Of a stretch of DNA of 64,000 bases, positions 1 to 64,000 are shown in pieces (position 1 is the stretch's first letter; every line of letters starts with the position of its first letter). The stretch is from the NCBI RefSeq assembly GCF_007751035.1, contig NZ_CP036433.1:5499001-5563000 (forward strand), in the 5' to 3' direction. Position numbers and translations under genes: made by a program. This DNA comes from Lignipirellula cremea (lineage in GTDB: Bacteria; Planctomycetota; Planctomycetia; Pirellulales; Pirellulaceae). The notes beneath the pieces are model-generated. The model was not told the DNA's origin. It saw only the letters and a program-made list of their open reading frames with translations, and did no database searches.

Positions 1-3
1 TGA

Positions 4-1287
4 ATGCCGATCGTCGTTGAGTGCGGCTGCGGGCAAAAGTTTAACGCGAAAGACAGTCTGGCAGGAAAGAAGGTCAGCTGCCCCTCTTGTCAAAAACCGC
101 TGCAGATTCCGGCGACTGGCTCCGCAGGCGCTCGTCCCGCTCCGCAGCAACCGGCGATCCCGGTTGCGCCGACCTCCCGGCCCAAGACTCCGCCGCAGGG
201 GGACCGCTTGCGCGGCGTTTGTCGGTGCGGTCAGCCCGTGACCTATCCGGCTTCCATGGCGGGAAAGTCGGCTAAATGCGGAAAATGCGGCGCGGTTCTG
301 AAACTGCCGCCGCTGAAGGGAGCATCGCCGGAACCGAAGTCCCAGCCGAAATCCCCTTCGAAGCCGAGTTCGCTGCCGTCGTTCGATGATCTTGCGACTT
401 TGCCGACCGACGATCCGTTTGCCGGCATCTCCAATCCGTACAGCAACGTTGACCCGCCTGCCGAAGAACCGACGCCCAAGAGTTCCGATTCGACTGCCGG
501 CGGCTTGGGCGATCCGCTCCCCTCCAGTCAGCACTCTGGCGAAACCATTGATCCTTTCGGCGCCGACGATCCCTTTGGCATCGGGGAAGCGCCGGGCGGA
601 CATCAGGACGGCGGATCTCACGGTTCCGGCCTTTCCTCCGGAAGCGTATTTGACGAGGTACAAGGCGGCGCGCTTCATGGTTCAAGCGGCTCCAGCGGCA
701 GCGTGTTCGATGACGTGCTGGGCGGCGATACCACAGGCTACGGCGGACAGCCGAGCGGCTACGGTGGACAGCCAGGCGGATACGGCGGGCAGCCGAGCGG
801 TTACGGAGGGCAGCCGAGCGGTTACGGCGGGCAGCCGAGCGTGGGGACAGGCCAACCTTTGCTGGAGGTGCCGAAATATCAGTCGGGATCGGGTCGCACA
901 GGCCCTTCTTATCGTCGCGTCGATCCCGACAAATTGAAAATGGCAGTGATCGGTTTTGGGATTTACGCGGGCGTGGGGATGATCGCCGCCTGTTTTCCGG
1001 TGCTCCATATCGTGCTGATCCCGTATTTCCTGTTCTGTGTCGCCGCCACACTCGGGCACCTCTTTTGTGCGATGACGTTCGCGATGGAAGTCCATGAAGA
1101 AACGGGCCCCTGGATCTGGGTCGCATTGTTTTTTTGCTGTGGACCTACAGCGTTGTTTCTCTATGTCATGGCCGCCATGCGCGACATAAAGCGCCCGCTG
1201 ACCGTGATCTGGTCGATCTGCGTGGCGATCGCGGTGGTGATGTTTCCCATCTCGCTCATCGCGAGCTTTGTGAGCGGACCACGCTAA
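4..1287 (+). CDS. Double zinc-ribbon membrane protein with Gly-rich repeat linker
   Basis: The 427-residue protein opens with two similar zinc-ribbon-like motifs, at about residues 7-37 (CGCGQ, then CPSC) and 72-103 (CRCGQ, then CGKC). A long Pro/Ser/Gly-rich linker follows, including five tandem copies of a seven-residue GYGGQPS-like unit. The C-terminal ~110 residues (about 315-427) hold three or four hydrophobic helices, so it is probably an inner-membrane protein with a large cytoplasmic zinc-binding part. Planctomycetes carry many proteins of this architecture; none has a role I can name. The ATG directly follows a TGA at positions 1-3, which may be the stop of a gene upstream of the window. 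The frame is convincing; the function is unknown. Confidence 0.85.
   Translation: MPIVVECGCGQKFNAKDSLAGKKVSCPSCQKPLQIPATGSAGARPAPQQPAIPVAPTSRPKTPPQGDRLRGVCRCGQPVTYPASMAGKSAKCGKCGAVLKLPPLKGASPEPKSQPKSPSKPSSLPSFDDLATLPTDDPFAGISNPYSNVDPPAEEPTPKSSDSTAGGLGDPLPSSQHSGETIDPFGADDPFGIGEAPGGHQDGGSHGSGLSSGSVFDEVQGGALHGSSGSSGSVFDDVLGGDTTGYGGQPSGYGGQPGGYGGQPSGYGGQPSGYGGQPSVGTGQPLLEVPKYQSGSGRTGPSYRRVDPDKLKMAVIGFGIYAGVGMIAACFPVLHIVLIPYFLFCVAATLGHLFCAMTFAMEVHEETGPWIWVALFFCCGPTALFLYVMAAMRDIKRPLTVIWSICVAIAVVMFPISLIASFVSGPR
736..840 (+). repeat. Five tandem 21-bp repeats encoding GYGGQPS
   Basis: Five head-to-tail 21-bp units encode Gly-Tyr-Gly-Gly-Gln-Pro-Ser, with Gly as the last residue in one copy. Copies differ at third codon positions, so the array is not perfectly fresh. 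The length is a multiple of three, so copy-number change would keep the host frame open. Confidence 0.9.
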
Positions 1288-1630
1288 CCGCCCGCGACCT
1301 GGGCCTTGCACCCGTCGCGAAACCGGCGAGCGTATTCCTCTTGCGGCGCACGACATTCCATTGAGATGCGAGAAGACTTCCCGATGGATGGCCGGATCTT
1401 GCAACAGAAGCAGTGTGAATGGGGCTCCTGGAGCGACCTCGCCCCCTTCTCCTGAGGAGGGGATCGCCCTGCGGACCGGGCGGTTCTTACGCCGTCCCTG
1501 TGGCAACGGCCGGATCTGGCCCAGGCGTGTGGATTCTCGCCGGCTGGCCGCACCTTTCTCTGCAGCCCCTTCGCGTTAGAATGCAGGGTACTATCTTCGC
1601 TGCTGCCTGCCCTGATCTGGATCCCGCTGC
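1288..1630. other. Intergenic stretch without recognised feature
   Basis: These 343 bases separate the zinc-ribbon gene from uvrA. All frames give only short or shadow ORFs. I see no tRNA, strong terminator or repeat. It presumably contains the uvrA promoter, but no convincing -35/-10 pair stands out. Confidence 0.5.
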
Positions 1631-4600
1631 ATGCCCGTTTCGGATATCGTTATCAAAGGCGCCCGCGAGCACAACTTGCGGAATATTGACCTCGTCCTTC
1701 CTCGCAATCAATTGATCTGTTTGACCGGCGTCAGCGGGTCCGGCAAAAGCTCGCTGGCGTTTGATACGCTGTATGCCGAAGGGCAGCGCCGGTACGTGGA
1801 AAGCCTGTCGAGTTTTGCCCGGCAGTTTCTCGGACAGATGCCCAAGCCCGAGGTCGATCTGATCGCGGGCCTGAGCCCTTCGATTTCGATTTCGCAGAAA
1901 ACGTCGGGACGGAATCCGCGTTCCACTGTCGGGACCATCACCGAGATTTACGATTATCTGCGCGTGCTGTATGCCCGCGTAGGCCAGGGGTTCTGCCCCA
2001 AGTGCCACCGGGAGATCACCGCCCAGACGCGTGAGCAGATCATCGCCCGGGTGTTGCTGCTGCCGGCGGGTACGCGGTTTCTGGTGCTGGCTCCATTGAT
2101 CCGCGGCCAGAAGGGCGAGTACAAGGATCTGTTCGACGATCTTCGCAAACAGGGCTTCGCCAGGGCGCGGCTCGACGGCCAGATTGTGCAGCTGTCGCAG
2201 GACCAGAATCTGGACCGCCAGATGCGGCACGATATCGAAGTCGTCGTCGATCGGCTGGCCATTAAAGGAGAGATCCGGCCCCGCCTGGCCGAAGCGATCG
2301 ACCTGGCGCTCAAGCTGGGCCAGGGCAATCTGATCATCGCCACCGAAACCGAAGAGGCGGAAGAGGCGACGCCCGCCAAACGGCGGAAACGGGGAGCCGC
2401 CCGGCCGGGTGACATGATCATGTCAGTCGACTATGCTTGCACGGATTGCGGCGTCAGCTTTGAACCGCCCAGCCCGCAGCTGTTCAGCTTCAACAGCCCC
2501 CAGGGGATGTGCCTGGAGTGCGACGGCCTGGGGCAACGCTACGACTTTGATCCTGATCTGCTGATCCCCGATCCGGCGTTGTCGTTCAAAAAAGGAGCCA
2601 TTGCTCCGATCGGCCTGTGGAAAGAGATGGGCCGATGGCGCCGGCATATCTACCAGGGCGTCGCCGATACGGTCGAGCGACTGCACGAACTGCCGGAAAA
2701 GACGCTGCTGGAAACGCCGTGGAAAAAGCTCGATCCGGCGCTCCAGCAACTGCTGCTGCAGGGCACAGATGATCTGCACATCACCTACACCTGGCGCCGG
2801 GGACGGAAGCCAGTCAAGTACGGCGGCGTGTTTGAAGGCATCGTCCCCACCCTGCTGGCCCGGTACAAAAGCAGCAAAAGCAGTATGCAGCTGCGGTACC
2901 TGGAAAAGTTCATGCGCACGCTGCTCTGCCCTGCCTGCCACGGCGAGCGGCTGAACCCCCAGGCGAGGTCCGTCCGTATCACGACCGCCAATCCCGATTT
3001 CGGCGTGTCTCCTGCCAAGGTCAAGAGTCCACGCAAAAAGTCAACCAGGAGCCGAGGGAAGACGCAGTCGCAACTGTCGCTCACGCTGCCGGAAATCTGC
3101 GGCCTGTCGGTGGCGGACGCGGCGGCGTTCTTCGAAGCACTCGAACTTGACGCCACCCGGGCGACGATCGCGTCGGAGGCAATCAAGGAGATTCGCGGCC
3201 GGCTGGGCTTCCTGCTGAATGTGGGGCTGGATTACCTGGCCCTCGACCGCACGGCGCCGACACTGTCCGGCGGCGAGTCGCAGCGGATTCGTCTGGCGGG
3301 ACAGATCGGTTCGGGCCTGGTCGGCGTACTCTACATTCTGGACGAGCCGTCGATTGGCCTGCATCCGCGCGATAACGATCGGCTGCTCGACACGCTTGCG
3401 CGGCTACGCGACATGGGAAATACGGTCGTCGTCGTGGAGCACGATGAAGACACCATGCGGGCGGCCGATCATATCATCGACTTCGGTCCCGGCCCCGGCG
3501 TGCGCGGCGGCGAGGTCGTCGTCGCTGGCACGTACCAGCAGGTCGTCAAAGAAGCCCGCAGCGTGACGGGCGGCTTTCTTTCCGGGCGCGAAGAAATCGC
3601 CATGCCGGCGGAGCGTCGCGAGGGGAGCGGGAACAAGCTGTCGATCGTCGGCGCCACGCATAACAACCTCAAGGGAATCGATGTCGACATCCCGCTGGGA
3701 ACGTTTGTCTGCGTGACGGGCGTATCGGGGTCGGGCAAAAGCTCGCTCGTCAACGACATTCTGGTCGAGGCGTTGCGGCGCGATCTCAACGGGGGCGACG
3801 GGGCGCCGGGCGACCACAAGCAGATCACGGGGCTGGAGCATCTCGACAAGCTGATCGCCATCGACCAGTCACCCATCGGCCGTACGCCGCGGTCCAATCC
3901 GGGCACCTATATCAAAGTGTTCGACGATATCCGCAACCTGTTCTGTGAAATGCCCGAGGCCAAACGTCGTGGTTACAAACCCGGGCGATTCAGCTTCAAC
4001 GTGGCCGGCGGTCGCTGTGAAGCGTGCGAAGGGAACGGCTCCAATCGCCTGGAAATGGACTTCCTGGCCGATGTCTGGGTGACTTGCCCCATCTGCGAAG
4101 GCGCCCGATTCAATCGGGAAACGCTGCAGGTCAAATTCAAAGATTACAGCATCGCCGATCTGCTGCAGATGGACGTGCAGCAAGCGCTCGTCGTGTTTGA
4201 CAATATCCCCAAGATTCGCCACAAACTGCAGACGCTGCACGACGTGGGGCTGGATTACCTGAAGATCGGGCAACCCTCGCCCACCCTCTCCGGCGGAGAA
4301 GCCCAGCGGATCAAGCTGGCGCGGGAACTGGTCAAAACGAGCACCGGGAAAACGCTCTACCTGCTGGATGAGCCGACGACCGGCCTGCACTTCGCCGATA
4401 TCAAACTGCTGCTCGACGTGCTGCACAAGTTTGCCGACCAGGGGAACACCGTGCTGGTGGTCGAGCATAACCTGGATGTGATCAAGACGGCCGACTGGGT
4501 AATCGATCTCGGTCCCGAAGGCGGCGAGGACGGCGGCCAGATTATCGCCCAGGGTCCGCCGGAAACGATCGCCAAAACCAAGGGCTCGCATACCGGCAAG

Positions 4601-7600
4601 TCGCTGGCTCCCATCCTGGCCAAGGCGGCCGGCCAACCGGTCAAGGCCGTCAAACGCCGCGCCAAGAAGGCCCGCCAGGTGGAACTCGCCACCAAGATCA
4701 GCGTGCGCGGAGCCCGGCAGCACAACCTGAAAGAGGTGCAAATCGACATCGCCCGCGACAAGATGACCGTCTTTTGCGGACCCAGCGGTTCAGGAAAAAG
4801 CTCGCTGGCGATGGACACCATCTATGCCGAAGGGCAAAGGCGCTACGTCGAAAGTCTCAGCTCTTACGCCCGACAGTTCATCAGCCAGATGCAAAAGCCG
4901 TCGGTTGACCAGATTGAGGGACTGTCGCCTGCCATTGCGATCGAACAGAAAAACCTGGGCAACACGCCGCGCAGCACCGTCGGCACGGTGACCGAAGTGT
5001 ACGACTATTTTCGTATTCTGATGGCCCGCCTGGGGACGCCGTATTGCCCGGATTGCGATCGCGAGATTGGCACGCAAACGCCGGACGAGATCGTCGACAA
5101 GATTCTGAGCGAACCCGAAGGCAGCAAGCTCTACCTGATGGCTCCGGTCGAAATCGAAGTGGGCCAGGAGTACGAACGGCTGTGGGAAGAACTGAAGTCG
5201 ACCGGCTACGCCCGGGTGCGGATCGACGGCGAAACGCACTCGCTGGAGAACCCGCCGGAGATTGATCGGCGTCGCAAGCATGCGGTGGAAGTCGTCGTCG
5301 ATCGGATCAAGACTTCCAACAGGTCGCGTTCGCGGATCGCCGAGAGCGTCGAACAGGCGCTCTCCCTGGGCCGCGGCGTGCTGACGGTCGCCTACCCGCT
5401 CGACGGCGCGCCCGAGTCGCGCTGGAAGGTCGTACGGCACAGCCAGCATCTGGCCTGTGATCGTTGCGGACGTAGCTTTGAACGGCTGACCCCGCATAAC
5501 TTTTCGTTCAACAGTTCGCTCGGCTGGTGCGACAGTTGCGAAGGGCTGGGCATCCAGCGCGGCGCCAATCCCGCCGCACTGTTGCGCGACCCCAAACTGA
5601 CGCTGGCCGAAGGGGCCGTCGCCCTCTGGCCCAGTGTGGCCGATCCCGTCTCGCAGCAAATGCTCCAGGCGTTATCGCTGGGAACAGGCCTGCCGCTGGA
5701 CAAGCCGTTCGAGCAGCTGTCGGCGCGGAACCGCCGGCTGGTGATGCACGGCGCAGGTGAGCAGTGGTTCGCCGTCGGCGAGCCGGAGCAGCGGCCCCGC
5801 TTCCGCTTTCAGTTCAAAGGGCTGTACCCGGCGATCGAAGAGGCTTCCCGTTTGAGCGGCGCCTTCCGCAATCGCTTGTCGACGTTTATCGACGAAGTCG
5901 AGTGCGCCGCCTGTGGGGGCAGCCGGCTGCGCGACGACTCGGCGGCCGTCCGCTTTGAGTCGTACACCATCGACGACCTGTGCCGCATGCCGCTGGGCGA
6001 ACTGCGCCGGATCGTGAAAGGCTGGAAGTTCAAGGCCCGCGAAAAACGGATCGCTGGCGAGGTGGTGCGAGAGATCCAGAACCGCGTGCAGTTCCTGAAC
6101 GACGTCGGCCTGGAGTACCTCAGCATTGGCCGCGGCGCCGCCACGCTTTCCAACGGCGAAGCGCAGCGCATTCGCCTGGCCAGCCAGCTCGGCAGCGGTC
6201 TGTGCGGCGTGCTGTACGTATTGGACGAGCCGACCATCGGCCTGCATCCGCGCGATAACACCCGGCTGCTCAAAGCGCTGCACAAGCTGCGCGACCTGGG
6301 GAACACGCTGTTGATCGTAGAGCATGATCGCGAGGTGATCGCCGAGTCCGATTATCTCGCCGACTTTGGCCCCCAGGCCGGAACGCACGGCGGGCAGATC
6401 GTCGCCAATGGCACGCCGGCCCAGGTCGCCCGGCGGAAAACGTCCGTCACCGGCCCTTACCTGTCGGGCAAGAAGGCGATCAGCATCCCTTCCAATCGCC
6501 GCATGGCCGAGAACGGCGTCGGCCATCCGGAAGATCAATGGGTCAAGATCCTGGGCGCCCGGCGGCACAACCTGCAGAACATCAACGTGGAGATTCCGCT
6601 GGGAGCGCTCACCGCAGTGACTGGCCCCAGCGGTTGCGGCAAGAGCTCGCTCATTGAAGACGTCCTGTTCCGTGCGGTCGCTCGCACCCTGCATCGGGCC
6701 GCCGCCATCCCCGGCGCCCATGACGAAATCCGCGGCCTCGACCAGATTAACAAGGTCATCAGGGTCGACCAGCAACCGCTGGGGAACTCGCCCACGTCCA
6801 ATCCTGCGACTTACACCGGCGTGTTCGAAACGATTCGCCAGCTCTTCTCCCAGTTGCCTGAGTCAAAGGTGCGCGGCTACTCGCCCCGTCGCTTCAGTTT
6901 CAACGCACCCGGCGGCCGCTGTGAAACGTGCGCCGGCAACGGGCAACTCTGTATCGAGATGCACTTCCTGCCCGACGTCTGGGTGCAGTGCGAAACGTGC
7001 CGCGGCGAGCGATACAACCCCGAGACGCTGGCGGTCAAATACCGCGGACGCTCTATCGCCGAAGTGCTCGACATGACGTGCGGCGATGCGGTCGAGCTGT
7101 TTTCCAACATCCCCAAGATCCGCCGGATCCTGCAGACCCTGTGCGATGTGGGGCTGGACTACCTGACGCTGGGTCAGGCGGCGCCGACCCTGTCCGGCGG
7201 CGAAGCCCAGCGAGTGAAGCTGGCGGCCGAACTGTCGCGGCCCGATACGGGCCGCACCCTGTACCTGCTGGATGAGCCGACGACCGGCCTGCACTTTGAC
7301 GATCTGGCTAAACTGCTGGAGGTGCTGCATCGGCTGGTCGATCTGGGGAACACGGTCGTGCTGATCGAGCATAACCTGGATGTCATCAAGCAGGCCGACT
7401 GGATGGTCGACATGGGGCCAGAAGCAGGCGCCGGCGGCGGGCGCGTCGTCGTGGCCGGCACGCCGGAGCAGGTCGTCGCCCATGCCCAGCAGTCGTCCGC
7501 TGGGAACGGCTATCTACGGTCGCACACCGGCGAGGCTCTCCTCCCCGTGCTGGCGGCCGGACCCTACGCGCGGCGGGTTGCTCATGATCCGAACAAGCTG

Positions 7601-8584
7601 GAAGAAAAAGAAGGCGATCTGGCCATCGAAGACCTGGGCCAGGATGCGCAGATGCCCTGGGAGACCAACGGCCGTCGCTGGCATACGCAAGATCGCGTTG
7701 GCCGCAAAGGCGAACCGGTCGCCTGGGAGGGGCAGATTCTGAGCGAGGTAGTCGACCGTATTCATGCCCTGGGCGAGTTCAGCGAGACCGACTGGAAAGC
7801 GCGCAGCGTAGTGGAAATCGCCGCCGCCAAAAAGTCCGACGGCTGGTTCCTGCACGCGATCACCGGCGAGGCCTGGCTGCTGAAGCTGAAGTTCCGCGTC
7901 GCTTCGGGCGCGTTCGATGCTGACGAGCTCGACGGGCTGCTGGGACTGAAACCGCTCAATCAAATGCACGACTTGCCCGTCTACGGGAACGAACCGCGAG
8001 TCAAATGCAAAGCGACTCGCGGCCCCTGGCAGGAAGTGCAAGTTGCCGTGCACTCCTTTGAAGAGATCGACACGCCCGCTTTCTGGCGTTTTGTCGAAGA
8101 GGCGACCGAATCGTTCCTGGGACTGGCCGAAGAGGCGACCCAGTCAGGCAGCGACTTTGCGCCATGGAAACTGCTGGGCCGGAAGTGGCACCTGATGCGG
8201 AAAGGTTTCCCGACCAACAAGACGCCCCGCTGGGAAGTCGACACGCTGGAACAACTGGTCACGTTGCTGGAGCAAACCGCGCCGGAAGGGAGCTTCGTCT
8301 GGACGAACCAGCAGATCGTCAATTTCTTTCTGCCGGAACAGAAAGAGCCCTGGGCCGTGCTGCACACCAAGAAGCCAGCCGCAGTGGAACTAACGCTGAC
8401 CGGCCGCAAGGGAAGCATCGCCCTGGGACGTTTGACAGGCATTGGTCGCCAGCCCGCGATCGATGCCAGCCGGCCGCGGCTGGATCAGCTGAAACTGCGG
8501 TTCCGAACCCTGGCCGAAGTGCAGAACCAGGAACTGGCCAGCGTGCTGGGCGAACACCGGAACGCCTTGCGAAACGGCGATTAG
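1631..8584 (+). CDS. uvrA: Excinuclease ABC subunit A, tandem double-length form
   Basis: UvrA is the DNA-damage-sensing ATPase of nucleotide excision repair, handing damaged DNA to UvrB. A normal UvrA is about 950 residues with two ABC ATPase domains; this protein has 2317 residues and four. Walker A motifs (G-x-SG-x-GKSS) lie near residues 33, 697, 1050 and 1664. Signature loops lie near 546 (LSGGESQ), 886 (LSGGEAQ), 1505 (LSNGEAQ) and 1854 (LSGGEAQ), each followed by a DEP Walker B. CxxC zinc pairs occur in both halves. A basic linker at about 1000-1020 joins the UvrA units. Residues from about 1985 to 2317 form an extra domain with two related half-repeats (GRRWH and GRKWH). Chlamydial UvrA is also a tandem double protein, of about 1800 residues. 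The start is the ATG just before the family N-terminus (IVIKGAREHNL). Confidence 0.95.
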   Translation: MPVSDIVIKGAREHNLRNIDLVLPRNQLICLTGVSGSGKSSLAFDTLYAEGQRRYVESLSSFARQFLGQMPKPEVDLIAGLSPSISISQKTSGRNPRSTVGTITEIYDYLRVLYARVGQGFCPKCHREITAQTREQIIARVLLLPAGTRFLVLAPLIRGQKGEYKDLFDDLRKQGFARARLDGQIVQLSQDQNLDRQMRHDIEVVVDRLAIKGEIRPRLAEAIDLALKLGQGNLIIATETEEAEEATPAKRRKRGAARPGDMIMSVDYACTDCGVSFEPPSPQLFSFNSPQGMCLECDGLGQRYDFDPDLLIPDPALSFKKGAIAPIGLWKEMGRWRRHIYQGVADTVERLHELPEKTLLETPWKKLDPALQQLLLQGTDDLHITYTWRRGRKPVKYGGVFEGIVPTLLARYKSSKSSMQLRYLEKFMRTLLCPACHGERLNPQARSVRITTANPDFGVSPAKVKSPRKKSTRSRGKTQSQLSLTLPEICGLSVADAAAFFEALELDATRATIASEAIKEIRGRLGFLLNVGLDYLALDRTAPTLSGGESQRIRLAGQIGSGLVGVLYILDEPSIGLHPRDNDRLLDTLARLRDMGNTVVVVEHDEDTMRAADHIIDFGPGPGVRGGEVVVAGTYQQVVKEARSVTGGFLSGREEIAMPAERREGSGNKLSIVGATHNNLKGIDVDIPLGTFVCVTGVSGSGKSSLVNDILVEALRRDLNGGDGAPGDHKQITGLEHLDKLIAIDQSPIGRTPRSNPGTYIKVFDDIRNLFCEMPEAKRRGYKPGRFSFNVAGGRCEACEGNGSNRLEMDFLADVWVTCPICEGARFNRETLQVKFKDYSIADLLQMDVQQALVVFDNIPKIRHKLQTLHDVGLDYLKIGQPSPTLSGGEAQRIKLARELVKTSTGKTLYLLDEPTTGLHFADIKLLLDVLHKFADQGNTVLVVEHNLDVIKTADWVIDLGPEGGEDGGQIIAQGPPETIAKTKGSHTGKSLAPILAKAAGQPVKAVKRRAKKARQVELATKISVRGARQHNLKEVQIDIARDKMTVFCGPSGSGKSSLAMDTIYAEGQRRYVESLSSYARQFISQMQKPSVDQIEGLSPAIAIEQKNLGNTPRSTVGTVTEVYDYFRILMARLGTPYCPDCDREIGTQTPDEIVDKILSEPEGSKLYLMAPVEIEVGQEYERLWEELKSTGYARVRIDGETHSLENPPEIDRRRKHAVEVVVDRIKTSNRSRSRIAESVEQALSLGRGVLTVAYPLDGAPESRWKVVRHSQHLACDRCGRSFERLTPHNFSFNSSLGWCDSCEGLGIQRGANPAALLRDPKLTLAEGAVALWPSVADPVSQQMLQALSLGTGLPLDKPFEQLSARNRRLVMHGAGEQWFAVGEPEQRPRFRFQFKGLYPAIEEASRLSGAFRNRLSTFIDEVECAACGGSRLRDDSAAVRFESYTIDDLCRMPLGELRRIVKGWKFKAREKRIAGEVVREIQNRVQFLNDVGLEYLSIGRGAATLSNGEAQRIRLASQLGSGLCGVLYVLDEPTIGLHPRDNTRLLKALHKLRDLGNTLLIVEHDREVIAESDYLADFGPQAGTHGGQIVANGTPAQVARRKTSVTGPYLSGKKAISIPSNRRMAENGVGHPEDQWVKILGARRHNLQNINVEIPLGALTAVTGPSGCGKSSLIEDVLFRAVARTLHRAAAIPGAHDEIRGLDQINKVIRVDQQPLGNSPTSNPATYTGVFETIRQLFSQLPESKVRGYSPRRFSFNAPGGRCETCAGNGQLCIEMHFLPDVWVQCETCRGERYNPETLAVKYRGRSIAEVLDMTCGDAVELFSNIPKIRRILQTLCDVGLDYLTLGQAAPTLSGGEAQRVKLAAELSRPDTGRTLYLLDEPTTGLHFDDLAKLLEVLHRLVDLGNTVVLIEHNLDVIKQADWMVDMGPEAGAGGGRVVVAGTPEQVVAHAQQSSAGNGYLRSHTGEALLPVLAAGPYARRVAHDPNKLEEKEGDLAIEDLGQDAQMPWETNGRRWHTQDRVGRKGEPVAWEGQILSEVVDRIHALGEFSETDWKARSVVEIAAAKKSDGWFLHAITGEAWLLKLKFRVASGAFDADELDGLLGLKPLNQMHDLPVYGNEPRVKCKATRGPWQEVQVAVHSFEEIDTPAFWRFVEEATESFLGLAEEATQSGSDFAPWKLLGRKWHLMRKGFPTNKTPRWEVDTLEQLVTLLEQTAPEGSFVWTNQQIVNFFLPEQKEPWAVLHTKKPAAVELTLTGRKGSIALGRLTGIGRQPAIDASRPRLDQLKLRFRTLAEVQNQELASVLGEHRNALRNGD

Positions 8585-8637
8585 CGGCCGGTCCGCTCCG
8601 CGGCTGGAAGCGGTTGCATCGCGTTGCCGCCTTTCCC

Positions 8638-8952
8638 TTAATCGCCTGCTGAAGGGTCGGCGGCCGGCTCGTTGTCCTCCAGGGCGGGGAACTTGCTGGC
8701 AAACAGCCAGCGTTCCCAGAATCGGGCTCGCCGCAATTGCGGGTCTTCGGCGGCGATTTCTCGCGTTTTGCCGCGTCGCGTGCGCAGAAGCAGGTCCCCC
8801 CCTTCGCGCACTTCGGCGACGATCCAGAATTTATCGACCAGGTAGGAGTAGTCGTCGCCCTGGCGGGTGGGCGTGATCTTCTTGGCTCGCGGACCGGGAT
8901 GCCGACTGTATTTGGTCACACGGTAAATAACCCAGTCGCCGACTTCGTACAT
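8638..8952 (-). CDS. Small conserved-looking hypothetical protein
   Basis: This 104-residue protein begins MYEVGDWVIYRVTKYSRHPG and contains a basic/aromatic core (KFWIVAEVREGGDLLLRTRRGKTREI) that resembles a small beta-barrel able to bind nucleic acid. The tail is acidic. It has no signal peptide or membrane segment. It converges on uvrA with a 53 bp gap and diverges from the secretin-like gene at 9200. I recognise no family. The frame is supported by the clean ATG and by composition typical of planctomycete small proteins. Confidence 0.65.
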   Translation of the reverse strand: MYEVGDWVIYRVTKYSRHPGPRAKKITPTRQGDDYSYLVDKFWIVAEVREGGDLLLRTRRGKTREIAAEDPQLRRARFWERWLFASKFPALEDNEPAADPSAGD

Positions 8953-9199
8953 GGTTCATCCGTGGTGGAAGCAGGGTTGGCAGGGAGGGGCAGGACGGTT
9001 GCCGCCATGAAAAAACGGACTCCAGGCCGTCCGCAGGGTACGAACGTCCCCTGGCCTCCGGTCCGACATGCTTTCTTAATACACTACCTTTCCGCTGGCC
9101 TGCAGGGAAGACGTAGATCGGCCTTGCCGCTTTGGGCAGCGCCTTCTATACTCCCGCCCCGCGCCGTCATTACGAGCACTTCGCACGCAGGAGGCAACC

Positions 9200-10630
9200 A
9201 TGCCCACTGGCATTATCTGGGGTCACGCAATTCTTTTACTGGTTGCAAATGGTCTGCTTGCGCAAATCACAGGCGGAGGCTTTCGTCCGCCCAATGGCGT
9301 GCCCGGCTTTCAGCCGGTCGCAACTTCGCCAGCGAACATTGCTCCGGCGCTAACGGCTCCGCCGGTTGGCGCTCCGGCGGCAGCCCCGGTCAATACAACT
9401 CCTCCGGCCGCTGGCGCCAGTCCGTTCAACTCCACGCAGTTCGGCTCACAACCGGCCCCGGGAGTTGCTCCGCTGGCGACCACGCCTGTCGCTAACACTC
9501 AACCCACGGCTCCGGCAACCCCGGCCGCTGGAGCCGCGATCGGCGCTTCGCTGGGGGCGGGACCGACCTCTCCCTTGCAGGTGACGCCGGTCGCCAACAC
9601 GACCGCAACCGCAACCGCGGCCGTTGTCGCCCGCGACCCGGGCGAACTCTCCAATGCGGCGGGCCAGGTGCTGCGGGAGTATTCCATCAGCGACTACACC
9701 TCGAAGGTGACCACCACCAACAAACCCGAACAGGCAATCATCGACTGGATTCTCCGCGAAACAGGAAACGATGTGTGGTTTTCCGAACCGCTTGGCTTTC
9801 TGACGGCAAACCGTGAAAAAGTCACCGTTTACCACACGCCGGAAATGCAGAAGATTGTCGCCAATGTCATCGACCGCTTCGTCGCCACCCAGGCCGAGTC
9901 GCAAGTCCTTGGTTTGCGGGTGGTTACGATTGGCAGCCCCGACTGGCGGGCGACCGCCCATCCGCTGCTCCGCCCGATCGCCGTGCAAACGCCCGGCATT
10001 GAAGCGTGGCTGGTCTCCAAAGAGAACGCCGCCATTCTGGCAGCCGAACTGGCCCGCCGCAGCGACTACCAGGAACACAGCGCACCAACCCTGGTGCTGC
10101 ACAACGGCCAACCGCAAACGATCGCCAAAATTCGCCCCCGGAGCTTCGTCAAGAACGTGCATCTGCGGGAAGGCACTCTGCCCGGTTACGAACTGGAAAT
10201 GGGCAAGGTCGAAGAAGGCTACTCATTGCAAATCAGCCCCCTGTTTGCCGCCGACGGCTCCACGATCGATGCCGTGATCAAGTGCCACGTCGATCAGATC
10301 GAACGCCTGATGCCGGTGCAGATTGGGGTGCCGACTTACGGCACGGCCCAGCGACAGCAGATTCAGATCCAGGTGCCGCAGATGTCCAGCTATCGACTGC
10401 ACGAACGCTTCCGCTGGCCGACGGATCATGTGCTGGTGATCAGCGCGGGCGTGGGTCCGACGCCTGGCCCCGACAAACCGAACCCGCTGGGAATCAAGAT
10501 TCCCTTCATGAACAGCGCCCCCCGTGCGGATGCCTTGCTGTTCGTGGAAGCCCGCGGCAAAGCCAGCCAGAACCTGGTCGGCCAGCCCATTCCTTCCGCT
10601 TCGGCTCCCAACTATGGCGGCCGGTATTAA
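9200..10630 (+). CDS. Exported secretin-like protein with Ala/Pro-rich N-terminus
   Basis: The 476-residue product begins with a hydrophobic signal segment (residues ~5-22), followed by ~120 residues rich in Ala, Pro, Thr and Gly that look unstructured. The folded part (~150-470) has the pattern of the secretin beta-domain seen in type II/IV pilus outer-membrane channels: a stretch like HNGQPQTIAKI, then a GYSLQISPLFAADGSTID-type strand pair. It lacks the full length and repeated N-domains of a true GspD, so it may be a secretin-derived protein, not a channel. A strong ribosome site (GGAGG, 5 bp before ATG) supports the start, and a terminator hairpin follows the stop. A pseudopilin gene faces it, consistent with a secretion/pilus context. 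Confidence 0.8.
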   Translation: MPTGIIWGHAILLLVANGLLAQITGGGFRPPNGVPGFQPVATSPANIAPALTAPPVGAPAAAPVNTTPPAAGASPFNSTQFGSQPAPGVAPLATTPVANTQPTAPATPAAGAAIGASLGAGPTSPLQVTPVANTTATATAAVVARDPGELSNAAGQVLREYSISDYTSKVTTTNKPEQAIIDWILRETGNDVWFSEPLGFLTANREKVTVYHTPEMQKIVANVIDRFVATQAESQVLGLRVVTIGSPDWRATAHPLLRPIAVQTPGIEAWLVSKENAAILAAELARRSDYQEHSAPTLVLHNGQPQTIAKIRPRSFVKNVHLREGTLPGYELEMGKVEEGYSLQISPLFAADGSTIDAVIKCHVDQIERLMPVQIGVPTYGTAQRQQIQIQVPQMSSYRLHERFRWPTDHVLVISAGVGPTPGPDKPNPLGIKIPFMNSAPRADALLFVEARGKASQNLVGQPIPSASAPNYGGRY

Positions 10631-10681
10631 ACCGACGCACACACATTCTTAACCAAAGAATCGCGCAAGGATAACAGACAA

Positions 10682-10705
10682 GCGGCCCTTTCAGGGCCGC
10701 TTTTT
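10682..10705 (+). terminator. Rho-independent terminator after the secretin-like gene
   Basis: A perfect 7-bp GC stem (GCGGCCC / GGGCCGC) with a five-base loop is followed by TTTTT. It lies 52 bp after the stop codon of the upstream gene. On the other strand an A-rich flank gives TTTCTTTTT-like symmetry, so it may also serve the converging pseudopilin gene. Confidence 0.85.
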
Positions 10706-10788
10706 CTTTGGACGGACCTGCCAGGCTATCCGTTTAAGGTCCAGCAGCCGAGCGCCCGGATCAGGCAGGAACAGCATCGGCGAGCTGT

Positions 10789-11238
10789 TTAGTTGAACTC
10801 GCCAGCCCAGACGCGTCCGCTGACGGGATCATAGATCCAGCCCGACAGGGTCTCAAGGTTCTCTGGCGGAACCTTGGCGGCGACGCTGACCACTGCGGAA
10901 TCGTTCAGGGGATTGGCGGTGATCTGAGCCAGCAGATAGGGACCATAGCGATGCTGCGGCCCCGTGCCAATATTGCCAGCTTTATCGGTGCGATGAGTCA
11001 ACTGCGGCAGGGTCTGGCCAGTCAGGTCGTCGGGCGCGCGGCCATCGTGCTGGACCTTGTAGTTTTCGATGGCGTTCGACAGCATGTGCAGGTTCGACAA
11101 GGCAGCGCTGACCTTGGCGTCTTGCACCGCTTCGTTGAACTGGGGGATCACCATGCCGGCGATGATCGCCATGGTGACTACCACGATCATCACTTCGACC
11201 AGAGTGAACCCTTCACGTTTTGTTCGCACCGACCTCAT
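10789..11238 (-). CDS. Type II secretion/type IV pilin-like pseudopilin (GspG-like)
   Basis: The 149-residue protein has a classic class III prepilin N-terminus: a short basic leader (MRSVRTKREG), cleavage between G10 and F11, then FTLVEVMIVVVTMAIIAGMV with Glu at mature position 5. After the helix, the NEAVQDAKVSAALSNLHML segment and the C-terminal PLN...WIYDPVSGRVWA pattern resemble the GspG major pseudopilin, which builds the type II secretion pseudopilus in the periplasm. The prepilin peptidase is not in the window; the motor genes gspE/gspF lie at 31-34 kb. The start is the ATG immediately before the basic leader. Confidence 0.88.
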   Translation of the reverse strand: MRSVRTKREGFTLVEVMIVVVTMAIIAGMVIPQFNEAVQDAKVSAALSNLHMLSNAIENYKVQHDGRAPDDLTGQTLPQLTHRTDKAGNIGTGPQHRYGPYLLAQITANPLNDSAVVSVAAKVPPENLETLSGWIYDPVSGRVWAGEFN

Positions 11239-11321
11239 CGAACCGCCATCAGGGGTTTACTGGTAAACACGCTGACTGAAGGGTAGGCCGCCAGTTGCAA
11301 AAATCCAACACCGCGCACGAA

Positions 11322-11348
11322 AAACCCCAGCAATTCCGGCTGGGGTTT
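11322..11348 (-). terminator. Terminator of the FKBP gene
   Basis: A 10-bp stem (AAACCCCAGC / GCTGGGGTTT) with a seven-base loop lies 98 bp beyond the FKBP stop codon. Read on the minus strand, the stem ends in a run of T (GGGGTTTTTCG), as expected of a rho-independent terminator. Confidence 0.85.
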
Positions 11349-11445
11349 AACGATTGTCGCATTGGGGCCAATGGCCGCAGTCCAGAGAGCAGCGTGGGCT
11401 GATCTTCAATGCAGCTGCGGCTTGAATTGGGCCAGCTTGCGCGGG

Positions 11446-12168
11446 TTACTCTTCGATGCCCAGCAGTTCGACTTCGAACACCAGGACGGAGTTCGGCTGG
11501 ATCGGGCTGCCCGGCAGTTGTTCTTCGCCGTAGGCCAGCTCCGAGGGGATCACCAGGCGATACTTGTCGCCGACTTTCATCAGCTGCAGGGCTTCCGACC
11601 AGCCTGCAATCACGCGATTGACGGGGATCGTCAACGGCTCGCCGCGTTCGACCGAGCTGTCGAAAACGTCGCCGTTAATAAAGGTGCCGTGGTAATGGGC
11701 TTTGACGCGATCGGTCGCCTTGGGGCTGGGGCCGTCGCCCGCCTTGAGCACCTGGTACTGCAGGCCGCTTTCGGTGGTCTTCACCCCTTCTTTTTTGGCG
11801 TTCTCAGCAAGGTATTTGGCGCCTTCGGTTTTGTTCTTTTCGGCGGCAAGTTTGCTTTTTTCGGCTTCGGCTTTCATCACTTTTTCCTGCTCAGCGCGGA
11901 TCAAACCTTCGAAGGCGCGCATCGAAGTGGCGAGTTCTTCGGGAGTGAGGGCCAGTTCTCCGTCGCCGTAGGAGGTTGACAGGCCGTTCATCAGCTGCGC
12001 CAGATCAAGCTTGACGTTGGTGCTGCCGATGTTTTCACCGATGGTGGCGCCCAGGGCGTAACTCAGTTTTTCCAGGTCGGTTTTCGGGGCCGTTTTCGCT
12101 GGTTCCTGGGCAAAAGCCGAGCCAGCCAGAAGTCCAACGGCGCACAACGCGAAAAAAACGCGTTTCAT
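11446..12168 (-). CDS. FKBP-type peptidyl-prolyl cis-trans isomerase, exported
   Basis: The 240-residue protein folds proline-containing proteins outside the cytoplasm. It has a signal peptide ([20 protein letters not shown], cleavage after AFA), an FKBP N-terminal dimerisation-like helical region ([14 protein letters not shown]..., ~residues 30-125), and an FKBP catalytic domain at ~135-238 with the hallmarks [32 protein letters not shown] and [17 protein letters not shown]...PSELAYGE. This is the FkpA/Mip arrangement. I chose the ATG at 12168 over an upstream TTG because GAGG sits 9 bases before it and it gives a clean signal peptide. The gene is monocistronic with its own terminator. Confidence 0.93.
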
Positions 12169-12407
12169 AGGAAGATTCCTCAAAAAGGAGGGGGATGTGT
12201 CGAGGCGGGAAAAAGCACAGATTTTTCAAGTATAACCCATCTCCAGGGCCCCGTGCAGTTGTCGACGGGCAAATTTCTTCACGTTTTTCGCAGCCTTTTA
12301 CCATACGCCTGAACAGCCTGGGCGGGAGATTCGCAATCGGTTTCCGGCCGCGTTAAACTACCAGACATCGAATCGGGACGAGTCCGCCTGGCGCATGGGG
12401 ATGCAGC

Positions 12408-13973
12408 ATGAATGGATCGGAAATCACGCGCAGAAACTGGCTGAAATCGACGTCGTTACTGACTCTTGGAGCCGCCAGTTCCGCCTGGATGCCGCCACGG
12501 GCCCAAACCGCGGAGGCAGCAACTCCCGCGGTCATCGACATCGGGTCCCGGCGCGAACTGTTTATCGACGACGTTCTGATCGAACGAATGGACGGCGCCG
12601 CCCAGCGGCGATTGCATCATCCCCAGCCACAGGGCATCGTCCTGGAGCACGACGAAAAATGGGAGGGCAGCGGCAGCGGCTACCATAGCGTTTTCCAGGA
12701 CGGCGACCTTTATCGCATGTATTACAAAGCCTGGCATTTAGAAGCGACGCCTGGGCGACTGGACTCCCAACGGCATCCGCTGTACTGCTGCTATGCCGAA
12801 AGCAAAGACGGCATTCTCTGGACAAAACCCGCGCTTGGACTTGTGGAATTCGCGGGAAGCAGGCAGAACAACATTGTGCTGGCCAGCGACAGTATTCCCG
12901 GCATGACGATCGATGCCGGACACCCGGCCGTATTTAAAGATGAGAATCCCGCGGCCCCTGACTCCCAGCGGTACAAGGCGTTCGTCCGCTCGCCCAGGCC
13001 GGGCGGGTTGTACGCATTGGGATCGTCGGATGGCTTGCACTGGAACCGCCTGGCGTCGGAACCGGTCATTACGGAGGGAGCCTTTGATTCGCAGAATCTG
13101 GCATTCTGGGATCCGGCCATCGGCAAGTACCGCGCGTACTGGCGGATTTTCACCCAGGGCATTCGCGCCATTCGTACGGCGACTTCCGAGGATTTCCTGC
13201 ACTGGGGGCCGGCCAGCGATCTCACCTATGAGGACTCGCCGGTCGAGCACCTGTATACGAACCAGGTGAAACCGTACTATCGCGCGCCGCATCTGCTGAT
13301 TGGTTTTCCCTCGCGATATCTGGAAAGATCCGCCGGCGACTCCCTGGACGCCTTGCCGGAGGCCGAGCATCGCCGACTGAGATCCTCGGCCCGCGACCGG
13401 TACGGCAAAGCAGTAACCGAAGGGCTCCTGATGGCCAGTCGCGATGGCGTGCATTTCCAGCGCTGGAACGAAGCCTTTCTGCGACCAGGGGTGGAACGGG
13501 CAGGAACCTGGAACTATGGCCATCAATATCTGGCCTGGCATCTGGTCGAAACCTCCTCGGCCATCGAGGACGCGCCGCCAGAGATTTCACTGTACGCCGT
13601 GGAAAGCTACTGGACCAAACCTGGCAGCAAACTCCGACGTTACACCTTAAGGCGGGATGGATTTGTTTCCGTAAGCGCCCCCATGCGCGGCGGCGAACTG
13701 ACGACCAGGCCGATAAAGTTCCGCGGCAAAGAATTGCGATTGAACTTTGCCACGTCCGCTGCCGGCAATCTCTTTGTGGAACTGCAGGACGCCGACGGAA
13801 AAGCGCTGCCCGGTTATCGCCAGGAGGATTGCCAGTCCGTTTTTGGCGACACACACGATCGGGTCGTTACCTGGAAGCAGGGAGCCGATGTCAGCAGCCT
13901 GGTCGGGCGTCCCATTCGCCTGCGGTTCCGCCTGGAAGACGCCGATCTGTACGCGTTCCGTTTTCAAGATTGA
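12408..13973 (+). CDS. Tat-exported glycoside hydrolase-like beta-propeller protein
   Basis: The 521-residue protein starts with a twin-arginine signal (TRRNWLKSTSLLTLGAA), so it is exported folded. The mature N-terminus has IDIGSRRELFIDDVLIERM, a motif typical of planctomycete proteins annotated as GH32/GH43-like five-bladed propellers. Further blades carry DGDLYRMYYKAW, ESKDGILWTKP and ASRDGVHFQRW strands, the usual repeats of this fold. The C-terminal ~100 residues look like a beta-sandwich (RGKELRLNFATSAAGNLFVELQ). The substrate cannot be deduced, and catalytic carboxylates were not assigned. It stands alone, with a weak GGGGA site before the ATG. Confidence 0.82.
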   Translation: MNGSEITRRNWLKSTSLLTLGAASSAWMPPRAQTAEAATPAVIDIGSRRELFIDDVLIERMDGAAQRRLHHPQPQGIVLEHDEKWEGSGSGYHSVFQDGDLYRMYYKAWHLEATPGRLDSQRHPLYCCYAESKDGILWTKPALGLVEFAGSRQNNIVLASDSIPGMTIDAGHPAVFKDENPAAPDSQRYKAFVRSPRPGGLYALGSSDGLHWNRLASEPVITEGAFDSQNLAFWDPAIGKYRAYWRIFTQGIRAIRTATSEDFLHWGPASDLTYEDSPVEHLYTNQVKPYYRAPHLLIGFPSRYLERSAGDSLDALPEAEHRRLRSSARDRYGKAVTEGLLMASRDGVHFQRWNEAFLRPGVERAGTWNYGHQYLAWHLVETSSAIEDAPPEISLYAVESYWTKPGSKLRRYTLRRDGFVSVSAPMRGGELTTRPIKFRGKELRLNFATSAAGNLFVELQDADGKALPGYRQEDCQSVFGDTHDRVVTWKQGADVSSLVGRPIRLRFRLEDADLYAFRFQD

Positions 13974-13997
13974 TGCGGAAGCTTCCGTTCCTGGGGC

Positions 13998-14018
13998 GCC
14001 CGTTTGAGAGAAACGGGC
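13998..14018. terminator. Hairpin between converging genes
   Basis: A perfect 8-bp stem (GCCCGTTT / AAACGGGC) with loop GAGAG sits 25 bp past the glycosidase-like stop and 74 bp before the end of the converging PQQ-repeat gene. There is no T-run on either side, so it is only a plausible bidirectional terminator. Confidence 0.45.
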
Positions 14019-14091
14019 CACCTATCGGCACGCCGTACAAAACGACGCCGAATTACCGCATCCAGGCTGCGATCCGCAGCTGCAGCGACGT

Positions 14092-17000
14092 TTAACGGAA
14101 CGGGTCCGCGGGGAGCGCACCGCCGTCGAACGGATTGTCATTGCCGTGGAACGGGTCGGGAATCGCAATCGGGGGCCCATCGCCGAGGGCCCGCATGAGC
14201 GTTCCGCCAAGAGATTTGTCCACAAACACATAGTCGCTGGCCGCTTCCCCGGTCTGGGCGGTGGGAGCCGGCGGCGCCGGATCGTCGGTGAACTTCAGTT
14301 TGATATTGAAGGTCGGCAGCAGCAGGGAGACCTGGTTCGCCGAGGCGTCGCCCACCAGACGGTAGTTGCTGGTTAGCGCGGCGATGCCCGTGTTTTCGTA
14401 AACAATGCCGCCATCGCGACGGTCTATGCAAAGCAGCTGGGTCCGCGGGCGAGAGCGATCTTCCGGCAAGTAGTGCCTGATGAACACCAGCACGGGGCTT
14501 TCCGACGGCTGATCCAAAGGCATGCCATACCGCGAGATAAACGCCGGCGTTTGCCACAGGCGTTCCCCCTGTCGACTGAATGCGTACAAGCGTCCGTGCA
14601 CCAAAGGCGTATGGAAACCGCCTGGCGCCGCCTGGACGTTCCCTTCCCCTTTGCGATGCGGCTTCTCGCGCGTGACCGCGACCAGATACTGCGACGAAGA
14701 CCGTAACACCTGCAGGGTGGATAACGGAGCCTCGTCGGTCCGTTCCGCTTCCAGCTGAGCGCTGACCAGCGGCTGGGCGTCCGCAAGTCGACGCAGGAAA
14801 AAGTTTCCGTTCGGTTCGAGCACGGCGACCTCTTCCTGGTTAATAACCCAGCCTTTGGAGCCATGCTGGCACTCCACACTCCACACATCGACGCCGGTCA
14901 GAGCGTTGTACGAGCGGAGCCGCAAGCCGGCGCCGTTCTCGCTCCAGGCCAGCAACACCCGACCTTTGGAAGCCCAGCGGGTTTCGTCTTTTGCCAGCGT
15001 GCATTTCTGGATCACCCGGCCGTCGATCATGCTGACAGTCAGCAACTCATTGCTGTCGGTATTCTCGACGAACAGAATCTCCTGGTCGCCAAACAGGCAG
15101 GTGCTGCCGCCGAAGCCGCTGCGCGACCAGATTCTTTTGCCCGTAAAAAGGTCCGCGCACACCAGTTCGGAACCGGCCATGTAACAGAAGCCACGCGCCG
15201 TAAGCGGGCCGGTAACGCCCGCCAAACGATTGGTGCGGTCCGTCAAAAGAAAGTGCGATTCCCCCCAGGGGCTTTGAACTTCAGTTGTGCGAAGTTGAAA
15301 GCCGCTGGAGTTGTAGAACGATCCTTCAATAGCCGCCGCGGGAGCCAGCCTGATACGCCATAACATGGCTTCCTTGGGGCTGGCGGACCAGGTATTGATG
15401 CCGACAATGTCGGATCCCAGCGACATTACCAGCAGATGGCCAAAAAAGCGGGCATGGCACAGTTCCATGCTCGTTGTCATCATGTCGGTTTCCCCGCGAA
15501 GCGGGTAGCGGCCCCACTCGCGGCCGCCGCCGTCGTGGACGGCGATCTCATTCGAATCGCGATGGAACGCCACCGAAACCCCCGGCGGCAGGTCGCCGTC
15601 GATTTGCTCCAGACTCAGGGGGAAAACCTTCTGGAAAGCCGAAACGGCAGGGACTTCCGGGCGTTCGGTTTCCACCTCGACGGGTCCGCTGCGCCACTGA
15701 CCAGCGGTCGCTACTGCTTCAGCGAAGGGATCCAGCGGCCGCAGTCGCAGGGCCATCGCCGCCGATTCCTGGGATTTCGCTAACGGCTGCCCGACCACCT
15801 GCGTCTTCTGGGCAAGATTCCAGGCCAGCAGGCTGGTCTCCGCCTGCAGCACATTACCGGTCTGGACATACTGTTCCGCCAGGGCTAACCGGGCGGGGGC
15901 CGCTTGCGGGTGAAAGCTGAAGAACTCCAGGAAACGTTCCATCTCGCTGAGGGAATGCATGGTGCGGGCCGCCTGCCAGCGTTCTTCAATCAGGCGATCC
16001 ATCGTCTGCTGTTGGGCGGCGGGGGCTTGCGAGTACAGCTCCGACAAACGCCCTTGAATCCAGCGATTCAGGGGGACAATCACTTCATCCTCGTCGTCGA
16101 CCAGCTGGCTCACGGCCTGAAACTGTCCCTGGCGTGTCTGCCGGGAAACGGTTTCGGCAATGGAGAGCAGCAGGTTAAACGCCGGCATTGTCTCGCCCTG
16201 AGCCTGCAGCCCGACGGCCTGCCAGCGCCTCAGATCGATGCTTTCCTGGGGATTGTCCAGCAGTTGTTCCAGTTCGGCCACGAGTTCTCGATGGGCGAAG
16301 TAATCTTTTTTCACTAGCGACAGCAGTGTCTTGACCAGCAATTCGCGGCTGGCGTCGTCGCCGCCTTGCGCGAAGACACGACGCAGGTCCTCCAGAGCAG
16401 CCGTCGTATCCCCGGCAGCCAGAGAGAGCTCTCCGCGTCGGGCCAGGGCCCAGGGATCATTGGCGTTTTTCTCCAGACGCCGGGAGACTTCCGCCTTGAG
16501 CGGTTCCACCTGCGGCAAGGACTGCAGGAATTCGCCCGCCTGAGAAATGACTTCGTCGCTATAGCAAACCAGGTTTCCGAGGGTGTCTTCGGTGTCGAGG
16601 GTCTCGACAATTTTGGCGTCGTTCAGATCAATTTTGTGCAGTTTGTTACTGGTGGTGGGCAGCACATAGAAGTGGTCGGCGTAAAAACCGCGGCCGCTGG
16701 GCATGCCCTCTAGAGAAACATTTTTTGTCCAGGCCGACTTGCCCGTGGCGAGATCGTAAGCCTGCATTTCGTTCTTGCCGACCAGGACGACCTTCTGGTC
16801 GTGGACACAGGCGACGTACAGGTTTTCCCCCCGTTGCACCGGCGCGTCCCAGATTTCCTTGCCGGTGAGCAGGTCCAGGCAGAACAGCTCGTTCGACTCG
16901 ACGGGCGTCACCAGCACTTTCCCGTCGGAAATCGTAACGCTGCTATCGATCCAGCCGGACTGCGGCTGGCCCGTGTTCATGATCGGTCCAAAACCGCGGT

Positions 17001-18702
17001 TAGTGATGGCTTGCGCTTGGGTGTAACGATATCCCCACAGCAAGGCCCGGGTCGAAAGATCCACCGCCACGATCGCCCCCGCCGAAGTCGGACAAATCAG
17101 CACGCCGTCGGCAAAGGAAGGCGTCGCCCCGGCCAGTCGACGTCGCACGTCGTTCTGGATGGGGAACGGTTCCGCACTGGCCAACTGTTGCGACCAGAGA
17201 AGCTCTCCGGTGGCGGCTTCCAGCACCACCAGACGAATCTCCTGGTTGACTTCGGCCATCACATAAAGTCGACCCAGCAACGGCAACGGCGGGCCCAGGA
17301 AAAAGTGGTTTTCCAGGCGAGGTTCGTCGTCGTTGGTGTCGCCGCCAACCATCCACAACAGCTTGCCCTGGGTTTTCAGCTCCAGCGCGACCAGCTGATT
17401 CGTGTCGCGAGAGTGGTTGGGATTTCTGGTCAGGGCGCCGCGATTGATGATGATCGGATTGCCGTTGAAACCATTAGGCGTGGCGAAGCCCATCTCATTC
17501 AGCAGGAAGACACGTTTGCCATCGCTGGTCACCTGGCCGTAAGGGGAATCCTCAAAGACGCGCTGATTGAGTTCCTGCTCGCGGACAGGTTCTTCACCGG
17601 CGGAGCTGACGCTCCTTTCCTGGTCGTCCTGTTCAGGCTTGGGCCAGGGATATTCCCACAAGAGCTTGCCAGTGGCGAAACTCACGGCCCGCAGGTTTTT
17701 GGGCGAGCGCATCAAAATCAGGTCGTTAACGGCGAGCGGTTCTAGCGCGGGAATGGCGGGCGTACCGGCGTCGCGATACTGCTTGGCCAGTTTTTTTACC
17801 TGCTCTTCATCGGTGGGATGCCAGGTTACCCGTTGCCGCCAGCGCGGGGACGGCACCGGCATGCCGCCGGTGCTGCGGGCGTTACGACTGGCGTCGCCGC
17901 GATGCATCAGCCACTGGTTGGCGGCGGCGACGTCGGTGGTGTTTTCCACCCCGGTCGCTTCCTGCAGCCAGGTCAGGGCCAGCTCGGAATCAGTAAAAAT
18001 GGGATAGGCTTTGCCGCCCATCTGCACGACCGCCTTGGGATACCGTTCTTTGAGATCGAGCAAAGCCCGTTTGGCGTTGATGGGATTGCCCGCGGCCTGC
18101 CAGCTGGCGGCCAGCATCACGGAAAGCTGCGGTTCAAATTTGGAACTGTCGGTCGCCTGGAGCAAACGACGCAGGTGCATGGCGGCTGCCAGCGGTCGAC
18201 CGCGGCCCCACTCGTAGCGGGCCAGCAGCATGGCGCCTTCGTAGCCGGCGTTGGTGTGGAAGTACATCCGCGTCACGTCGGTCAGTTTCGACGGCGATCC
18301 TTCGTTGATCGCTTCCGTGAGAAGCTTGCGGGCCGAGGCGCCAAATAGAAGCTCATAGGCATCGCGTCCTTTGCTCGGCATTTGTCCCAGAATGTTCTGG
18401 GCTTCCGCCTTGAGACTGGACTGCGTTCCCGATTCGTCAAACCGACCGATAAAAAAGTCTTCGGCCTCCGCACTGACCAGCAGCGATCCCAGTTCGGCGC
18501 AGGCGTCGCTGTACCGGTCGTCATCAATGGCAGCCTGGGCGCGAGTGATCGCTTGCCGCAATTCCCGCGGCGCCTGGGGAAAAGCGGAGCGGAGCTCATT
18601 GGTTTGAGCGGAAGCCAGGGGTGTGTTACCCCAGGCCGCGAAGGCCGTGCAAGCGAACCATGTCGCCAGGTACAGGCCGCAATTCCGCAGCTGCTTTATC
18701 AT
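14092..18702 (-). CDS. Giant exported TPR / PQQ-like beta-propeller protein
   Basis: This 1536-residue protein has an N-terminal signal region (MIKQLRNCGLYLATWFACTA..., cleavage probably after ASA). A helical, TPR-like region follows at ~35-270. Two sets of BamB/PQQ-type propeller blades come next, recognisable by repeated G-K-x-L/I-W strands: GKLLWEYP, GKLLWMVGG, GELLWSQQL, GKEIWDAP, GKSAWTKN, GKRIWSRS. A TPR-like helical stretch of ~300 residues (~770-1080) separates the two propellers. Such proteins act as periplasmic or surface scaffolds; PQQ binding is not implied. I chose the ATG at 18702, with AGGA 9 bases upstream, over the longer frame. Function unknown. Confidence 0.85.
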   Translation of the reverse strand: MIKQLRNCGLYLATWFACTAFAAWGNTPLASAQTNELRSAFPQAPRELRQAITRAQAAIDDDRYSDACAELGSLLVSAEAEDFFIGRFDESGTQSSLKAEAQNILGQMPSKGRDAYELLFGASARKLLTEAINEGSPSKLTDVTRMYFHTNAGYEGAMLLARYEWGRGRPLAAAMHLRRLLQATDSSKFEPQLSVMLAASWQAAGNPINAKRALLDLKERYPKAVVQMGGKAYPIFTDSELALTWLQEATGVENTTDVAAANQWLMHRGDASRNARSTGGMPVPSPRWRQRVTWHPTDEEQVKKLAKQYRDAGTPAIPALEPLAVNDLILMRSPKNLRAVSFATGKLLWEYPWPKPEQDDQERSVSSAGEEPVREQELNQRVFEDSPYGQVTSDGKRVFLLNEMGFATPNGFNGNPIIINRGALTRNPNHSRDTNQLVALELKTQGKLLWMVGGDTNDDEPRLENHFFLGPPLPLLGRLYVMAEVNQEIRLVVLEAATGELLWSQQLASAEPFPIQNDVRRRLAGATPSFADGVLICPTSAGAIVAVDLSTRALLWGYRYTQAQAITNRGFGPIMNTGQPQSGWIDSSVTISDGKVLVTPVESNELFCLDLLTGKEIWDAPVQRGENLYVACVHDQKVVLVGKNEMQAYDLATGKSAWTKNVSLEGMPSGRGFYADHFYVLPTTSNKLHKIDLNDAKIVETLDTEDTLGNLVCYSDEVISQAGEFLQSLPQVEPLKAEVSRRLEKNANDPWALARRGELSLAAGDTTAALEDLRRVFAQGGDDASRELLVKTLLSLVKKDYFAHRELVAELEQLLDNPQESIDLRRWQAVGLQAQGETMPAFNLLLSIAETVSRQTRQGQFQAVSQLVDDEDEVIVPLNRWIQGRLSELYSQAPAAQQQTMDRLIEERWQAARTMHSLSEMERFLEFFSFHPQAAPARLALAEQYVQTGNVLQAETSLLAWNLAQKTQVVGQPLAKSQESAAMALRLRPLDPFAEAVATAGQWRSGPVEVETERPEVPAVSAFQKVFPLSLEQIDGDLPPGVSVAFHRDSNEIAVHDGGGREWGRYPLRGETDMMTTSMELCHARFFGHLLVMSLGSDIVGINTWSASPKEAMLWRIRLAPAAAIEGSFYNSSGFQLRTTEVQSPWGESHFLLTDRTNRLAGVTGPLTARGFCYMAGSELVCADLFTGKRIWSRSGFGGSTCLFGDQEILFVENTDSNELLTVSMIDGRVIQKCTLAKDETRWASKGRVLLAWSENGAGLRLRSYNALTGVDVWSVECQHGSKGWVINQEEVAVLEPNGNFFLRRLADAQPLVSAQLEAERTDEAPLSTLQVLRSSSQYLVAVTREKPHRKGEGNVQAAPGGFHTPLVHGRLYAFSRQGERLWQTPAFISRYGMPLDQPSESPVLVFIRHYLPEDRSRPRTQLLCIDRRDGGIVYENTGIAALTSNYRLVGDASANQVSLLLPTFNIKLKFTDDPAPPAPTAQTGEAASDYVFVDKSLGGTLMRALGDGPPIAIPDPFHGNDNPFDGGALPADPFR

Positions 18703-19014
18703 TGCTTCGTTTCCTGAGTAGGTGTCGTAGCCTTGGCGTCGTGCTGGGGCGGTTGCGTGAACTGCTGCCAAGGACCGAGAGCGATCAGGGCCCCCGACTT
18801 ACAGGAGTTACGCCCGAGGAAGTCTATCTTAAGAACTCTACGGTCGTTAGAAGGATTGCACAAAACCGAACGCCCGCATCACTTGGTTGCGCAAAGACGG
18901 GTCGAAGTTCCACCCTTCTTTGAATTCATCTTAAGAAAACGCACCGCCCCGTGCAATCTTCACCGCCGAACTGGGGGGATAGACGCGGCTACGGCGGATA
19001 ACCGCAGCGGCTGC
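18703..19014. other. Intergenic region with paired ATCTTAAGAA motifs
   Basis: This 312-bp gap lies between two minus-strand genes and must contain the promoter of the PQQ-repeat gene. The ten-base motif ATCTTAAGAA occurs twice, at 18826-18835 and 18928-18937, 102 bp apart in the same orientation; its core TCTTAAGA is palindromic. The repeat might mark an operator, but this is only a pattern observation. No gene is visible. Confidence 0.4.
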
Positions 19015-20088
19015 CTAGATTTGCGATACGGCGTCGGCCGCGACAGGCAGCGGCAGTCGGGAATCCGGGTCGCCGGGCAGATTCGCCCCAGGATCCGCTG
19101 TTTCCAGGGGCTTCGCTGGACTCTTTCGCCGTTCGGTCAGCAGCAGGCCGATAATCGTCAGGCCAACCCCCAGCAGAAGCGCCGGCGAGGCCGCCTCGTG
19201 GAACAAGAACACGCCCGCCAGCATCCCCAGAGTCGCTTGCGTGGCGTTGACGGCATTCACAAAAACCACCGGCGCCAGCTGCAGGGCCTTCGTCAGGGCG
19301 ACAAACGCCAGCGCATTGCACAGGCCCGCCATGATCATCAGTCCGCCATCGACAAACTCCGTTTCCAGCATGCCGTCGACTCCGATGCGGAAAACGCTGA
19401 TGATTCCCAGCGATACCAGACCAGAGACCGAGGTCGCCACGACGGTCGTACTCAGCGGCGTCGTTCCCTTCATACCGAACCGGATCACCACCCCCAACTG
19501 GGCGTAGGCCAGCCCGGAAATCATCGAGCCCGCAATACCTGCGGCCAGAATGAGCCAGCTTTGCGACGAGGCTGTCGCGCCGGTTACCGAGCGATACGCG
19601 TCGCCCGCGCCCAGCGAAAGCACAGCGATCGCACTAATTAATAATACCATCGACAGCAGCGATCGCGGCGTGACCTTTTCGCCCAGCACCAGGCGTCCCA
19701 GCGAGGCTCCGCCGGCAATCATGGTCCCCAGCACCAGCGGAACCGTCAAAGCGATGCCCAGCACCCCCAGCGACCATTGAAACATCACGTTGCCAAACAG
19801 CTGCGCCGCCAGACCCGACAGCAACAATGCGGCCAAACCTTTAGGCGACGGCAAAATCCGTCGGCCCTGGCTCGCCAGCACAATAAACCACGGGGCGCAC
19901 AACAGGATCGTGGGAACCGATTTGATGCAGGAAACCCAGTAAGGGTCGCAATGCGACACGGTGCGCAAGCAGATATTCGCGGCCGTGTAACCCAGCGAAG
20001 AGACAATGCCGCACGCCGCACCAAAAACGAAAGGGTCCGCCAGGTGGGTTCTCAGCGATTGGTAAGCAGGTGAATTCACGCTTGTCAT
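19015..20088 (-). CDS. EamA/DMT-superfamily inner-membrane transporter
   Basis: About ten hydrophobic helices arranged as two five-helix halves are the signature of drug/metabolite (EamA) transporters. The first helix is FGAACGIVSSLGYTAANICL, and a final block holds LAPVVFVNAVNATQATLGML followed by FHEAASPALLLGVGLTIIGL. The closing Arg-Lys-rich tail is cytoplasmic. The substrate is unknown. I give the ATG at 20088 (357 residues, MTSVNSP...); the frame also opens at ATG 20190 (391 residues) with an N-terminus that does not look like family sequence. Neither start has a strong ribosome site. It precedes the PQQ-repeat gene by 312 bp, so co-transcription is doubtful. Confidence 0.85.
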   Translation of the reverse strand: MTSVNSPAYQSLRTHLADPFVFGAACGIVSSLGYTAANICLRTVSHCDPYWVSCIKSVPTILLCAPWFIVLASQGRRILPSPKGLAALLLSGLAAQLFGNVMFQWSLGVLGIALTVPLVLGTMIAGGASLGRLVLGEKVTPRSLLSMVLLISAIAVLSLGAGDAYRSVTGATASSQSWLILAAGIAGSMISGLAYAQLGVVIRFGMKGTTPLSTTVVATSVSGLVSLGIISVFRIGVDGMLETEFVDGGLMIMAGLCNALAFVALTKALQLAPVVFVNAVNATQATLGMLAGVFLFHEAASPALLLGVGLTIIGLLLTERRKSPAKPLETADPGANLPGDPDSRLPLPVAADAVSQI

Positions 20089-20345
20089 TGTAAGCGGCGG
20101 CCGTTCTTCGCCAAGGCCGACAGTTGGGCTGCAGGGAAACCAGAAAAGCTGCCGATAAACTCCGGCTTTCTCGAGAAAACCACTCAACATGCACGGATGA
20201 GCCTGGCTTTAGGATTGCTCCGAGACTGTTAAACGGGGCAAGTAGATCTAATTGTGCCGGCTCGTTCGATTTGACCGATGGTTCGTACTCTCGAAGCCGA
20301 TGTTATTAGTCGAAGCAAATTCCCCGCCACTCAGGTTCCCCCCCA

Positions 20346-20615
20346 GTGACGACAATCATGCATCAAGCGGAACGAGTACGCCAACTGATTCAATCCAGGT
20401 TCGTAGAATTAGGCGCGTCGCCGGACGCTCCCGTTCAGGAGACGATTTTGATTCGGGATGGCTACTACTGCGGCCGCAAAATGCGCTGCGACGGCCTGCA
20501 GGCAATCTGGTTTGTGGAAGAGAACGAGATCAAGTTCTACGATCGCGATGGCGCCGTCGCCAGCGTCTGCGACGCCGTGATTCCCGAAGCGCCCGCGGCG
20601 CGCAAGGCGGGCTAG
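20346..20615 (+). CDS. Small conserved-looking hypothetical protein
   Basis: The 89-residue product (GTG start; an ATG at 20358 gives MHQAERVRQLIQSRF) has a helix followed by a beta-rich part: ETILIRDGYYCGRKMRCDGL then QAIWFVEENEIKFYDRDG. It is soluble and has no signal peptide. It sits 99 bp upstream of a methyltransferase gene on the same strand. I recall similar short proteins from planctomycetes but know no function. The alternation of hydrophobic and charged residues supports real coding. Confidence 0.65.
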   Translation: MTTIMHQAERVRQLIQSRFVELGASPDAPVQETILIRDGYYCGRKMRCDGLQAIWFVEENEIKFYDRDGAVASVCDAVIPEAPAARKAG

Positions 20616-20714
20616 GTCCGCCGCTTGCGGTCTGCGTCGTTGCGTTCCGGCAGGTCTTTCCTTATTGTGAATCGTTCACAAAATCGGAATCTCCTGCTTG
20701 AGGAACCCTGCGTA

Positions 20715-21380
20715 ATGCTCCCCCGCGTGCTGGAACCGGAGGTCATGGATACGCTCGAAGAAGCGACCGACTACGATCAAATGGATCATAGCGGCGTCAA
20801 TCGAGCTTTTGTCGCTGACCTGTTAGCCGCCGGCCCCGTGCCTGGCGATCTGCTCGACCTGGGAACGGGCACCGCCCAGATTCCGATTCTGCTCTGTGAA
20901 CAGACCGACGATTGCCGGGTGTTTGCGGTCGATATGTCGGTTTCCATGCTGGACCAGGCCCGGTACAACATCGAAATCGCCGGGCTGATCGAACGCATCT
21001 TCCTGCAGCAGATCGACGCCAAAAAAACGCCGTTCGCCGACAACCTGTTCGACTCGACCGTGTCCAACAGCATTGTGCATCATCTGCCGGATCCGGTCGC
21101 CGCCATCCGCGAGGCCGTTCGCGTCACCAAACCAGGCGGACGCATCTTTTTCCGGGACCTGTTCCGGCCAGAAACCGACGCAGAAGTCGAACAACTCGTG
21201 CAAACTTACGCGGGCCGGGAAAACGAACACGCCCAGAAAATGTTCGACGATTCCCTGCGGGCCGCGCTCCGGGTGGACGAGTTCCAGGCAATCGTCGCCG
21301 AGCTGGGCTTCGACCCCGGTACGGTCGCCGCCACCAGCGATCGCCACTGGACCTGGAACGCGATCAAGCCAGAAATCTAG
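20715..21380 (+). CDS. Class I SAM-dependent methyltransferase
   Basis: The 221-residue protein has the Rossmann motifs of class I methyltransferases: motif [16 protein letters not shown] at ~38-52, the acidic end of beta2 [11 protein letters not shown] at ~64-74, motif [18 protein letters not shown], and a post-motif [12 protein letters not shown]. The order matches UbiE/Methyltransf_11-like small-molecule enzymes; no substrate can be named. I chose the ATG at 20715 because GAGGA lies 9-11 bases upstream; the frame extends upstream without a start site. It lies 82 bp before tadA on the same strand. Confidence 0.88.
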
Positions 21381-21462
21381 CGGCCTGGTCGATCGACCTG
21401 ATGGATCCTCTCGCGTCGACTTGTCTGGCGTCGCGGGGAAAACGATTCTTTACGAGGTGCCT

Positions 21463-21945
21463 GTGTCTCTGGATAGTAACGAACCCCGCCATGAAGCCTA
21501 CATGCTCCGCGCTCTCCAGGAGGCGGAACGAGCAGGCGAAGAAGGCGAAGTGCCGGTCGGCGCCGTGATCGTTAAAGAAGGACGGGTTATCGCCTCGGCC
21601 CATAACCAGCGGGAGCAGTTGCATGATCCGACCGCCCATGCGGAGATCATCGCCATCACCCAGGCGGCTGCCGCGATTGGCGACTGGCGACTGGAAAACT
21701 GCACGCTCTACGTCACGCTGGAACCGTGCCCGATGTGCGCCGGAGCAATTGTCCAGGCGAGGATTCCGCAGGTCGTGTTCGGCGCTAGCGATCCAAAAGC
21801 CGGCGCCGTGCTGAGCATCTACGAACTGCTCACCGATGTCCGCCTGAATCATCAGTGCCAGGTCGTGCATGGGGTGCTGGGGGCGCCATGCGGCGAGATG
21901 CTCACCCAGTTTTTTCGTGAGCAGCGCAAATTGGGCAAAAAGTAA
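21463..21945 (+). CDS. tadA: tRNA-specific adenosine deaminase TadA
   Basis: TadA converts wobble adenosine-34 to inosine in tRNA-Arg(ACG). The 160-residue protein shows the zinc site of the cytidine-deaminase fold: HAE at ~56-58 (TAHAEIIAI) and EPCPMCAGA at ~86-94, with the catalytic Glu in HAE. The N-terminus ([26 protein letters not shown]) is the family consensus. No ATG fits; I chose GTG 21463, preceded five bases earlier by GAGG, giving [13 protein letters not shown]. It forms a same-strand run with the upstream methyltransferase and downstream yraN. Confidence 0.93.
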
Positions 21946-21990
21946 ATCTCTCGGCAGCAAACCCCCGGCGCCGTGCAGGAGCGGGCATCG

Positions 21991-22419
21991 ATGCGGATCC
22001 TGGCTCAAATTCGCGCCGTCTGGCGGCGCTGGTGGAAACCCCTCACCCTGGGGCAACGGGGAGAGCGGGCGGCCGCCCGATTTCTGAAGAAGGCCGGCTA
22101 CATTCTTATCGCCGTTTCCCAGCGGGACAAGATCGGCGAGATCGACATTATCGCCGTCGACGGACGCACGGTCGTTTTCGTGGAGGTGAAGACCCGGCGA
22201 CTGGGACAACTCGATACCCCTGCGGAAGCAGTCACCCGCGAAAAACAGGGGAAGCTGACGCGTCTGGCCCTGGGCTTCCTGCGTCGAAACGAATTGCTGG
22301 AGCAGCCGGCCCGCTTCGATGTCATCGCCGTCAGCTGGCCCGAAGACGCCCGCGAGCCGCAGATCCAACATCTGCCGAATGCATTCCCCGCCATCGGCTC
22401 CGGCCAGATGTTCTCCTGA
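21991..22419 (+). CDS. UPF0102 (YraN) nuclease-fold protein
   Basis: The 142-residue protein carries the UPF0102 core: GQRGERAAARFLKKAGY, then the restriction-endonuclease-like acidic motif IGEIDIIAVDGRTVVFVEVKTR (D, then E-x-K). This is a PD-(D/E)XK-type fold; cellular substrate not established. An N-terminal basic/tryptophan segment (RRWWKPLTLGQ) precedes it. I prefer ATG 21991, with AGGAG nine bases upstream, over GTG 21973. It is 45 bp after tadA, probably co-transcribed, and converges with the DNA methyltransferase gene. Confidence 0.88.
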   Translation: MRILAQIRAVWRRWWKPLTLGQRGERAAARFLKKAGYILIAVSQRDKIGEIDIIAVDGRTVVFVEVKTRRLGQLDTPAEAVTREKQGKLTRLALGFLRRNELLEQPARFDVIAVSWPEDAREPQIQHLPNAFPAIGSGQMFS

Positions 22420-22512
22420 AGGATTCATCAGCAGCACGTAGCCGAAGTCGCCAGACTTTGGACGGGCCGGCCCGCCTTTGTGTTCGACGGCGGGAAATGG
22501 CCATCGCGGCTG

Positions 22513-23427
22513 TTATTCCTCGGCGTTCTCGTCGGTTGTCGCTTCGAACTCCTGCTCAAACTGGTCGATCCGTTTCCGGGACAGTTCGGCGTAGTGGGGC
22601 ATTAACTCAATCCCCAGGTAATGGCGGCCCTGACGCCGGGCGGCGATGCCCACCGTTCCGGCGCCGAAGAACGGGTCCAGCACCACGCCGCCTGGCGGAC
22701 AGCCGGCGGCGATACAAGGGGCGATTAACGGCTCGGGGAAGACGGCGAAATGCGCTTCGCGGCATTTGCCCAGGGCGGCCGACCAGACGGTCCGTTTGTT
22801 CCGACCTTCGGGATGAAAAGCCTGGTCCCATCGCGCATCGTGCAGGTTGTGGTTCTGGCCGAACTTGCCTTCTTCTGGAGTGCCGCCGCGAACGCCGAAA
22901 TGGCGGCGTCCGCCTTTCATTTTGCTCTGCTCAGAAAACGTAACATGCGGCTCGCGAATGGCGTCGGCGTCGTAGTAGTACCGGTCCGACCTGGCCAGCA
23001 GGAACAGATACTCATGGTCAACCGTCGGCCGATTTTTGACGGCGGACGGCATGGCATTCGGCTTGTGCCAGATGATATCCGAACGCAGCTTCCAGCCGTC
23101 GTTCTGCAGCGCAAGTGCGGCCCGCCAGGGAACGCCCAGCAACTGCTTGCGGCGATAGGTGTCGCCCAGGTTCAGCCACAGCACGCCGTCGTCGCGCAGC
23201 AATCGCCGCACGGCCCGCAACGCTTCGACCAGCCGCTCCAGGTACGCTTCGACGGTCGCCTCGCGGCCGATCTCCCGCGGATCATCCCCGTCGGAGTATT
23301 TGCGATGTCCAAAATAAGGCGGGCTGGTCACCACGCATTGCACGCACTGTTCCGGCAGGCCGGCGGCAACCTCGCAGACATCGCCAACAAGAATCGAATC
23401 CCACTGCAACGGCCCAGCTCCAGCCAA
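22513..23427 (-). CDS. Site-specific DNA methyltransferase (N4-C/N6-A class)
   Basis: The protein (up to 304 residues) methylates an exocyclic amino group in DNA. The catalytic motif IV is SPPY (VVTSPPYFGHRKY, ~33-45), and the SAM-binding motif I, DPFFGAGTVGIAA, lies near the C-terminus at ~253-265. That order (IV before I) makes it a beta-class enzyme. The middle has HKPNAMPSAVKNRPTVDHEY, typical of type-II-like or orphan methylases. No restriction endonuclease is adjacent. The frame opens at TTG 23427; another TTG at 23409 has GGAG eight bases upstream, so the exact start is uncertain. It lies 33 bp after the cNMP-kinase gene, probably the same transcript. Confidence 0.92.
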   Translation of the reverse strand: MAGAGPLQWDSILVGDVCEVAAGLPEQCVQCVVTSPPYFGHRKYSDGDDPREIGREATVEAYLERLVEALRAVRRLLRDDGVLWLNLGDTYRRKQLLGVPWRAALALQNDGWKLRSDIIWHKPNAMPSAVKNRPTVDHEYLFLLARSDRYYYDADAIREPHVTFSEQSKMKGGRRHFGVRGGTPEEGKFGQNHNLHDARWDQAFHPEGRNKRTVWSAALGKCREAHFAVFPEPLIAPCIAAGCPPGGVVLDPFFGAGTVGIAARRQGRHYLGIELMPHYAELSRKRIDQFEQEFEATTDENAEE

Positions 23428-23460
23428 ATGAACGGAAGGGAAAGGAACGATCGCCCAGCG

Positions 23461-25305
23461 TCAGTCGGTAATGGCGGCCGCGATAATGGCCGTATCCACC
23501 GGCCCGGCCCAGGCGGCGATCGGCGCCAGGTCAAGCGTTCGCGCATTGACATCCACCTGCAGCGACTGTTCCAGCAGCGCGCGCATCTCCTGGCTCAGTT
23601 CCCGGGTTCCCTGGGCATAAGCCAGCGGACGGGCCAGAGCGGAAGCCAGCGACCAGCCGGCCCACTGCAGATGTAACGAGTAAAGATGGTTCCCGTCGCT
23701 GTCGTCGGAAAAGGCCGGCTCCCCCCACAACAGTTCATAGGCAATGCAGCCGAACGAATAAAGATCGGCCCGGTAGTCAATGTCGGCCCCAAACGCTTGC
23801 TCCGGCGGCATGTAGCTGGGCGTGCCGACAATCGCCCGGGTCGAGGAGTCGCCCGAACCGACCATGGCTTTCGCCAGTCCAAAGTCGGTCAGTTTCAGCT
23901 CGCCCTGCCGAGTCAGCAGAACATTGGCAGGCTTCAGATCCCGGTGAACAACGTTATGCGAGTGGGCGTGCGCCAGGGCCAGGGCCAGCTGCCCCAGGAT
24001 GGGACGAATCTGTTCTTCGGTCAGAAAGGGAGCCTGCTTGATCACTCGGCTGAGGGTCGGCCCGTCGCACAACTCCATGACGATGAACTGCGTGCAATGG
24101 GCGGCAAACGTGCGGTGCACAGGCACAATGTGCGGACAAGCCAGCGACCGCACGATATCGGCTTCCTGCCGGAAACGTCGCATGGAATTCTGGTCGAACG
24201 CCAGCCGGTGTTTCATCATTTTCAGTGCGAACAGTTCGCCCGTTTTGATATCTTCCGCTTCGTACACCACTCCCATTCCGCCATGACCCAGGCGTCGTTT
24301 CAGGCGGTAGCCGGCGATCGTTTTGTCGTAAAACACATCGACTTCGCGACGCCCCAGGCGGGAAGCGATCAAGTGGGCGAACGCCACGCCCATCGGCGGA
24401 TAGTGTTGCATCAGCCGATGGAAGTCGGCGGCCGGCAGGACGAGCGCCGTTACCGGCGTCACGGCGGAAACGTCGGCGTTGGGCGAGCCGCCCGTCATCA
24501 GGGCCATTTCCCCGAACACCGCGCCAGGGCCGTCGCGGTCGATCTCATGGGTGGCGCCGGACTCGTCGGTCAAGGTGACTTTGGTTTCCCCGTCGCGGAC
24601 CACGATGAGGCACTCGGCCGGGCCGCCCTGGCGGAGCAGCATTTCCCCGACGGCAAACTGGCGCTCCCGCATATAAAAGGCAAGCGCATTAACGACCTTG
24701 GGTGGAATGTCGTCGAGGGGGGAAATGGCCTTGAGAAAGTCCGTATGCTCGTTGGGCGGGTAGAACTCAAAGTCAGAAGCATCGAACTCTGACAGCGATT
24801 CTTCACACAGGGTTTCGTCGGAAGGCGCCGCTTCGACGGAGATCTTCTCGTCGATTTCGCCCAGTCGCGCGGTCAACAGCTCGGCAAACTGTGGGTGTCG
24901 CTGAAGGTATTCGTCGTGCGTCGGCTGGTCGCCCCAGCGTTTCCGCACGCGATACTCTTCCAGGATCAGGTCGAGTACGCAGCGATCATCGGCCTGCAGG
25001 TCGGAGTACAGCTGCAGATAATAGTCCAGCGCCGGCGCGTCGGGCGCGGGGGCAGAGTCGCCAGTGGCAATGGCCGAGCACCGGCGCCAGCGAAACTCCA
25101 GGTCGATCTTCACCAGTTCCGTGAGCAGCTCTAGTCGCTGCTCGCTCGCGCCGCTGGCCTGGAGTATCCGGCCAATGGTCGCCAGATCCGGAATGGAATT
25201 CTCGCGCCATAACGACTCAAAATGCATCAGAATCGAGTCGACCTGGTCAGAATCCAGCTGGCGGGATGAATCGCTCGCGGATAAATCGTTGCGGTCCTTC
25301 ACCAT
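23461..25305 (-). CDS. Ser/Thr protein kinase fused to a cyclic-nucleotide-binding domain
   Basis: This 614-residue soluble protein has three parts. The N-terminal ~180 residues are helical and unassigned. A cyclic-nucleotide-binding domain follows at ~200-320 (VGEMLLRQGGPAECLIVVRDG, then FGEMALMTGG). The C-terminal ~330-600 is a Hanks-type kinase: glycine loop LGHGGMGVVYEAE, Lys in FALKMM, HRDLKPANVLL near 450, DFGLAKA near 473 and GTPSYMPPEQA. It lacks the transmembrane helix typical of PknB kinases. In the phosphate-binding cassette the usual Arg is replaced (SPNADVSA), so cAMP binding is doubtful. It reads into the DNA methyltransferase gene. The ATG at 25305 was chosen as the first start in frame. 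Confidence 0.92.
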   Translation of the reverse strand: MVKDRNDLSASDSSRQLDSDQVDSILMHFESLWRENSIPDLATIGRILQASGASEQRLELLTELVKIDLEFRWRRCSAIATGDSAPAPDAPALDYYLQLYSDLQADDRCVLDLILEEYRVRKRWGDQPTHDEYLQRHPQFAELLTARLGEIDEKISVEAAPSDETLCEESLSEFDASDFEFYPPNEHTDFLKAISPLDDIPPKVVNALAFYMRERQFAVGEMLLRQGGPAECLIVVRDGETKVTLTDESGATHEIDRDGPGAVFGEMALMTGGSPNADVSAVTPVTALVLPAADFHRLMQHYPPMGVAFAHLIASRLGRREVDVFYDKTIAGYRLKRRLGHGGMGVVYEAEDIKTGELFALKMMKHRLAFDQNSMRRFRQEADIVRSLACPHIVPVHRTFAAHCTQFIVMELCDGPTLSRVIKQAPFLTEEQIRPILGQLALALAHAHSHNVVHRDLKPANVLLTRQGELKLTDFGLAKAMVGSGDSSTRAIVGTPSYMPPEQAFGADIDYRADLYSFGCIAYELLWGEPAFSDDSDGNHLYSLHLQWAGWSLASALARPLAYAQGTRELSQEMRALLEQSLQVDVNARTLDLAPIAAWAGPVDTAIIAAAITD

Positions 25306-25583
25306 GACGGCGCCTTCGGGGTGGTCCCTGGAATGGCGAAAGCTGGAGTATCGAGTGCGCCCGTGCTTACGTCAAGCGCCTTCCGCACCACAAGCACCTG
25401 TCCCGGGATCGCTTTCCTGCGGGAAACGGCAGGATCGCGGGCATTCCCCTTGTGTGGAAAACGTGTCGGCTTGAAATCGGACAGACGGAACCTTCTCTCG
25501 GGGGTGCCCTTGCGGGGGGCTTGTCGCCTGCATTGCATCGCGCACAATAAGGGCCGAAGTACTCTCAAACCGGAGGACGGCGC

Positions 25584-25952
25584 GTGTCGCCACTGCTAAT
25601 CATCGTTGCACTTGCTGGTCAAACTCCACAAGCAACCACCGCCGAGTCGCGAACGATAGGGCTGCACAACATCACCAGCGGCGATCCGTCCGGCTGGGGA
25701 CTGGCGCTAACCGGAATGTTCATCGTCTTCATCGCGCTAGCGTCGATCACGCTGGCGATCGCCGCCTTGCCCAGGGTGCTGAACTTTCTAGAGCCGTACC
25801 TGCCCGAAGAAAGCAGTCATGGCCACAGCGCCCCGGCCAGTCCCATAGCGAAGCTCGCCGCCATGCCGGCCGACGGAACGGCCGCCGGGAACGAAGAAGC
25901 CATCGTCGCGGCCCTTGGATATGTGATGCATACGCGAAAACAGTCGCCGTAG
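25584..25952 (+). CDS. oadG: Sodium-pump decarboxylase gamma subunit (OadG-like)
   Basis: The 122-residue protein has a single hydrophobic helix (~38-64, WGLALTGMFIVFIALASITL) and a soluble, variable C-terminal tail ending in an EEAIVAALGYVMH helix, the arrangement of OadG/MmdD small membrane subunits that assemble the decarboxylase alpha and beta subunits. The GTG start has GGAGG seven bases upstream. The beta-subunit gene follows after 72 bp and the alpha subunit after that, which confirms the assignment. Sequence conservation in this family is low, so the context carries much of the weight. Confidence 0.85.
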   Translation: MSPLLIIVALAGQTPQATTAESRTIGLHNITSGDPSGWGLALTGMFIVFIALASITLAIAALPRVLNFLEPYLPEESSHGHSAPASPIAKLAAMPADGTAAGNEEAIVAALGYVMHTRKQSP

Positions 25953-26024
25953 GGCGCACGCCTGGATCGAGATTACGCACGCGCTTGAATCCGAGAAATG
26001 ACTTGCGACGACTAAGGACTGTTG

Positions 26025-27245
26025 ATGCAAACCCTGATTAAATTTCTCGAGAACACCGGATTCTCAGGTCTGTACGACGACCCGCGATATCTGGTGATGA
26101 TCATCATCGGGATCATTTTCGTCGCGCTGGCGATCATGAAAGACTACGAGCCGCTGCTGCTGGTGCCGATCGGCTTTGGCATCATCGTGGGGAACATCCC
26201 GCCGGTGGCCGGTATGTCGCTTTCCGTTAACGATCGTTTAGCCGAGATCAGGGTGGTCGTCGACGAGAAAACCGGGGAGCCCCTGCTCGATGAGAACGAT
26301 GAGCCCGTCACCGCCGTCCACTGGGTCGGCAGCGTATTGGCGTACCTGTATATGGGCGTCAGCCAGGGCATTTACCCGCCGTTGATCTTTCTTGGCATCG
26401 GCGCTATGACCGACTTCTCCACCATGCTCTCCAACCCCAAGCTGGTCCTGCTGGGGGCGGCTGCGCAATTTGGGGTGTTTGCAACATTACTCGGCGCGCT
26501 CTTTTTAGGATTTACTCCCGATCAGGCGGCGGCGATCGGGATTATTGGCGGAGCCGATGGTCCAACGGCGATCTTCCTGGCGACAAAGCTTGCGCCCGAA
26601 TTGCTGGGCGCCATCGCCATCAGCGCGTATTCCTATATGGCCCTGGTGCCGGTGATCCAGCCGCCGGTGATGTATCTGCTGACTTCGAAAGAAGAGCGGC
26701 TGATTCGCATGAAAGCACCGCGGCATGTATCGCGTCGCGAGAAAATCATCTTCCCGGTCGTGGCGTTTTTGATCTGCGCCCTGATCGCTCCCGGGGCCAT
26801 TGTGCTGCTAGGGATGCTGTTCTTCGGCAACCTGCTGAAAGAATGCACAGTCACCGATCGACTGGCGCAGACGGCCCGCACCTCGTTTATTGACATTGTC
26901 ACGATCCTGCTGGGGTTCACGGTCGGAGCCAGCACCGCAGCCGACAAGTTCCTGACTCCGCAGTCGGTGATGATCTTTGCCCTGGGCGCCGCTTCCTTTG
27001 TGGTGGCGACGGCGGCGGGTTTACTGTTCGCCAAGTTTATGAACCTGTTTCTGACGGATAAAATTAACCCGCTGATCGGAGCCGCCGGCGTTTCGGCCGT
27101 CCCCGACTCGGCGCGTGTCGTGCAGATGGTGGGTCAGAAAGAAGACCCGCACAACTTTTTGCTGATGCATGCGATGGCCCCCAACGTCGCCGGCGTGATC
27201 GGTTCGGCCATCGCAGCAGGCGTCTTGTGGTCCGTGCTGGGATAG
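26025..27245 (+). CDS. oadB: Sodium-pumping oxaloacetate-type decarboxylase beta subunit
   Basis: OadB is the integral membrane subunit that couples decarboxylation of carboxybiotin to Na+ export. The 406-residue protein has about ten helices and the family blocks GVSQGIYPPLIFLGIGAMTDF and GIIGGADGPTAIFLATKLAP; the Asp in GGADGPT corresponds to the essential Na+/proton-handling Asp. Residues ~66-100 contain a polar segment (EIRVVVDEKTGEPLLDENDEP) between the first helices that I do not remember from typical OadB proteins. The ATG at 26025 has AAGGA six bases upstream. It is part of the oadG-oadB-oadA operon. Confidence 0.95.
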   Translation: MQTLIKFLENTGFSGLYDDPRYLVMIIIGIIFVALAIMKDYEPLLLVPIGFGIIVGNIPPVAGMSLSVNDRLAEIRVVVDEKTGEPLLDENDEPVTAVHWVGSVLAYLYMGVSQGIYPPLIFLGIGAMTDFSTMLSNPKLVLLGAAAQFGVFATLLGALFLGFTPDQAAAIGIIGGADGPTAIFLATKLAPELLGAIAISAYSYMALVPVIQPPVMYLLTSKEERLIRMKAPRHVSRREKIIFPVVAFLICALIAPGAIVLLGMLFFGNLLKECTVTDRLAQTARTSFIDIVTILLGFTVGASTAADKFLTPQSVMIFALGAASFVVATAAGLLFAKFMNLFLTDKINPLIGAAGVSAVPDSARVVQMVGQKEDPHNFLLMHAMAPNVAGVIGSAIAAGVLWSVLG

Positions 27246-27323
27246 CAAAGGGTTCTCGCAGAGAGTCATCAGGAAAAGAGTGATCATCAGGTCGTTAGCG
27301 TTATCGACAAGACCGAACGGCGA

Positions 27324-27346
27324 ACCGCGGCGGCTCAAACCGCGGT
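27324..27346. other. Intercistronic hairpin between oadB and oadA
   Basis: A 7-bp stem (ACCGCGG / CCGCGGT, 9-base loop) lies between the two genes, 78 bp after oadB and 51 bp before oadA. No T-run follows, so it is probably an RNA-stability or translation-tuning structure, not a terminator. Confidence 0.4.
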
Positions 27347-27397
27347 CTGTTCGCATGAGTTTCAACAAAGCGGCGCGCCGCTGGTGAGAAAATCGCT

Positions 27398-29197
27398 GTG
27401 ACGAAAAAAGTCAAATTCATGTGTACGGCGTTCCGCGACGGCTTCCAGTCGGTCTTCGGAGCGCGTGTTTTCACCAAGGACTTCCTGCCTGCGCTGGAGG
27501 CCGCCCGCGACGCCGGGATGGACTGGTTCGAGGCCGGCGGCGGTGCGCGCTATCAATCGTTGTACTTTTATTGCAACGAAGATGCGTTCGACATGATGGA
27601 CGCCTTCCGCGAAACGGCAGGCCCCGACGCTAACCTGCAGACCCTGGCCCGCGGCGTGAACGTCGTCGGACTGGAGTCGCAGTCCAGCGACATCATCAAG
27701 CTGCACGCCGATCTGTTCAAAAAACACGGCATGACGACCATCCGCAACTTCGATGCGCTGAACGACGTCAACAACCTGATTTACAGCGGCCAGTGCATCG
27801 TCGACGCCGGGCTGAACCATCAGGTCGTCATCACCATGATGGAGCTGCCCCCCGGTTGCGAAGGCGCCCACGACCCCGATTTCTACGAAATGACGCTGGC
27901 GGAAATCCTGGCCGCCGACATCCCCTATGACGCCGTCTGCTTCAAGGACGCCTCCGGCACAGCGGTGCCGTCGAAGGTGTACGAAACGATTCGTCGCGCC
28001 CGGAAAATGCTGCCGCCGGAAGCGTACATCCACTTCCACACGCATGAAACGGCCGGCGTCAGCGTGCTGGCCAACAAGGCCGCTCTCGACGCCGGGGCTA
28101 ACGCCATCGACCTGTCGATGGCGCCCTGTTCCGGCGGCACCTGCCAGCCCGACATTCTCGTGATGTGGCATGCCCTGCGCGGCAGCGAGTACGAGTTGGA
28201 TGTTGATATCGACAAGGTGCGCGCGGCCGAAGAAGTATTCAAAGACTGCATGTCCGATTACTTCCTGCCGCCCGAAGCGACCGCCGTCGAGCCCCTGATT
28301 CCGTGGAGCCCCATGCCGGGCGGCGCCTTGACCGCCAACACGCAAATGCTGCGTGATAACGGCATCATGGATCGTTACCCGGAAATGATCCAGGCGATGA
28401 GCGAAGTGGTCCGCCGCGGGGGTTACGGCACCTCGGTGACGCCCGTCTCGCAATTCTATTTCCAGCAGGCGTTCAACAACGTCATGTTTGGCGAATGGAA
28501 AAAGATCGCTCCGTCGTACGGGCAAATGGTGCTGGGATACTTTGGCAAAACGCCCGTTGCTCCCGATTCAAAAATTGTCGAGCTGGCGGCCGAACAACTG
28601 GGCCTGGAGCCGACTACCGTCCCCGTACAGGTGCGCAACGACGCCGACCCCACCAAAGGCGTCGCCGCCGCGACCAGAATCCTGCAGGAGAACAACCTGA
28701 CGGTTTCCGACGAAAACGTCTTTATTGTCGCCGCCTGTAAAGACAAAGGCGTCGCCTTCCTCAAAGGGGAAGCGGTCGTCGGCGTCCGCAAGAAGGAAAA
28801 AGAAAAGGCAGCCCCCGCCGCCGCGGCAAGTGGTCCGGCCAATTACACGGTCACCGTGAATGGCCATAGTTATCAACTGACGGTCGATGGCGACAAGGCG
28901 ACCGTGAACGGCCGGCCTTACCAGGTTTCCCTGGCCGAAGGCGGAGCCGCAGTCCCCGCAGCCGCTCCCGTCGCCGCAGGGCCTGTCACCGAAGTCACCG
29001 CCCAGATGCCGGGCGTGGTCCATAAAGTACTGGTCAGCGCAGGCGACGTTGTCCGCGAAGGCCAGCCGCTGTTAGTTCTGGAAGCGATGAAAATGGAGGT
29101 CGAAGTCGCCTCTCCCACTGCCGGCACGGTGCAGGAAATTTCCGTGACGGTCGGTCAACATATTGCCGGCGGCCAGTTGCTGGCGGCAATAGGATAG
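27398..29197 (+). CDS. oadA: Biotin-dependent decarboxylase alpha subunit (OadA-type)
   Basis: The 599-residue alpha subunit transfers a carboxyl group from its acid substrate to its own biotin. Residues ~4-265 form the HMGL-like carboxyltransferase TIM barrel: RDGFQS near the N-terminus, FDALND, the Lys of CFKDASG and the metal-binding His pair in HFHTHETAG. A PYC_OADA domain follows at ~290-460. A Pro/Ala linker leads to a C-terminal biotinyl domain with EAMKME, biotin on about K565. There is no biotin carboxylase in the window, so a decarboxylase pump is likelier than pyruvate carboxylase. The usual TTLRDAHQS motif is TAFRDGFQS here, so the substrate may differ from oxaloacetate. GTG start. 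Confidence 0.93.
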   Translation: MTKKVKFMCTAFRDGFQSVFGARVFTKDFLPALEAARDAGMDWFEAGGGARYQSLYFYCNEDAFDMMDAFRETAGPDANLQTLARGVNVVGLESQSSDIIKLHADLFKKHGMTTIRNFDALNDVNNLIYSGQCIVDAGLNHQVVITMMELPPGCEGAHDPDFYEMTLAEILAADIPYDAVCFKDASGTAVPSKVYETIRRARKMLPPEAYIHFHTHETAGVSVLANKAALDAGANAIDLSMAPCSGGTCQPDILVMWHALRGSEYELDVDIDKVRAAEEVFKDCMSDYFLPPEATAVEPLIPWSPMPGGALTANTQMLRDNGIMDRYPEMIQAMSEVVRRGGYGTSVTPVSQFYFQQAFNNVMFGEWKKIAPSYGQMVLGYFGKTPVAPDSKIVELAAEQLGLEPTTVPVQVRNDADPTKGVAAATRILQENNLTVSDENVFIVAACKDKGVAFLKGEAVVGVRKKEKEKAAPAAAASGPANYTVTVNGHSYQLTVDGDKATVNGRPYQVSLAEGGAAVPAAAPVAAGPVTEVTAQMPGVVHKVLVSAGDVVREGQPLLVLEAMKMEVEVASPTAGTVQEISVTVGQHIAGGQLLAAIG

Positions 29198-29206
29198 GGA
29201 ACCCTT

Positions 29207-30040
29207 ATGACTGCTCCGTCCCAGCATGGTCTCCCGCGTGAAGGATCTGACTATGTCATCCACGGCGGCGTCGCCGGCAGGGAACGACTCCGGGCCCTGT
29301 CGCGGGTGCTGGAGCGCTCCTCGAAACGCCTGCTTCGCAAGGCCGGCGTGGGACCGGGGGCCTTCTGCCTGGATGTCGGTTGCGGAGGCGGCGATATCAG
29401 TCTGCTGATGTCGCGCATGGTTGGTCCGACCGGCCGCGTGCTGGGCGTCGATATCGACGACGCCAAACTGGCCCTCGCCCGCAATGAGACCGACTGGCGC
29501 AAACGCGGTAACCTGCAGTTTCAGTTGCTGCCGCTGAGCGAGATCGGAGGCAAAGCGGAATTCGACTTTGCCTACAGTCGTTTCCTGCTCTCCCATCTGC
29601 GGGAACCGGCCGTCGCCGTTGAGCATTTGCGTAACGCCACCCTGCCGCAGGGCGCCGTGATCGTCGAAGATATCGACTTCCGGGGGCACTTCTGTTACCC
29701 GGCGTGTCCGGCCTTTGATCGCTACGTCGAGCTGTACCAGGCCGTAGTTCACAGCCGCGGCGGCGATCCCAACATCGGTCCGCGTCTGCCCGAACTGCTG
29801 GAACAGGCCGGGCTCAGCCATGTGCGCATGAATCTGGTGCAGCCCGCCGGGAACTCCACCGACGTCAAATACATTGCCGCCTGTACGCTTGAAAACATCT
29901 CCGACGCGCTGATCGCCGAGAAAATCGCCGGTCCCGACGAGATTGATTCCCTGGCGGCCGAACTGCGGGAGTTTGCGGCGGACTCGCGGTCGATCCTCAG
30001 TCTGCCTCGCATCATTCAAGCCTGGGGCTACAGGGCATAG
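29207..30040 (+). CDS. Class I SAM-dependent methyltransferase
   Basis: The 277-residue protein shows a clear methyltransferase core: motif I FCLDVGCGGGDISLLM (~55-70), VLGVDIDDAKLALA (beta2 acidic end) and post-motif FAYSRFLLSHLREP with GAVIVEDIDFRG. It resembles UbiE/CcoM-like small-molecule methyltransferases. The gene begins 9 bp after oadA with a GATAGGGAA site before the ATG, so it is transcribed with the sodium-pump operon, though a metabolic link is not evident. Residues 1-40 may form a substrate lid. Confidence 0.86.
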   Translation: MTAPSQHGLPREGSDYVIHGGVAGRERLRALSRVLERSSKRLLRKAGVGPGAFCLDVGCGGGDISLLMSRMVGPTGRVLGVDIDDAKLALARNETDWRKRGNLQFQLLPLSEIGGKAEFDFAYSRFLLSHLREPAVAVEHLRNATLPQGAVIVEDIDFRGHFCYPACPAFDRYVELYQAVVHSRGGDPNIGPRLPELLEQAGLSHVRMNLVQPAGNSTDVKYIAACTLENISDALIAEKIAGPDEIDSLAAELREFAADSRSILSLPRIIQAWGYRA

Positions 30041-30347
30041 CTCGCCCGTTGGACCATCGATCGACGGTCCGGGCCGATCACATACGAGCGAACAGCAACC
30101 ACAGGGCGATGCAGACCTTCGCTCTCGCGGCGAACGACCACGACAATTCAGGCGGGGCCGTCACGCCCCAGAGGAACCGGCATAATCGGCTTTCTCGGCG
30201 AGACCGGCCTGGGCGCCGCTTGCGCCTGGGTTTTCTCTCAATGCGTTTCTCGCGTTGTCATGTTTCGACTGTGCATGACAGGCAATCGCAACCTAACCTT
30301 CAAGATGAGGGAACCTCCCATCCTCTCCCCCTTGAAGGTCAACTCCC
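30041..30347. other. Intergenic region with a terminator-like hairpin
   Basis: The 307-bp gap between the methyltransferase and the response regulator holds a terminator-like hairpin at 30212-30226 (see that entry). The only longer reading frame here enters the next gene in a different frame and is a shadow. The promoter of the response-regulator gene should lie after the hairpin. Confidence 0.5.
30212..30234 (+). terminator. Terminator-like hairpin after the Oad operon
   Basis: The stem GGCGC / GCGCC (30212-30226, loop CGCTT) is followed by TGGG and then TTTTC. It lies 170 bp past the methyltransferase stop. The gap before the T-run makes it a modest candidate. Confidence 0.45.
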
Positions 30348-30746
30348 ATGTACCGAATCCTGTTGTGCGACGACGAGCCCCACATTCTACGCGCCGCCGA
30401 GTTCAAACTTTCGCGTTCCGGTTTTGAGGTATTGCTGGCGTGCGATGGCGAAGAAGCCTGGAGCATGATGCAAACCGTCCGGCCTGACCTGCTGGTGACC
30501 GACTGTCAGATGCCGCGACTGGACGGGATTGGACTGGCCGAGCGGATGGGCGCGAATGCCCAGTTGTCGTCGATTCCGGTGATCATGCTGACCGCCAAGG
30601 GATTCGAATTGTCCGCGGACGAACTGCGGTCGCGGTACGGAATCCATGCGGTGATCGCCAAGCCTTTCAGCCCCAAAAACCTGGCGATCCAGGCTGCGGA
30701 AGTAATCGCTTTGTCCCAGGCCGAAGCCGCGGCGTCCTCGAACTGA
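30348..30746 (+). CDS. Single-domain response regulator (CheY-like receiver)
   Basis: The 132-residue protein is a bare receiver domain. The acidic pocket is D8/D9, the phospho-acceptor is D52 (LLVTDCQMPRLDG), the conserved Thr/Ser is in VIMLTAKG (~82-89) and the Lys is in AKPF (~104). No output domain is present, so it must act by protein contact, as in CheY or PilG-type proteins. GAAGG lies nine bases before the ATG. It is followed by a STAS protein and then the gspE/gspF pair on the same strand, which suggests a role controlling that machine. No sensor kinase is in the window. Confidence 0.92.
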   Translation: MYRILLCDDEPHILRAAEFKLSRSGFEVLLACDGEEAWSMMQTVRPDLLVTDCQMPRLDGIGLAERMGANAQLSSIPVIMLTAKGFELSADELRSRYGIHAVIAKPFSPKNLAIQAAEVIALSQAEAAASSN

Positions 30747-30827
30747 ATCGCCCTCAATCGACCTGCAGCGGACAAGATTTACCGCACAGGGCGACTGGGT
30801 GTTTCCTCTTAGTGAAAGCCTTCTGCG

Positions 30828-31154
30828 ATGCAGCTCCCCACGGAAATTTTTGGCAACGTGATTGTGGTCCACACGCCTGAGGAAGTCGGCGACGAGCAGT
30901 CCGATGCGCTGGAGAACTTTTTGACTTCGCTGGAGCGGACCAAGGTGATTGTCGATCTGGACGGCACAGAAACGTTTGACAGCTCCGGCCTGACCAGCCT
31001 GCTGAACGCGAAAGACATCCTGGTCGAATGCGGCGGCGATCTGAAGATCTCCTCGACGCAGGGGGTGAACCGGAAGATCCTGGAGATCACCCGAATCGAC
31101 AAACGCCTGGAAGTCTTTGACAGCGTGATTGATGCGGTGAAGAGCTTCGTTTAG
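30828..31154 (+). CDS. STAS-domain protein (anti-sigma-factor-antagonist-like)
   Basis: The 108-residue protein is one STAS domain with the signature FDSSGLTSLLNAKDILVECGG; the serine pair at 52-53 is the site phosphorylated in SpoIIAA-type proteins. It starts without a signal peptide and ends in an amphipathic helix. Such proteins are switched by serine kinases of the RsbW/SpoIIAB type; no such kinase lies nearby. It is 81 bp after the response regulator gene and 78 bp before gspE. Confidence 0.9.
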   Translation: MQLPTEIFGNVIVVHTPEEVGDEQSDALENFLTSLERTKVIVDLDGTETFDSSGLTSLLNAKDILVECGGDLKISSTQGVNRKILEITRIDKRLEVFDSVIDAVKSFV

Positions 31155-31232
31155 TCCCTGCGGTTGGTAAACCGCCGCCCGCATGGCGCCTTGAACTCTC
31201 CGTGAAGAGAGTTGGAAAAAGATATCTGTTTT

Positions 31233-32975
31233 ATGAGCACTGGAAACCTTGCTCCCCCGCGTTTAGGCAATCTGCTAGTGCAGCGCGGGTTTCTTACCGT
31301 GGAGCAGTTAGAAACGGCCCTGCGACGACAGAGCCAGCCCGGCAACCGGAAGCTGCTGGGGGAGATTCTCGTTGACCTGGAGCTGTGCTCCGAGGATCAG
31401 GTCGTCGAATGCCTGGCCATGGAATACGGCGTGCCGTACGCCAAGCTGGATCCACGCATGATGGATCTTAAAGCGGCCAGCCTGCTGGAACGGGAGTACG
31501 TCGAAAAGAACCTGGTGCTGCCGCTGTTCTGCATCCGCGGCGTGCTCACCATCGCCGTCAGCGAACCGGCGAACCTGTTCCTGATCGATGAGCTTGCCAG
31601 TCTGACGGAAAAGCAGGTGCAGATCGTCGCCGCCACGGCGAAAGACATCCGGCGGATGATCACCAATCTGCCCAACTCGAAGGTGTTCGTCATCGACGAC
31701 ATCATCGAGGACAGCGACCAGACTGAAGTCACGCTGATTGAAGAAGCGATCGACGACATCGGCGATATCGAAGAAATCGCCGGCCAGTCGCCCGTCATTC
31801 GGCTGGTCAACTATGTCATCTTCACCGCCGTCAAAGAAGGCGCCAGCGACATCCATATCGAACCGGCCGAGCGCTGCATGCGCGTCCGCAACCGGATCGA
31901 CGGCAAGCTGTACAAGGCGCTGGAAGCGCCATTCCATCTGCACAACGCGGTCACCAGCCGTATCAAAATCATGGCCTCACTCGATATCAGCGAACGCCGC
32001 CTGCCGCAGGACGGCCGCGTGCATGTGATGCTCGATGGCCGCAAGATCGATTTGCGTATCAGCACTTTCCCGGGACGCTCCGGCGAGAAGACCGTGATTC
32101 GCGTACTCGACACCCGCAGCGTTTCGCTCAACCTGCGCGACCTGGGCTTCGCCGAAGACGTCCTCAGCGGGCTGCAGGCCAGTATCCACGCTCCCAATGG
32201 AATCGTCCTGGTGACAGGTCCCACGGGCTCGGGCAAATCAACCACGCTCTACGCGGGCCTGAACGAAATCGCCACCATGGCGAACAATGTCTGCACGGTC
32301 GAAGATCCGATCGAATACCACCTGCCGCTGATCAACCAGTTCCAGGTGCAGGAACGCGTGGGCCTGACCTTTTCCAAAGCGCTGCGGACCCTGCTGCGGC
32401 AAGATCCCGATGTGATCATGCTGGGTGAAATCCGCGACGAGGAAACGGCCCGCACCGCCATCCAGGCCGCTTTGACGGGCCACCTGGTGCTCAGCACGCT
32501 GCACACCAACGACGCCGCCTCGGCCATTACCCGCCTGGTGAACATGGGCGTGGAGCCGTACCTCATCAGCGCCGCCCTGAACATGGTGCTGGCCCAGCGA
32601 CTGTGCCGCCGGGTGTGCGCCCGCTGCAAGCAGGAATACGAACCGCCCCGCACGCTCCGCAAAGCGCTCGAGCGGATGGGTTACGATATCGAAGTTTTCC
32701 ACCGCGGCGTCGGTTGCCGTCGCTGCCGCAACACGGGCTTCTCGGGCCGAATCGGCGTGCATGAACTGCTCAACGTGACCGATGAACTGCGGGACGCGAT
32801 CGTCTCAGAAGCCTCCATCGGCGAGCTTCGTCGCATTGCCCTGGCCGACGGCATGATCACCCTCAAGCATGACGGCTTCCGTAAGGTCCGCGAAGGCATC
32901 ACCACCGTGGAAGAGGTGCTGCACATCATTGGAGAAACGGTCGAGCGGAACCCGGCCAGGGGCGCGAAATCATGA
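31233..32975 (+). CDS. Type II secretion / type IV pilus assembly ATPase (GspE/PilB)
   Basis: This cytoplasmic hexameric ATPase drives pseudopilus or pilus assembly. The ~580-residue protein has an MshEN/GSPII_E N-terminal domain (RLGNLLVQRGFLTVEQLETA), the N2 domain, and the C-terminal ATPase with Walker A GPTGSGKSTTLYAG at ~329, Walker B HDPDVIMLGEIRDEETA-like stretch (DPDVIMLGEIRD), and a tetracysteine zinc motif (CRRVCARC ... CRRCRN) at ~455-500. The ATG at 31233 begins MSTGNLAPPRLGN; a TTG at 31212 would add seven residues. The stop overlaps the gspF start (ATGA), so translation is coupled. Confidence 0.93.
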   Translation: MSTGNLAPPRLGNLLVQRGFLTVEQLETALRRQSQPGNRKLLGEILVDLELCSEDQVVECLAMEYGVPYAKLDPRMMDLKAASLLEREYVEKNLVLPLFCIRGVLTIAVSEPANLFLIDELASLTEKQVQIVAATAKDIRRMITNLPNSKVFVIDDIIEDSDQTEVTLIEEAIDDIGDIEEIAGQSPVIRLVNYVIFTAVKEGASDIHIEPAERCMRVRNRIDGKLYKALEAPFHLHNAVTSRIKIMASLDISERRLPQDGRVHVMLDGRKIDLRISTFPGRSGEKTVIRVLDTRSVSLNLRDLGFAEDVLSGLQASIHAPNGIVLVTGPTGSGKSTTLYAGLNEIATMANNVCTVEDPIEYHLPLINQFQVQERVGLTFSKALRTLLRQDPDVIMLGEIRDEETARTAIQAALTGHLVLSTLHTNDAASAITRLVNMGVEPYLISAALNMVLAQRLCRRVCARCKQEYEPPRTLRKALERMGYDIEVFHRGVGCRRCRNTGFSGRIGVHELLNVTDELRDAIVSEASIGELRRIALADGMITLKHDGFRKVREGITTVEEVLHIIGETVERNPARGAKS

Positions 32976-34162
32976 ATTTTGAGTACACCGCCCGCGACGG
33001 CATGGGAAAGGTCATCTCCGGCGACGTGGAAGCGCTCGACCGCGAGGACGCCCTGCAGCAGCTGCATCGCGACGGCTTCCAGGTGCTCAAGCTGGTCAGC
33101 GAAGACGACAGCGGCGGGCTCTTTCCCCGCCGCGTCGGCCGCCAGGAAATCATCTACACCGCCAGCCAGCTGGCCATTATGGTCGATACGGGCATCACCC
33201 TGTCGGCCGCCATCGAAGGCCTGTGCGAACAGGAAGAGAACCCCACGCTGCGCGCTGTGCTGATCGATATCAAAGAGCAGGTCGAATCGGGCGAAGATTT
33301 TTCCGTCGCCCTGGCGAAGCATCCCCGGCAGTTCGACAAAACGTTTGTGGCCCTGGTCCGCGCGAGCGAACAGACGGGCACGCTGGGAGAAATGCTGGAA
33401 CGGATCGCCGCCTATCAGCGAAACCAGCTGGACAACCTCGCCAAAGTGCGGGGAGCGATGGCGTATCCAGCCATCATGATGGTGATCGCTGTCGCCGTGA
33501 CGATCTTTCTGCTGACATACATTCTGCCCCAGTTTGAGCCTTTGTTCTCTCGCAAGGGGATGCAGCTGCCGACGATCACCAAGGTGCTCATGACGGCGTC
33601 GAACGCGCTGCTGGGCTACTGGTGGGCGTGGCTGCTGGGAGCCGGCGCGCTGACGGCTGGCTTTATTTACGCCAAACGGACCGAAGCGGGCCGGCAGGCA
33701 ATCGACTGGGTGAAGATCAATGCGCCTTTGTTCGGGACCATGTACCGCAAGGTAATCATCAGCCGTACGATCAGCACCCTGGGAATGATGGTGCAATCGG
33801 GCGTGTCGATGCTCGATGCGGTGCAAATGTGCATCGAGGTTTCCTCCAACGTGTATTACGAACGGGCCTGGCGGCATGTGCTGTCGGAAATCACCAACGG
33901 CAACACCATCACCAATTCGCTCCGCGGCAACAAGCTGTTCCCCGGCACGCTACTGCAGATGATCGACTCGGGCGAAGAAACGGGCAAGCTCGATTACGTG
34001 CTGTCGCGCGTCAGCAGCTACTACGACAAGGAAGTCGACAACTCGCTGAAAACGCTCACCAGCCTGATCGAACCACTGATGATCACCGTGATGGGCGTCG
34101 TCGTCGGCGGCATCGCCATGGGGCTGCTGCTGCCAATCTTCTCGCTCAGCCGCGGCCATTAA
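32972..34162 (+). CDS. Type II secretion / type IV pilus inner-membrane platform protein (GspF/PilC)
   Basis: The 396-residue protein has the duplicated T2SSF domain: a cytoplasmic helical bundle (~65-190) with ALAKHPRQFDKTFVALVRASEQTG, a membrane helix (PAIMMVIAVAVTIFLLTYILP), a second bundle with SRTISTLGMMVQSGVSMLDA, and C-terminal helices (PLMITVMGVVVGGIAMGLLL). GspF anchors the ATPase to the pseudopilus base. It overlaps gspE by four bases. It converges with rsmA, whose stop lies 20 bp beyond. Confidence 0.94.
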   Translation: MNFEYTARDGMGKVISGDVEALDREDALQQLHRDGFQVLKLVSEDDSGGLFPRRVGRQEIIYTASQLAIMVDTGITLSAAIEGLCEQEENPTLRAVLIDIKEQVESGEDFSVALAKHPRQFDKTFVALVRASEQTGTLGEMLERIAAYQRNQLDNLAKVRGAMAYPAIMMVIAVAVTIFLLTYILPQFEPLFSRKGMQLPTITKVLMTASNALLGYWWAWLLGAGALTAGFIYAKRTEAGRQAIDWVKINAPLFGTMYRKVIISRTISTLGMMVQSGVSMLDAVQMCIEVSSNVYYERAWRHVLSEITNGNTITNSLRGNKLFPGTLLQMIDSGEETGKLDYVLSRVSSYYDKEVDNSLKTLTSLIEPLMITVMGVVVGGIAMGLLLPIFSLSRGH

Positions 34163-34182
34163 GCCGGGGGACCGAGCGTCCT

Positions 34183-35100
34183 TTATTCTTCCGCTTCTTG
34201 CGCTTTGAGCATGGTGCGGCACGCTTCGCAAAGAGACAGCATCTGCTCCACCGAGAGTTGCTCCGCGCGGGCGTCGGCGCCGAGGGATTGCTGTGTCATG
34301 ATCTGATCGATCTGCGGCTTTTCGAACTGGTTCTTGAAAGCGGCGATCATCACGCTGCGCAGGAATTTGCGGCGATGAAAAAACATCGACCGCACAAACG
34401 TGTGGAAGAATTTCAGATCGGGAATGGCGGCCCGTCGTTCAGGAACCAGTTGCATGTGCACAATGGCGGAGTGCACTTTGGGACGCGGCCAGAAAACCTG
34501 AGGCGGCAGGATGCGGACAATTTCCACATCGCACTGGCTTTGGATCCAGACGCTCAGGGCGCCGTAGTCCTTGCTCCAGGGCTCGGCGACCAGGCGGTCT
34601 CCCAGCTCTTTCTGGATGGTGATCGTCATCGAATAAGGCGGCATATCGGTCAGCAGCAGATTCGAAATGATCGGCGTGGCCACGTTGTACGGCAGGTTGG
34701 CCGCCAGCTTCAATCGCAGGCCAGGCTCGGCGGCCAGCTTTTCCCGCAGGGTGTCGAGCACCACCGGGTGCAGATTGTTCTTGTTCCGCAGCACGTCCTG
34801 CAGCAGCATGGTGACGTTGCTGCGCTCGACCAGCGTCTGGGAGGCAATCTGGTGCAGGTGCGCGTCGATCTCCACCGTGACGACCTGCTGGGCGTGTTCG
34901 GCCAGCATCGCCGTGAGCGAACCCGTGCCGGTGCCGACTTCCAGCACTACATCGCGGCCGTCGATCTGGGCGCTGCGGGCCAGCAGTTCGATCAGGTTGA
35001 GATCGATCAAAAAGTTCTGACCGTGGCGAGAATCGGGCTCCAGCCCCACTTCACGAAACCGCTGCATCAGGTAGGAAGCTGTTTGACGAGGAGATTCCAT
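34183..35100 (-). CDS. rsmA: 16S rRNA (adenine1518/1519-N6) dimethyltransferase
   Basis: RsmA (KsgA) dimethylates two adenines in helix 45 of 16S rRNA late in 30S assembly. The 305-residue protein has the SAM motif VVLEVGTGTGSLTAML at ~47-62, a DARNF-like QNFLIDLNLI start region, and the catalytic NLPYNVATPI at ~133-142, followed by the specific C-terminal helical domain. Conserved elements and length fit the family. It lies 24 bp after the riboflavin synthase gene on the same strand, so the two are probably co-transcribed, and converges with gspF. Confidence 0.95.
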   Translation of the reverse strand: MESPRQTASYLMQRFREVGLEPDSRHGQNFLIDLNLIELLARSAQIDGRDVVLEVGTGTGSLTAMLAEHAQQVVTVEIDAHLHQIASQTLVERSNVTMLLQDVLRNKNNLHPVVLDTLREKLAAEPGLRLKLAANLPYNVATPIISNLLLTDMPPYSMTITIQKELGDRLVAEPWSKDYGALSVWIQSQCDVEIVRILPPQVFWPRPKVHSAIVHMQLVPERRAAIPDLKFFHTFVRSMFFHRRKFLRSVMIAAFKNQFEKPQIDQIMTQQSLGADARAEQLSVEQMLSLCEACRTMLKAQEAEE

Positions 35101-35124
35101 GATCGGCTTGCGGCTGGGGCGGCG

Positions 35125-35742
35125 TCAGGGCGCCGGCGGTTGTGCAGGCGGAAAGACGAAGGCCATTTGGCGTTCGACGTACTTCGCCAGGAGATCGGTT
35201 TCTAAATTGACGGAATGACCCGGCGCCATCGCGCCCAGGGTCGTGGCGGACAACGTATGCGGAATCAGCGCGACGCTGAAGCGTTCCTTTTCTACGTTGA
35301 CCAGTGTGAGACTCACTCCATCAATAGTGATGGAGCCTTTGCTTACCATTTGCCGGGTAAGTCGCGGCGGCGACCAGAACCAGAACGTCGACCAGTCGGC
35401 CTCGTCGTGTCGCTGGTCGATCCGCCCCACGCCGTCGACATGGCCCGACACATAGTGCCCGCCCATCCGATCGCCCACGGCGAGGCTGCGTTCCAGGTTC
35501 ACCCGATCGTCGTTGCGCAGACGACCCAGGTTGGTGCGGCTTAAAGTTTCCAGGCCCGCGTCAAATGCAATCACATCGCCATCGCGAGCGACGACCGTCA
35601 GGCAGCACCCGTTGACCGCGATACTATCGCCAAGTTCTGCGTCGCCAGCGATCAGCGGGCAGTGAAACGACATCCGCACGCCGGGGGGACGAACTTCGAC
35701 CCCCGTCAATGCGCCTGTGGCTTCGACCAATCCCGTAAACAT
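35125..35742 (-). CDS. ribE: Riboflavin synthase alpha chain
   Basis: The enzyme dismutates two 6,7-dimethyl-8-ribityllumazine molecules into riboflavin. The 205-residue protein begins MFTGLVEATGAL, the family's invariant start, and has two homologous barrels: NGCCLTV ... MGGHYVSGHVD in the first and DGVSLTLVN ... in the second (~100-190). The frame extends 14 codons upstream, but the MFTGL start is fixed by family knowledge. It is the first gene of a two-gene minus-strand unit with rsmA, and diverges from enolase. Confidence 0.95.
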   Translation of the reverse strand: MFTGLVEATGALTGVEVRPPGVRMSFHCPLIAGDAELGDSIAVNGCCLTVVARDGDVIAFDAGLETLSRTNLGRLRNDDRVNLERSLAVGDRMGGHYVSGHVDGVGRIDQRHDEADWSTFWFWSPPRLTRQMVSKGSITIDGVSLTLVNVEKERFSVALIPHTLSATTLGAMAPGHSVNLETDLLAKYVERQMAFVFPPAQPPAP

Positions 35743-35848
35743 CCGCTTCCATCGCTGCTGGCAAGAATGGCCAGCGCCGCCCACCTACCGTGCACAACGC
35801 GACCGCAAAAACTTGTTCCTGAAATGTAGGGCCGCAGCTCTCGCCTGA

Positions 35849-37309
<1,461 letters not shown>

Positions 37310-37334
37310 CCGGCCGACCTGCCCCGAAGGCGCC

Positions 37335-37757
37335 ATGAACTCCCCTCGCAAATCAATCGTGAACTCGCCGTGGTACTGGGTCTACCTGTTCGCCACGGCG
37401 GGGATCGTCGCATTGACCCTGATGGGGCCCAAGTTCAGCGCCCGCCAGTCGCAGATTGAACGGAACTACCAGGGCCGCATGCGCGCTAACCAGCGCGCCC
37501 TGGGAGAAGAACCGCGGGGCGAGCTCTCCACGCCGGAAAATACGATCATCACATTGTGGCCGTTGTACGTCGTGCTGATCGTGGTGATCGCCGGCGCCTG
37601 GGTTCTGCTCTGGCGCACGCATTTCCGTCGAGCACCGGGAGAGCCTTCGAACTCGCCTGAGGCGGACTTCCCGCAGAAAAACACCTCGAACCAGAAAAGC
37701 GACGCAGACGCTCGACCGGCGCATGCATCACTGCCTGAGGAGGCGCCGGGCCGATGA
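37335..37757 (+). CDS. Small two-helix membrane protein
   Basis: The 140-residue protein has two membrane helices (~14-30, WYWVYLFATAGIVALTLMGP; and ~67-88, LWPLYVVLIVVIAGAWVLLW) with a polar loop between and a charged, disordered C-terminus. It starts at ATG 37335 with GAAGG four bases upstream, 25 bp after enolase, and its last bases overlap the next gene's start (ATGATGA). I recognise no family; the helix arrangement and location suggest a small assembly or stress protein, but that is inference. Confidence 0.75.
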   Translation: MNSPRKSIVNSPWYWVYLFATAGIVALTLMGPKFSARQSQIERNYQGRMRANQRALGEEPRGELSTPENTIITLWPLYVVLIVVIAGAWVLLWRTHFRRAPGEPSNSPEADFPQKNTSNQKSDADARPAHASLPEEAPGR

Positions 37758-38308
37758 TGAATGAACTGCTGGAACATCCCGTCCTGATCGGCTGCGTCGG
37801 CGGCGTGATTGTGCTCGCCATGGGCTACACCTGGCTGCAGCAGGGCGGCTGGAAACTGCTGGCGGCTACCGTGACTGCCTTGGTCCTCACCTGCCTGCTG
37901 CTGGTGGTGGAACGGGTCGTGGTCACCCCGCGCGAGGAAGTTCGCAACTCGCTGGACGCCATCGCCCGCGACTTTGAAACAAACGACATGCAACGCATCC
38001 TGTCGCACGTTTCCAAAACGGCGCCCGACATCCGGGCCCGAGCCTCGGGCGAATTCCCCCGCCATACGTTCAAAGATATTCGCATCACGAGTTTCGACAA
38101 AATCACCTTTGACCCGGGCCAGCCGCCGCGGGCCCAGGTCAGCCTGCGAGTAAGTCTCGTCGGAGATTTCTATGTGGGCGAGATCAACAAAGGCCAGGTC
38201 CCCAACATGCGCGCCGTGCGCGCCGTGAAGATCACGCTTCTCAAAGAAGACGGCGACTGGAAAGTCTCCGACTACCAGCACGGCCCGCCGCAGAGCGTGC
38301 TGGAATAG
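37754..38308 (+). CDS. Membrane-anchored hypothetical protein
   Basis: The 184-residue product has two N-terminal membrane helices (~10-25 and ~33-52) followed by a soluble domain with ERVVVTPREEVRNSLDAIARDFETNDMQ and beta strands FKDIRITSFDKITF, AQVSLRVSLVG. The soluble part looks like a SnoaL/NTF2-like cone fold, suggested by the alternation and the final DGDWKVSDYQ motif. It is translationally coupled to the preceding gene. Function unknown; the pair is downstream of enolase and may be conserved with it. Confidence 0.78.
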   Translation: MMNELLEHPVLIGCVGGVIVLAMGYTWLQQGGWKLLAATVTALVLTCLLLVVERVVVTPREEVRNSLDAIARDFETNDMQRILSHVSKTAPDIRARASGEFPRHTFKDIRITSFDKITFDPGQPPRAQVSLRVSLVGDFYVGEINKGQVPNMRAVRAVKITLLKEDGDWKVSDYQHGPPQSVLE

Positions 38309-38387
38309 GGTCAGCGAATACGCCTTGCATGACGACACGCACGGCAGGCTGTAACCGGCCCCGTTTCGCAGAATCGCCGGCAGTTTG

Positions 38388-38705
38388 TTAATTCGTCGGT
38401 ACCACCGCAATCCGGAAGCCTGTAACAATGCTGGCTTGCGAGTAGCCATGGCGATTGGCCGATCGTGCGGATTCGGGTGGGAATTGTGCGGAGCCCCCGT
38501 GCACCATGAAAACTGTCGGGTGGTCTGTTTTCCGCATAAAAGGCGGTACGTCGACGCCGCCTGCTGGCTGGTGGATGGTAAAGGTGCCGGTCCACTCTTG
38601 CACATTGCCATGCATGTCGTAGAGGCCCCACGCGTTGGGTTGTTTCCCGGCCAGGGCGTGCGTGGGAAGACCATAATGCGATTCAGCGAGCGGGACGACG
38701 CAGAA
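38388..38705 (-). pseudogene. Remnant of a formylglycine-generating-enzyme (SUMF1) protein
   Basis: The minus-strand frame reads GLPTHALAGKQPNAWGLYDMHGNVQEW, then HGGSAQFPPESARSANRHGYSQASIVTGFRIAVV to a stop at 38388. These match the C-terminal third of FGE-sulfatase/SUMF1 domains (consensus NAWGLYDMHGNVWEW, RGGSW..., GFRVV). The upstream two-thirds are absent: the frame stops at 38706-38708 inside the tilS 3' end, and no start is present beyond an internal ATG at the MHGNV position. FGE proteins activate sulfatases, of which planctomycetes have many. The remnant abuts and overlaps the end of tilS by 23 bp. I infer a deletion joined the two genes. Confidence 0.7.
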
Positions 38706-39717
38706 TCAAACGCCCTGCCCGTTTCTCGCCGATGACGCCGTCGGGCAGGGAGCGACGATCGTCGCGCACGTGCAGCATCGCCTCCAGGTCGAGCCATTGC
38801 TGGTAACCCATCTCCAGTTCATCCCAGTGCTGCTGTTTCCAGATCGATTTGAAGAGCTCCCGGACCAGCAACGACGGCGCCTTGGTCAGCTCCGCGATCG
38901 AAAGCGAAACCCCGTCATCCAGCGGCGTCGCCGCGCGATCATAAAGGGCGGCGGCCGCGGCGCTGACAACCGCTTGTGTTTCCTCGGCAAGGCTCCCTAG
39001 CCGGCGCAGGGCGACGTCGATCGCTGGGTTGTATTCGTCCCGCAGTTGCGGCAGGAGTTCGTGCCGCAGGCGGTTCCGCGTGAAATGCGTTTGCTGGTTG
39101 GTTTCGTCGTTGCAGTATGCCTGACTCTGGTGGGCCAGATAAGCCAGGATCTCGCTTCGTGTCAGATCGAGCATCGGCCGGGCCACGACGACCGCTTCGT
39201 TCAATACGCGATATCGCGGGATGCCGGCCAGTCCTGCCACGCCTGTCCCGCGAAGGATGCGGTGCAGGATCGTTTCCGCCTGGTCGTCGGCCGTATGCCC
39301 TGTCAGAATCCAGCGGGCGCCCAGTCGCTCGGCCGTCGCCAGCAGGAACGCATACCGCCGCTCGCGTGCTTCGGCTTCCACTCCCTGGGCCGGCGTCGAA
39401 CGAACGGTTCCCGCACGGCCAGCTTCCGCATCGCCAGCTGCCGTTCGCCCCGTTTCGCACGCCACGTTTATGCTGCGGCAAAGGTCACGAACGAACTGTT
39501 CATCCCGGCCTGCGGTCGGTCTCAGGCGATGATTGAAGTGCGCGACAAACAGCGTTCCTGATCCGCCTTCCTGCTGTTTCAGAGCGATCATCGCTTTGAG
39601 CAGCGCGACGCTGTCGGCTCCGCCGGAGACGGCCAGCAGCAGGGAGACGTTTCGCCAGTCGGCTGCGGGCCAGGCAGTCGCCAGCCGCTGTTCGAACGGG
39701 TGTCGATCGTTCGTCAT
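38683..39717 (-). CDS. tilS: tRNA(Ile)-lysidine synthase
   Basis: TilS adds lysine to cytidine-34 of tRNA-Ile(CAU), changing its decoding to AUA. The 344-residue protein has the PP-loop ATPase motif SLLLAVSGGADSVALLKA at ~26-42, VAHFNHRLR and LTGHTADDQAETILHRILRGTGVAGLAGIP, all family marks. The C-terminal substrate-binding part is shorter than in E. coli TilS. The start is ATG 39717. It is the last gene of the argC-argJ-channel-tilS string; its 3' end overlaps an FGE remnant. The internal segment with AAGDAEAGRAGTV looks like a low-complexity insertion. Confidence 0.94.
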   Translation of the reverse strand: MTNDRHPFEQRLATAWPAADWRNVSLLLAVSGGADSVALLKAMIALKQQEGGSGTLFVAHFNHRLRPTAGRDEQFVRDLCRSINVACETGRTAAGDAEAGRAGTVRSTPAQGVEAEARERRYAFLLATAERLGARWILTGHTADDQAETILHRILRGTGVAGLAGIPRYRVLNEAVVVARPMLDLTRSEILAYLAHQSQAYCNDETNQQTHFTRNRLRHELLPQLRDEYNPAIDVALRRLGSLAEETQAVVSAAAAALYDRAATPLDDGVSLSIAELTKAPSLLVRELFKSIWKQQHWDELEMGYQQWLDLEAMLHVRDDRRSLPDGVIGEKRAGRLILRRPAR

Positions 39718-39803
39718 GGGACGGGGGAGCCTTTCCGGCGTTCTAACCGCCAGCCTCGATCGACGCGCTGGTTGCGCCGCCGGGCCGCTGCCGTGGGAAC
39801 CCG

Positions 39804-40799
39804 CTAGACACGATACATGTTGCGAAAGCCTTGCACGTCTTCACCGCGGCCCATGAGAATGAGCACGTCGCCGACTTTGAACTGGAAGCTGGCGTCGGGG
39901 TTCAGCAGCATGTTCCCGTCGGCCTGTTTCACGGCGACCACCAGCAGGCGATGACGTCGATTGGCCTCGGTTTCGCGCACGGTGATATCGATCAACCCAC
40001 AGTCCGGCAGCACTTCGATCTCATCCAGGTCGTACTCAATGATGCTGCTTTCCGCCATGATATCCATCAGGTCGGCGGTGGAAGGGCGGGTGATCATGCG
40101 GACCATTTGCCGGGCGCTGATCACGGCCGGGGCGACGACTTTGTTCGCTCCCGCCTGGCGCAGTTTTTTCTCCGTCGACTTCTGATCCGCCCTGGCGATG
40201 ATCTGGATATTGGGAGACAGGTTACGGGTGGTCAGCGTGATGAACACGTTCAGGGCGTCGTTCGGCAGGGCCGTAACGAGCGACTTGGCGCGGCGGACGC
40301 CCGCTTCCAGCAGCACCTCCTCTTCGGTGGCGTCGCCGATAACGGACAGATAGCCCGACTCGCGAGCTTCGGCCACCAGGTGGGCTTCGTGATCGATGAC
40401 GACAAAGGCTCTTTTCTGGCGATAGAGCGATTCGCTGAGCAACTGGCCGTTGAGGCCGAACCCGCAAATGATGACATGGTTATGGAGCTGGTCGATCTCG
40501 CGTGTCATGCGGCGGCGTCCTAATGCTTGTTGGATTTGCCCTTCGGTAATCAGCTGCAGGAAACCGCCGAACGTGTAAGCCGCGGCCGTCATTCCAAACA
40601 CGATGACCGCGACGGTAAAAATTTGAAAGGCGTGCGAGTTCTGACTGCGTTCGCCATAACCGACGCTGGAGATGGTTACCGCCACCATCCAGACCGACTC
40701 CACCCAGTCGTAACCGAATAGCCGATAGCCGATGATCGCCGTTGTCAAGACAACGGCAAAGAAGATGGCGCCGGTGCGAATGCGTTGCAGGGGTCTCAT
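39804..40799 (-). CDS. Potassium channel with TrkA-N/RCK regulatory domains
   Basis: The 331-residue protein has two membrane helices (~11-28 and ~60-82) flanking a pore loop with the selectivity filter TISSVGYGE at 42-50, close to the T-x-TTVGYGD consensus. A TrkA-N nucleotide-binding domain follows (VIICGFGLNGQLLSESL, GDATEEEVLLEAGV) and a TrkA-C domain at ~245-331. It is a MthK/Kch-like K+ channel of the inner membrane. The filter ends in Glu instead of Asp. The ATG at 40799 overlaps the argJ stop (TGATG); a TTG one codon earlier is also open. It precedes tilS by 86 bp. Confidence 0.93.
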   Translation of the reverse strand: MRPLQRIRTGAIFFAVVLTTAIIGYRLFGYDWVESVWMVAVTISSVGYGERSQNSHAFQIFTVAVIVFGMTAAAYTFGGFLQLITEGQIQQALGRRRMTREIDQLHNHVIICGFGLNGQLLSESLYRQKRAFVVIDHEAHLVAEARESGYLSVIGDATEEEVLLEAGVRRAKSLVTALPNDALNVFITLTTRNLSPNIQIIARADQKSTEKKLRQAGANKVVAPAVISARQMVRMITRPSTADLMDIMAESSIIEYDLDEIEVLPDCGLIDITVRETEANRRHRLLVVAVKQADGNMLLNPDASFQFKVGDVLILMGRGEDVQGFRNMYRV

Positions 40800-41992
40800 C
40801 AAGTAGTGTATTCGGAGTTGAACTTGATGTAATCGACCGTGAGGTCGCTCGTCCAGAACCGCAGGTTGGCGTCGCCCGCGTTCAGGTCCAGCCGCAGAAA
40901 CGTTTCGTGCTGGCCGCGAATCGAACGACTGACGACCTTGGCCTCAAACTCCGCCGGCGATCCTTGCTGGTAAATCAGGTGGTCGTTAATGTGCAGATCA
41001 ACCCGGGCCGGATCGAATTTGGCGCCTGCGTAACCGGCCGCAGAAACAATGCGGCCCCAGTTGGGATCCGCTCCGGCGACGGCCGTTTTGACCAGGGCGC
41101 TCTCGGCGATTGCCTTGGCGATGCGTCGGGCGTCGCTGGTGGAGGCGGCGCCGCAGACATCGATCGTGATCAGGTGGGTGGCGCCTTCGCCGTCGCTGGG
41201 GATCATGCGGGCCATTTCCGTGCACGTTTCCACCAGGGCGGCCTGGAAGGCTTCCCGGTCAGACCCTGTCAGCGGTTTGCCAGTGGCGGCGCCGTTGGCC
41301 AGCAGGAGCACGGTGTCGTTCGTGCTGGTGTGGCCTTCCACGCTGATGCAGTTGAAGCTGACCTCGACGGCGGAACGCAACATCGCCTGGGCGTCGGCCG
41401 GTTCCAGGGCGGCGTCGGTCGCAATTACGCAGAGCATGGTCGCCATATGCGGGCCAATCATGCCGGCGCCTTTGGCCATGCCGACCAGGCGAATTTCACT
41501 GTCTTGCACAGCCAGCGAGCGGGCAGCGATCTTGCGACTGCTGTCGGTGGTCAGCACGCCATCGGACGCCGCGAGGAAAGCCGCTTCGTCGTCGCCCAGC
41601 GACTGGGCCGCCGCCGTCGTTCCGGCGGCGATTTTCTCCATCGGCAGGAATACGCCAATCACGCCCGTCGACATGACCAGTCCCTGCGAAGGCGAACAGC
41701 CACAAGCGTCGGCGGCCACGGAGAGCATCGTCTGGGCGTCGGCCAGTCCGCGGGGACCCGTGCAGGCGTTGGCGTTCCCCGAATTGACGACGACAAAGCG
41801 GGCGTCCGCCATCGGCGTGCGGGAGCGATCGATTTGCACCGGCGCGGCAAAAACCAGGTTCTGGGTATAAACGCCAGCGGCGGTCGCGGGCTGATCAGAA
41901 ACGATCAACGACATATCTTTCACGCCAGCGGCCTGTTTGATTCCACAATGCACGCCGGCAAAGCGGAACCCTTTGGGAAGAGCAATCGTCAT
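40799..41992 (-). CDS. argJ: Bifunctional glutamate N-acetyltransferase/ornithine acetyltransferase
   Basis: ArgJ recycles the acetyl group between acetylornithine and glutamate in arginine synthesis. The 397-residue precursor has the start MTIALPKGFRFAGVHCGIK, the conserved NSGNANACTG, and the self-cleavage region GMIGPHMATML, where the precursor splits before Thr. The C-terminal half has GAS..-like GVAIATDAALEP-type and NWGRIVSAAGYAG segments. The family length and motif order are intact. I chose ATG 41992, though the frame extends to 42088. It follows argC (109 bp gap) and its stop overlaps the channel gene. Confidence 0.95.
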   Translation of the reverse strand: MTIALPKGFRFAGVHCGIKQAAGVKDMSLIVSDQPATAAGVYTQNLVFAAPVQIDRSRTPMADARFVVVNSGNANACTGPRGLADAQTMLSVAADACGCSPSQGLVMSTGVIGVFLPMEKIAAGTTAAAQSLGDDEAAFLAASDGVLTTDSSRKIAARSLAVQDSEIRLVGMAKGAGMIGPHMATMLCVIATDAALEPADAQAMLRSAVEVSFNCISVEGHTSTNDTVLLLANGAATGKPLTGSDREAFQAALVETCTEMARMIPSDGEGATHLITIDVCGAASTSDARRIAKAIAESALVKTAVAGADPNWGRIVSAAGYAGAKFDPARVDLHINDHLIYQQGSPAEFEAKVVSRSIRGQHETFLRLDLNAGDANLRFWTSDLTVDYIKFNSEYTT

Positions 41993-42100
41993 ACGGTCAA
42001 GGTCTGCTGAGGAGCAAAGCGGCCTGCGAGCAGGCCGCCAGGAAAGGGAACTGGTCAGTCGGTCCCGGCGGACGCGACCGTCAGGCACGCAAGTCGAGCA

Positions 42101-43108
42101 TTACAGGGCGCAGGTTTCCGGAAAACCGTACAGCAGGTTGAAGTTCTGCACGGCCGCTCCGGAGGCGCCTTTGATCAGGTTGTCGATGCTGCTGATCAGG
42201 ACGATTCGCCCCCGCACCAGGCGGGCCGTGATGTCGCAAAAGTTAGTGCCGCTGACGTCCTTGGTGGCCGGCAGATGATTGACGACCCGCACGAAGGGAG
42301 CGTCGCGATAGAAATCGCGTAGCGTTTCCAGCAGCTGCTCTTCGGTGACCGGGCTGGTCGGCCGGGCGTAAATGGTGCTGAGGATGCCGCGGTCCATCGG
42401 GGTCAGATGGGGCGTAAAAATGCATTCGACCGCGGCGCCAGTGGCCCGTTTGAGGATCTGATCGATCTCGGGCATGTGGCGGTGGCGACCGACATTGTAC
42501 GCCGAGATGCTTTCATTGCATTCGGGGTAATGGAACGGCAGCTTGGGCGTCCGTCCGGCCCCGCTGACGCCTGTTTTGGAATCGATCACAATATCCAGCG
42601 GATCGATCATTCCCTTTTTCAGGAACGGAGCCAGCGGCAGAATGGCGGAGGTCGGGAAACATCCCGGATTGGCGACCAGATCGGCCTCGATAATGTCATC
42701 AGCGAACAGTTCGGGCAAACCGTACGCCGTTTTCCCCAGCCGTTCCGGGTCCGGGTGCTGGCCGCCGTACCACTGCGTGTAGGACGCTTCATCGTCCAGG
42801 CGATAGTCGGCGCTGAAGTCGATGACCTTGACCCCAGAGCCCATAATCTCTTTGACCGCTTCCGCGCTGGCGGCATGGGGCAGGCAGCAGAAAACGCAGT
42901 CGACACGGCCGGCGACAGAGGCGGGCGTAGCGTTCTCCAGCTTCAGATCCAGGCGTCCCGTCAACTGCGGGTGAACCATGCCAATGTGCGGTTCGCCTTC
43001 CTGGCGGCTGGTCAGGACCGTGATTTCCGCGTGCGGATGCCGCAGCAGGATTTTCAGGAGTTCCAGCGCCGTGTAACCGGTCGCTCCACAAATGCCAATT
43101 TTCACCAT
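42101..43108 (-). CDS. argC: N-acetyl-gamma-glutamyl-phosphate reductase
   Basis: ArgC reduces N-acetylglutamyl phosphate in arginine synthesis. The 335-residue protein begins [22 protein letters not shown] (NADP-binding), has [11 protein letters not shown], the catalytic Cys in [18 protein letters not shown] (~150), and [16 protein letters not shown] near the end. It matches the type-1 ArgC family at normal length. ATG 43108 is preceded by GAG eight to ten bases upstream; an alternative ATG at 43117 adds three residues. The gene opens the four-gene minus-strand operon. Confidence 0.95.
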
Positions 43109-43310
43109 CGATCGCATCTCAAAAAGGATTTTCGCAGTTACACGATAGTCGCGGGCGGCAGAGCGGTTCCGAAAGGCGCCATTCTCCGCGACGAGCTCTA
43201 TTGTAGCGAAACGGTCCGGTCGTGTTAGGCTACGTTCGCCAGGAGCGTGGGCGTTCTTCCCTTCTGACTGCCGGATGCTGCAGTCCCGCAACGACCGTGA
43301 ACCAACGAAA

Positions 43311-43345
43311 ACAGGCCGCAACACGCGAATCGTGCTGCGGCCTGT
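43311..43345. terminator. Long hairpin between argC and porin-like copy 1
   Basis: ACAGGCCGCA (43311-43320) pairs with TGCGGCCTGT (43336-43345), and the loop itself can form CACG / CGTG. It lies 59 bp beyond the stop of porin-like copy 1. It ends minus-strand transcription of copy 1 upstream of the argC operon. Confidence 0.65.
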
Positions 43346-43357
43346 ATTGTCTTTCAA

Positions 43358-43378
43358 GCCCCGGCAATGCGCCGGGGC
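43358..43378. terminator. Second hairpin after porin-like copy 1
   Basis: An 8-bp stem (GCCCCGGC / GCCGGGGC, loop AATGC) lies 26 bp beyond the copy 1 stop, directly before the long hairpin. Together they resemble the paired hairpins downstream of copies 2 and 3. Confidence 0.6.
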
Positions 43379-43403
43379 GTGGTGATCTTCTCAAACGGGC
43401 CGG

Positions 43404-44798
43404 TTAGCGGAAGTAACGATTGAACTGAACCATGAGTTCGGTGTCAAAGTTACGATCTTCCTGCCGTAGCGGCATCACGGCGCCAACCCGCAGGTTGCTG
43501 CAGGCGCCCAGTTGGAAGTGCAACGCAGCCGTCAGGTTCAGCACGTCGTACCGGTTGTCGATATTGCCGTAGCCAAAAGTATCGGCATCGTCGAGGACAA
43601 TATCGCTGTCCTGGATCGCGGTGTTGTAGTGCAGTTCCAACAGCGCGGCCACGCCCGTGACGCGAGCACACGGGTTGCGGTAAAGCCAAGAACCCACCTG
43701 CACGTCGAGCATCAGCTGGTTCTGGTCCTGGAGGCGGCCTTCGCCCACGGCGTCAGTAAATTCGACGTCGTTTCCATTCAGATCAAAGTCAATCTGGGCA
43801 AAGGCGGTGACAAAAATATTGTCGGTCACCTGTTCCGTGTAGCCGATGAACGGCTGCAGGTGCCAGGCTTCATTCTTGATGCGGATGGCCTGGGTGGCCT
43901 GGGCAACCAGCGTTTCATCGGGAGCGTTGGGGATCACCAGCCCCAGGCCGACCGACAAAGCGGAATTCGACGTGCGGTGCAAATACTGCTTGTAAGCGAG
44001 CGTAATATTACCCAGCTGCTGATCGTTGCCCGCAACCTGACCGGCCACCTGGTTATTGTCGATCGCACTGATCAGCGGCAAACGCACTTCAATCGAACGA
44101 TTCCCGTCGAAGAACGGACGCTCAATACCCACCGTGTAACGGTCCGCATTGTAATCGTTGCCCAGCGTGTCGATGAACGCATTGTGGAAGTGGTTGTAGT
44201 TAACGTAGGCGCGATGACGGACCAGAGGGGAATTGTTATCCGCGATTTTGACGCGGCGATAGAAACTTCCCACGCCGCCTGCGCCCGATCCGCCGTAGCT
44301 GGAAATGAGGCGGTTATTCGCTTGCGCCATATCGCCAACCATGTTCGGCGTAAGGCTTTGCGACTCGCCTGCCACGCCCGACTGGCGGACGAAGTTGTCG
44401 ACCGAGGCGCTTGCGTCAAAGTTGCCTGTATCCGCCACCGGAGCCGGCATGTTGCTCAGGTCCGAAGGGGAAACCGAGGGATCGCGGGGGGGAGCCGGCG
44501 CGCCGGAATCACTCGGATCCGAGATCGGTGGCCGGGGCGCCGAGGGATCCGCCGGTGTCGGGCGTCCCGGGTTCATGTACGTGCCGCCGGGCGTAGGGGC
44601 GACCGGGCCCATCACGGCGGGACCATAAGAATCGCAGCCAACGCAGTTACCCGGTTGGTGCTGTGCCTGGGCCGGAGCCGCCACCGCCAGAGCGAGTATC
44701 ATCGCGCCAAAGCTGAATGCGGCCGTCCGACGCCGGACGCCGGAAACAAGCAGATTCATCCTGCCTGCAATTGCATACCGAAGAAACGCCAACTTCAT
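43404..44798 (-). CDS. Porin-like outer-membrane protein, tandem copy 1
   Basis: The 464-residue protein has a signal peptide (a long n-region, then FGAMILALAVAAPAQAQ), a Pro/Ser-rich linker of ~70 residues with repeated PSD/SDSGAP motifs, and a beta-rich body (~160-464): SVDNFVRQSGVAGESQSLTPN, YNHFHNAFIDTLG, RYTVGIERPFFDGNRSIEVRLPL, HFQLGACSNLRVGAVMPLRQEDRNF, ending in ...QFNRYFR. The terminal aromatic residue and strand pattern point to an outer-membrane barrel; no substrate or named family. GGAGG before the ATG supports the start. Closely related to the next two minus-strand genes. Confidence 0.85.
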   Translation of the reverse strand: MKLAFLRYAIAGRMNLLVSGVRRRTAAFSFGAMILALAVAAPAQAQHQPGNCVGCDSYGPAVMGPVAPTPGGTYMNPGRPTPADPSAPRPPISDPSDSGAPAPPRDPSVSPSDLSNMPAPVADTGNFDASASVDNFVRQSGVAGESQSLTPNMVGDMAQANNRLISSYGGSGAGGVGSFYRRVKIADNNSPLVRHRAYVNYNHFHNAFIDTLGNDYNADRYTVGIERPFFDGNRSIEVRLPLISAIDNNQVAGQVAGNDQQLGNITLAYKQYLHRTSNSALSVGLGLVIPNAPDETLVAQATQAIRIKNEAWHLQPFIGYTEQVTDNIFVTAFAQIDFDLNGNDVEFTDAVGEGRLQDQNQLMLDVQVGSWLYRNPCARVTGVAALLELHYNTAIQDSDIVLDDADTFGYGNIDNRYDVLNLTAALHFQLGACSNLRVGAVMPLRQEDRNFDTELMVQFNRYFR

Positions 44799-44825
44799 AG
44801 GAAAAACCTCCGTGTGTTTTACACC

Positions 44826-44837
44826 GGGCTCCTGCCC
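44826..44837 (-). promoter_or_regulatory. Leader hairpin of porin-like copy 1
   Basis: On the minus strand GGGC-AGGA-GCCC forms a 4-bp stem just before ACACGGAGG, the ribosome site of copy 1. An equivalent hairpin precedes each of the other two copies, with different loop bases. Confidence 0.5.
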
Positions 44838-45287
44838 AGTACTTTATGGGATGATGGGAGGGCTGCATGCATCCACCGATGTATTGCCGTCCGCCTGACA
44901 TCTAAAATCGGAAGCATTCCGACTCTTAGATTTGACTAAGAAACCCCACGGATGGGAATTGTTAAGACAGTTGCGGGTCGTACCAGTTGCGTCGACTTTT
45001 CCGGCAGCGAAAAATTTTCTCAAGAGAAAATACGCCCCCCACTTCTTTTGTGAGATCACCATGCTGCTAGTAGGGTATTCGGTCTGCTGGATGCAGCCCT
45101 GAAGTTCAGACGGATCAGGGCGCACCAACCTGCAAGCACGGAGGAGATGCAAGAAAGTTGCGGCCAGGAGAAAGCCGGCGCGGCCAACGAGCGTTCCCTC
45201 GAAGAACTTGAGCGATCTCCACGTCGGAGATTCTGCCGGCGTGCGCAAGATGCCTGGAACGGCGCCCGGGAACCGACGCCAGGCGGC

Positions 45288-45336
45288 GCGACGTTTGCGT
45301 CGCTGCTGAGTCCCCGGTTTCTGCCCGCCGGGGACT
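45288..45336. terminator. Two adjacent hairpins downstream of porin-like copy 2
   Basis: Hairpin A is GCGACG-TTTG-CGTCGC (45288-45303). Hairpin B is AGTCCCCGG / CCGGGGACT with a ten-base loop (45309-45336). Both lie 58-106 bp past the stop of copy 2. The same pair occurs after copy 3 at 47292-47340, with stem B changed from CCGG to CGAT pairing compensatorily. No clear T-run follows, so they could be terminators, mRNA-stabilising structures or a small RNA. Confidence 0.6.
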
Positions 45337-45393
45337 GCCGCCACAATTGACTCTTTCCGGTTCGCCGCTGCCCTGGCCACCGGGTCGAGGAGC

Positions 45394-46803
45394 CTAACGG
45401 AAGTAATGGTTGAACTGAACCATAAGTTCGGTATCAAAATTACGATCTTCCTGCCGCAACGGCACCGCGACGCCAGTCCGCAAGGTAGTCGACGACCCCA
45501 GCTGGAAGTGCAACGCGGCCGTCAGATTCAGCACGTCGAACCGGTTGTACGGAGTGCCGTAGATGGCGCCGCCGCCGCCAGCATCGATGTCATCGGAATC
45601 CTGGAGGGCTGTGTTGTAGTGGAGTTCCAGCAGGGCCGCCACGCCCGTGACGCGAGCGCACGGGTTCCGATACAGCCAGCTGCCGACCTGCACGTCAAGC
45701 ATCAGCAGGTTCTGGTCCTGGCTGCGCTCGCCCACAAGATTCGCGACCCCGTTGTTTTCGATGCCGTTTCCATTCAGATCGAAGTCAACCTGAGCGAAAC
45801 CGGTGACGAAAATCCGGTCGGTGACATTTTCCGTATAGCCAATAAACGGCTGCAGGTGCCAGGCCTCGTTCTTCACTCGGAAGTTGGCAACGACTTCGGT
45901 GTAGGTTTCACCGGGAGCGGTGGGAATCCCCAGTCCCAGGCCGGCGGTCAGGGCGGAATTCGACGTGCGATACAGATACTGCTTGTACGCCAGCGTAATA
46001 TTGCCGAGTTGCTGATCGTTGCCCGACGTTGAATTAATCGAAGCCACCTCCACGTTGTTATCGATGGAGCTGACCAGCGGCACTCGCACCTCGATCGAAC
46101 GATTCCCATCCCAGAACGGACGTTCAATGCCGACCGTATAGCGATCGGTGTTGTACTGGCCGCCGCCAACATCACTAAAGGTGTTGTGGAAATGGTTGTA
46201 GGTCAGATAGGCTCGATGGCGAACCAGCGGCGAATTATTGTCCGCGATCTTGAACCGACGATAAAAACTGCCGATACCGCCTGCCTCAATGCCGGATGAG
46301 GAGAGAAACAGCCGGCTGCCGGCTACCGCCATATCGCCAACCATGTTCGGCGTCAGGCTTTGCGACTCGGAAGCCACGCCTGACTGCCGGACGAAATTGT
46401 CGACCGAGGCGCTGGCGTTGAAGTCGCCCGTGTCCGCCATGGGAGCCGGCATGTCGCTCAGATCCGAAGGGGACACGCTCAAATCACCAGGAGGAACCGG
46501 GGCGCCCGAATCGCTCGGATCCGAGATCTGCGGCCGGGGAGTCGAAGGACCGGCCGGCGTGGGACGCCCTGGGTTCATGTACGTACCGCCGGGTGTAGAG
46601 CCGACCGCGCCCATTACGGCGGGGCCGTAAGAGTCGCATCCGACGCAGTTGCCTGGCTGGTGCTGAGCCTGGGCCGGAGCCGTTACGGCCAGGGCGAGTA
46701 ACATCGCACCAAAGCTGAGGGCGGCCGTCCGACGACGCCGGACCCCAGAGACAAGCAGATTCATCCGGCCTGCAATCGCATATCGAAGTAACGCCAGCTT
46801 CAT
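45394..46803 (-). CDS. Porin-like outer-membrane protein, tandem copy 2
   Basis: The 469-residue protein is a close paralogue of copy 1: the same MKLALLRYAIAGRMNLLVSG start, the same HQPGNCVGCDSYGPAVMG block, and the same barrel landmarks (RYTVGIERPFWDGNRSIEVR, ending QFNHYFR). It differs in loop regions, e.g. SSIDNNVEVASINSTSGND, and has an insertion ENNGVANLVGERS. The ATG at 46803 has GGAGG eight bases upstream; the frame extends 41 codons upstream with no start signal. Two hairpins follow the stop. Confidence 0.87.
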   Translation of the reverse strand: MKLALLRYAIAGRMNLLVSGVRRRRTAALSFGAMLLALAVTAPAQAQHQPGNCVGCDSYGPAVMGAVGSTPGGTYMNPGRPTPAGPSTPRPQISDPSDSGAPVPPGDLSVSPSDLSDMPAPMADTGDFNASASVDNFVRQSGVASESQSLTPNMVGDMAVAGSRLFLSSSGIEAGGIGSFYRRFKIADNNSPLVRHRAYLTYNHFHNTFSDVGGGQYNTDRYTVGIERPFWDGNRSIEVRVPLVSSIDNNVEVASINSTSGNDQQLGNITLAYKQYLYRTSNSALTAGLGLGIPTAPGETYTEVVANFRVKNEAWHLQPFIGYTENVTDRIFVTGFAQVDFDLNGNGIENNGVANLVGERSQDQNLLMLDVQVGSWLYRNPCARVTGVAALLELHYNTALQDSDDIDAGGGGAIYGTPYNRFDVLNLTAALHFQLGSSTTLRTGVAVPLRQEDRNFDTELMVQFNHYFR

Positions 46804-46830
46804 TGATACAACCTCCGTGTGTTTTCCATC

Positions 46831-46842
46831 GGGCTCATGCCC
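46831..46842 (-). promoter_or_regulatory. Leader hairpin of porin-like copy 2
   Basis: On the minus strand GGGC-ATGA-GCCC forms a 4-bp stem just before the GGAGG ribosome site. The loop differs from copy 1, but the stem is kept. Confidence 0.5.
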
Positions 46843-47291
46843 AGATGCTTGTGGGATGATGGGAAGGCTGCATCCGTCTAACGATGTCGTGCCATCCGCC
46901 TTACCTATACAATCGGAAAAACCCATTCAACCAGATTCAATAAAGAACGCCCTCAGGGGGGGAATCCTTAAGACGCTTGCGGGTCGTAACAATTGCGTCG
47001 ACTTTTCCGGCAGCGCAAAGTTTTCTTGGGGTAAATTACGTCCCCTCCAGTTCCGTGAGATCATGGAACTAACAGCAGGGCAGGCTGTCGTCTGGATGCA
47101 GGCCGGCAAGTTCAGACCGAACCGGGCGAACAAAATCGCAAGTCAAGACAAAATTCAAGACAGCAGGGGCTATTAGATAGCCATCGCAGCCAATGAGCGT
47201 TCCTTTTCAGAACGTAAGCGATCTCCCTGTGGGAGATTCTGCTGGCGTGCGCAAAATGCCTGGAACAGCCCGTGGGCCGACGCCAGGCGGC

Positions 47292-47340
47292 GCGACGTTT
47301 GCGTCGCTGCTGAGTCCCCGATCTCTGCCAATCGGGGACT
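47292..47340. terminator. Two adjacent hairpins downstream of porin-like copy 3
   Basis: Hairpin A, GCGACG-TTTG-CGTCGC, is at 47292-47307. Hairpin B, AGTCCCCGAT / ATCGGGGACT, is at 47313-47340 with an eight-base loop. Both correspond in order and spacing to the pair after copy 2; stem B has compensatory changes. Confidence 0.6.
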
Positions 47341-47397
47341 GCCGCCACAAGACACTCATTCCGGCTTGCCGCTGCCCTGGCGGCCGGATCGAGGAGA

Positions 47398-48870
47398 CTA
47401 ACGGAAGTAGTGGTTAAACTGCGCCAATACTTCTGTATCAAAGTTGCGGTCGTCCTGCCGCAAAGGCGTCACTACGCCAACCCGCAGCGTGGACTTCTGC
47501 CCCAGCTGGAAATGCATCGCAGCCGTCAGGTTCAGCACGTCAAACCGGTTGGTCGCGTTGCCGTAACCATACGTGGTGTAGCCCACGTAGTCTGCATTCT
47601 GCACGGCCGTGTTGTAGTGCAACTCCACCAGCATCGCCAGGCCGGTGACATGTGCGCTTGGATTGCGATAGATCCATGAGCCGACCTGAAAATCCAGCAT
47701 GAACAGATTCTGGTCCTGAATCACGCCCGGCGAAGGATTGCCGGTGAAGTCCACCCGGTTGCCATTCAGGTCGAAGTCGAGCTGTGCAAAACAGGTGACG
47801 AAGAGCCGGTCGGTAACCTGCTCGGAATATCCGATAAACGGCTGCAGGTGCCACGCGTCATTGCTAATGCGGAACTGGTCGCCGCCGCCCAGGTCCATCG
47901 TCTCGGAGGGACCGTTGGGGATCACCATCGCCAGTCCGATCGACAGGGCCGTCTGGGGAGAGCTGTACACGTACTGCTTGTAAGCCAACGCAATGTTACC
48001 CAGCTGCTGATCGTTGCCGGCAGGCTCATTCACCGAAAGATTATTGTCAATCGAACTGATCAGCGGCAAACGCACTTCGATGGAGCGGTTGCCGTCGTAA
48101 AACGGACGCTCGATTCCCGCCGTGTAACGATCGGCGTTGAAGTCGTTTCCCAGGGCATCGGTGAACGCATTATGGAAATGGTTGTAGTTCAAAAAAGCGC
48201 GGTGCCGGACAAAGGGCGAATTGTTATCCGAGATTTTGATGCGACGGGAGTAGCCGGCCACGCCGCCGGCGCCTTCGATGGGGGTCGGCCCGCTTACGAT
48301 GTCGCAATACTGGGCGCTGGAAATGGCCATGTCGCCAACCATATTTGGCGTGAGACTCTGCGATTCCGACGACACGCCCGACTGCCGCACAAAGTTGTCG
48401 ACCGACGCGCTGACATCCACATCGCCCGTATCCGCCGTAGGCGCCGGAATATTGCTCAGGTCCTGGGGCGACGCAGACGGATTACTGGGATCCATCGGCG
48501 AACCAGGGTCGACCGTGGGGGCCGAAGGAGCCCCCTGGCCCGGCGGCGTCGGCCTGGTCGGGTTCATGTAGGAACCGCCCGGCATCGACGAAACGGGCCC
48601 CATCAACGCCGGCCCGTACGAATCACATTGGGGCTGGTATTGCTGCGAATACTGGTATTGCTGGTATTGCTGGTATTGCTGGTATTGTTGCGAATACTGG
48701 TATTGCTGCGAATATTGCGGATGATAATGCTGTGCGTGCGCCGGAGTGGAGACCGTCAGGGCAAGAATCATGGCGCCAAAACTGAGAACAGCCGTCCGGC
48801 GCCGCCCAACGCCTGCAAAAGAGCCCAGCACTCTGCTAGCAATCGCAAAGCGTAGTAAGGCCAACTTCAT
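47398..48870 (-). CDS. Porin-like outer-membrane protein, tandem copy 3, with Gln/Tyr-rich repeat
   Basis: The 490-residue paralogue keeps the same barrel (RYTAGIERPFYDGNRSIEVRLPL, ending QFNHYFR) and signal peptide region. In place of the short HQPGNCVGC segment after the signal peptide it has a Gln/Tyr-rich repeat (YQYSQQYQQYQQ-type, nt 48636-48720). This could be a surface-exposed, adhesive or flexible segment; it is inference. The ATG at 48870 has GGAGG seven bases upstream; the upstream frame extension to 49038 looks non-coding. It diverges from the O-methyltransferase at 49348. Confidence 0.87.
   Translation of the reverse strand: MKLALLRFAIASRVLGSFAGVGRRRTAVLSFGAMILALTVSTPAHAQHYHPQYSQQYQYSQQYQQYQQYQQYQYSQQYQPQCDSYGPALMGPVSSMPGGSYMNPTRPTPPGQGAPSAPTVDPGSPMDPSNPSASPQDLSNIPAPTADTGDVDVSASVDNFVRQSGVSSESQSLTPNMVGDMAISSAQYCDIVSGPTPIEGAGGVAGYSRRIKISDNNSPFVRHRAFLNYNHFHNAFTDALGNDFNADRYTAGIERPFYDGNRSIEVRLPLISSIDNNLSVNEPAGNDQQLGNIALAYKQYVYSSPQTALSIGLAMVIPNGPSETMDLGGGDQFRISNDAWHLQPFIGYSEQVTDRLFVTCFAQLDFDLNGNRVDFTGNPSPGVIQDQNLFMLDFQVGSWIYRNPSAHVTGLAMLVELHYNTAVQNADYVGYTTYGYGNATNRFDVLNLTAAMHFQLGQKSTLRVGVVTPLRQDDRNFDTEVLAQFNHYFR
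48636..48720 (-). repeat. CAATACCAG-type tandem repeat in porin-like copy 3
   Basis: Read on the minus strand, nine-base GCAATACCA-like units, encoding Gln-Gln-Tyr, are arrayed with imperfect interruptions (Tyr-Ser-Gln). The plus strand shows TGGTATTGC repeated. The unit length keeps frame, so the array could vary in copy number. Copies 1 and 2 have no such array. Confidence 0.8.
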
Positions 48871-49347
48871 GAGGGTACCTCCGTGTACATAACGGGGCTG
48901 GAGCCCCCGATTCATGGTGACTTGGTTGAGCGGACGCTGACGCCAGGCGATCACCGATCGACCGCCTGCCCTACTATTTCGGACATCCCCCCAAATTGGC
49001 ACTACTGCAACGATCGGGACAGTCGTTAAATTCCGCACTCCCCTGCGCGTCGTAGCGATTGCGGAGGAAAGGAAAGACAGGGACTTCGGGGTGTTTAATG
49101 GACGAGAATCGCCCGTCTTGCGGCCATTGTCATCCCGCCGGCCGGACGCAAACGGAGCGGACAGCGTCTCCCCTGGTCCCCCGTTTTGCTACACTTTGGG
49201 ACGATCGGAACACTACCTGAAGATTTTCCGGAGGGAGTTCGCTGCTCCCAGCCGAGGCGGCAGGAAACCGGGGATAGAGGGAACGCGAGTTCGCCTGGAC
49301 CGCCGCTTCTTGCCCCCTGTTTACTCTCACGAATAGAAGGTGGAGTG
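48871..49347. other. Divergent intergenic region with copy 3 leader
   Basis: This 477-bp gap separates copy 3 (minus) and the O-methyltransferase (plus). It begins with the copy 3 ribosome site and a leader hairpin at 48894-48907, a stem GGGGC / GCCCC like those of copies 1 and 2. A GACAGTCGTTAAATTCC-type block and a GTCGTAGCGATTGCGG block echo the other leaders, weakly. I see no clear gene. It should contain both promoters. Confidence 0.55.
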
Positions 49348-50406
49348 ATGCCGCTTTCCGCCCTGCAGCAACCGACGGTTGACCCGACTCCCATTTTCGA
49401 ACATTTCCGCGGCAGTTATGGCTCCGACCTGCTGACCGCGGCCATTGCACATTTTGACCTGTTCGGCTGCCTGGCGGAGGAACCGCTGGACCTCGAGACG
49501 CTGGCGTTGCGGCTGAAGCTCGATCGCCGGCCGGCTCGGGTGCTGATCACCGCCCTGCGAGCGATGGGACTGCTCCAGCAAACCAAAGCAGGCGCACTCG
49601 AACCCACGGCCCTGGCCGTGGAACACCTGACGCCGGGAGCTTATTTTAGCGTCGCCGACTACGTCGGGCTGGCAGCGCAAAGCCCAGGCGTGTTGGAAAT
49701 GGTCGACCGCTTGCGGAGCAACCGCCCGACCGGCGCCGATGACGGGTCTGGCGCCGCTTTCATCTATCGTGAAGGAATTGATTCCGCGATGGAACAGGCG
49801 GCCGCCGCCCGGCATTTTACGCTGGCTCTGGCCGGCCGCGCCAAAAACGTGGCGCCGGTGCTCGCGGAGCGGTTGTCGCTGGAGGGCGTCGACCGGCTGC
49901 TCGATGTGGGAGCCGGCACAGGCATCTACAGCATCGCCCTGCTGCAGAAAAACCCGCAGTTGCAGGTGGTCCTGCTCGACCGTAGTGAAGTGCTGAAAGT
50001 GGCCCGGGAGATGGCGGACGCTTATGGGGTGGCCGAGCGGATTGAATTCCTCGCCGCCGACATGTTCGAAGCCGACCTGCCGCAGGACTGCCAGGCGATT
50101 TTGCTGTCGAACATTTTGCACGACTGGGATGAACCCGCTAACCAGGCGCTAATCGCCCGCTGCGCCGCCGCCCTGCCGCCACGGGGGCGACTGCTGATTC
50201 ACGATGTGTTTCTGGACGACGACCTGGCTGGTCCCTTGCCGATTGCCCTTTACAGCGCCGCCCTGTTTACGCTGACTGAAGGCCGGGCCTACAGTGCGGG
50301 CGAGTATCGCCAGTGGATGAAAGACGCGGGACTCGCCGCCGGCGACTGCACGCCGACGCTCATCCATTGCGGGCTGCTCGAAGGCGTACGGACTGCAAGC
50401 GTTTGA
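49348..50406 (+). CDS. Family-2 O-methyltransferase
   Basis: The 352-residue protein is a SAM-dependent methyltransferase of the acetylserotonin/caffeate O-methyltransferase type. Residues ~20-100 form the winged-helix dimerisation domain (DLFGCLAEEPLDLETLALRL, RALRAMGLLQQ). The catalytic domain starts at about 185 with LLDVGAGTGIYSIALLQKNP, then DRSEVLKVAREMA, FLAADMFE, and the catalytic region ILSNILHDWDEPANQ. The substrate is unknown. The ATG at 49348 has AAGGTGGAG upstream; the frame extends to 49186 without a site. It converges with the PPC-like gene. Confidence 0.9.
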   Translation: MPLSALQQPTVDPTPIFEHFRGSYGSDLLTAAIAHFDLFGCLAEEPLDLETLALRLKLDRRPARVLITALRAMGLLQQTKAGALEPTALAVEHLTPGAYFSVADYVGLAAQSPGVLEMVDRLRSNRPTGADDGSGAAFIYREGIDSAMEQAAAARHFTLALAGRAKNVAPVLAERLSLEGVDRLLDVGAGTGIYSIALLQKNPQLQVVLLDRSEVLKVAREMADAYGVAERIEFLAADMFEADLPQDCQAILLSNILHDWDEPANQALIARCAAALPPRGRLLIHDVFLDDDLAGPLPIALYSAALFTLTEGRAYSAGEYRQWMKDAGLAAGDCTPTLIHCGLLEGVRTASV

Positions 50407-50469
50407 CAACCTGGCAGAATGAGCGCCACTCGCACTGGCGCGCCTCAGCCTGAAGCAATCAGGCCCGGG

Positions 50470-52968
50470 CTATTCGACCAGAACGACGACCTTGACCTGC
50501 GAAACCACGGGAAAGCCTTCGCGCAGCGCTCGCACTTCAATGGTCAGTTCATGTTCGCCGGACTCCACTTGCCCAGGCACAGCCGTCACCTGCAGGATCG
50601 CCGTATCGTCCTCGGTGACGGTGACCCGCTCCGCATGGAAATTCGACGGTCCCTCAAAACGCACCCAGGGGGCAATCTGAAAATCGGCGTTGTCCGGTCC
50701 CGCCAGGTCCACGGTGACAGGACCGGACAGCTGGACCGAGCGAGAAACAGTGACCGGGATCGCCACCGAGCCATTCCGCAGACGTAATTCGGCCGCGTCG
50801 ACGGTCGCCTTGAGCAGGGCGCCTTCGACGTTCATGGTGATCCGTTTTTCCATCCGATTGATGAGCCGGTGCATTTTCCCCTGGCCGTCGGGCTGGTCGA
50901 CAATGGTGTTGAGCGAGATACGCGACGTGCGATCAATCTGCACCCACTCCGGCAGGTACAGCGGAAAGGGCAGCTCTTCCACTCCCGGCGGAACGACGAT
51001 CGGATCCCCGATAATGCCCTGGCGAACACGATCCGGGATCGCCGCCATCTGCAGTTCGACAGGACCGGCGTAGCCTTCCAGACGCTCCAGTACGACCGGT
51101 GCCAGGTACGTGGCTCCGCGCTGCACCACCCGGCCCGCATCGGGATAGGCCGGGCGCACCACGGCCCGCGGCTTCATCACGGGCGCCATCATCAGGGAAG
51201 ATCGCACGACGCGCTCCGTTCCATCTTCCAGCACGGCGGACGCTTTGATGGTGACCCAGCCTGCTGCGGTCGAGGCGTCAGCCGGGCACCAGATCGGAAT
51301 GTCCAGGCGATTCTGCTTCTCTTCGATCACCATGACGTCCGGCGTGCGGAGGCCAGGCGGCAGATTCTCCAGCTCGATCGTAATCGGCCCCTGGTAAGCA
51401 GTGCGGACGACATCCAGCGGCAGCACGCCCGCTTCGTCTCGCACGCGACGACGCTTCGGTTCGATCACGACGGCCGGTTCCCCAGCGATCACGGTCAGCC
51501 GATCCGGCGCCTGGAGCGTAAAGCCGGTTTCCACCGGCGTCATGACCAGGCGATAGCGGGCCAGCGGCGAACCGTCCCCACCCGCCAGATCAGAAATGTG
51601 AATCGTGTATTCTCCATCGGCTGCCGCTCGAAAAAGAAGCTCAGCGTCGATCGAAGTGCGTGTGTCGTCGCTGGAGACGACCCTGGTCGCCGCGGCGTCA
51701 TAGACAGCCACATCAACATCCAGCGGCGATCCCAGGCGGTTTGCTTCGACCAGGACCGTCCAGGCGTCCCCTTTGGCGGCGGTGAAGCGATAGACATCGA
51801 CGCCCTGCCTCTCGCTCAGCACGCCGGTCAAAGCGCACGGCGGCGTTAGTTGCTGGGGCGATTCACCCCGCGGCGTTTCAATCTGTTCATCCAGATCGGT
51901 CAGGTCGAAAGTGAACGGCAGCGTTTTGCCGAACGGCGTTTCCAGTTGATACGCAAAGCGGTCGCTCTCAGGCTGGCTGGGGAAAGTTATTTCGCGCATG
52001 GTCGACTCCAGCCCCGGTTTCCCGGTCGCGAGTCCTTCGCCCCAGAACGTAACCGCACGGGTGTCGCCACGACGGCCTGCCGCCGGTACGGCAGACAAAA
52101 CATGGGGAGCGTGAAGCACGGTGAGCGGGTACACCTGGGCCCAGTCGCCCCGGTAGTCGAGATCGTAAAGCTTCAGGCGATACTCGGCCCCTTGCTGCAC
52201 CAGAAAGCTGACATGCAGCCCTCGCCCTTGCGTATCGGCAGCGTCGGCGACGGCCCGGCCGGCATGGTTTGTGATTTCCAGCACCGGTTTCATGGCCGGT
52301 CCATAAGCGTGGGCCGGCAGACTGCAGGTGACGAGCCCTGATTTCTCGGGGACGAAACTGTAGTAGTCGATTGCTTCTTTCCGTTCCAGGCGTCCGCATA
52401 TGGTGACCGGCAATGCCGGCAAACGGCGGTAGCCGACCTGCCGATCGCCAATTGGATCATGGGCGGACTGCATGACGACGGGGCAATCGGATTCGTTCAC
52501 GGTCGGCTCGCCGGAACCGATCAGGAACTCGCCCATGCTGCTGATGCCGTTGACGTTCGCGGCCTGCCAGCGGACGACACCCGGCTGCAGATCGGCCGGC
52601 AACGTCAGGCGGACCGGCAATTCTCGCGGCACGCCGAACGGCTTGTTGCTATTCATGGCGCGGCCGCCCATCCAGTGGGGCGAACCGGGGAAAATCATCG
52701 GCCCCGGCGGACCCAGCACTTCGCACCTGATGCGGGCGTCGTGCAAGAAGATCTGTGTGTCGGGGGTAAGATCGTACCCGCCCAGTCGCACTTCAACCGT
52801 TTGCCCGGGGTTCACGCACGGCGGATCGACATAGCCGACCTCCGGCGCTTGTTGGCCTTGCGCGACGGCCGAGAACGCAACGTACGCGGTCAGCGACAGG
52901 AGCCCATGGAAAGCAGAGCGACGGCGCGCAGAGCGGGACAGCGGGCGAGAGACGGGAGCCATCGACAT
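50470..52968 (-). CDS. Exported PPC-domain-like protein
   Basis: The 832-residue protein has a basic N-terminus and a hydrophobic signal stretch (FHGLLSLTAYVAFSAVAQG). It is built of beta-sandwich domains: an IPT/TIG-like start (YVDPPCVNPGQTVEVRLGGYDL) and a pre-peptidase C-terminal-like domain at ~370-510 (VYRFTAAKGDAWTVLVEAN, DPDVAVYDAA-like LDVDVAVYDAAATRVVSSDDT). It lacks an evident catalytic site. The ATG overlaps the stop of the DUF1501 gene (TGATG), so it is translationally coupled. Such triplets with DUF1501 and DUF1549/1553 genes are common in planctomycetes; function unknown. Confidence 0.82.
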   Translation of the reverse strand: MSMAPVSRPLSRSARRRSAFHGLLSLTAYVAFSAVAQGQQAPEVGYVDPPCVNPGQTVEVRLGGYDLTPDTQIFLHDARIRCEVLGPPGPMIFPGSPHWMGGRAMNSNKPFGVPRELPVRLTLPADLQPGVVRWQAANVNGISSMGEFLIGSGEPTVNESDCPVVMQSAHDPIGDRQVGYRRLPALPVTICGRLERKEAIDYYSFVPEKSGLVTCSLPAHAYGPAMKPVLEITNHAGRAVADAADTQGRGLHVSFLVQQGAEYRLKLYDLDYRGDWAQVYPLTVLHAPHVLSAVPAAGRRGDTRAVTFWGEGLATGKPGLESTMREITFPSQPESDRFAYQLETPFGKTLPFTFDLTDLDEQIETPRGESPQQLTPPCALTGVLSERQGVDVYRFTAAKGDAWTVLVEANRLGSPLDVDVAVYDAAATRVVSSDDTRTSIDAELLFRAAADGEYTIHISDLAGGDGSPLARYRLVMTPVETGFTLQAPDRLTVIAGEPAVVIEPKRRRVRDEAGVLPLDVVRTAYQGPITIELENLPPGLRTPDVMVIEEKQNRLDIPIWCPADASTAAGWVTIKASAVLEDGTERVVRSSLMMAPVMKPRAVVRPAYPDAGRVVQRGATYLAPVVLERLEGYAGPVELQMAAIPDRVRQGIIGDPIVVPPGVEELPFPLYLPEWVQIDRTSRISLNTIVDQPDGQGKMHRLINRMEKRITMNVEGALLKATVDAAELRLRNGSVAIPVTVSRSVQLSGPVTVDLAGPDNADFQIAPWVRFEGPSNFHAERVTVTEDDTAILQVTAVPGQVESGEHELTIEVRALREGFPVVSQVKVVVLVE

Positions 52969-54314
52969 CAGACCATTCCTGGAATCAGTTGGCCGCCATT
53001 AAGCAGCGGGAGCGGACGACCCAGCGGCGTGTAATACGTTTTCCGCGGGTTGATGCCCATCTGGTGGTAGATCAGATAATGCAGATCGTGGATTGTCATC
53101 GGGTCGCGGGTCGGCTCTGACGCCTGGGAGTCCGTGGCGCCGATTACCCGGCCGCCTTTGACGCCGCCGCCTGCGATCAGGATCGATTGGGCTTTGCTCC
53201 AGTGGTCTCGGCCGTTGTTCTTGTTGATGCGCGGCGTACGGCCCATTTCTCCCATCATGACGACCATCGTGCTGTCGAGCATGCCGCGTTCCTCGAGATC
53301 GCCCAGCAAAGCCGAGAACGCCTGGTCGGTCGCCGGCAGGAAGTCGTCCTTGAGGGAGGGGAAACAGGCTTCGTGCGTATCCCACCCGGGGTGGTCGATA
53401 CCGATAAACCGGCAGCCGCCTTCAACCAGGCGCCGGGCCAGCAGGGCCGACTGGCCAATCGTCGAGTAACCGTACCGGGCGCGGACCGCTTCCGATTCGG
53501 CCTTCAGGTCGAACGCTTTCTGGGCCGCTGGCGAAGTGACCAGATCGTGGGCTTTTTGATAGTAAGTGGTCATCTCGGCCGCTTTCCCTTCGGCCTTCCG
53601 CTGGAGCTGTTCGACCCCGGCCAGCAGTTGCTGGCGGCGCGACATGCGGGGGTTACTGATCGAACCGGGCGGACGCAGATCCTTGACTTCAAAGTCCGCC
53701 TGGACGGGATCGCTTTCGATCACAAAGGGGGCGTACTGCGGACCGTAGAAACCGGGGCCGCCTGGCTCCATCGGCGAAGGCAGGTTCACATACGGCGGGA
53801 CGGATCCGGCCAGTCCCAGTTCCCGGGCCACTTTGGAGCCCAGTGACGGGAAGTGCGGGTTGATGGGAACTCGCGACGCCTGGCCGTCTCGGAAGCGGGC
53901 CTTCTCACCGGTCATTACATAGTAATAGCCGGTGCTGTGGCCGTTATCTTCATGCGTATGGCTGCGGACGAGGGCGAACTTGTCCATCACCCCGGCAATC
54001 TTCGGGCAATGCTCGCCGACGAAAATGTCCGGCACTTTGGTGGCGATGGGGCGGAATGGCCCGCGGATTTCCGACGGGGCTTCCGGCTTGAGATCGAACA
54101 TATCGATCGTGCTGGGGCCGCCTTCCAGGAAGATAAAGATCACGGCCTTGGCGGGTGCGTCTGCGACCGCCCCGCGGGCTTCCATTTCCAGCAGCATCGG
54201 CAGGCTCAGCCCGGCCGCCAGCCCTGTCGCTCCGATTCGCAATGCATCACGACGGCTGATTCCGTTGCACAGCCGTGATTTCGGCTTGCCGTGTGGCAGT
54301 TCTACTCGCAGCAT
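52968..54314 (-). CDS. DUF1501 Tat-exported protein
   Basis: The 448-residue protein has a Tat signal (SRRDALRIGATGLAAGLSLPM) and the DUF1501 (sulfatase-like alkaline-phosphatase-fold) body: VIFIFLEGGPSTIDMFDLKPEAP, VGEHCPKIAGVMDKFALVRS, MMGEMGRTPRINKNNGRDHW and the C-terminal PLGRPLPLLNGG. It is exported folded. It is the middle gene of a three-gene operon, 114 bp after the DUF1549 gene and overlapping the PPC gene by one base. I chose ATG 54314 (MLRVELPHG), preceded by GGGGA; the frame extends to 54413. Confidence 0.92.
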   Translation of the reverse strand: MLRVELPHGKPKSRLCNGISRRDALRIGATGLAAGLSLPMLLEMEARGAVADAPAKAVIFIFLEGGPSTIDMFDLKPEAPSEIRGPFRPIATKVPDIFVGEHCPKIAGVMDKFALVRSHTHEDNGHSTGYYYVMTGEKARFRDGQASRVPINPHFPSLGSKVARELGLAGSVPPYVNLPSPMEPGGPGFYGPQYAPFVIESDPVQADFEVKDLRPPGSISNPRMSRRQQLLAGVEQLQRKAEGKAAEMTTYYQKAHDLVTSPAAQKAFDLKAESEAVRARYGYSTIGQSALLARRLVEGGCRFIGIDHPGWDTHEACFPSLKDDFLPATDQAFSALLGDLEERGMLDSTMVVMMGEMGRTPRINKNNGRDHWSKAQSILIAGGGVKGGRVIGATDSQASEPTRDPMTIHDLHYLIYHQMGINPRKTYYTPLGRPLPLLNGGQLIPGMV

Positions 54315-54428
54315 GGTGGATCCCCGTTGGGTTTGGCCTGCCTGGAAAAAGGCACAACACAGAATGTAATGGCGATCCGGCGGAGGAGCGTGTGACCAGG
54401 CTGGTCCCTGCAACCCGACGGACGGAGC

Positions 54429-57125
54429 TTAATGATTGAACAGAAACTCTTTGGTATTCAGGAGCGTCCAGAAGACGTCTTCGGTCGCGGTGCGTCGGTC
54501 GATCTGGTCGTCTTCAAATAACTGCGTCATGAGGGTCATTTCGCCGGGCGTGGGACGTCGACTTAGCGTCGCCAGGTAAATTTCTTCAATGATCGCCAGC
54601 GGCGGCGCCTCCGAATCCGCCAGCCGGCGCGCCCGACCCAGGCGATGCTGCACCTTGGCGGCGATTTCAGGCGAGTTCATCAGGTGGAGGGACTGGGAAA
54701 TGGTGGGCGAATCCCCCCGTTCGCAGGCGCAGACAGTCGTGCGTCCCGGCCGGCCGAAGATCCGCAAGAAGTACGATTCCGTGCGGCTGTCCCATAACTC
54801 GGTCGCCCGGTAACCGGCAGGCGTTCCCTGGAATTTCTCCGCCACCCCGGTCGCCTGGCAGATAGAGTCCAGCAAGACTTCCGCCGGCATGGAACGATAC
54901 GATGCGTGTGAGAACAGCTGCTCATCCGCCGCATTGGAAAGATTGGTGGTCGCGGATTGCTGATACAGTCGCGAATTCATCAGCGTCCGGGTGAACGCTT
55001 TCAAGTCGTAGTCCTGCTCTTTCAAATGGTCCGCCAGGGCGTCCAGCAGTGCTTCATTCGAGGCTGGGTTACTAGCCCGCATGTCGTCGATCGGATCGAC
55101 CAGACCGCGACCAAAATAGAAGGCCCAGATGCGATTGGCGGCCGCCCTGGCAAAGAACGGGTTTTCCTGCCTGAGCATCCAATCGGCCAGCTCTTCGCGG
55201 GCGTCGGCATTGTCGGCACGACCCGCCAACACGGCTTCGCGCGTCTGCTCGAGCCGCTCGGCTTTATACGTTTTGATGGCCAGGGCGGCTGCGGGCGGTT
55301 CGAGCGCATCGCCCAGCCCGGCGACCGGCACAAGCTCGCCCGTTCGCGGATGCTTCATCGGGACGCTGGGCCCGCCGACAACGGCCTGAGTCTTGTCGGG
55401 CATGCGTTTCATGCGGACGCCACTGAAGAACCCCGCAAAAGCGTAATAGTCCTGCTGGGACCAGCGTTCAAACGGATGATGGTGGCACTCCGCACACTCG
55501 ATGCGGATGCCCAGGAAGACCTGGCTGACGCTGCCTGCCTGTTCCTTGGGGCCGTTGAGCAGGCCGTAAAAGGCGGCCGGGGTTTCGGCTTCCAGCGGAC
55601 CGCGGGCCGTCAGGATATTACGCACCATGTCGTCGTAAGGTCGGTTCTCTGCAAACTGCCGGCGGAGCCAGCGCGTCATGGCGTAGGCCGGAGCGGCGCC
55701 CAATCCGGCCGCATCAACACGGAGCAGATCGGCCCAGCGCAGGGACCAGTAGTTGGCGTATTCGTCCCGCTGCAGCAGGTCATCAATCAGCAAGGAGCGT
55801 TTTTGCGGATCGTTGTCATCGAGAAACCGGGCTGCTTCTGCGACGGCAGGCAGGGTGCCGGTGACATCGAGATACGCCCGCCGCAAGAAGGTGGCGTCGT
55901 CGCAGAGCCCGCTGGGCTGGACGCCCATCTGCTCCATTTTGTCCCAGCTCAATTGGTCGATAAAATTCACTTCGGCCGGCCGCACAAAGTCCTGGTCGAC
56001 GCGTGGGATGCTGATCCGGCAGACGGCGATATGCCCCATATACCGCACCAGGATGGCCGCTTCGCCGGGGGTGTCATAACCGCTGATCAGGCCGCGTTCG
56101 TCGACTTCGGCGATGGTCGGGGCGTTCGTTTCAAACGCCGCTTCCGCGGTGACATCTCGCCGTCGGCCTGCCGCGTCGAATGCGATCGCCCGCAACTGCT
56201 GGCGTCGGCCGGCCAGGGAATCGCCTCCCAGCGATAGCAGCCGCTCCGACGGTTCGACCTCGATCCGCACGGCGGTTCCCATCGGCTGGCGAGCAAGTTC
56301 CGCAGCGGTCGGCAGCGGGCCAGGCGGCCCTTCTTCAGCTTCGGTCCCCTCCAGAGCGAGTGGCTCCGGGCTGGGCAGCGCCCCTTCCTGCAGCCAGCGG
56401 ACCAGGCGTCGGGCGCCAAAACTTTCCGGATCAAGCGCTTTGCCGCCGCCGTGCGGGATCTGGGCGGTCGCTTTGCGAATCAGCAGGCTGTGCGCAGGCG
56501 ACGCCGGATTGACCCGGCGACCGCGACTCTCTTTGACGATCGCGTTATAGTCGGCCGCTGCGTCGAAACCGAAAATGCTCAGCTTGAAGCCGTTCTGCCC
56601 TTCGGCCTTCCCGTGGCATCCGCCCGAGTTACAAGCCGCCCTGGTGAGCACCGGAATCACTTCGTCATTGAACGAGATCGGCCCGGGTTGCTGGAAACCG
56701 ATGACCTCCAGCGGAGCCGACACCTGTTGGTCTCCAAGTTGCACCAGCAACCGGGTGACGCCTTCGCCCCGCGGTTCCACGCGTCCATGATCGTCGACTA
56801 CAGCAATCGCCGGGTCTTCGATGGTGAAGGTCGCCTCGGGAGTGCGATCGATGGTGCGGCCCCCCTGTGTCGAGGACAGGAGCACCTGCAGCGAAGATTC
56901 GGGCCCATGCAGCAGCATTTGCGGCGGCGACAGGGCAAGACGGCCCCGCGCGCTCTGCAGCTCTGCAGCCTGGACAGAGACAGTCAGGTTGTCGGGCGCC
57001 AGACTGACGCCGATCGTCAATCCAAGAATAAGAGCAAGGCAATGGCGATTTTGAGGCACGGCGATTGTCTTGGTAGGCGTAATAAAGGCGGGCAGAGTTG
57101 TTAAGCCTAAAACCTGACTTCCCAT
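54429..57125 (-). CDS. DUF1549/DUF1553 protein with Ig-like domains and cytochrome-like motifs
   Basis: The ~898-residue exported protein has a signal region (CLALILGLTIGVSLA), a BIG2-like domain (~75-155), a PSCyt1-type haem motif AACNSGGCHGK (~160-172), a second BIG2-like section, then DUF1549 and DUF1553 (~385-898), with a second haem motif ECAECHHHPF. These are planctomycete cytochrome-like proteins of unknown role, perhaps surface redox or polymer degradation. The N-terminus is uncertain: ATG 57125 lacks a ribosome site, and GTG 57059 would give a cleaner signal peptide (MPQNRHCLALIL). It starts the DUF1549-DUF1501-PPC operon. Confidence 0.9.
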   Translation of the reverse strand: MGSQVLGLTTLPAFITPTKTIAVPQNRHCLALILGLTIGVSLAPDNLTVSVQAAELQSARGRLALSPPQMLLHGPESSLQVLLSSTQGGRTIDRTPEATFTIEDPAIAVVDDHGRVEPRGEGVTRLLVQLGDQQVSAPLEVIGFQQPGPISFNDEVIPVLTRAACNSGGCHGKAEGQNGFKLSIFGFDAAADYNAIVKESRGRRVNPASPAHSLLIRKATAQIPHGGGKALDPESFGARRLVRWLQEGALPSPEPLALEGTEAEEGPPGPLPTAAELARQPMGTAVRIEVEPSERLLSLGGDSLAGRRQQLRAIAFDAAGRRRDVTAEAAFETNAPTIAEVDERGLISGYDTPGEAAILVRYMGHIAVCRISIPRVDQDFVRPAEVNFIDQLSWDKMEQMGVQPSGLCDDATFLRRAYLDVTGTLPAVAEAARFLDDNDPQKRSLLIDDLLQRDEYANYWSLRWADLLRVDAAGLGAAPAYAMTRWLRRQFAENRPYDDMVRNILTARGPLEAETPAAFYGLLNGPKEQAGSVSQVFLGIRIECAECHHHPFERWSQQDYYAFAGFFSGVRMKRMPDKTQAVVGGPSVPMKHPRTGELVPVAGLGDALEPPAAALAIKTYKAERLEQTREAVLAGRADNADAREELADWMLRQENPFFARAAANRIWAFYFGRGLVDPIDDMRASNPASNEALLDALADHLKEQDYDLKAFTRTLMNSRLYQQSATTNLSNAADEQLFSHASYRSMPAEVLLDSICQATGVAEKFQGTPAGYRATELWDSRTESYFLRIFGRPGRTTVCACERGDSPTISQSLHLMNSPEIAAKVQHRLGRARRLADSEAPPLAIIEEIYLATLSRRPTPGEMTLMTQLFEDDQIDRRTATEDVFWTLLNTKEFLFNH

Positions 57126-57406
57126 AAATCAATAGACGCTGATAGTTTAATGGTTTTCGCAACGACGTGGCAATGCAGGTCTTTCGACCCGCCCTGCAGG
57201 CAGAATGAGCCCCGTTCCTTCCCCAATCGTCGCCCATCGCGGCAATACGGCGCCCCCCTGAAGGAGTTCCTCCGGCTTCCTGTCAGTAGCTTTGGTTTCG
57301 TATCCTGGGCAGTTCGGTTCCTGCAGTTGCGTGGTATCCTTTCCGTGGCGACCGTCCGCTGATTTTTCGTTTCCCTTCCCCGTCGCTCCGCCTGGCCTTG
57401 CAATTG

Positions 57407-58369
57407 ATGAACCTTTTACCCCTTGTTCCACCGCTAGAGCCGCCCGTCTGGTGGACGCTGGGCGCCATGTTTACGGCGATGCTGGTCGGTACAGGGATTC
57501 GGTGGGCGTCGCTGCGGAAAGCAGACACGCCGGAGGCAGAGTCCCGCCTCGCCAGCCTGCGGACCTGGTGGATTCTGGCCGGACTGCTTGCGGCGAATGT
57601 GCTGCTGGGCCCCGTGGCGATCTGTGTGACGCTAACGGTTGTCGGCTGGTTAGGGCTGCGGGAATACTTCGCCATTACGGCCCCGGCCGACGCTGTGCGG
57701 CCGGGCCAGTGGCTGGCTCTGGCGATCGTTCCCGTGCATTATCTTCTCGTCGGGCTGGGACAGCTGGGGGCGGCCTGGCTGTTGCTGCCGCTGATTCTGG
57801 TCGGGCTTTGTCTGGCGGAGGGCGGGACGTCGCCCCGGGGCGCGTTCTTCTGGAAAGCGTGGATCGAATTCCGCGGCGTGCTGCTGGTCGTGTTCTGCCT
57901 GTCGCATGCGGTGCTGTTGTTCACGGCCCGAGGAGAGGACGTCAGCTATTCCCAGGCGGCCGGACGATTCCTGTTCCTGGTGCTGCTCACCGAACTGAAC
58001 GATATCAGCCAGGCCCTCTGGGGCCGTCGATTGGGAGTGCATAAAATCACGCCGGTGCTTTCGCCCCATAAAACGTGGGAAGGCCTGATCGGCGGGGCCA
58101 TTACGACCGTGCTGGCGGCCGTCGCACTGGGCTATGGTTTGTCGTCCTGGAACCAGGGACCCGGCTGGCTTTTCTCGGGGCTGGCCGGCTTAATGATTTC
58201 ACTCGGCGGTTTTGCGGGCGATCTTTCCATCTCGGCCATCAAACGCCAGGCGGGCGTCAAGGACAGCGGCGATCTGCTGCCTGGCATGGGCGGGGTGCTG
58301 GACCGGATCGACAGCCTGAACTTTACCGCTCCGTTATTCTTTTACTTCGTCTGTTTTGCCGCCGAATAG
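57407..58369 (+). CDS. cdsA: Phosphatidate cytidylyltransferase
   Basis: CdsA makes CDP-diacylglycerol from phosphatidate and CTP, the branch point of bacterial phospholipid synthesis. The 320-residue integral membrane protein has ~8 helices, and the family signature GDLSISAIKRQAGVKDSGDL followed by PGMGGVLDRIDS, near the usual K-D-x-G-x-x-x-P-G-H-G-G; the His is Met here. HKITPVLSPHKTWEGLIGG is also typical. The ATG 57407 is preceded by a TTG 57398 in frame. It lies directly upstream of a CDP-alcohol transferase, which uses its product. Confidence 0.92.
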   Translation: MNLLPLVPPLEPPVWWTLGAMFTAMLVGTGIRWASLRKADTPEAESRLASLRTWWILAGLLAANVLLGPVAICVTLTVVGWLGLREYFAITAPADAVRPGQWLALAIVPVHYLLVGLGQLGAAWLLLPLILVGLCLAEGGTSPRGAFFWKAWIEFRGVLLVVFCLSHAVLLFTARGEDVSYSQAAGRFLFLVLLTELNDISQALWGRRLGVHKITPVLSPHKTWEGLIGGAITTVLAAVALGYGLSSWNQGPGWLFSGLAGLMISLGGFAGDLSISAIKRQAGVKDSGDLLPGMGGVLDRIDSLNFTAPLFFYFVCFAAE

Positions 58370-58377
58370 GATCGCCC

Positions 58378-58998
58378 ATGTCGACCGCCGAGCCGCGGCC
58401 TCCTTCGCTGTTGAATCTTCCGAACCTGCTCTGCGCGGTGCGGCTGGCCGGTTCGCCCGTACTGGTCCTGCTGGCGCTGGAGAATCTAACGCAGGCGTTT
58501 TTCGTCCTGCTGATCTGCCTGCTGGCGACCGACTGGATTGACGGCAAACTGGCCATTTTGTGGAAGCAGCAAACAGCTTTCGGCGCTCGTCTGGACACGG
58601 TGGCGGACGTGGCTCTGTATGCGGCCATGCTGTTCGGCCTGCTCTGGATGCGGGGCGATCTGCTGCGGAACGAGTGGGCCTGGCTGCTGGCCGTGCCGGT
58701 TACCTACGGCGTGAGCGTGACGGCCAGCTGGTGGAAGTTTGGCCGTTTTCCCAGCTACCATACACGGGCCGCGAAAACCTGCTGGCTGCTGACCAGCATC
58801 GCCGCGATCTGCATTTTTGGCGGCTGGGGAGTCTGGCCGCTCAGGGTGGCAGCCGTCGCGGTCGCCCTGACCAATCTGGAGGCGACCGCCATCACGGCCG
58901 TACTCACTCAGCGTCGATCCAATGTGGTTTCGGTCTATCATGCATGGCGGGCTGAGCAGAAAGCCGCCCCTGCGGAAGAGAGCAAACCGACCGAATAA
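58378..58998 (+). CDS. CDP-alcohol phosphatidyltransferase
   Basis: The 206-residue membrane protein has the CDP-alcohol transferase motif D-x2-D-G-x2-A ... G-x-x-L-D-x3-D, seen as DWIDGKLA...GARLDTVAD (~43-67). The usual Arg after the Ala is replaced by other residues. It uses CDP-diacylglycerol, made by the gene just upstream (9 bp gap), with glycerol-3-phosphate, serine or inositol-type acceptors; the acceptor cannot be read from sequence. The start is ATG 58378; the longer open frame begins inside cdsA. The C-terminus is polar. Confidence 0.88.
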   Translation: MSTAEPRPPSLLNLPNLLCAVRLAGSPVLVLLALENLTQAFFVLLICLLATDWIDGKLAILWKQQTAFGARLDTVADVALYAAMLFGLLWMRGDLLRNEWAWLLAVPVTYGVSVTASWWKFGRFPSYHTRAAKTCWLLTSIAAICIFGGWGVWPLRVAAVAVALTNLEATAITAVLTQRRSNVVSVYHAWRAEQKAAPAEESKPTE

Positions 58999-59149
58999 CA
59001 GCCGGAATGGTCCGTCCTGTGGCCCGGCCGCCGCCATCGTTTTTTACTCAGAGTGGGGCAATCTGCGTGTCGAACCTTTGCGCATCGCCGGGGTCACTCT
59101 AGAATACCGCTTTACCGGTTGAATCCCAGAACTTGAAAAGGGCTGTCCC

Positions 59150-60922
59150 TTGTTACGGACCCACACCTGCGGCGAGTTACGCGCTGACCATGCTGGCGAA
59201 GAAGTCACCCTGTGCGGCTGGGTCGATAGCTCCCGCGAACACGGCCTTGGCCTCGTGTTTATCGACATCCGCGACCGCTACGGAAAAACCCAGGTTGTCG
59301 CTGCCCCCCAGGGCGGAGACGCCGTCATGGAAGCGGCCCGCAAACTGCGATCGGAAGATGTGATCCAGGTCCGCGGCGAAGTGGCCCCCCGACTGGAGGG
59401 CACCAGTAACGACAAACTGGCGACGGGCCAGATTGAAGTCCGCATTCTGGAGATCAAAAAACTCAACGACAGCCAGACTCCGCCCTTTACCCCGACGCAG
59501 CAGGATCTGCCCAGCGAGGATCTGCGCCTGCGGTATCGATATCTGGACCTCCGCCGTCCGGAAATGCAGCGGACCATGCTGCTCCGCAGCCGCATCATCA
59601 AATTGATGCGCGACTATTTCGACGTCCACCAGTTTATCGACGTCGAAACGCCCATCCTGGGTCGCAGCACGCCCGAAGGCGCCCGTGACTATCTGGTGCC
59701 CAGCCGCGTGCATCCCGGCAAGTTCTACGCCTTGCCGCAGTCGCCGCAGCTATATAAACAGATACTCATGATGGCCGGCTACGACCGTTATGTGCAGGTC
59801 GCTCGCTGCTTCCGCGACGAAGACCTGCGGGCCGATCGCCAACCGGAATTCACCCAGCTCGACGTCGAAATGTCGTTTATCGACACCGAGGACATCGTCG
59901 GCATGATCGACGGCCTGGTCGCCAAACTGGCGAAAGAGCTGCTGGATATCGAAGTCACCCTGCCCCTGCAGCGGATGACTTACGACGAAGCGATGGAGCG
60001 TTTTGGCCACGACGCGCCCGACCTGCGGTTCGGCATGGAGCTGATCGACTGCTCGGATGTGGCCGCCGAATGTTCGTTCCGTGTATTCAAAGGCGCCGTC
60101 GATGGAGGCGGCAAGGTCCGCGGCATCAACGGCAAAGGGGCCGCCGCCAGCTACTCCCGTAAAAAGATCGACGAACTGACAGAGTTGGTGCAGAACGACT
60201 TTGGCGCCAAAGGCCTCGCCTGGTTCCGCGTGGAAGAGGACGGCACGCTGTTCTCCCCCATCGCCAAACAGTTCCAGCCCGAAGAGCTGGAAAAAATCAA
60301 AGAGCGGATGCAGGCCGAACCGGGCGACTTGCTGCTGTTTATCGCCGACAAATGGGAAGTCACCTGCAAAGCCCTGTACGGTCTGCGCAAACGTCTGGGC
60401 GCCGAACTCAAGCTCTACGATCCCAACCAGATGCACTTCTCCTGGATCGTCGAATTTCCCATGTTCGCCTGGGACGAAGAAGAGAAGCGCTGGGACGCCA
60501 TGCACCATCCGTTCACCGCTCCTCGCGATGAAGACCTGCAGTACCTGGAAAGCGATCCCGGTAAATGCCGGGCCAAGGCGTACGACCTGGTCATCAACGG
60601 TTCGGAAGCCGGCGGCGGCACGATCCGTATCCACGACTCGGCCGTCCAGGCGAAGGTCTTCGAGCTGCTCGGCATGAGCGATGAAACAGCCCGCGAACGG
60701 TTCGGCTTCCTGCTGGACGCTTTGCAGTTTGGCGCCCCGCCGCACGGCGGCATTGCCCTGGGGATCGACCGGGTGGTGATGCTGTTCGGCAAGCTGGACA
60801 ACATCCGCGACTGCATCGCCTTCCCCAAAACGCAAAAAGCAGCCGACATGATGACCGGCGCCCCCGGCCAGGTCGACACCCGCCAACTCCGCGAGCTGTC
60901 AGTCAAAGTCGTCAGCGAATAA
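59150..60922 (+). CDS. aspS: Aspartyl-tRNA synthetase
   Basis: The 590-residue protein charges tRNA-Asp (probably also tRNA-Asn in bacteria lacking AsnS). The N-terminal OB anticodon domain (LRTHTCGELRADHAGEEVTLCGWVDSSREHG), the class II motif 2 region (FRDEDLRADRQPEFTQLDVEMSF), the bacterial GAD insertion (~290-410) and motif 3 (GIALGIDRVVMLFG) are all clear. The start is TTG 59150 (MLRTHTCG), with AAGGG seven bases upstream. A GC palindrome follows the stop. Confidence 0.95.
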   Translation: MLRTHTCGELRADHAGEEVTLCGWVDSSREHGLGLVFIDIRDRYGKTQVVAAPQGGDAVMEAARKLRSEDVIQVRGEVAPRLEGTSNDKLATGQIEVRILEIKKLNDSQTPPFTPTQQDLPSEDLRLRYRYLDLRRPEMQRTMLLRSRIIKLMRDYFDVHQFIDVETPILGRSTPEGARDYLVPSRVHPGKFYALPQSPQLYKQILMMAGYDRYVQVARCFRDEDLRADRQPEFTQLDVEMSFIDTEDIVGMIDGLVAKLAKELLDIEVTLPLQRMTYDEAMERFGHDAPDLRFGMELIDCSDVAAECSFRVFKGAVDGGGKVRGINGKGAAASYSRKKIDELTELVQNDFGAKGLAWFRVEEDGTLFSPIAKQFQPEELEKIKERMQAEPGDLLLFIADKWEVTCKALYGLRKRLGAELKLYDPNQMHFSWIVEFPMFAWDEEEKRWDAMHHPFTAPRDEDLQYLESDPGKCRAKAYDLVINGSEAGGGTIRIHDSAVQAKVFELLGMSDETARERFGFLLDALQFGAPPHGGIALGIDRVVMLFGKLDNIRDCIAFPKTQKAADMMTGAPGQVDTRQLRELSVKVVSE

Positions 60923-60923
60923 C

Positions 60924-60941
60924 CCCGGCGGATCCGCCGGG
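60924..60941 (+). terminator. Palindromic stem after aspS
   Basis: CCCGGCGG-AT-CCGCCGGG is an 18-bp perfect palindrome two bases after the aspS stop. No T-run follows. It can form a strong hairpin (loop very tight), so a terminator or 3'-stabilising structure is plausible. Confidence 0.5.
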
Positions 60942-60981
60942 TACGAGAAATCCTTCCTTATCGTGCAGTATTTTCCGTAAG

Positions 60982-61338
60982 ATGCGGCTCCACGGCGTTC
61001 TCTGCGAGAGCGTCTGTTACGGATCCAGCGACGACGGGGTCTGTCGCATCACCCCGCAGAAATCGAAGCCCAAACGGCGGGATTTGACCGATGGCTATTC
61101 TCCCTCCAACGACGATAGCCTGCTATGGATTCGGTCCTGTCCGCCGCTCATCGCCATCACGGGCTATGCACGAAAGTCGTTGTTTCCCCACAGCGACCAG
61201 CTCGACGATTTCCTGGATCGCCTGCAGGACTTGTTACCCACAGACGCCGTTCAGCCCAAGGTCACCATCGAGGTGATCGGCAAGACGCGAAACTGGCTTC
61301 ATTGCTTCAACGGCGAGCAGATGGACACCCGCTACTGA
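60982..61338 (+). CDS. Possible small hypothetical protein
   Basis: An open frame of 118 codons starts at ATG 60982. The C-terminal half (SDQLDDFLDRLQDLLPTD, PKVTIEVIGKTRNWLHCFN) reads like a folded protein; the N-terminal 40 residues look less protein-like and may be non-coding. No ribosome site is evident. It lies between aspS and the SUKH-3-like gene on the same strand. It may be a small unknown protein, perhaps related to the following immunity-type genes, or a decayed gene. Confidence 0.35.
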   Translation: MRLHGVLCESVCYGSSDDGVCRITPQKSKPKRRDLTDGYSPSNDDSLLWIRSCPPLIAITGYARKSLFPHSDQLDDFLDRLQDLLPTDAVQPKVTIEVIGKTRNWLHCFNGEQMDTRY

Positions 61339-61517
61339 CGGTAAGCGGCGAAAGTTCGGACAGGGCGTCCGCGAGTGTTTCCAGTCGCGATCTCGCTGAG
61401 TTTCGCTGCGTGCGAAGCCTTCCCTCCGCAGGCGGTGGGATGAATTCGACCAGCCGCCCACTTCATTTCGCGATCCATTGCAGGCGGCCTCTTTAGTCCC
61501 CTTCAGGCGAGGACGTC

Positions 61518-62006
61518 ATGTCAGAAAAAAACAAGCTTGGAACGTTCTCGGTTCGAGCAATAGAAACGCTTTCCTTGCAAGGCTGGGAGACTGGACGTCA
61601 CGTCTCGATCGAAGCATACCAGGATGAATTAACGACCCATGGTTTCCTGCTCAACGACGTTGCGAGGCAAATACTCGAGTCCTTTGCCGGTTGCTCTTTT
61701 GCAGTTCCTGAGGGCGGCATCGCGTGGATTGTATTCAACATCACGCAGGCTCGTCACACCTTCAAGCCAACCCATGTGCCGGTGCTAGAAGTACTGCTTG
61801 AGGAAGAGGGCCCCTGCCCAGCAGGCGGTGGAGCAGGCCATATTCTGTTTGCCTGCCCCTCCGGCAAAGTTGCCTTGCTGCAAGAGCAGTGGTTTTCTTT
61901 GCTGGCAGCAGACTCGTTCGCTGATCTTTTAGAGGCGATCCTGTTCAAAGATCTTCGCCATTGTCATGAAGTACCGAACGTTGAAGAATGTTGCCCAGAT
62001 TGGTGA
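61518..62006 (+). CDS. SUKH-3-like (immunity-type) protein
   Basis: The 162-residue protein has a SUKH-3-like pattern: SLQGWETGRHVSI at ~17-30, then DELTTHGFLLNDVARQILESFAGCSF at ~35-60, which fits the GW-x-x-GR-x-V-x-x / L-x-x-x-G / F-x-G-L pattern of this branch of the SUKH superfamily. SUKH proteins include immunity proteins paired with polymorphic or contact-dependent toxins. GAGGA lies before the ATG. No toxin gene is visible in the window. Identification is by pattern memory, without alignment. Confidence 0.6.
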   Translation: MSEKNKLGTFSVRAIETLSLQGWETGRHVSIEAYQDELTTHGFLLNDVARQILESFAGCSFAVPEGGIAWIVFNITQARHTFKPTHVPVLEVLLEEEGPCPAGGGAGHILFACPSGKVALLQEQWFSLLAADSFADLLEAILFKDLRHCHEVPNVEECCPDW

Positions 62007-62113
62007 TAGAGTCATTTCAGGCGCACGTTTGATCCCCTGAGACCTGGCAAGCGGTTCTGAATGAAATCTCACAAGGCCGCCAGGCGCCTCGCATTCACAG
62101 AAGGTTTTTCACG

Positions 62114-62755
62114 ATGAACCTGGGCAAGTTGTTTGGCGCTGGAAGCACGGGTATGACGGATCCGGAGCATCGTGAAATGATAAGTTTTGCAGGTCCGGAT
62201 TTGCCTGCCGCCTATATCGAGATTCTACGGCTATCCAATGGATTTCAGTTTGACAATGGTGCGATTCTCTACGCCTCGGCAGAAGTCGCAGAGCGAAACC
62301 AAACTCTTGAAGTGCAATTTTACGAACCAGGTAAACTTGCAATCGGCGACGATGGAGGAGGAACTTTGTTCCTGCTTGACAAAGGAGCGGGGAAGGAGTC
62401 CCAGGTTTCCACGATCGGAGCCGGCGCCCTTGGTTCGACAGCCCCGACCATCGTTTCGAACAGTATTCAAGCATGGATCGAGGACGGATGCCCTGCATCG
62501 ACTCCGTCGTCTGTTGAAGTGTTTCCGGAATTTGTCGATGTCGTGCTCGAGAGATTGCCCAGCGAGGGCATGAAGGCGCTAATCAAGATCAAGAACGAGC
62601 TGGGAATCAATACAAGCATTGGTGAGCTGAAACGAAGCTGTGAGAATCTGCCAGCATGTATCGCCAGGAAAGTGCCGTACGGAAAATTCCGTTTACGGTG
62701 CCAGAAGCTGAACGAGCGGTTCGGCAATTGCCTGGTCCTGCAGGAGTGCGGATAG
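62114..62755 (+). CDS. SMI1/KNR4-like (SUKH) protein with L7/L12-like C-terminus
   Basis: The 213-residue protein has a SUKH-1-like N-terminal domain (~20-130): YIEILRLSNGFQFDNGAILYAS, DDGGGTLFLLDKGAGKESQV, and SIQAWIEDG. The C-terminal ~70 residues (VVLERLPSEGMKALIKIKNELG... KLNERFGNCLVLQ) resemble the ribosomal L7/L12 C-terminal domain, a fold I recall attached to some SUKH proteins. AAGG lies nine bases before the ATG. It is 107 bp after the SUKH-3-like gene, on the same strand. Both could be immunity proteins. Confidence 0.6.
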   Translation: MNLGKLFGAGSTGMTDPEHREMISFAGPDLPAAYIEILRLSNGFQFDNGAILYASAEVAERNQTLEVQFYEPGKLAIGDDGGGTLFLLDKGAGKESQVSTIGAGALGSTAPTIVSNSIQAWIEDGCPASTPSSVEVFPEFVDVVLERLPSEGMKALIKIKNELGINTSIGELKRSCENLPACIARKVPYGKFRLRCQKLNERFGNCLVLQECG

Positions 62756-62940
62756 GATGGAAAGAATCGGACGCACGCGGCGACTGCCGAGCCTGACCAT
62801 CGCTGCCGGGAGTGCGACTCGATTGAACGCCGGCCAACGGCGGAGCTATTATGCCGCGGACGCAGGGCAATGCAATTGACGCAGTCATCATCACCGTTGA
62901 TCTTGTAAATGATTCCTTTTAAATCCGGAGCGAGAATCCA

Positions 62941-63543
62941 ATGCGACGAACACTTTTCGTCCTGATAATGACCCTCTCGCAAATGTCGGCGGGATTCGCC
63001 CAGGCTGCGGAGCCGGCTGGGCCCGTTGGTCTTGAATATCGTCAGCGTCTTCCGGGCGTACGCATGGAGAAAGACGAGCAGGGACAGGTCGTATATCTCG
63101 AAGTGGCGAACGATAAATTCACCAATGCAGACGCAGTTCATATCGGGCGCATTCCCACGCTTAAGTCTGTGTCATTGTTTGCGACTGCCGTCACGGATGA
63201 CGGAATGACGTTCCTCCAGCATCTGCCGCATTTGGAAAGCATTGCAATAATAGGGTTGAGCTTGCCCGACAATACCGAAAAGAAATGCCCATTCCGCGGG
63301 ACGGGCCTGGCTCACCTGCATCCCCGGGCGGAACTAACTTCCGTGAATTTTAGTACGAGCGAGTTTGGCGACCCAGCAAGGAATCTGTTGCTGAAGGAAA
63401 AGTCCCTCAAGAGCGTTTTTCTCATCGACTCGAATATGACCCAGCAAGGAATCGACCTGCTGCGTCAAGGTCTGCCCGATGCGAACATCTACGGCGGCAA
63501 AGTATTCGGGACTTCTTTCCCTGGGCTTTCCCCCGCGCCATAG
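62941..63543 (+). CDS. Exported leucine-rich-repeat-like protein
   Basis: The 200-residue protein has a signal peptide (MRRTLFVLIMTLSQMSAGFAQA, cut before AEP). The mature part has planctomycete LRR-like units: IPTLKSVSLFATAVTDDGMTF, LPHLESIAIIGLSLPDN, and a final NMTQQGIDLLRQGLPDANIYGG. It is a short member of the F-box-like LRR proteins often found in Planctomycetes, possibly a periplasmic binding protein. GGAGCGAG precedes the ATG. It is not evidently connected with the SUKH genes upstream. Confidence 0.7.
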   Translation: MRRTLFVLIMTLSQMSAGFAQAAEPAGPVGLEYRQRLPGVRMEKDEQGQVVYLEVANDKFTNADAVHIGRIPTLKSVSLFATAVTDDGMTFLQHLPHLESIAIIGLSLPDNTEKKCPFRGTGLAHLHPRAELTSVNFSTSEFGDPARNLLLKEKSLKSVFLIDSNMTQQGIDLLRQGLPDANIYGGKVFGTSFPGLSPAP

Positions 63544-64000
63544 CAAGGCCCGGGCCCTGCATGAATGCACGTCAACTCGCGCTGGTTCTTGCGGACCGGC
63601 AATAGCAGTCCGCATTGGAAGGTAAACCCTCGCAGGGCGTCGTGGAGCGTTCCCCCAGATGCGTGCCTTTCGGGATAAACGACCGAAACCTCCTACTCCT
63701 CCTGGCCTGGCGGTGGAAACCCGAAAGCCAAGCTGGGCGTGCGCTGGAACAGGCGACAGGAATTCCGGACGTCGTTTCTGGAGTGACGGGAGCTGCGGCA
63801 GAGGCCATGCTGCGTGCAAGCAACCCTAACCCTAACAATGGGTTAGGGCGCCGCTCGTGGACTTTCTAGAAGGCGCCGGCGGGACGCCTTACGGGTCCAA
63901 CGAGTGCGTCGGTTGCCGCCGAATTGGATACGGACGGTGGCGGCGTGGTCAGCGTCGTTGACACTTCTTCTTCCCGGGAACTACAATGACGCGTTTTCCT
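63544..64000. other. Right-end intergenic region
   Basis: This 457-bp tail has no convincing gene. It contains the hairpin at 63824-63848 built from telomere-like CCCTAA units. An ATG at 63986, five codons from the edge, could begin another gene, but too little is visible. Confidence 0.4.
63824..63848. other. Hairpin of CCCTAA-type repeats
   Basis: CCCTAACCC at 63824-63832, a seven-base loop TAACAAT, and GGGTTAGGG at 63840-63848 form a perfect 9-bp stem. There is no T-run. The direct copy CCCTAAC in the loop region makes an alternative stem possible. It may be a terminator-like or repeated extragenic element. Confidence 0.45.

Follow-up and report, generated by a model that had tools for sequence, protein, structure and literature searches.

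We suggest that the locus described here, a tandem array of three barrel-family genes, is probably the product of an old double tandem duplication, and that its copies were retained for divergence and encode exported, possibly gated barrels. The array lies in a window of 64,000 nucleotides of Lignipirellula cremea (contig NZ_CP036433.1). Triplication alone is a fairly ordinary gene-family expansion; the most interesting side of the locus is the uncharacterised protein family to which it points, one with clear signature motifs and a testable fold match. Planctomycete outer-membrane proteins are largely known by prediction, and the part of a genome survey cited here counts predicted barrels, several of them without an assigned function (PMC3422733).

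The tandem array

The array comprises three paralogous minus-strand genes at 43404-48870, and the ORF list supports the first-pass annotation in both their coordinates and their spacing, with successive starts 2067 and 2005 bases apart. In brief, g1 (47398-48870, minus strand) encodes 490 aa and is the first and most diverged copy, g2 (45394-46803, minus strand) encodes 469 aa and is the middle copy, and g3 (43404-44798, minus strand) encodes 464 aa and is the last copy, as placed by the ORF list and by alignment. The ATG codons of g1 (48870) and g2 (46803) sit within longer ORFs reaching 49038 and 46926, respectively, and that of g2 is preceded by a ribosome-binding region common to the copies. 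The array is bordered by an argC-type semialdehyde dehydrogenase gene and, at its other end, by an O-methyltransferase gene, as identified by Pfam. Among the features said to be shared by the copies, the Pro-rich stretch and a hydrophobic signal-like N-terminus, the latter recognised by eye, are present in each; the C-terminal barrel was seen in the model of g2. In g1 there is an additional Gln/Tyr-rich repeat past the signal-like segment (9-nt repeats, family D11).

Protein identity is 78% between g2 and g3 (362/462), 68% between g1 and g3 (309/455) and 65% between g1 and g2 (294/454). Fourfold sites differ by 41-55% (81/199 for g2/g3, 83/164 for g1/g3 and 84/154 for g1/g2), and pairwise dN/dS among the copies is 0.17-0.18. 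Judged from these sequences, the array is old and under purifying selection. One orientation and a regular 2-kb spacing would fit an array made by recent gene-dosage amplification or by assembly duplication, but the copies, which differ by 22-35% in protein and by 41-55% at fourfold sites, are not near-identical. This divergence excludes both origins, and we regard such an explanation as almost certainly wrong. Dosage as a present function, which had been put forward together with diversification at the cell surface, is disfavoured by the same differences. Diversification is the better fit, though one that took place under purifying selection on the copies.

Intergenic regions and putative regulatory elements

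The gap between g1 and g2 (46804-47397, minus strand, 594 nt) is homologous to that between g2 and g3 (44799-45393, minus strand, 595 nt). Their full-length alignment has 451/592 identities (76.2%), compared to 37.8-44.9% in 20 mononucleotide shuffles, which bears out the earlier remark that gaps of about 595 bp align with each other. The further claim that the duplicated unit includes leader and tail holds for the internal gaps, where the g1 and g2 tails agree at 85% of positions. It is not borne out at the outer edges of the array. The g3 tail (200 nt) shows no relation to the other tails, scoring 0.491 and 0.503 against them, within the maxima of 30 shuffles (0.529 and 0.512). The g1 leader (200 nt) scores 0.477 and 0.457 overall against the other leaders, again within 30-shuffle maxima (0.570 and 0.526), and its resemblance to them is confined to a 20-nt box at -193/-194 and the ribosome-binding region. 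A duplicated unit of gene and intergenic sequence is supported by the two internal gaps, but the array edges do not match beyond these two elements.

The box of g1, CGCAATCGCTACGACGCGCA (49044-49063, minus strand, at -193), is identical at 17/20 positions to that of g2 (46978-46997, minus strand, at -194) and at 16/20 to that of g3 (44972-44991, minus strand, at -193). The distance to the ATG is equal, and none of 1000 mononucleotide shuffles reached either value. Apart from the three array copies on which it is based, the pattern has no exact match in the genome, and a wider regulon was rejected, since 54 sites were found at three or fewer mismatches versus 93 for the control.

A 61-nt element 3' of g1 (47286-47346, minus strand) forms two hairpins closed by GGCGGC/GCCGCC in its minimum-energy structure, and both are present in the copy 3' of g2 (45282-45342, minus strand). 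Compared by eye, the g2 element has one stem pair changed on both sides from A-U to G-C, and the next pair is lost. The g1 copy folds with a z of -2.46 (3/200 shuffles as good) and the g2 copy with a z of only -0.68 (48/200), so that folding beyond composition is not established. The region 3' of g3 carries a terminator-like hairpin of 15 pairs followed by TTTTCG (43311-43345, minus strand). The count of terminator-like sites, 8 versus 6.6 in shuffles, is not above chance, and the other seven have 5-7 pairs. A search for known RNAs 3' of g3 gave two P17 matches, both under the Rfam gathering score.

Other roles for the gaps were considered and set aside. As a dispersed repeat the gap was rejected: the 40 of 50 whole-genome candidates that were scored held no further copy, only matches of 16-48 nt with E 0.03 or worse. 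The motif CCGGAAAAGTCGAC is present in both gaps, and the genome holds 20 sites at one mismatch or fewer versus 3 for the reversed control. There are four exact sites outside the array; of three inspected, two fall within ORFs and the third immediately precedes a probable gene start. It was dropped because codon bias is the probable, though not proved, cause; the excess over the control stands. A hidden gene was likewise dropped, the substitutions by codon position in the first 121 columns (7/41, 3/40 and 5/40) giving no clear coding signal. One frame of the g2-g3 gap is open for 182 codons, and the equivalent frame of the g1-g2 gap for at most 94.

Origin of the array

Genes and gaps are homologous, the copies have diverged, and purifying selection acts on them. 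We suggest that the array goes back to one ancestral gene, belonging to an uncharacterised family of planctomycete outer-membrane barrels, that underwent two tandem duplications, probably via unequal exchange of a unit of about 2 kb made up of the gene and an intergenic stretch. The copies would then have been kept through divergence in binding or passage, as the loop and linker differences suggest, and not for dosage. Expression of each copy is likely to proceed from its own leader, which carries the shared box near -193, and a strong stop presumably occurs only after g3.

Since the gaps are more alike than the fourfold sites, duplication and drift are insufficient, and either selection on the tail or gene conversion is needed. 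It has been considered that gene conversion keeps the gaps and certain tracts alike while the loops diverge, the array being a partially homogenised, recombining surface-variation cassette. Such exchange would explain why the g1 and g2 tails are 15% different as against 55% at fourfold sites. It would also explain why sites at which g1 equals g3 against g2 cluster at columns 776-959 of the codon alignment (33/60 informative sites, 0/2000 permutations; also 24/40 sites, p 0.001), and why g1 and g3 are grouped in the protein tree (97/85), contrary to the raw distances, which join g2 with g3. However, no 100-column window of g2 with its gap against g3 with its gap exceeds 90% identity, and there are no long identical tracts. 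The cluster is weak at third positions alone (p 0.41, 0.11 and 0.019 at three widths). When polarised by paralogue 6285024, g2-specific and g1-g3 shared changes are both raised in the clustered part, as would also be expected if g2 changed faster. A cluster of g1=g2 sites at columns 1068-1232 reaches p 0.016 at one width as well, and the p values are uncorrected for the eight pattern-width combinations tried. We consider gene conversion of this kind unlikely and prefer old duplication followed by retention for divergence.

Predicted structure and sequence profiles

Single-sequence structure prediction was not usable (mean pLDDT 34), and the g2 model was built from 15 sequences. It has exactly 12 strands of at least 10 residues, between residues 197 and 467. 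The pLDDT is below 50 for residues 1-148 and 52-66 in the blocks covering 151-190; from residue 191 onward, 22 of 28 ten-residue blocks reach at least 70. A Foldseek search with this model gave FapF as the best match (E 1.4e-9), and ranks 1-18 were all FapF entries. VIA-align placed model residues 146-468 on FapF 88-406 (Z 22.9, 251 residues, rmsd 3.5), and aligned the model to the COG4313 channel 4rl8 with a Z of 20.9 (234 residues, rmsd 2.9). The match to autotransporters and to KdgM/NanC porins is almost as good (Z about 16-19), and the fold therefore does not fix function.

The three copies have no NCBIfam match, and their Pfam matches are all below the cut-off. A Pfam search of 32 family members gave no consistent model, only four families with one member each (best E 0.0014). 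The family profile gave four matches against PDB sequences, with E values of 0.24-8.2, which we take as chance, and no FapF chain at E 10 or below. The label 'porin-like' given earlier is reasonable in the sense of a predicted 12-strand outer-membrane-type barrel; none of the libraries searched has a curated name for the family itself.

We infer a cell-surface location for the array proteins from three features, namely a signal-like N-terminus, the predicted barrel and an aromatic C-terminus. The protein is most likely exported and inserted into the outer membrane as a predicted 12-stranded barrel. Across the 32 rows of the family alignment, G155 does not vary and conservation of D156 is 90% or more. 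The conserved N-terminal 'PxMxGD' segment may lie in or under the pore and narrow or gate it, as N-terminal segments do in FapF and COG4313 channels, an idea drawn from conservation and the aligned range because the pLDDT is low across the N-terminal region of the model.

Family distribution and gene neighbourhoods

At least 108 of the 241 family genomes contain relatives; the counts across genomes are lower bounds, based on up to 7 scored candidates per genome and on the matches listed. A scan of genome contigs for relatives gave 12 loci. Same-strand tandem pairs of the family are also present in genomes G031, G083, G241, G013 and G194, and there is no triple outside the array among the matches listed. 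In the 32-row tree the three copies form a 100/100 clade with G000:6285024 from the same genome, which, going by its sequence, is a more distant paralogue of the array copies. Of the 32 related proteins located, L017 (internal stop), L026 (near copy of L023) and L028 (short) were excluded from alignment and tree. A limited search of the open-access literature, by title and start of abstract, for planctomycete barrels, Pirellula outer-membrane paralogues, tandem duplication and kinase, caspase or WD40 associations gave nothing on this family.

The recurring association of the barrel family with kinases and caspase homologues was unexpected. In 11/41 regions (10 genera) the relative is immediately preceded by a kinase gene of the same orientation, with -63 to 408 nt between the open frames. 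A caspase-domain gene adjoins the relative in 7/41, in five cases convergent and directly 3' and in two directly 5' on the same strand. Pfam confirmed the kinase in 2/11 (L199, and L182 through the same contig as L101) and found WD40 and caspase domains in 3/7 (L179, L192, and L177 through the same contig as L100). It also found kinases in L102, L105 and L107, outside the 41 regions. The genome that carries the array also has a paralogue, G000:523747, with a kinase gene of this type 84 nt upstream. Four kinases in the same regions (L190, L192, L194 and L212) are non-adjacent or on the opposite strand. The kinase profile was made from four sequences and the caspase profile from one.

These neighbourhoods, together with the closest fold being that of the secretion pore FapF, could mean that the barrels serve not as uptake channels but as export pores or as surface components of a signalling or cell-death module linked to kinases and caspases. 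The array would then be a branch of it that has expanded and become detached. Against this, the array is flanked by genes of other kinds, its nearest kinase being 18 kb off; 23/41 regions are without either direct neighbour; and adjacency is silent on the cargo of the barrel. Moreover, 40 of the regions were picked, mostly one per genus, after the first such neighbours had been seen, and seven (L177, L179, L182, L183, L194, L205 and L212) were known or likely beforehand to have them, leaving 9/11 kinase and 2/7 caspase cases previously unseen. The only yardstick for these counts is this 9.57-Mb genome as a whole, which has 70 kinase-domain and 6 caspase-domain matches. We regard membership of such a module as quite improbable. 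As a tentative speculation of low probability, the FapF-like gated barrel family might be the envelope arm of a module with a kinase gene directly upstream or a WD40-caspase gene that is mostly convergent, from which the array branch expanded and became detached with its own leader box. Old duplication of a barrel gene remains our preferred reading of the array.

Comparison with known systems

FapF is the best structural match to the predicted 12-stranded barrel of the array family. According to the part of the FapF study cited here, its plug helix spans residues 89-101 and is followed by FF (PMC5557850). The aligned range starts at model residue 146 and FapF residue 88, that is, at the FapF plug, where the pLDDT of the model is 52-66. 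FF follows the conserved GD in 13/32 family members, whereas the array has M-A at this place. Identity in the structural matches is only 11-13%. FapF has an N-terminal trimeric coiled coil; the N-terminal region of the g2 model is Pro-rich and of low confidence, with no coiled coil visible in it. The direct neighbours of the array are not fap-like.

The COG4313/PF13557 (Phenol_MetA_deg) channels have a similar kind of barrel. In the portion of the work cited, the N-terminus of the COG4313 channel Pput2725 is folded into the barrel, and in 4rl8 the N-terminus narrows the lumen (PMC4493636). The two families differ in sequence: PF13557 gave no match to the three copies at E 1 or below, nor to the 32 members at E 0.1 or below, and its three places in the genome above the cut-off include none of those of the array family. 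A profile-profile comparison with hhalign gave a probability of 1% over 14 columns, using 19 PF13557 proteins of which L168, and perhaps L169, was read in a doubtful frame or from a doubtful start.

The OmpF duplication in Dickeya, as described in the cited part of that report (PMC10581057), concerns another phylum and, by name, another barrel family, whereas the array has its three copies in tandem, and intergenic sequence is shared between them. Both are lineage-specific duplications of an outer-membrane barrel gene.

Divergence of the tandem genes

The three minus-strand tandem paralogues, named in transcription order, are g1 (window positions 47398-48870), g2 (45394-46803) and g3 (43404-44798). 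We found these open reading frames where the first-pass annotation had placed them in the genome, a single contig of 9,565,229 bases, and its call of a tandem triplication was right and carefully made. Pairwise alignment of the proteins gave 362/462 identical residues for g2/g3, 309/455 for g1/g3 and 294/454 for g1/g2. In the same order, the pairs have synonymous distances of 0.83, 1.43 and 1.48, the latter two near saturation, and differ at 81/199, 83/164 and 84/154 fourfold sites; dN/dS is 0.17-0.18 across the pairs. The three genes are old copies under purifying selection, the product of an ordinary gene-family expansion that took place long ago. An assembly duplication of the array is excluded by the protein, synonymous and fourfold divergence, as is a recent dosage amplification.

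Intergenic regions

The two gaps are identical at 451 of 592 aligned positions. In 200 nt past the stop, the tails of g1 and g2 agree at 84.8% of 198 positions; in 200 nt before the start, the leaders of g2 and g3 are 74.4% alike over 199 positions. Over the same 200 nt, the overall likeness of the g3 tail to the other tails, and of the g1 leader to the other leaders, was indistinguishable from that of shuffles. The duplicated unit with flanks that had been proposed is therefore real inside the array; its outer edges have either decayed or never belonged to it.

A 20-nt box at -193/-194 is common to all three leaders, the g2 and g3 copies matching that of g1 at 17/20 and 16/20 positions (0/1000 shuffles were as good), and a genome-wide search with its pattern gave no exact match beyond the array. 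Being shared at a constant distance, the box suggests a conserved promoter or operator. All three leaders also contain ACACGGAGGT at -16/-17.

The g1 and g2 tails are 15% different, versus 55% at the fourfold sites, and were kept alike by either selection or conversion. Selection would fit the predicted 61-nt double-hairpin element in the tail (minus strand, 47286-47346 3' of g1 and 45282-45342 3' of g2), which sits in a stretch more conserved than the fourfold sites; between the copies one stem pair is altered on both sides and one pair is lost. Rfam gave no match at the element after either gene. Exchange by conversion is hinted at by g1-g3 agreement, which clusters in the barrel part of the genes, and by the tree, which pairs g1 with g3, though faster change in g2 is also compatible with the third positions and with outgroup polarity.

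Distribution of the barrel family

Three further family genes are encoded in the same genome (E below 1e-30), at genome positions 6285024 (47%), 3514336 (35%) and 523747 (35%). A 32-row tree groups the array with the gene at 6285024 in one clade, supported at 100/100. Named records of relatives cover 12 loci from Pirellulaceae, Pirellula, Pirellulales, Planctomycetaceae and other Planctomycetota; no same-genus genome was among the relatives found. At E 1e-15, at least 108 of 241 Pirellulaceae genomes, this one included, have a family member. Same-strand tandem pairs occur in at least five genomes (G031, G083, G241, G013 and G194), and no triple array elsewhere was among the matches listed for the 241 genomes. 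G031 has eight barrel-family matches at E 1e-10, two perhaps pieces of one gene, and these include its tandem pair (L116). In two records (L096:2921-4990 and L097:1434-3512) one long open frame encodes the family barrel and an N-terminal domain that has no Pfam match and looks like helical repeats by eye.

Kinase and caspase neighbours

The locus is of value in that it leads to an as yet unnamed barrel family whose members recurrently adjoin signalling genes. Neighbours were counted in 41 regions with 47 family ORFs, namely the window and 40 fetched regions, mostly one per genus, seven of which were known or likely to have such neighbours when picked. In 11/41 (L182, L183, L185, L186, L188, L189, L196, L199, L200, L201 and L209), the family gene comes directly after a protein-kinase gene of the same orientation. 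A caspase-domain gene is the direct 3' neighbour, in convergent orientation, in 5/41 (L177, L179, L192, L194 and L212), and the direct 5' neighbour, in the same orientation, in 2/41 (L203 and L205); 23/41 have neither as a direct neighbour. Pfam confirms kinase domains in L101 (the record of region L182) and L199, and in L102, L105 and L107, which lie outside the 41 regions, and WD40 plus caspase domains in L100 (the record of L177), L179 and L192, thus in 3 of the 7 caspase regions, the genes being long; the remaining neighbours were assigned by custom-built profiles. With 70 kinase-domain matches spread over the 9.57 Mb of this genome, we estimate that chance would place a kinase directly upstream at a rate of the order of 1% per gene.

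The array itself has no kinase or caspase gene as a direct neighbour. On one side of it stands an argC-type semialdehyde dehydrogenase gene and, beyond that, an ORF read as argJ by eye; on the other side is an O-methyltransferase gene.

Predicted fold and comparison with known channels

The proteins consist of an N-terminal signal-like segment, a Pro-rich low-confidence linker and a predicted barrel. In g1 alone, a 9-nt repeat (48633-48726) encodes a Gln/Tyr-rich stretch (QYSQQYQYSQQYQQYQ...) directly after the signal-like segment. NCBIfam gave no match for g1, g2 or g3 at E up to 1, and Pfam only weak sub-cut-off matches, OpcA (g2) and Trnau1ap (g1). Among 32 family members no Pfam family matched more than one, and no profile-profile relation to PF13557 was detectable.

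A structure model of g2 was built from an alignment of 15 rows. It shows 12 strands, each at least 10 residues long, between 197 and 467, and pLDDT is at least 70 in 22/28 ten-residue blocks from 191 on. Foldseek returned entries of FapF, the Pseudomonas functional-amyloid secretion channel, in rows 1-18 and the COG4313 channel 4rl8 in row 19. With VIA-align, the model matched FapF at Z 22.9 (rmsd 3.5, 251 aligned) and 4rl8 at Z 20.9 (rmsd 2.9, 234 aligned); KdgM, NanC and autotransporters came next, with Z about 16-19.

In the COG4313 channel the N-terminus is described as folded into the barrel, and passage of hydrophobic molecules has been proposed (PMC4493636). From this N-terminus and that of FapF, together with a P-x-M-x-G-D segment conserved in the family ahead of the barrel, we judge a narrowed or gated channel to be the most likely mechanism. 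The residue after this segment is F or Y in 17/32 members. In FapF, as described in PMC5557850, FF comes after a plug helix (89-101), whereas the array has M-A after P-x-M-x-G-D.
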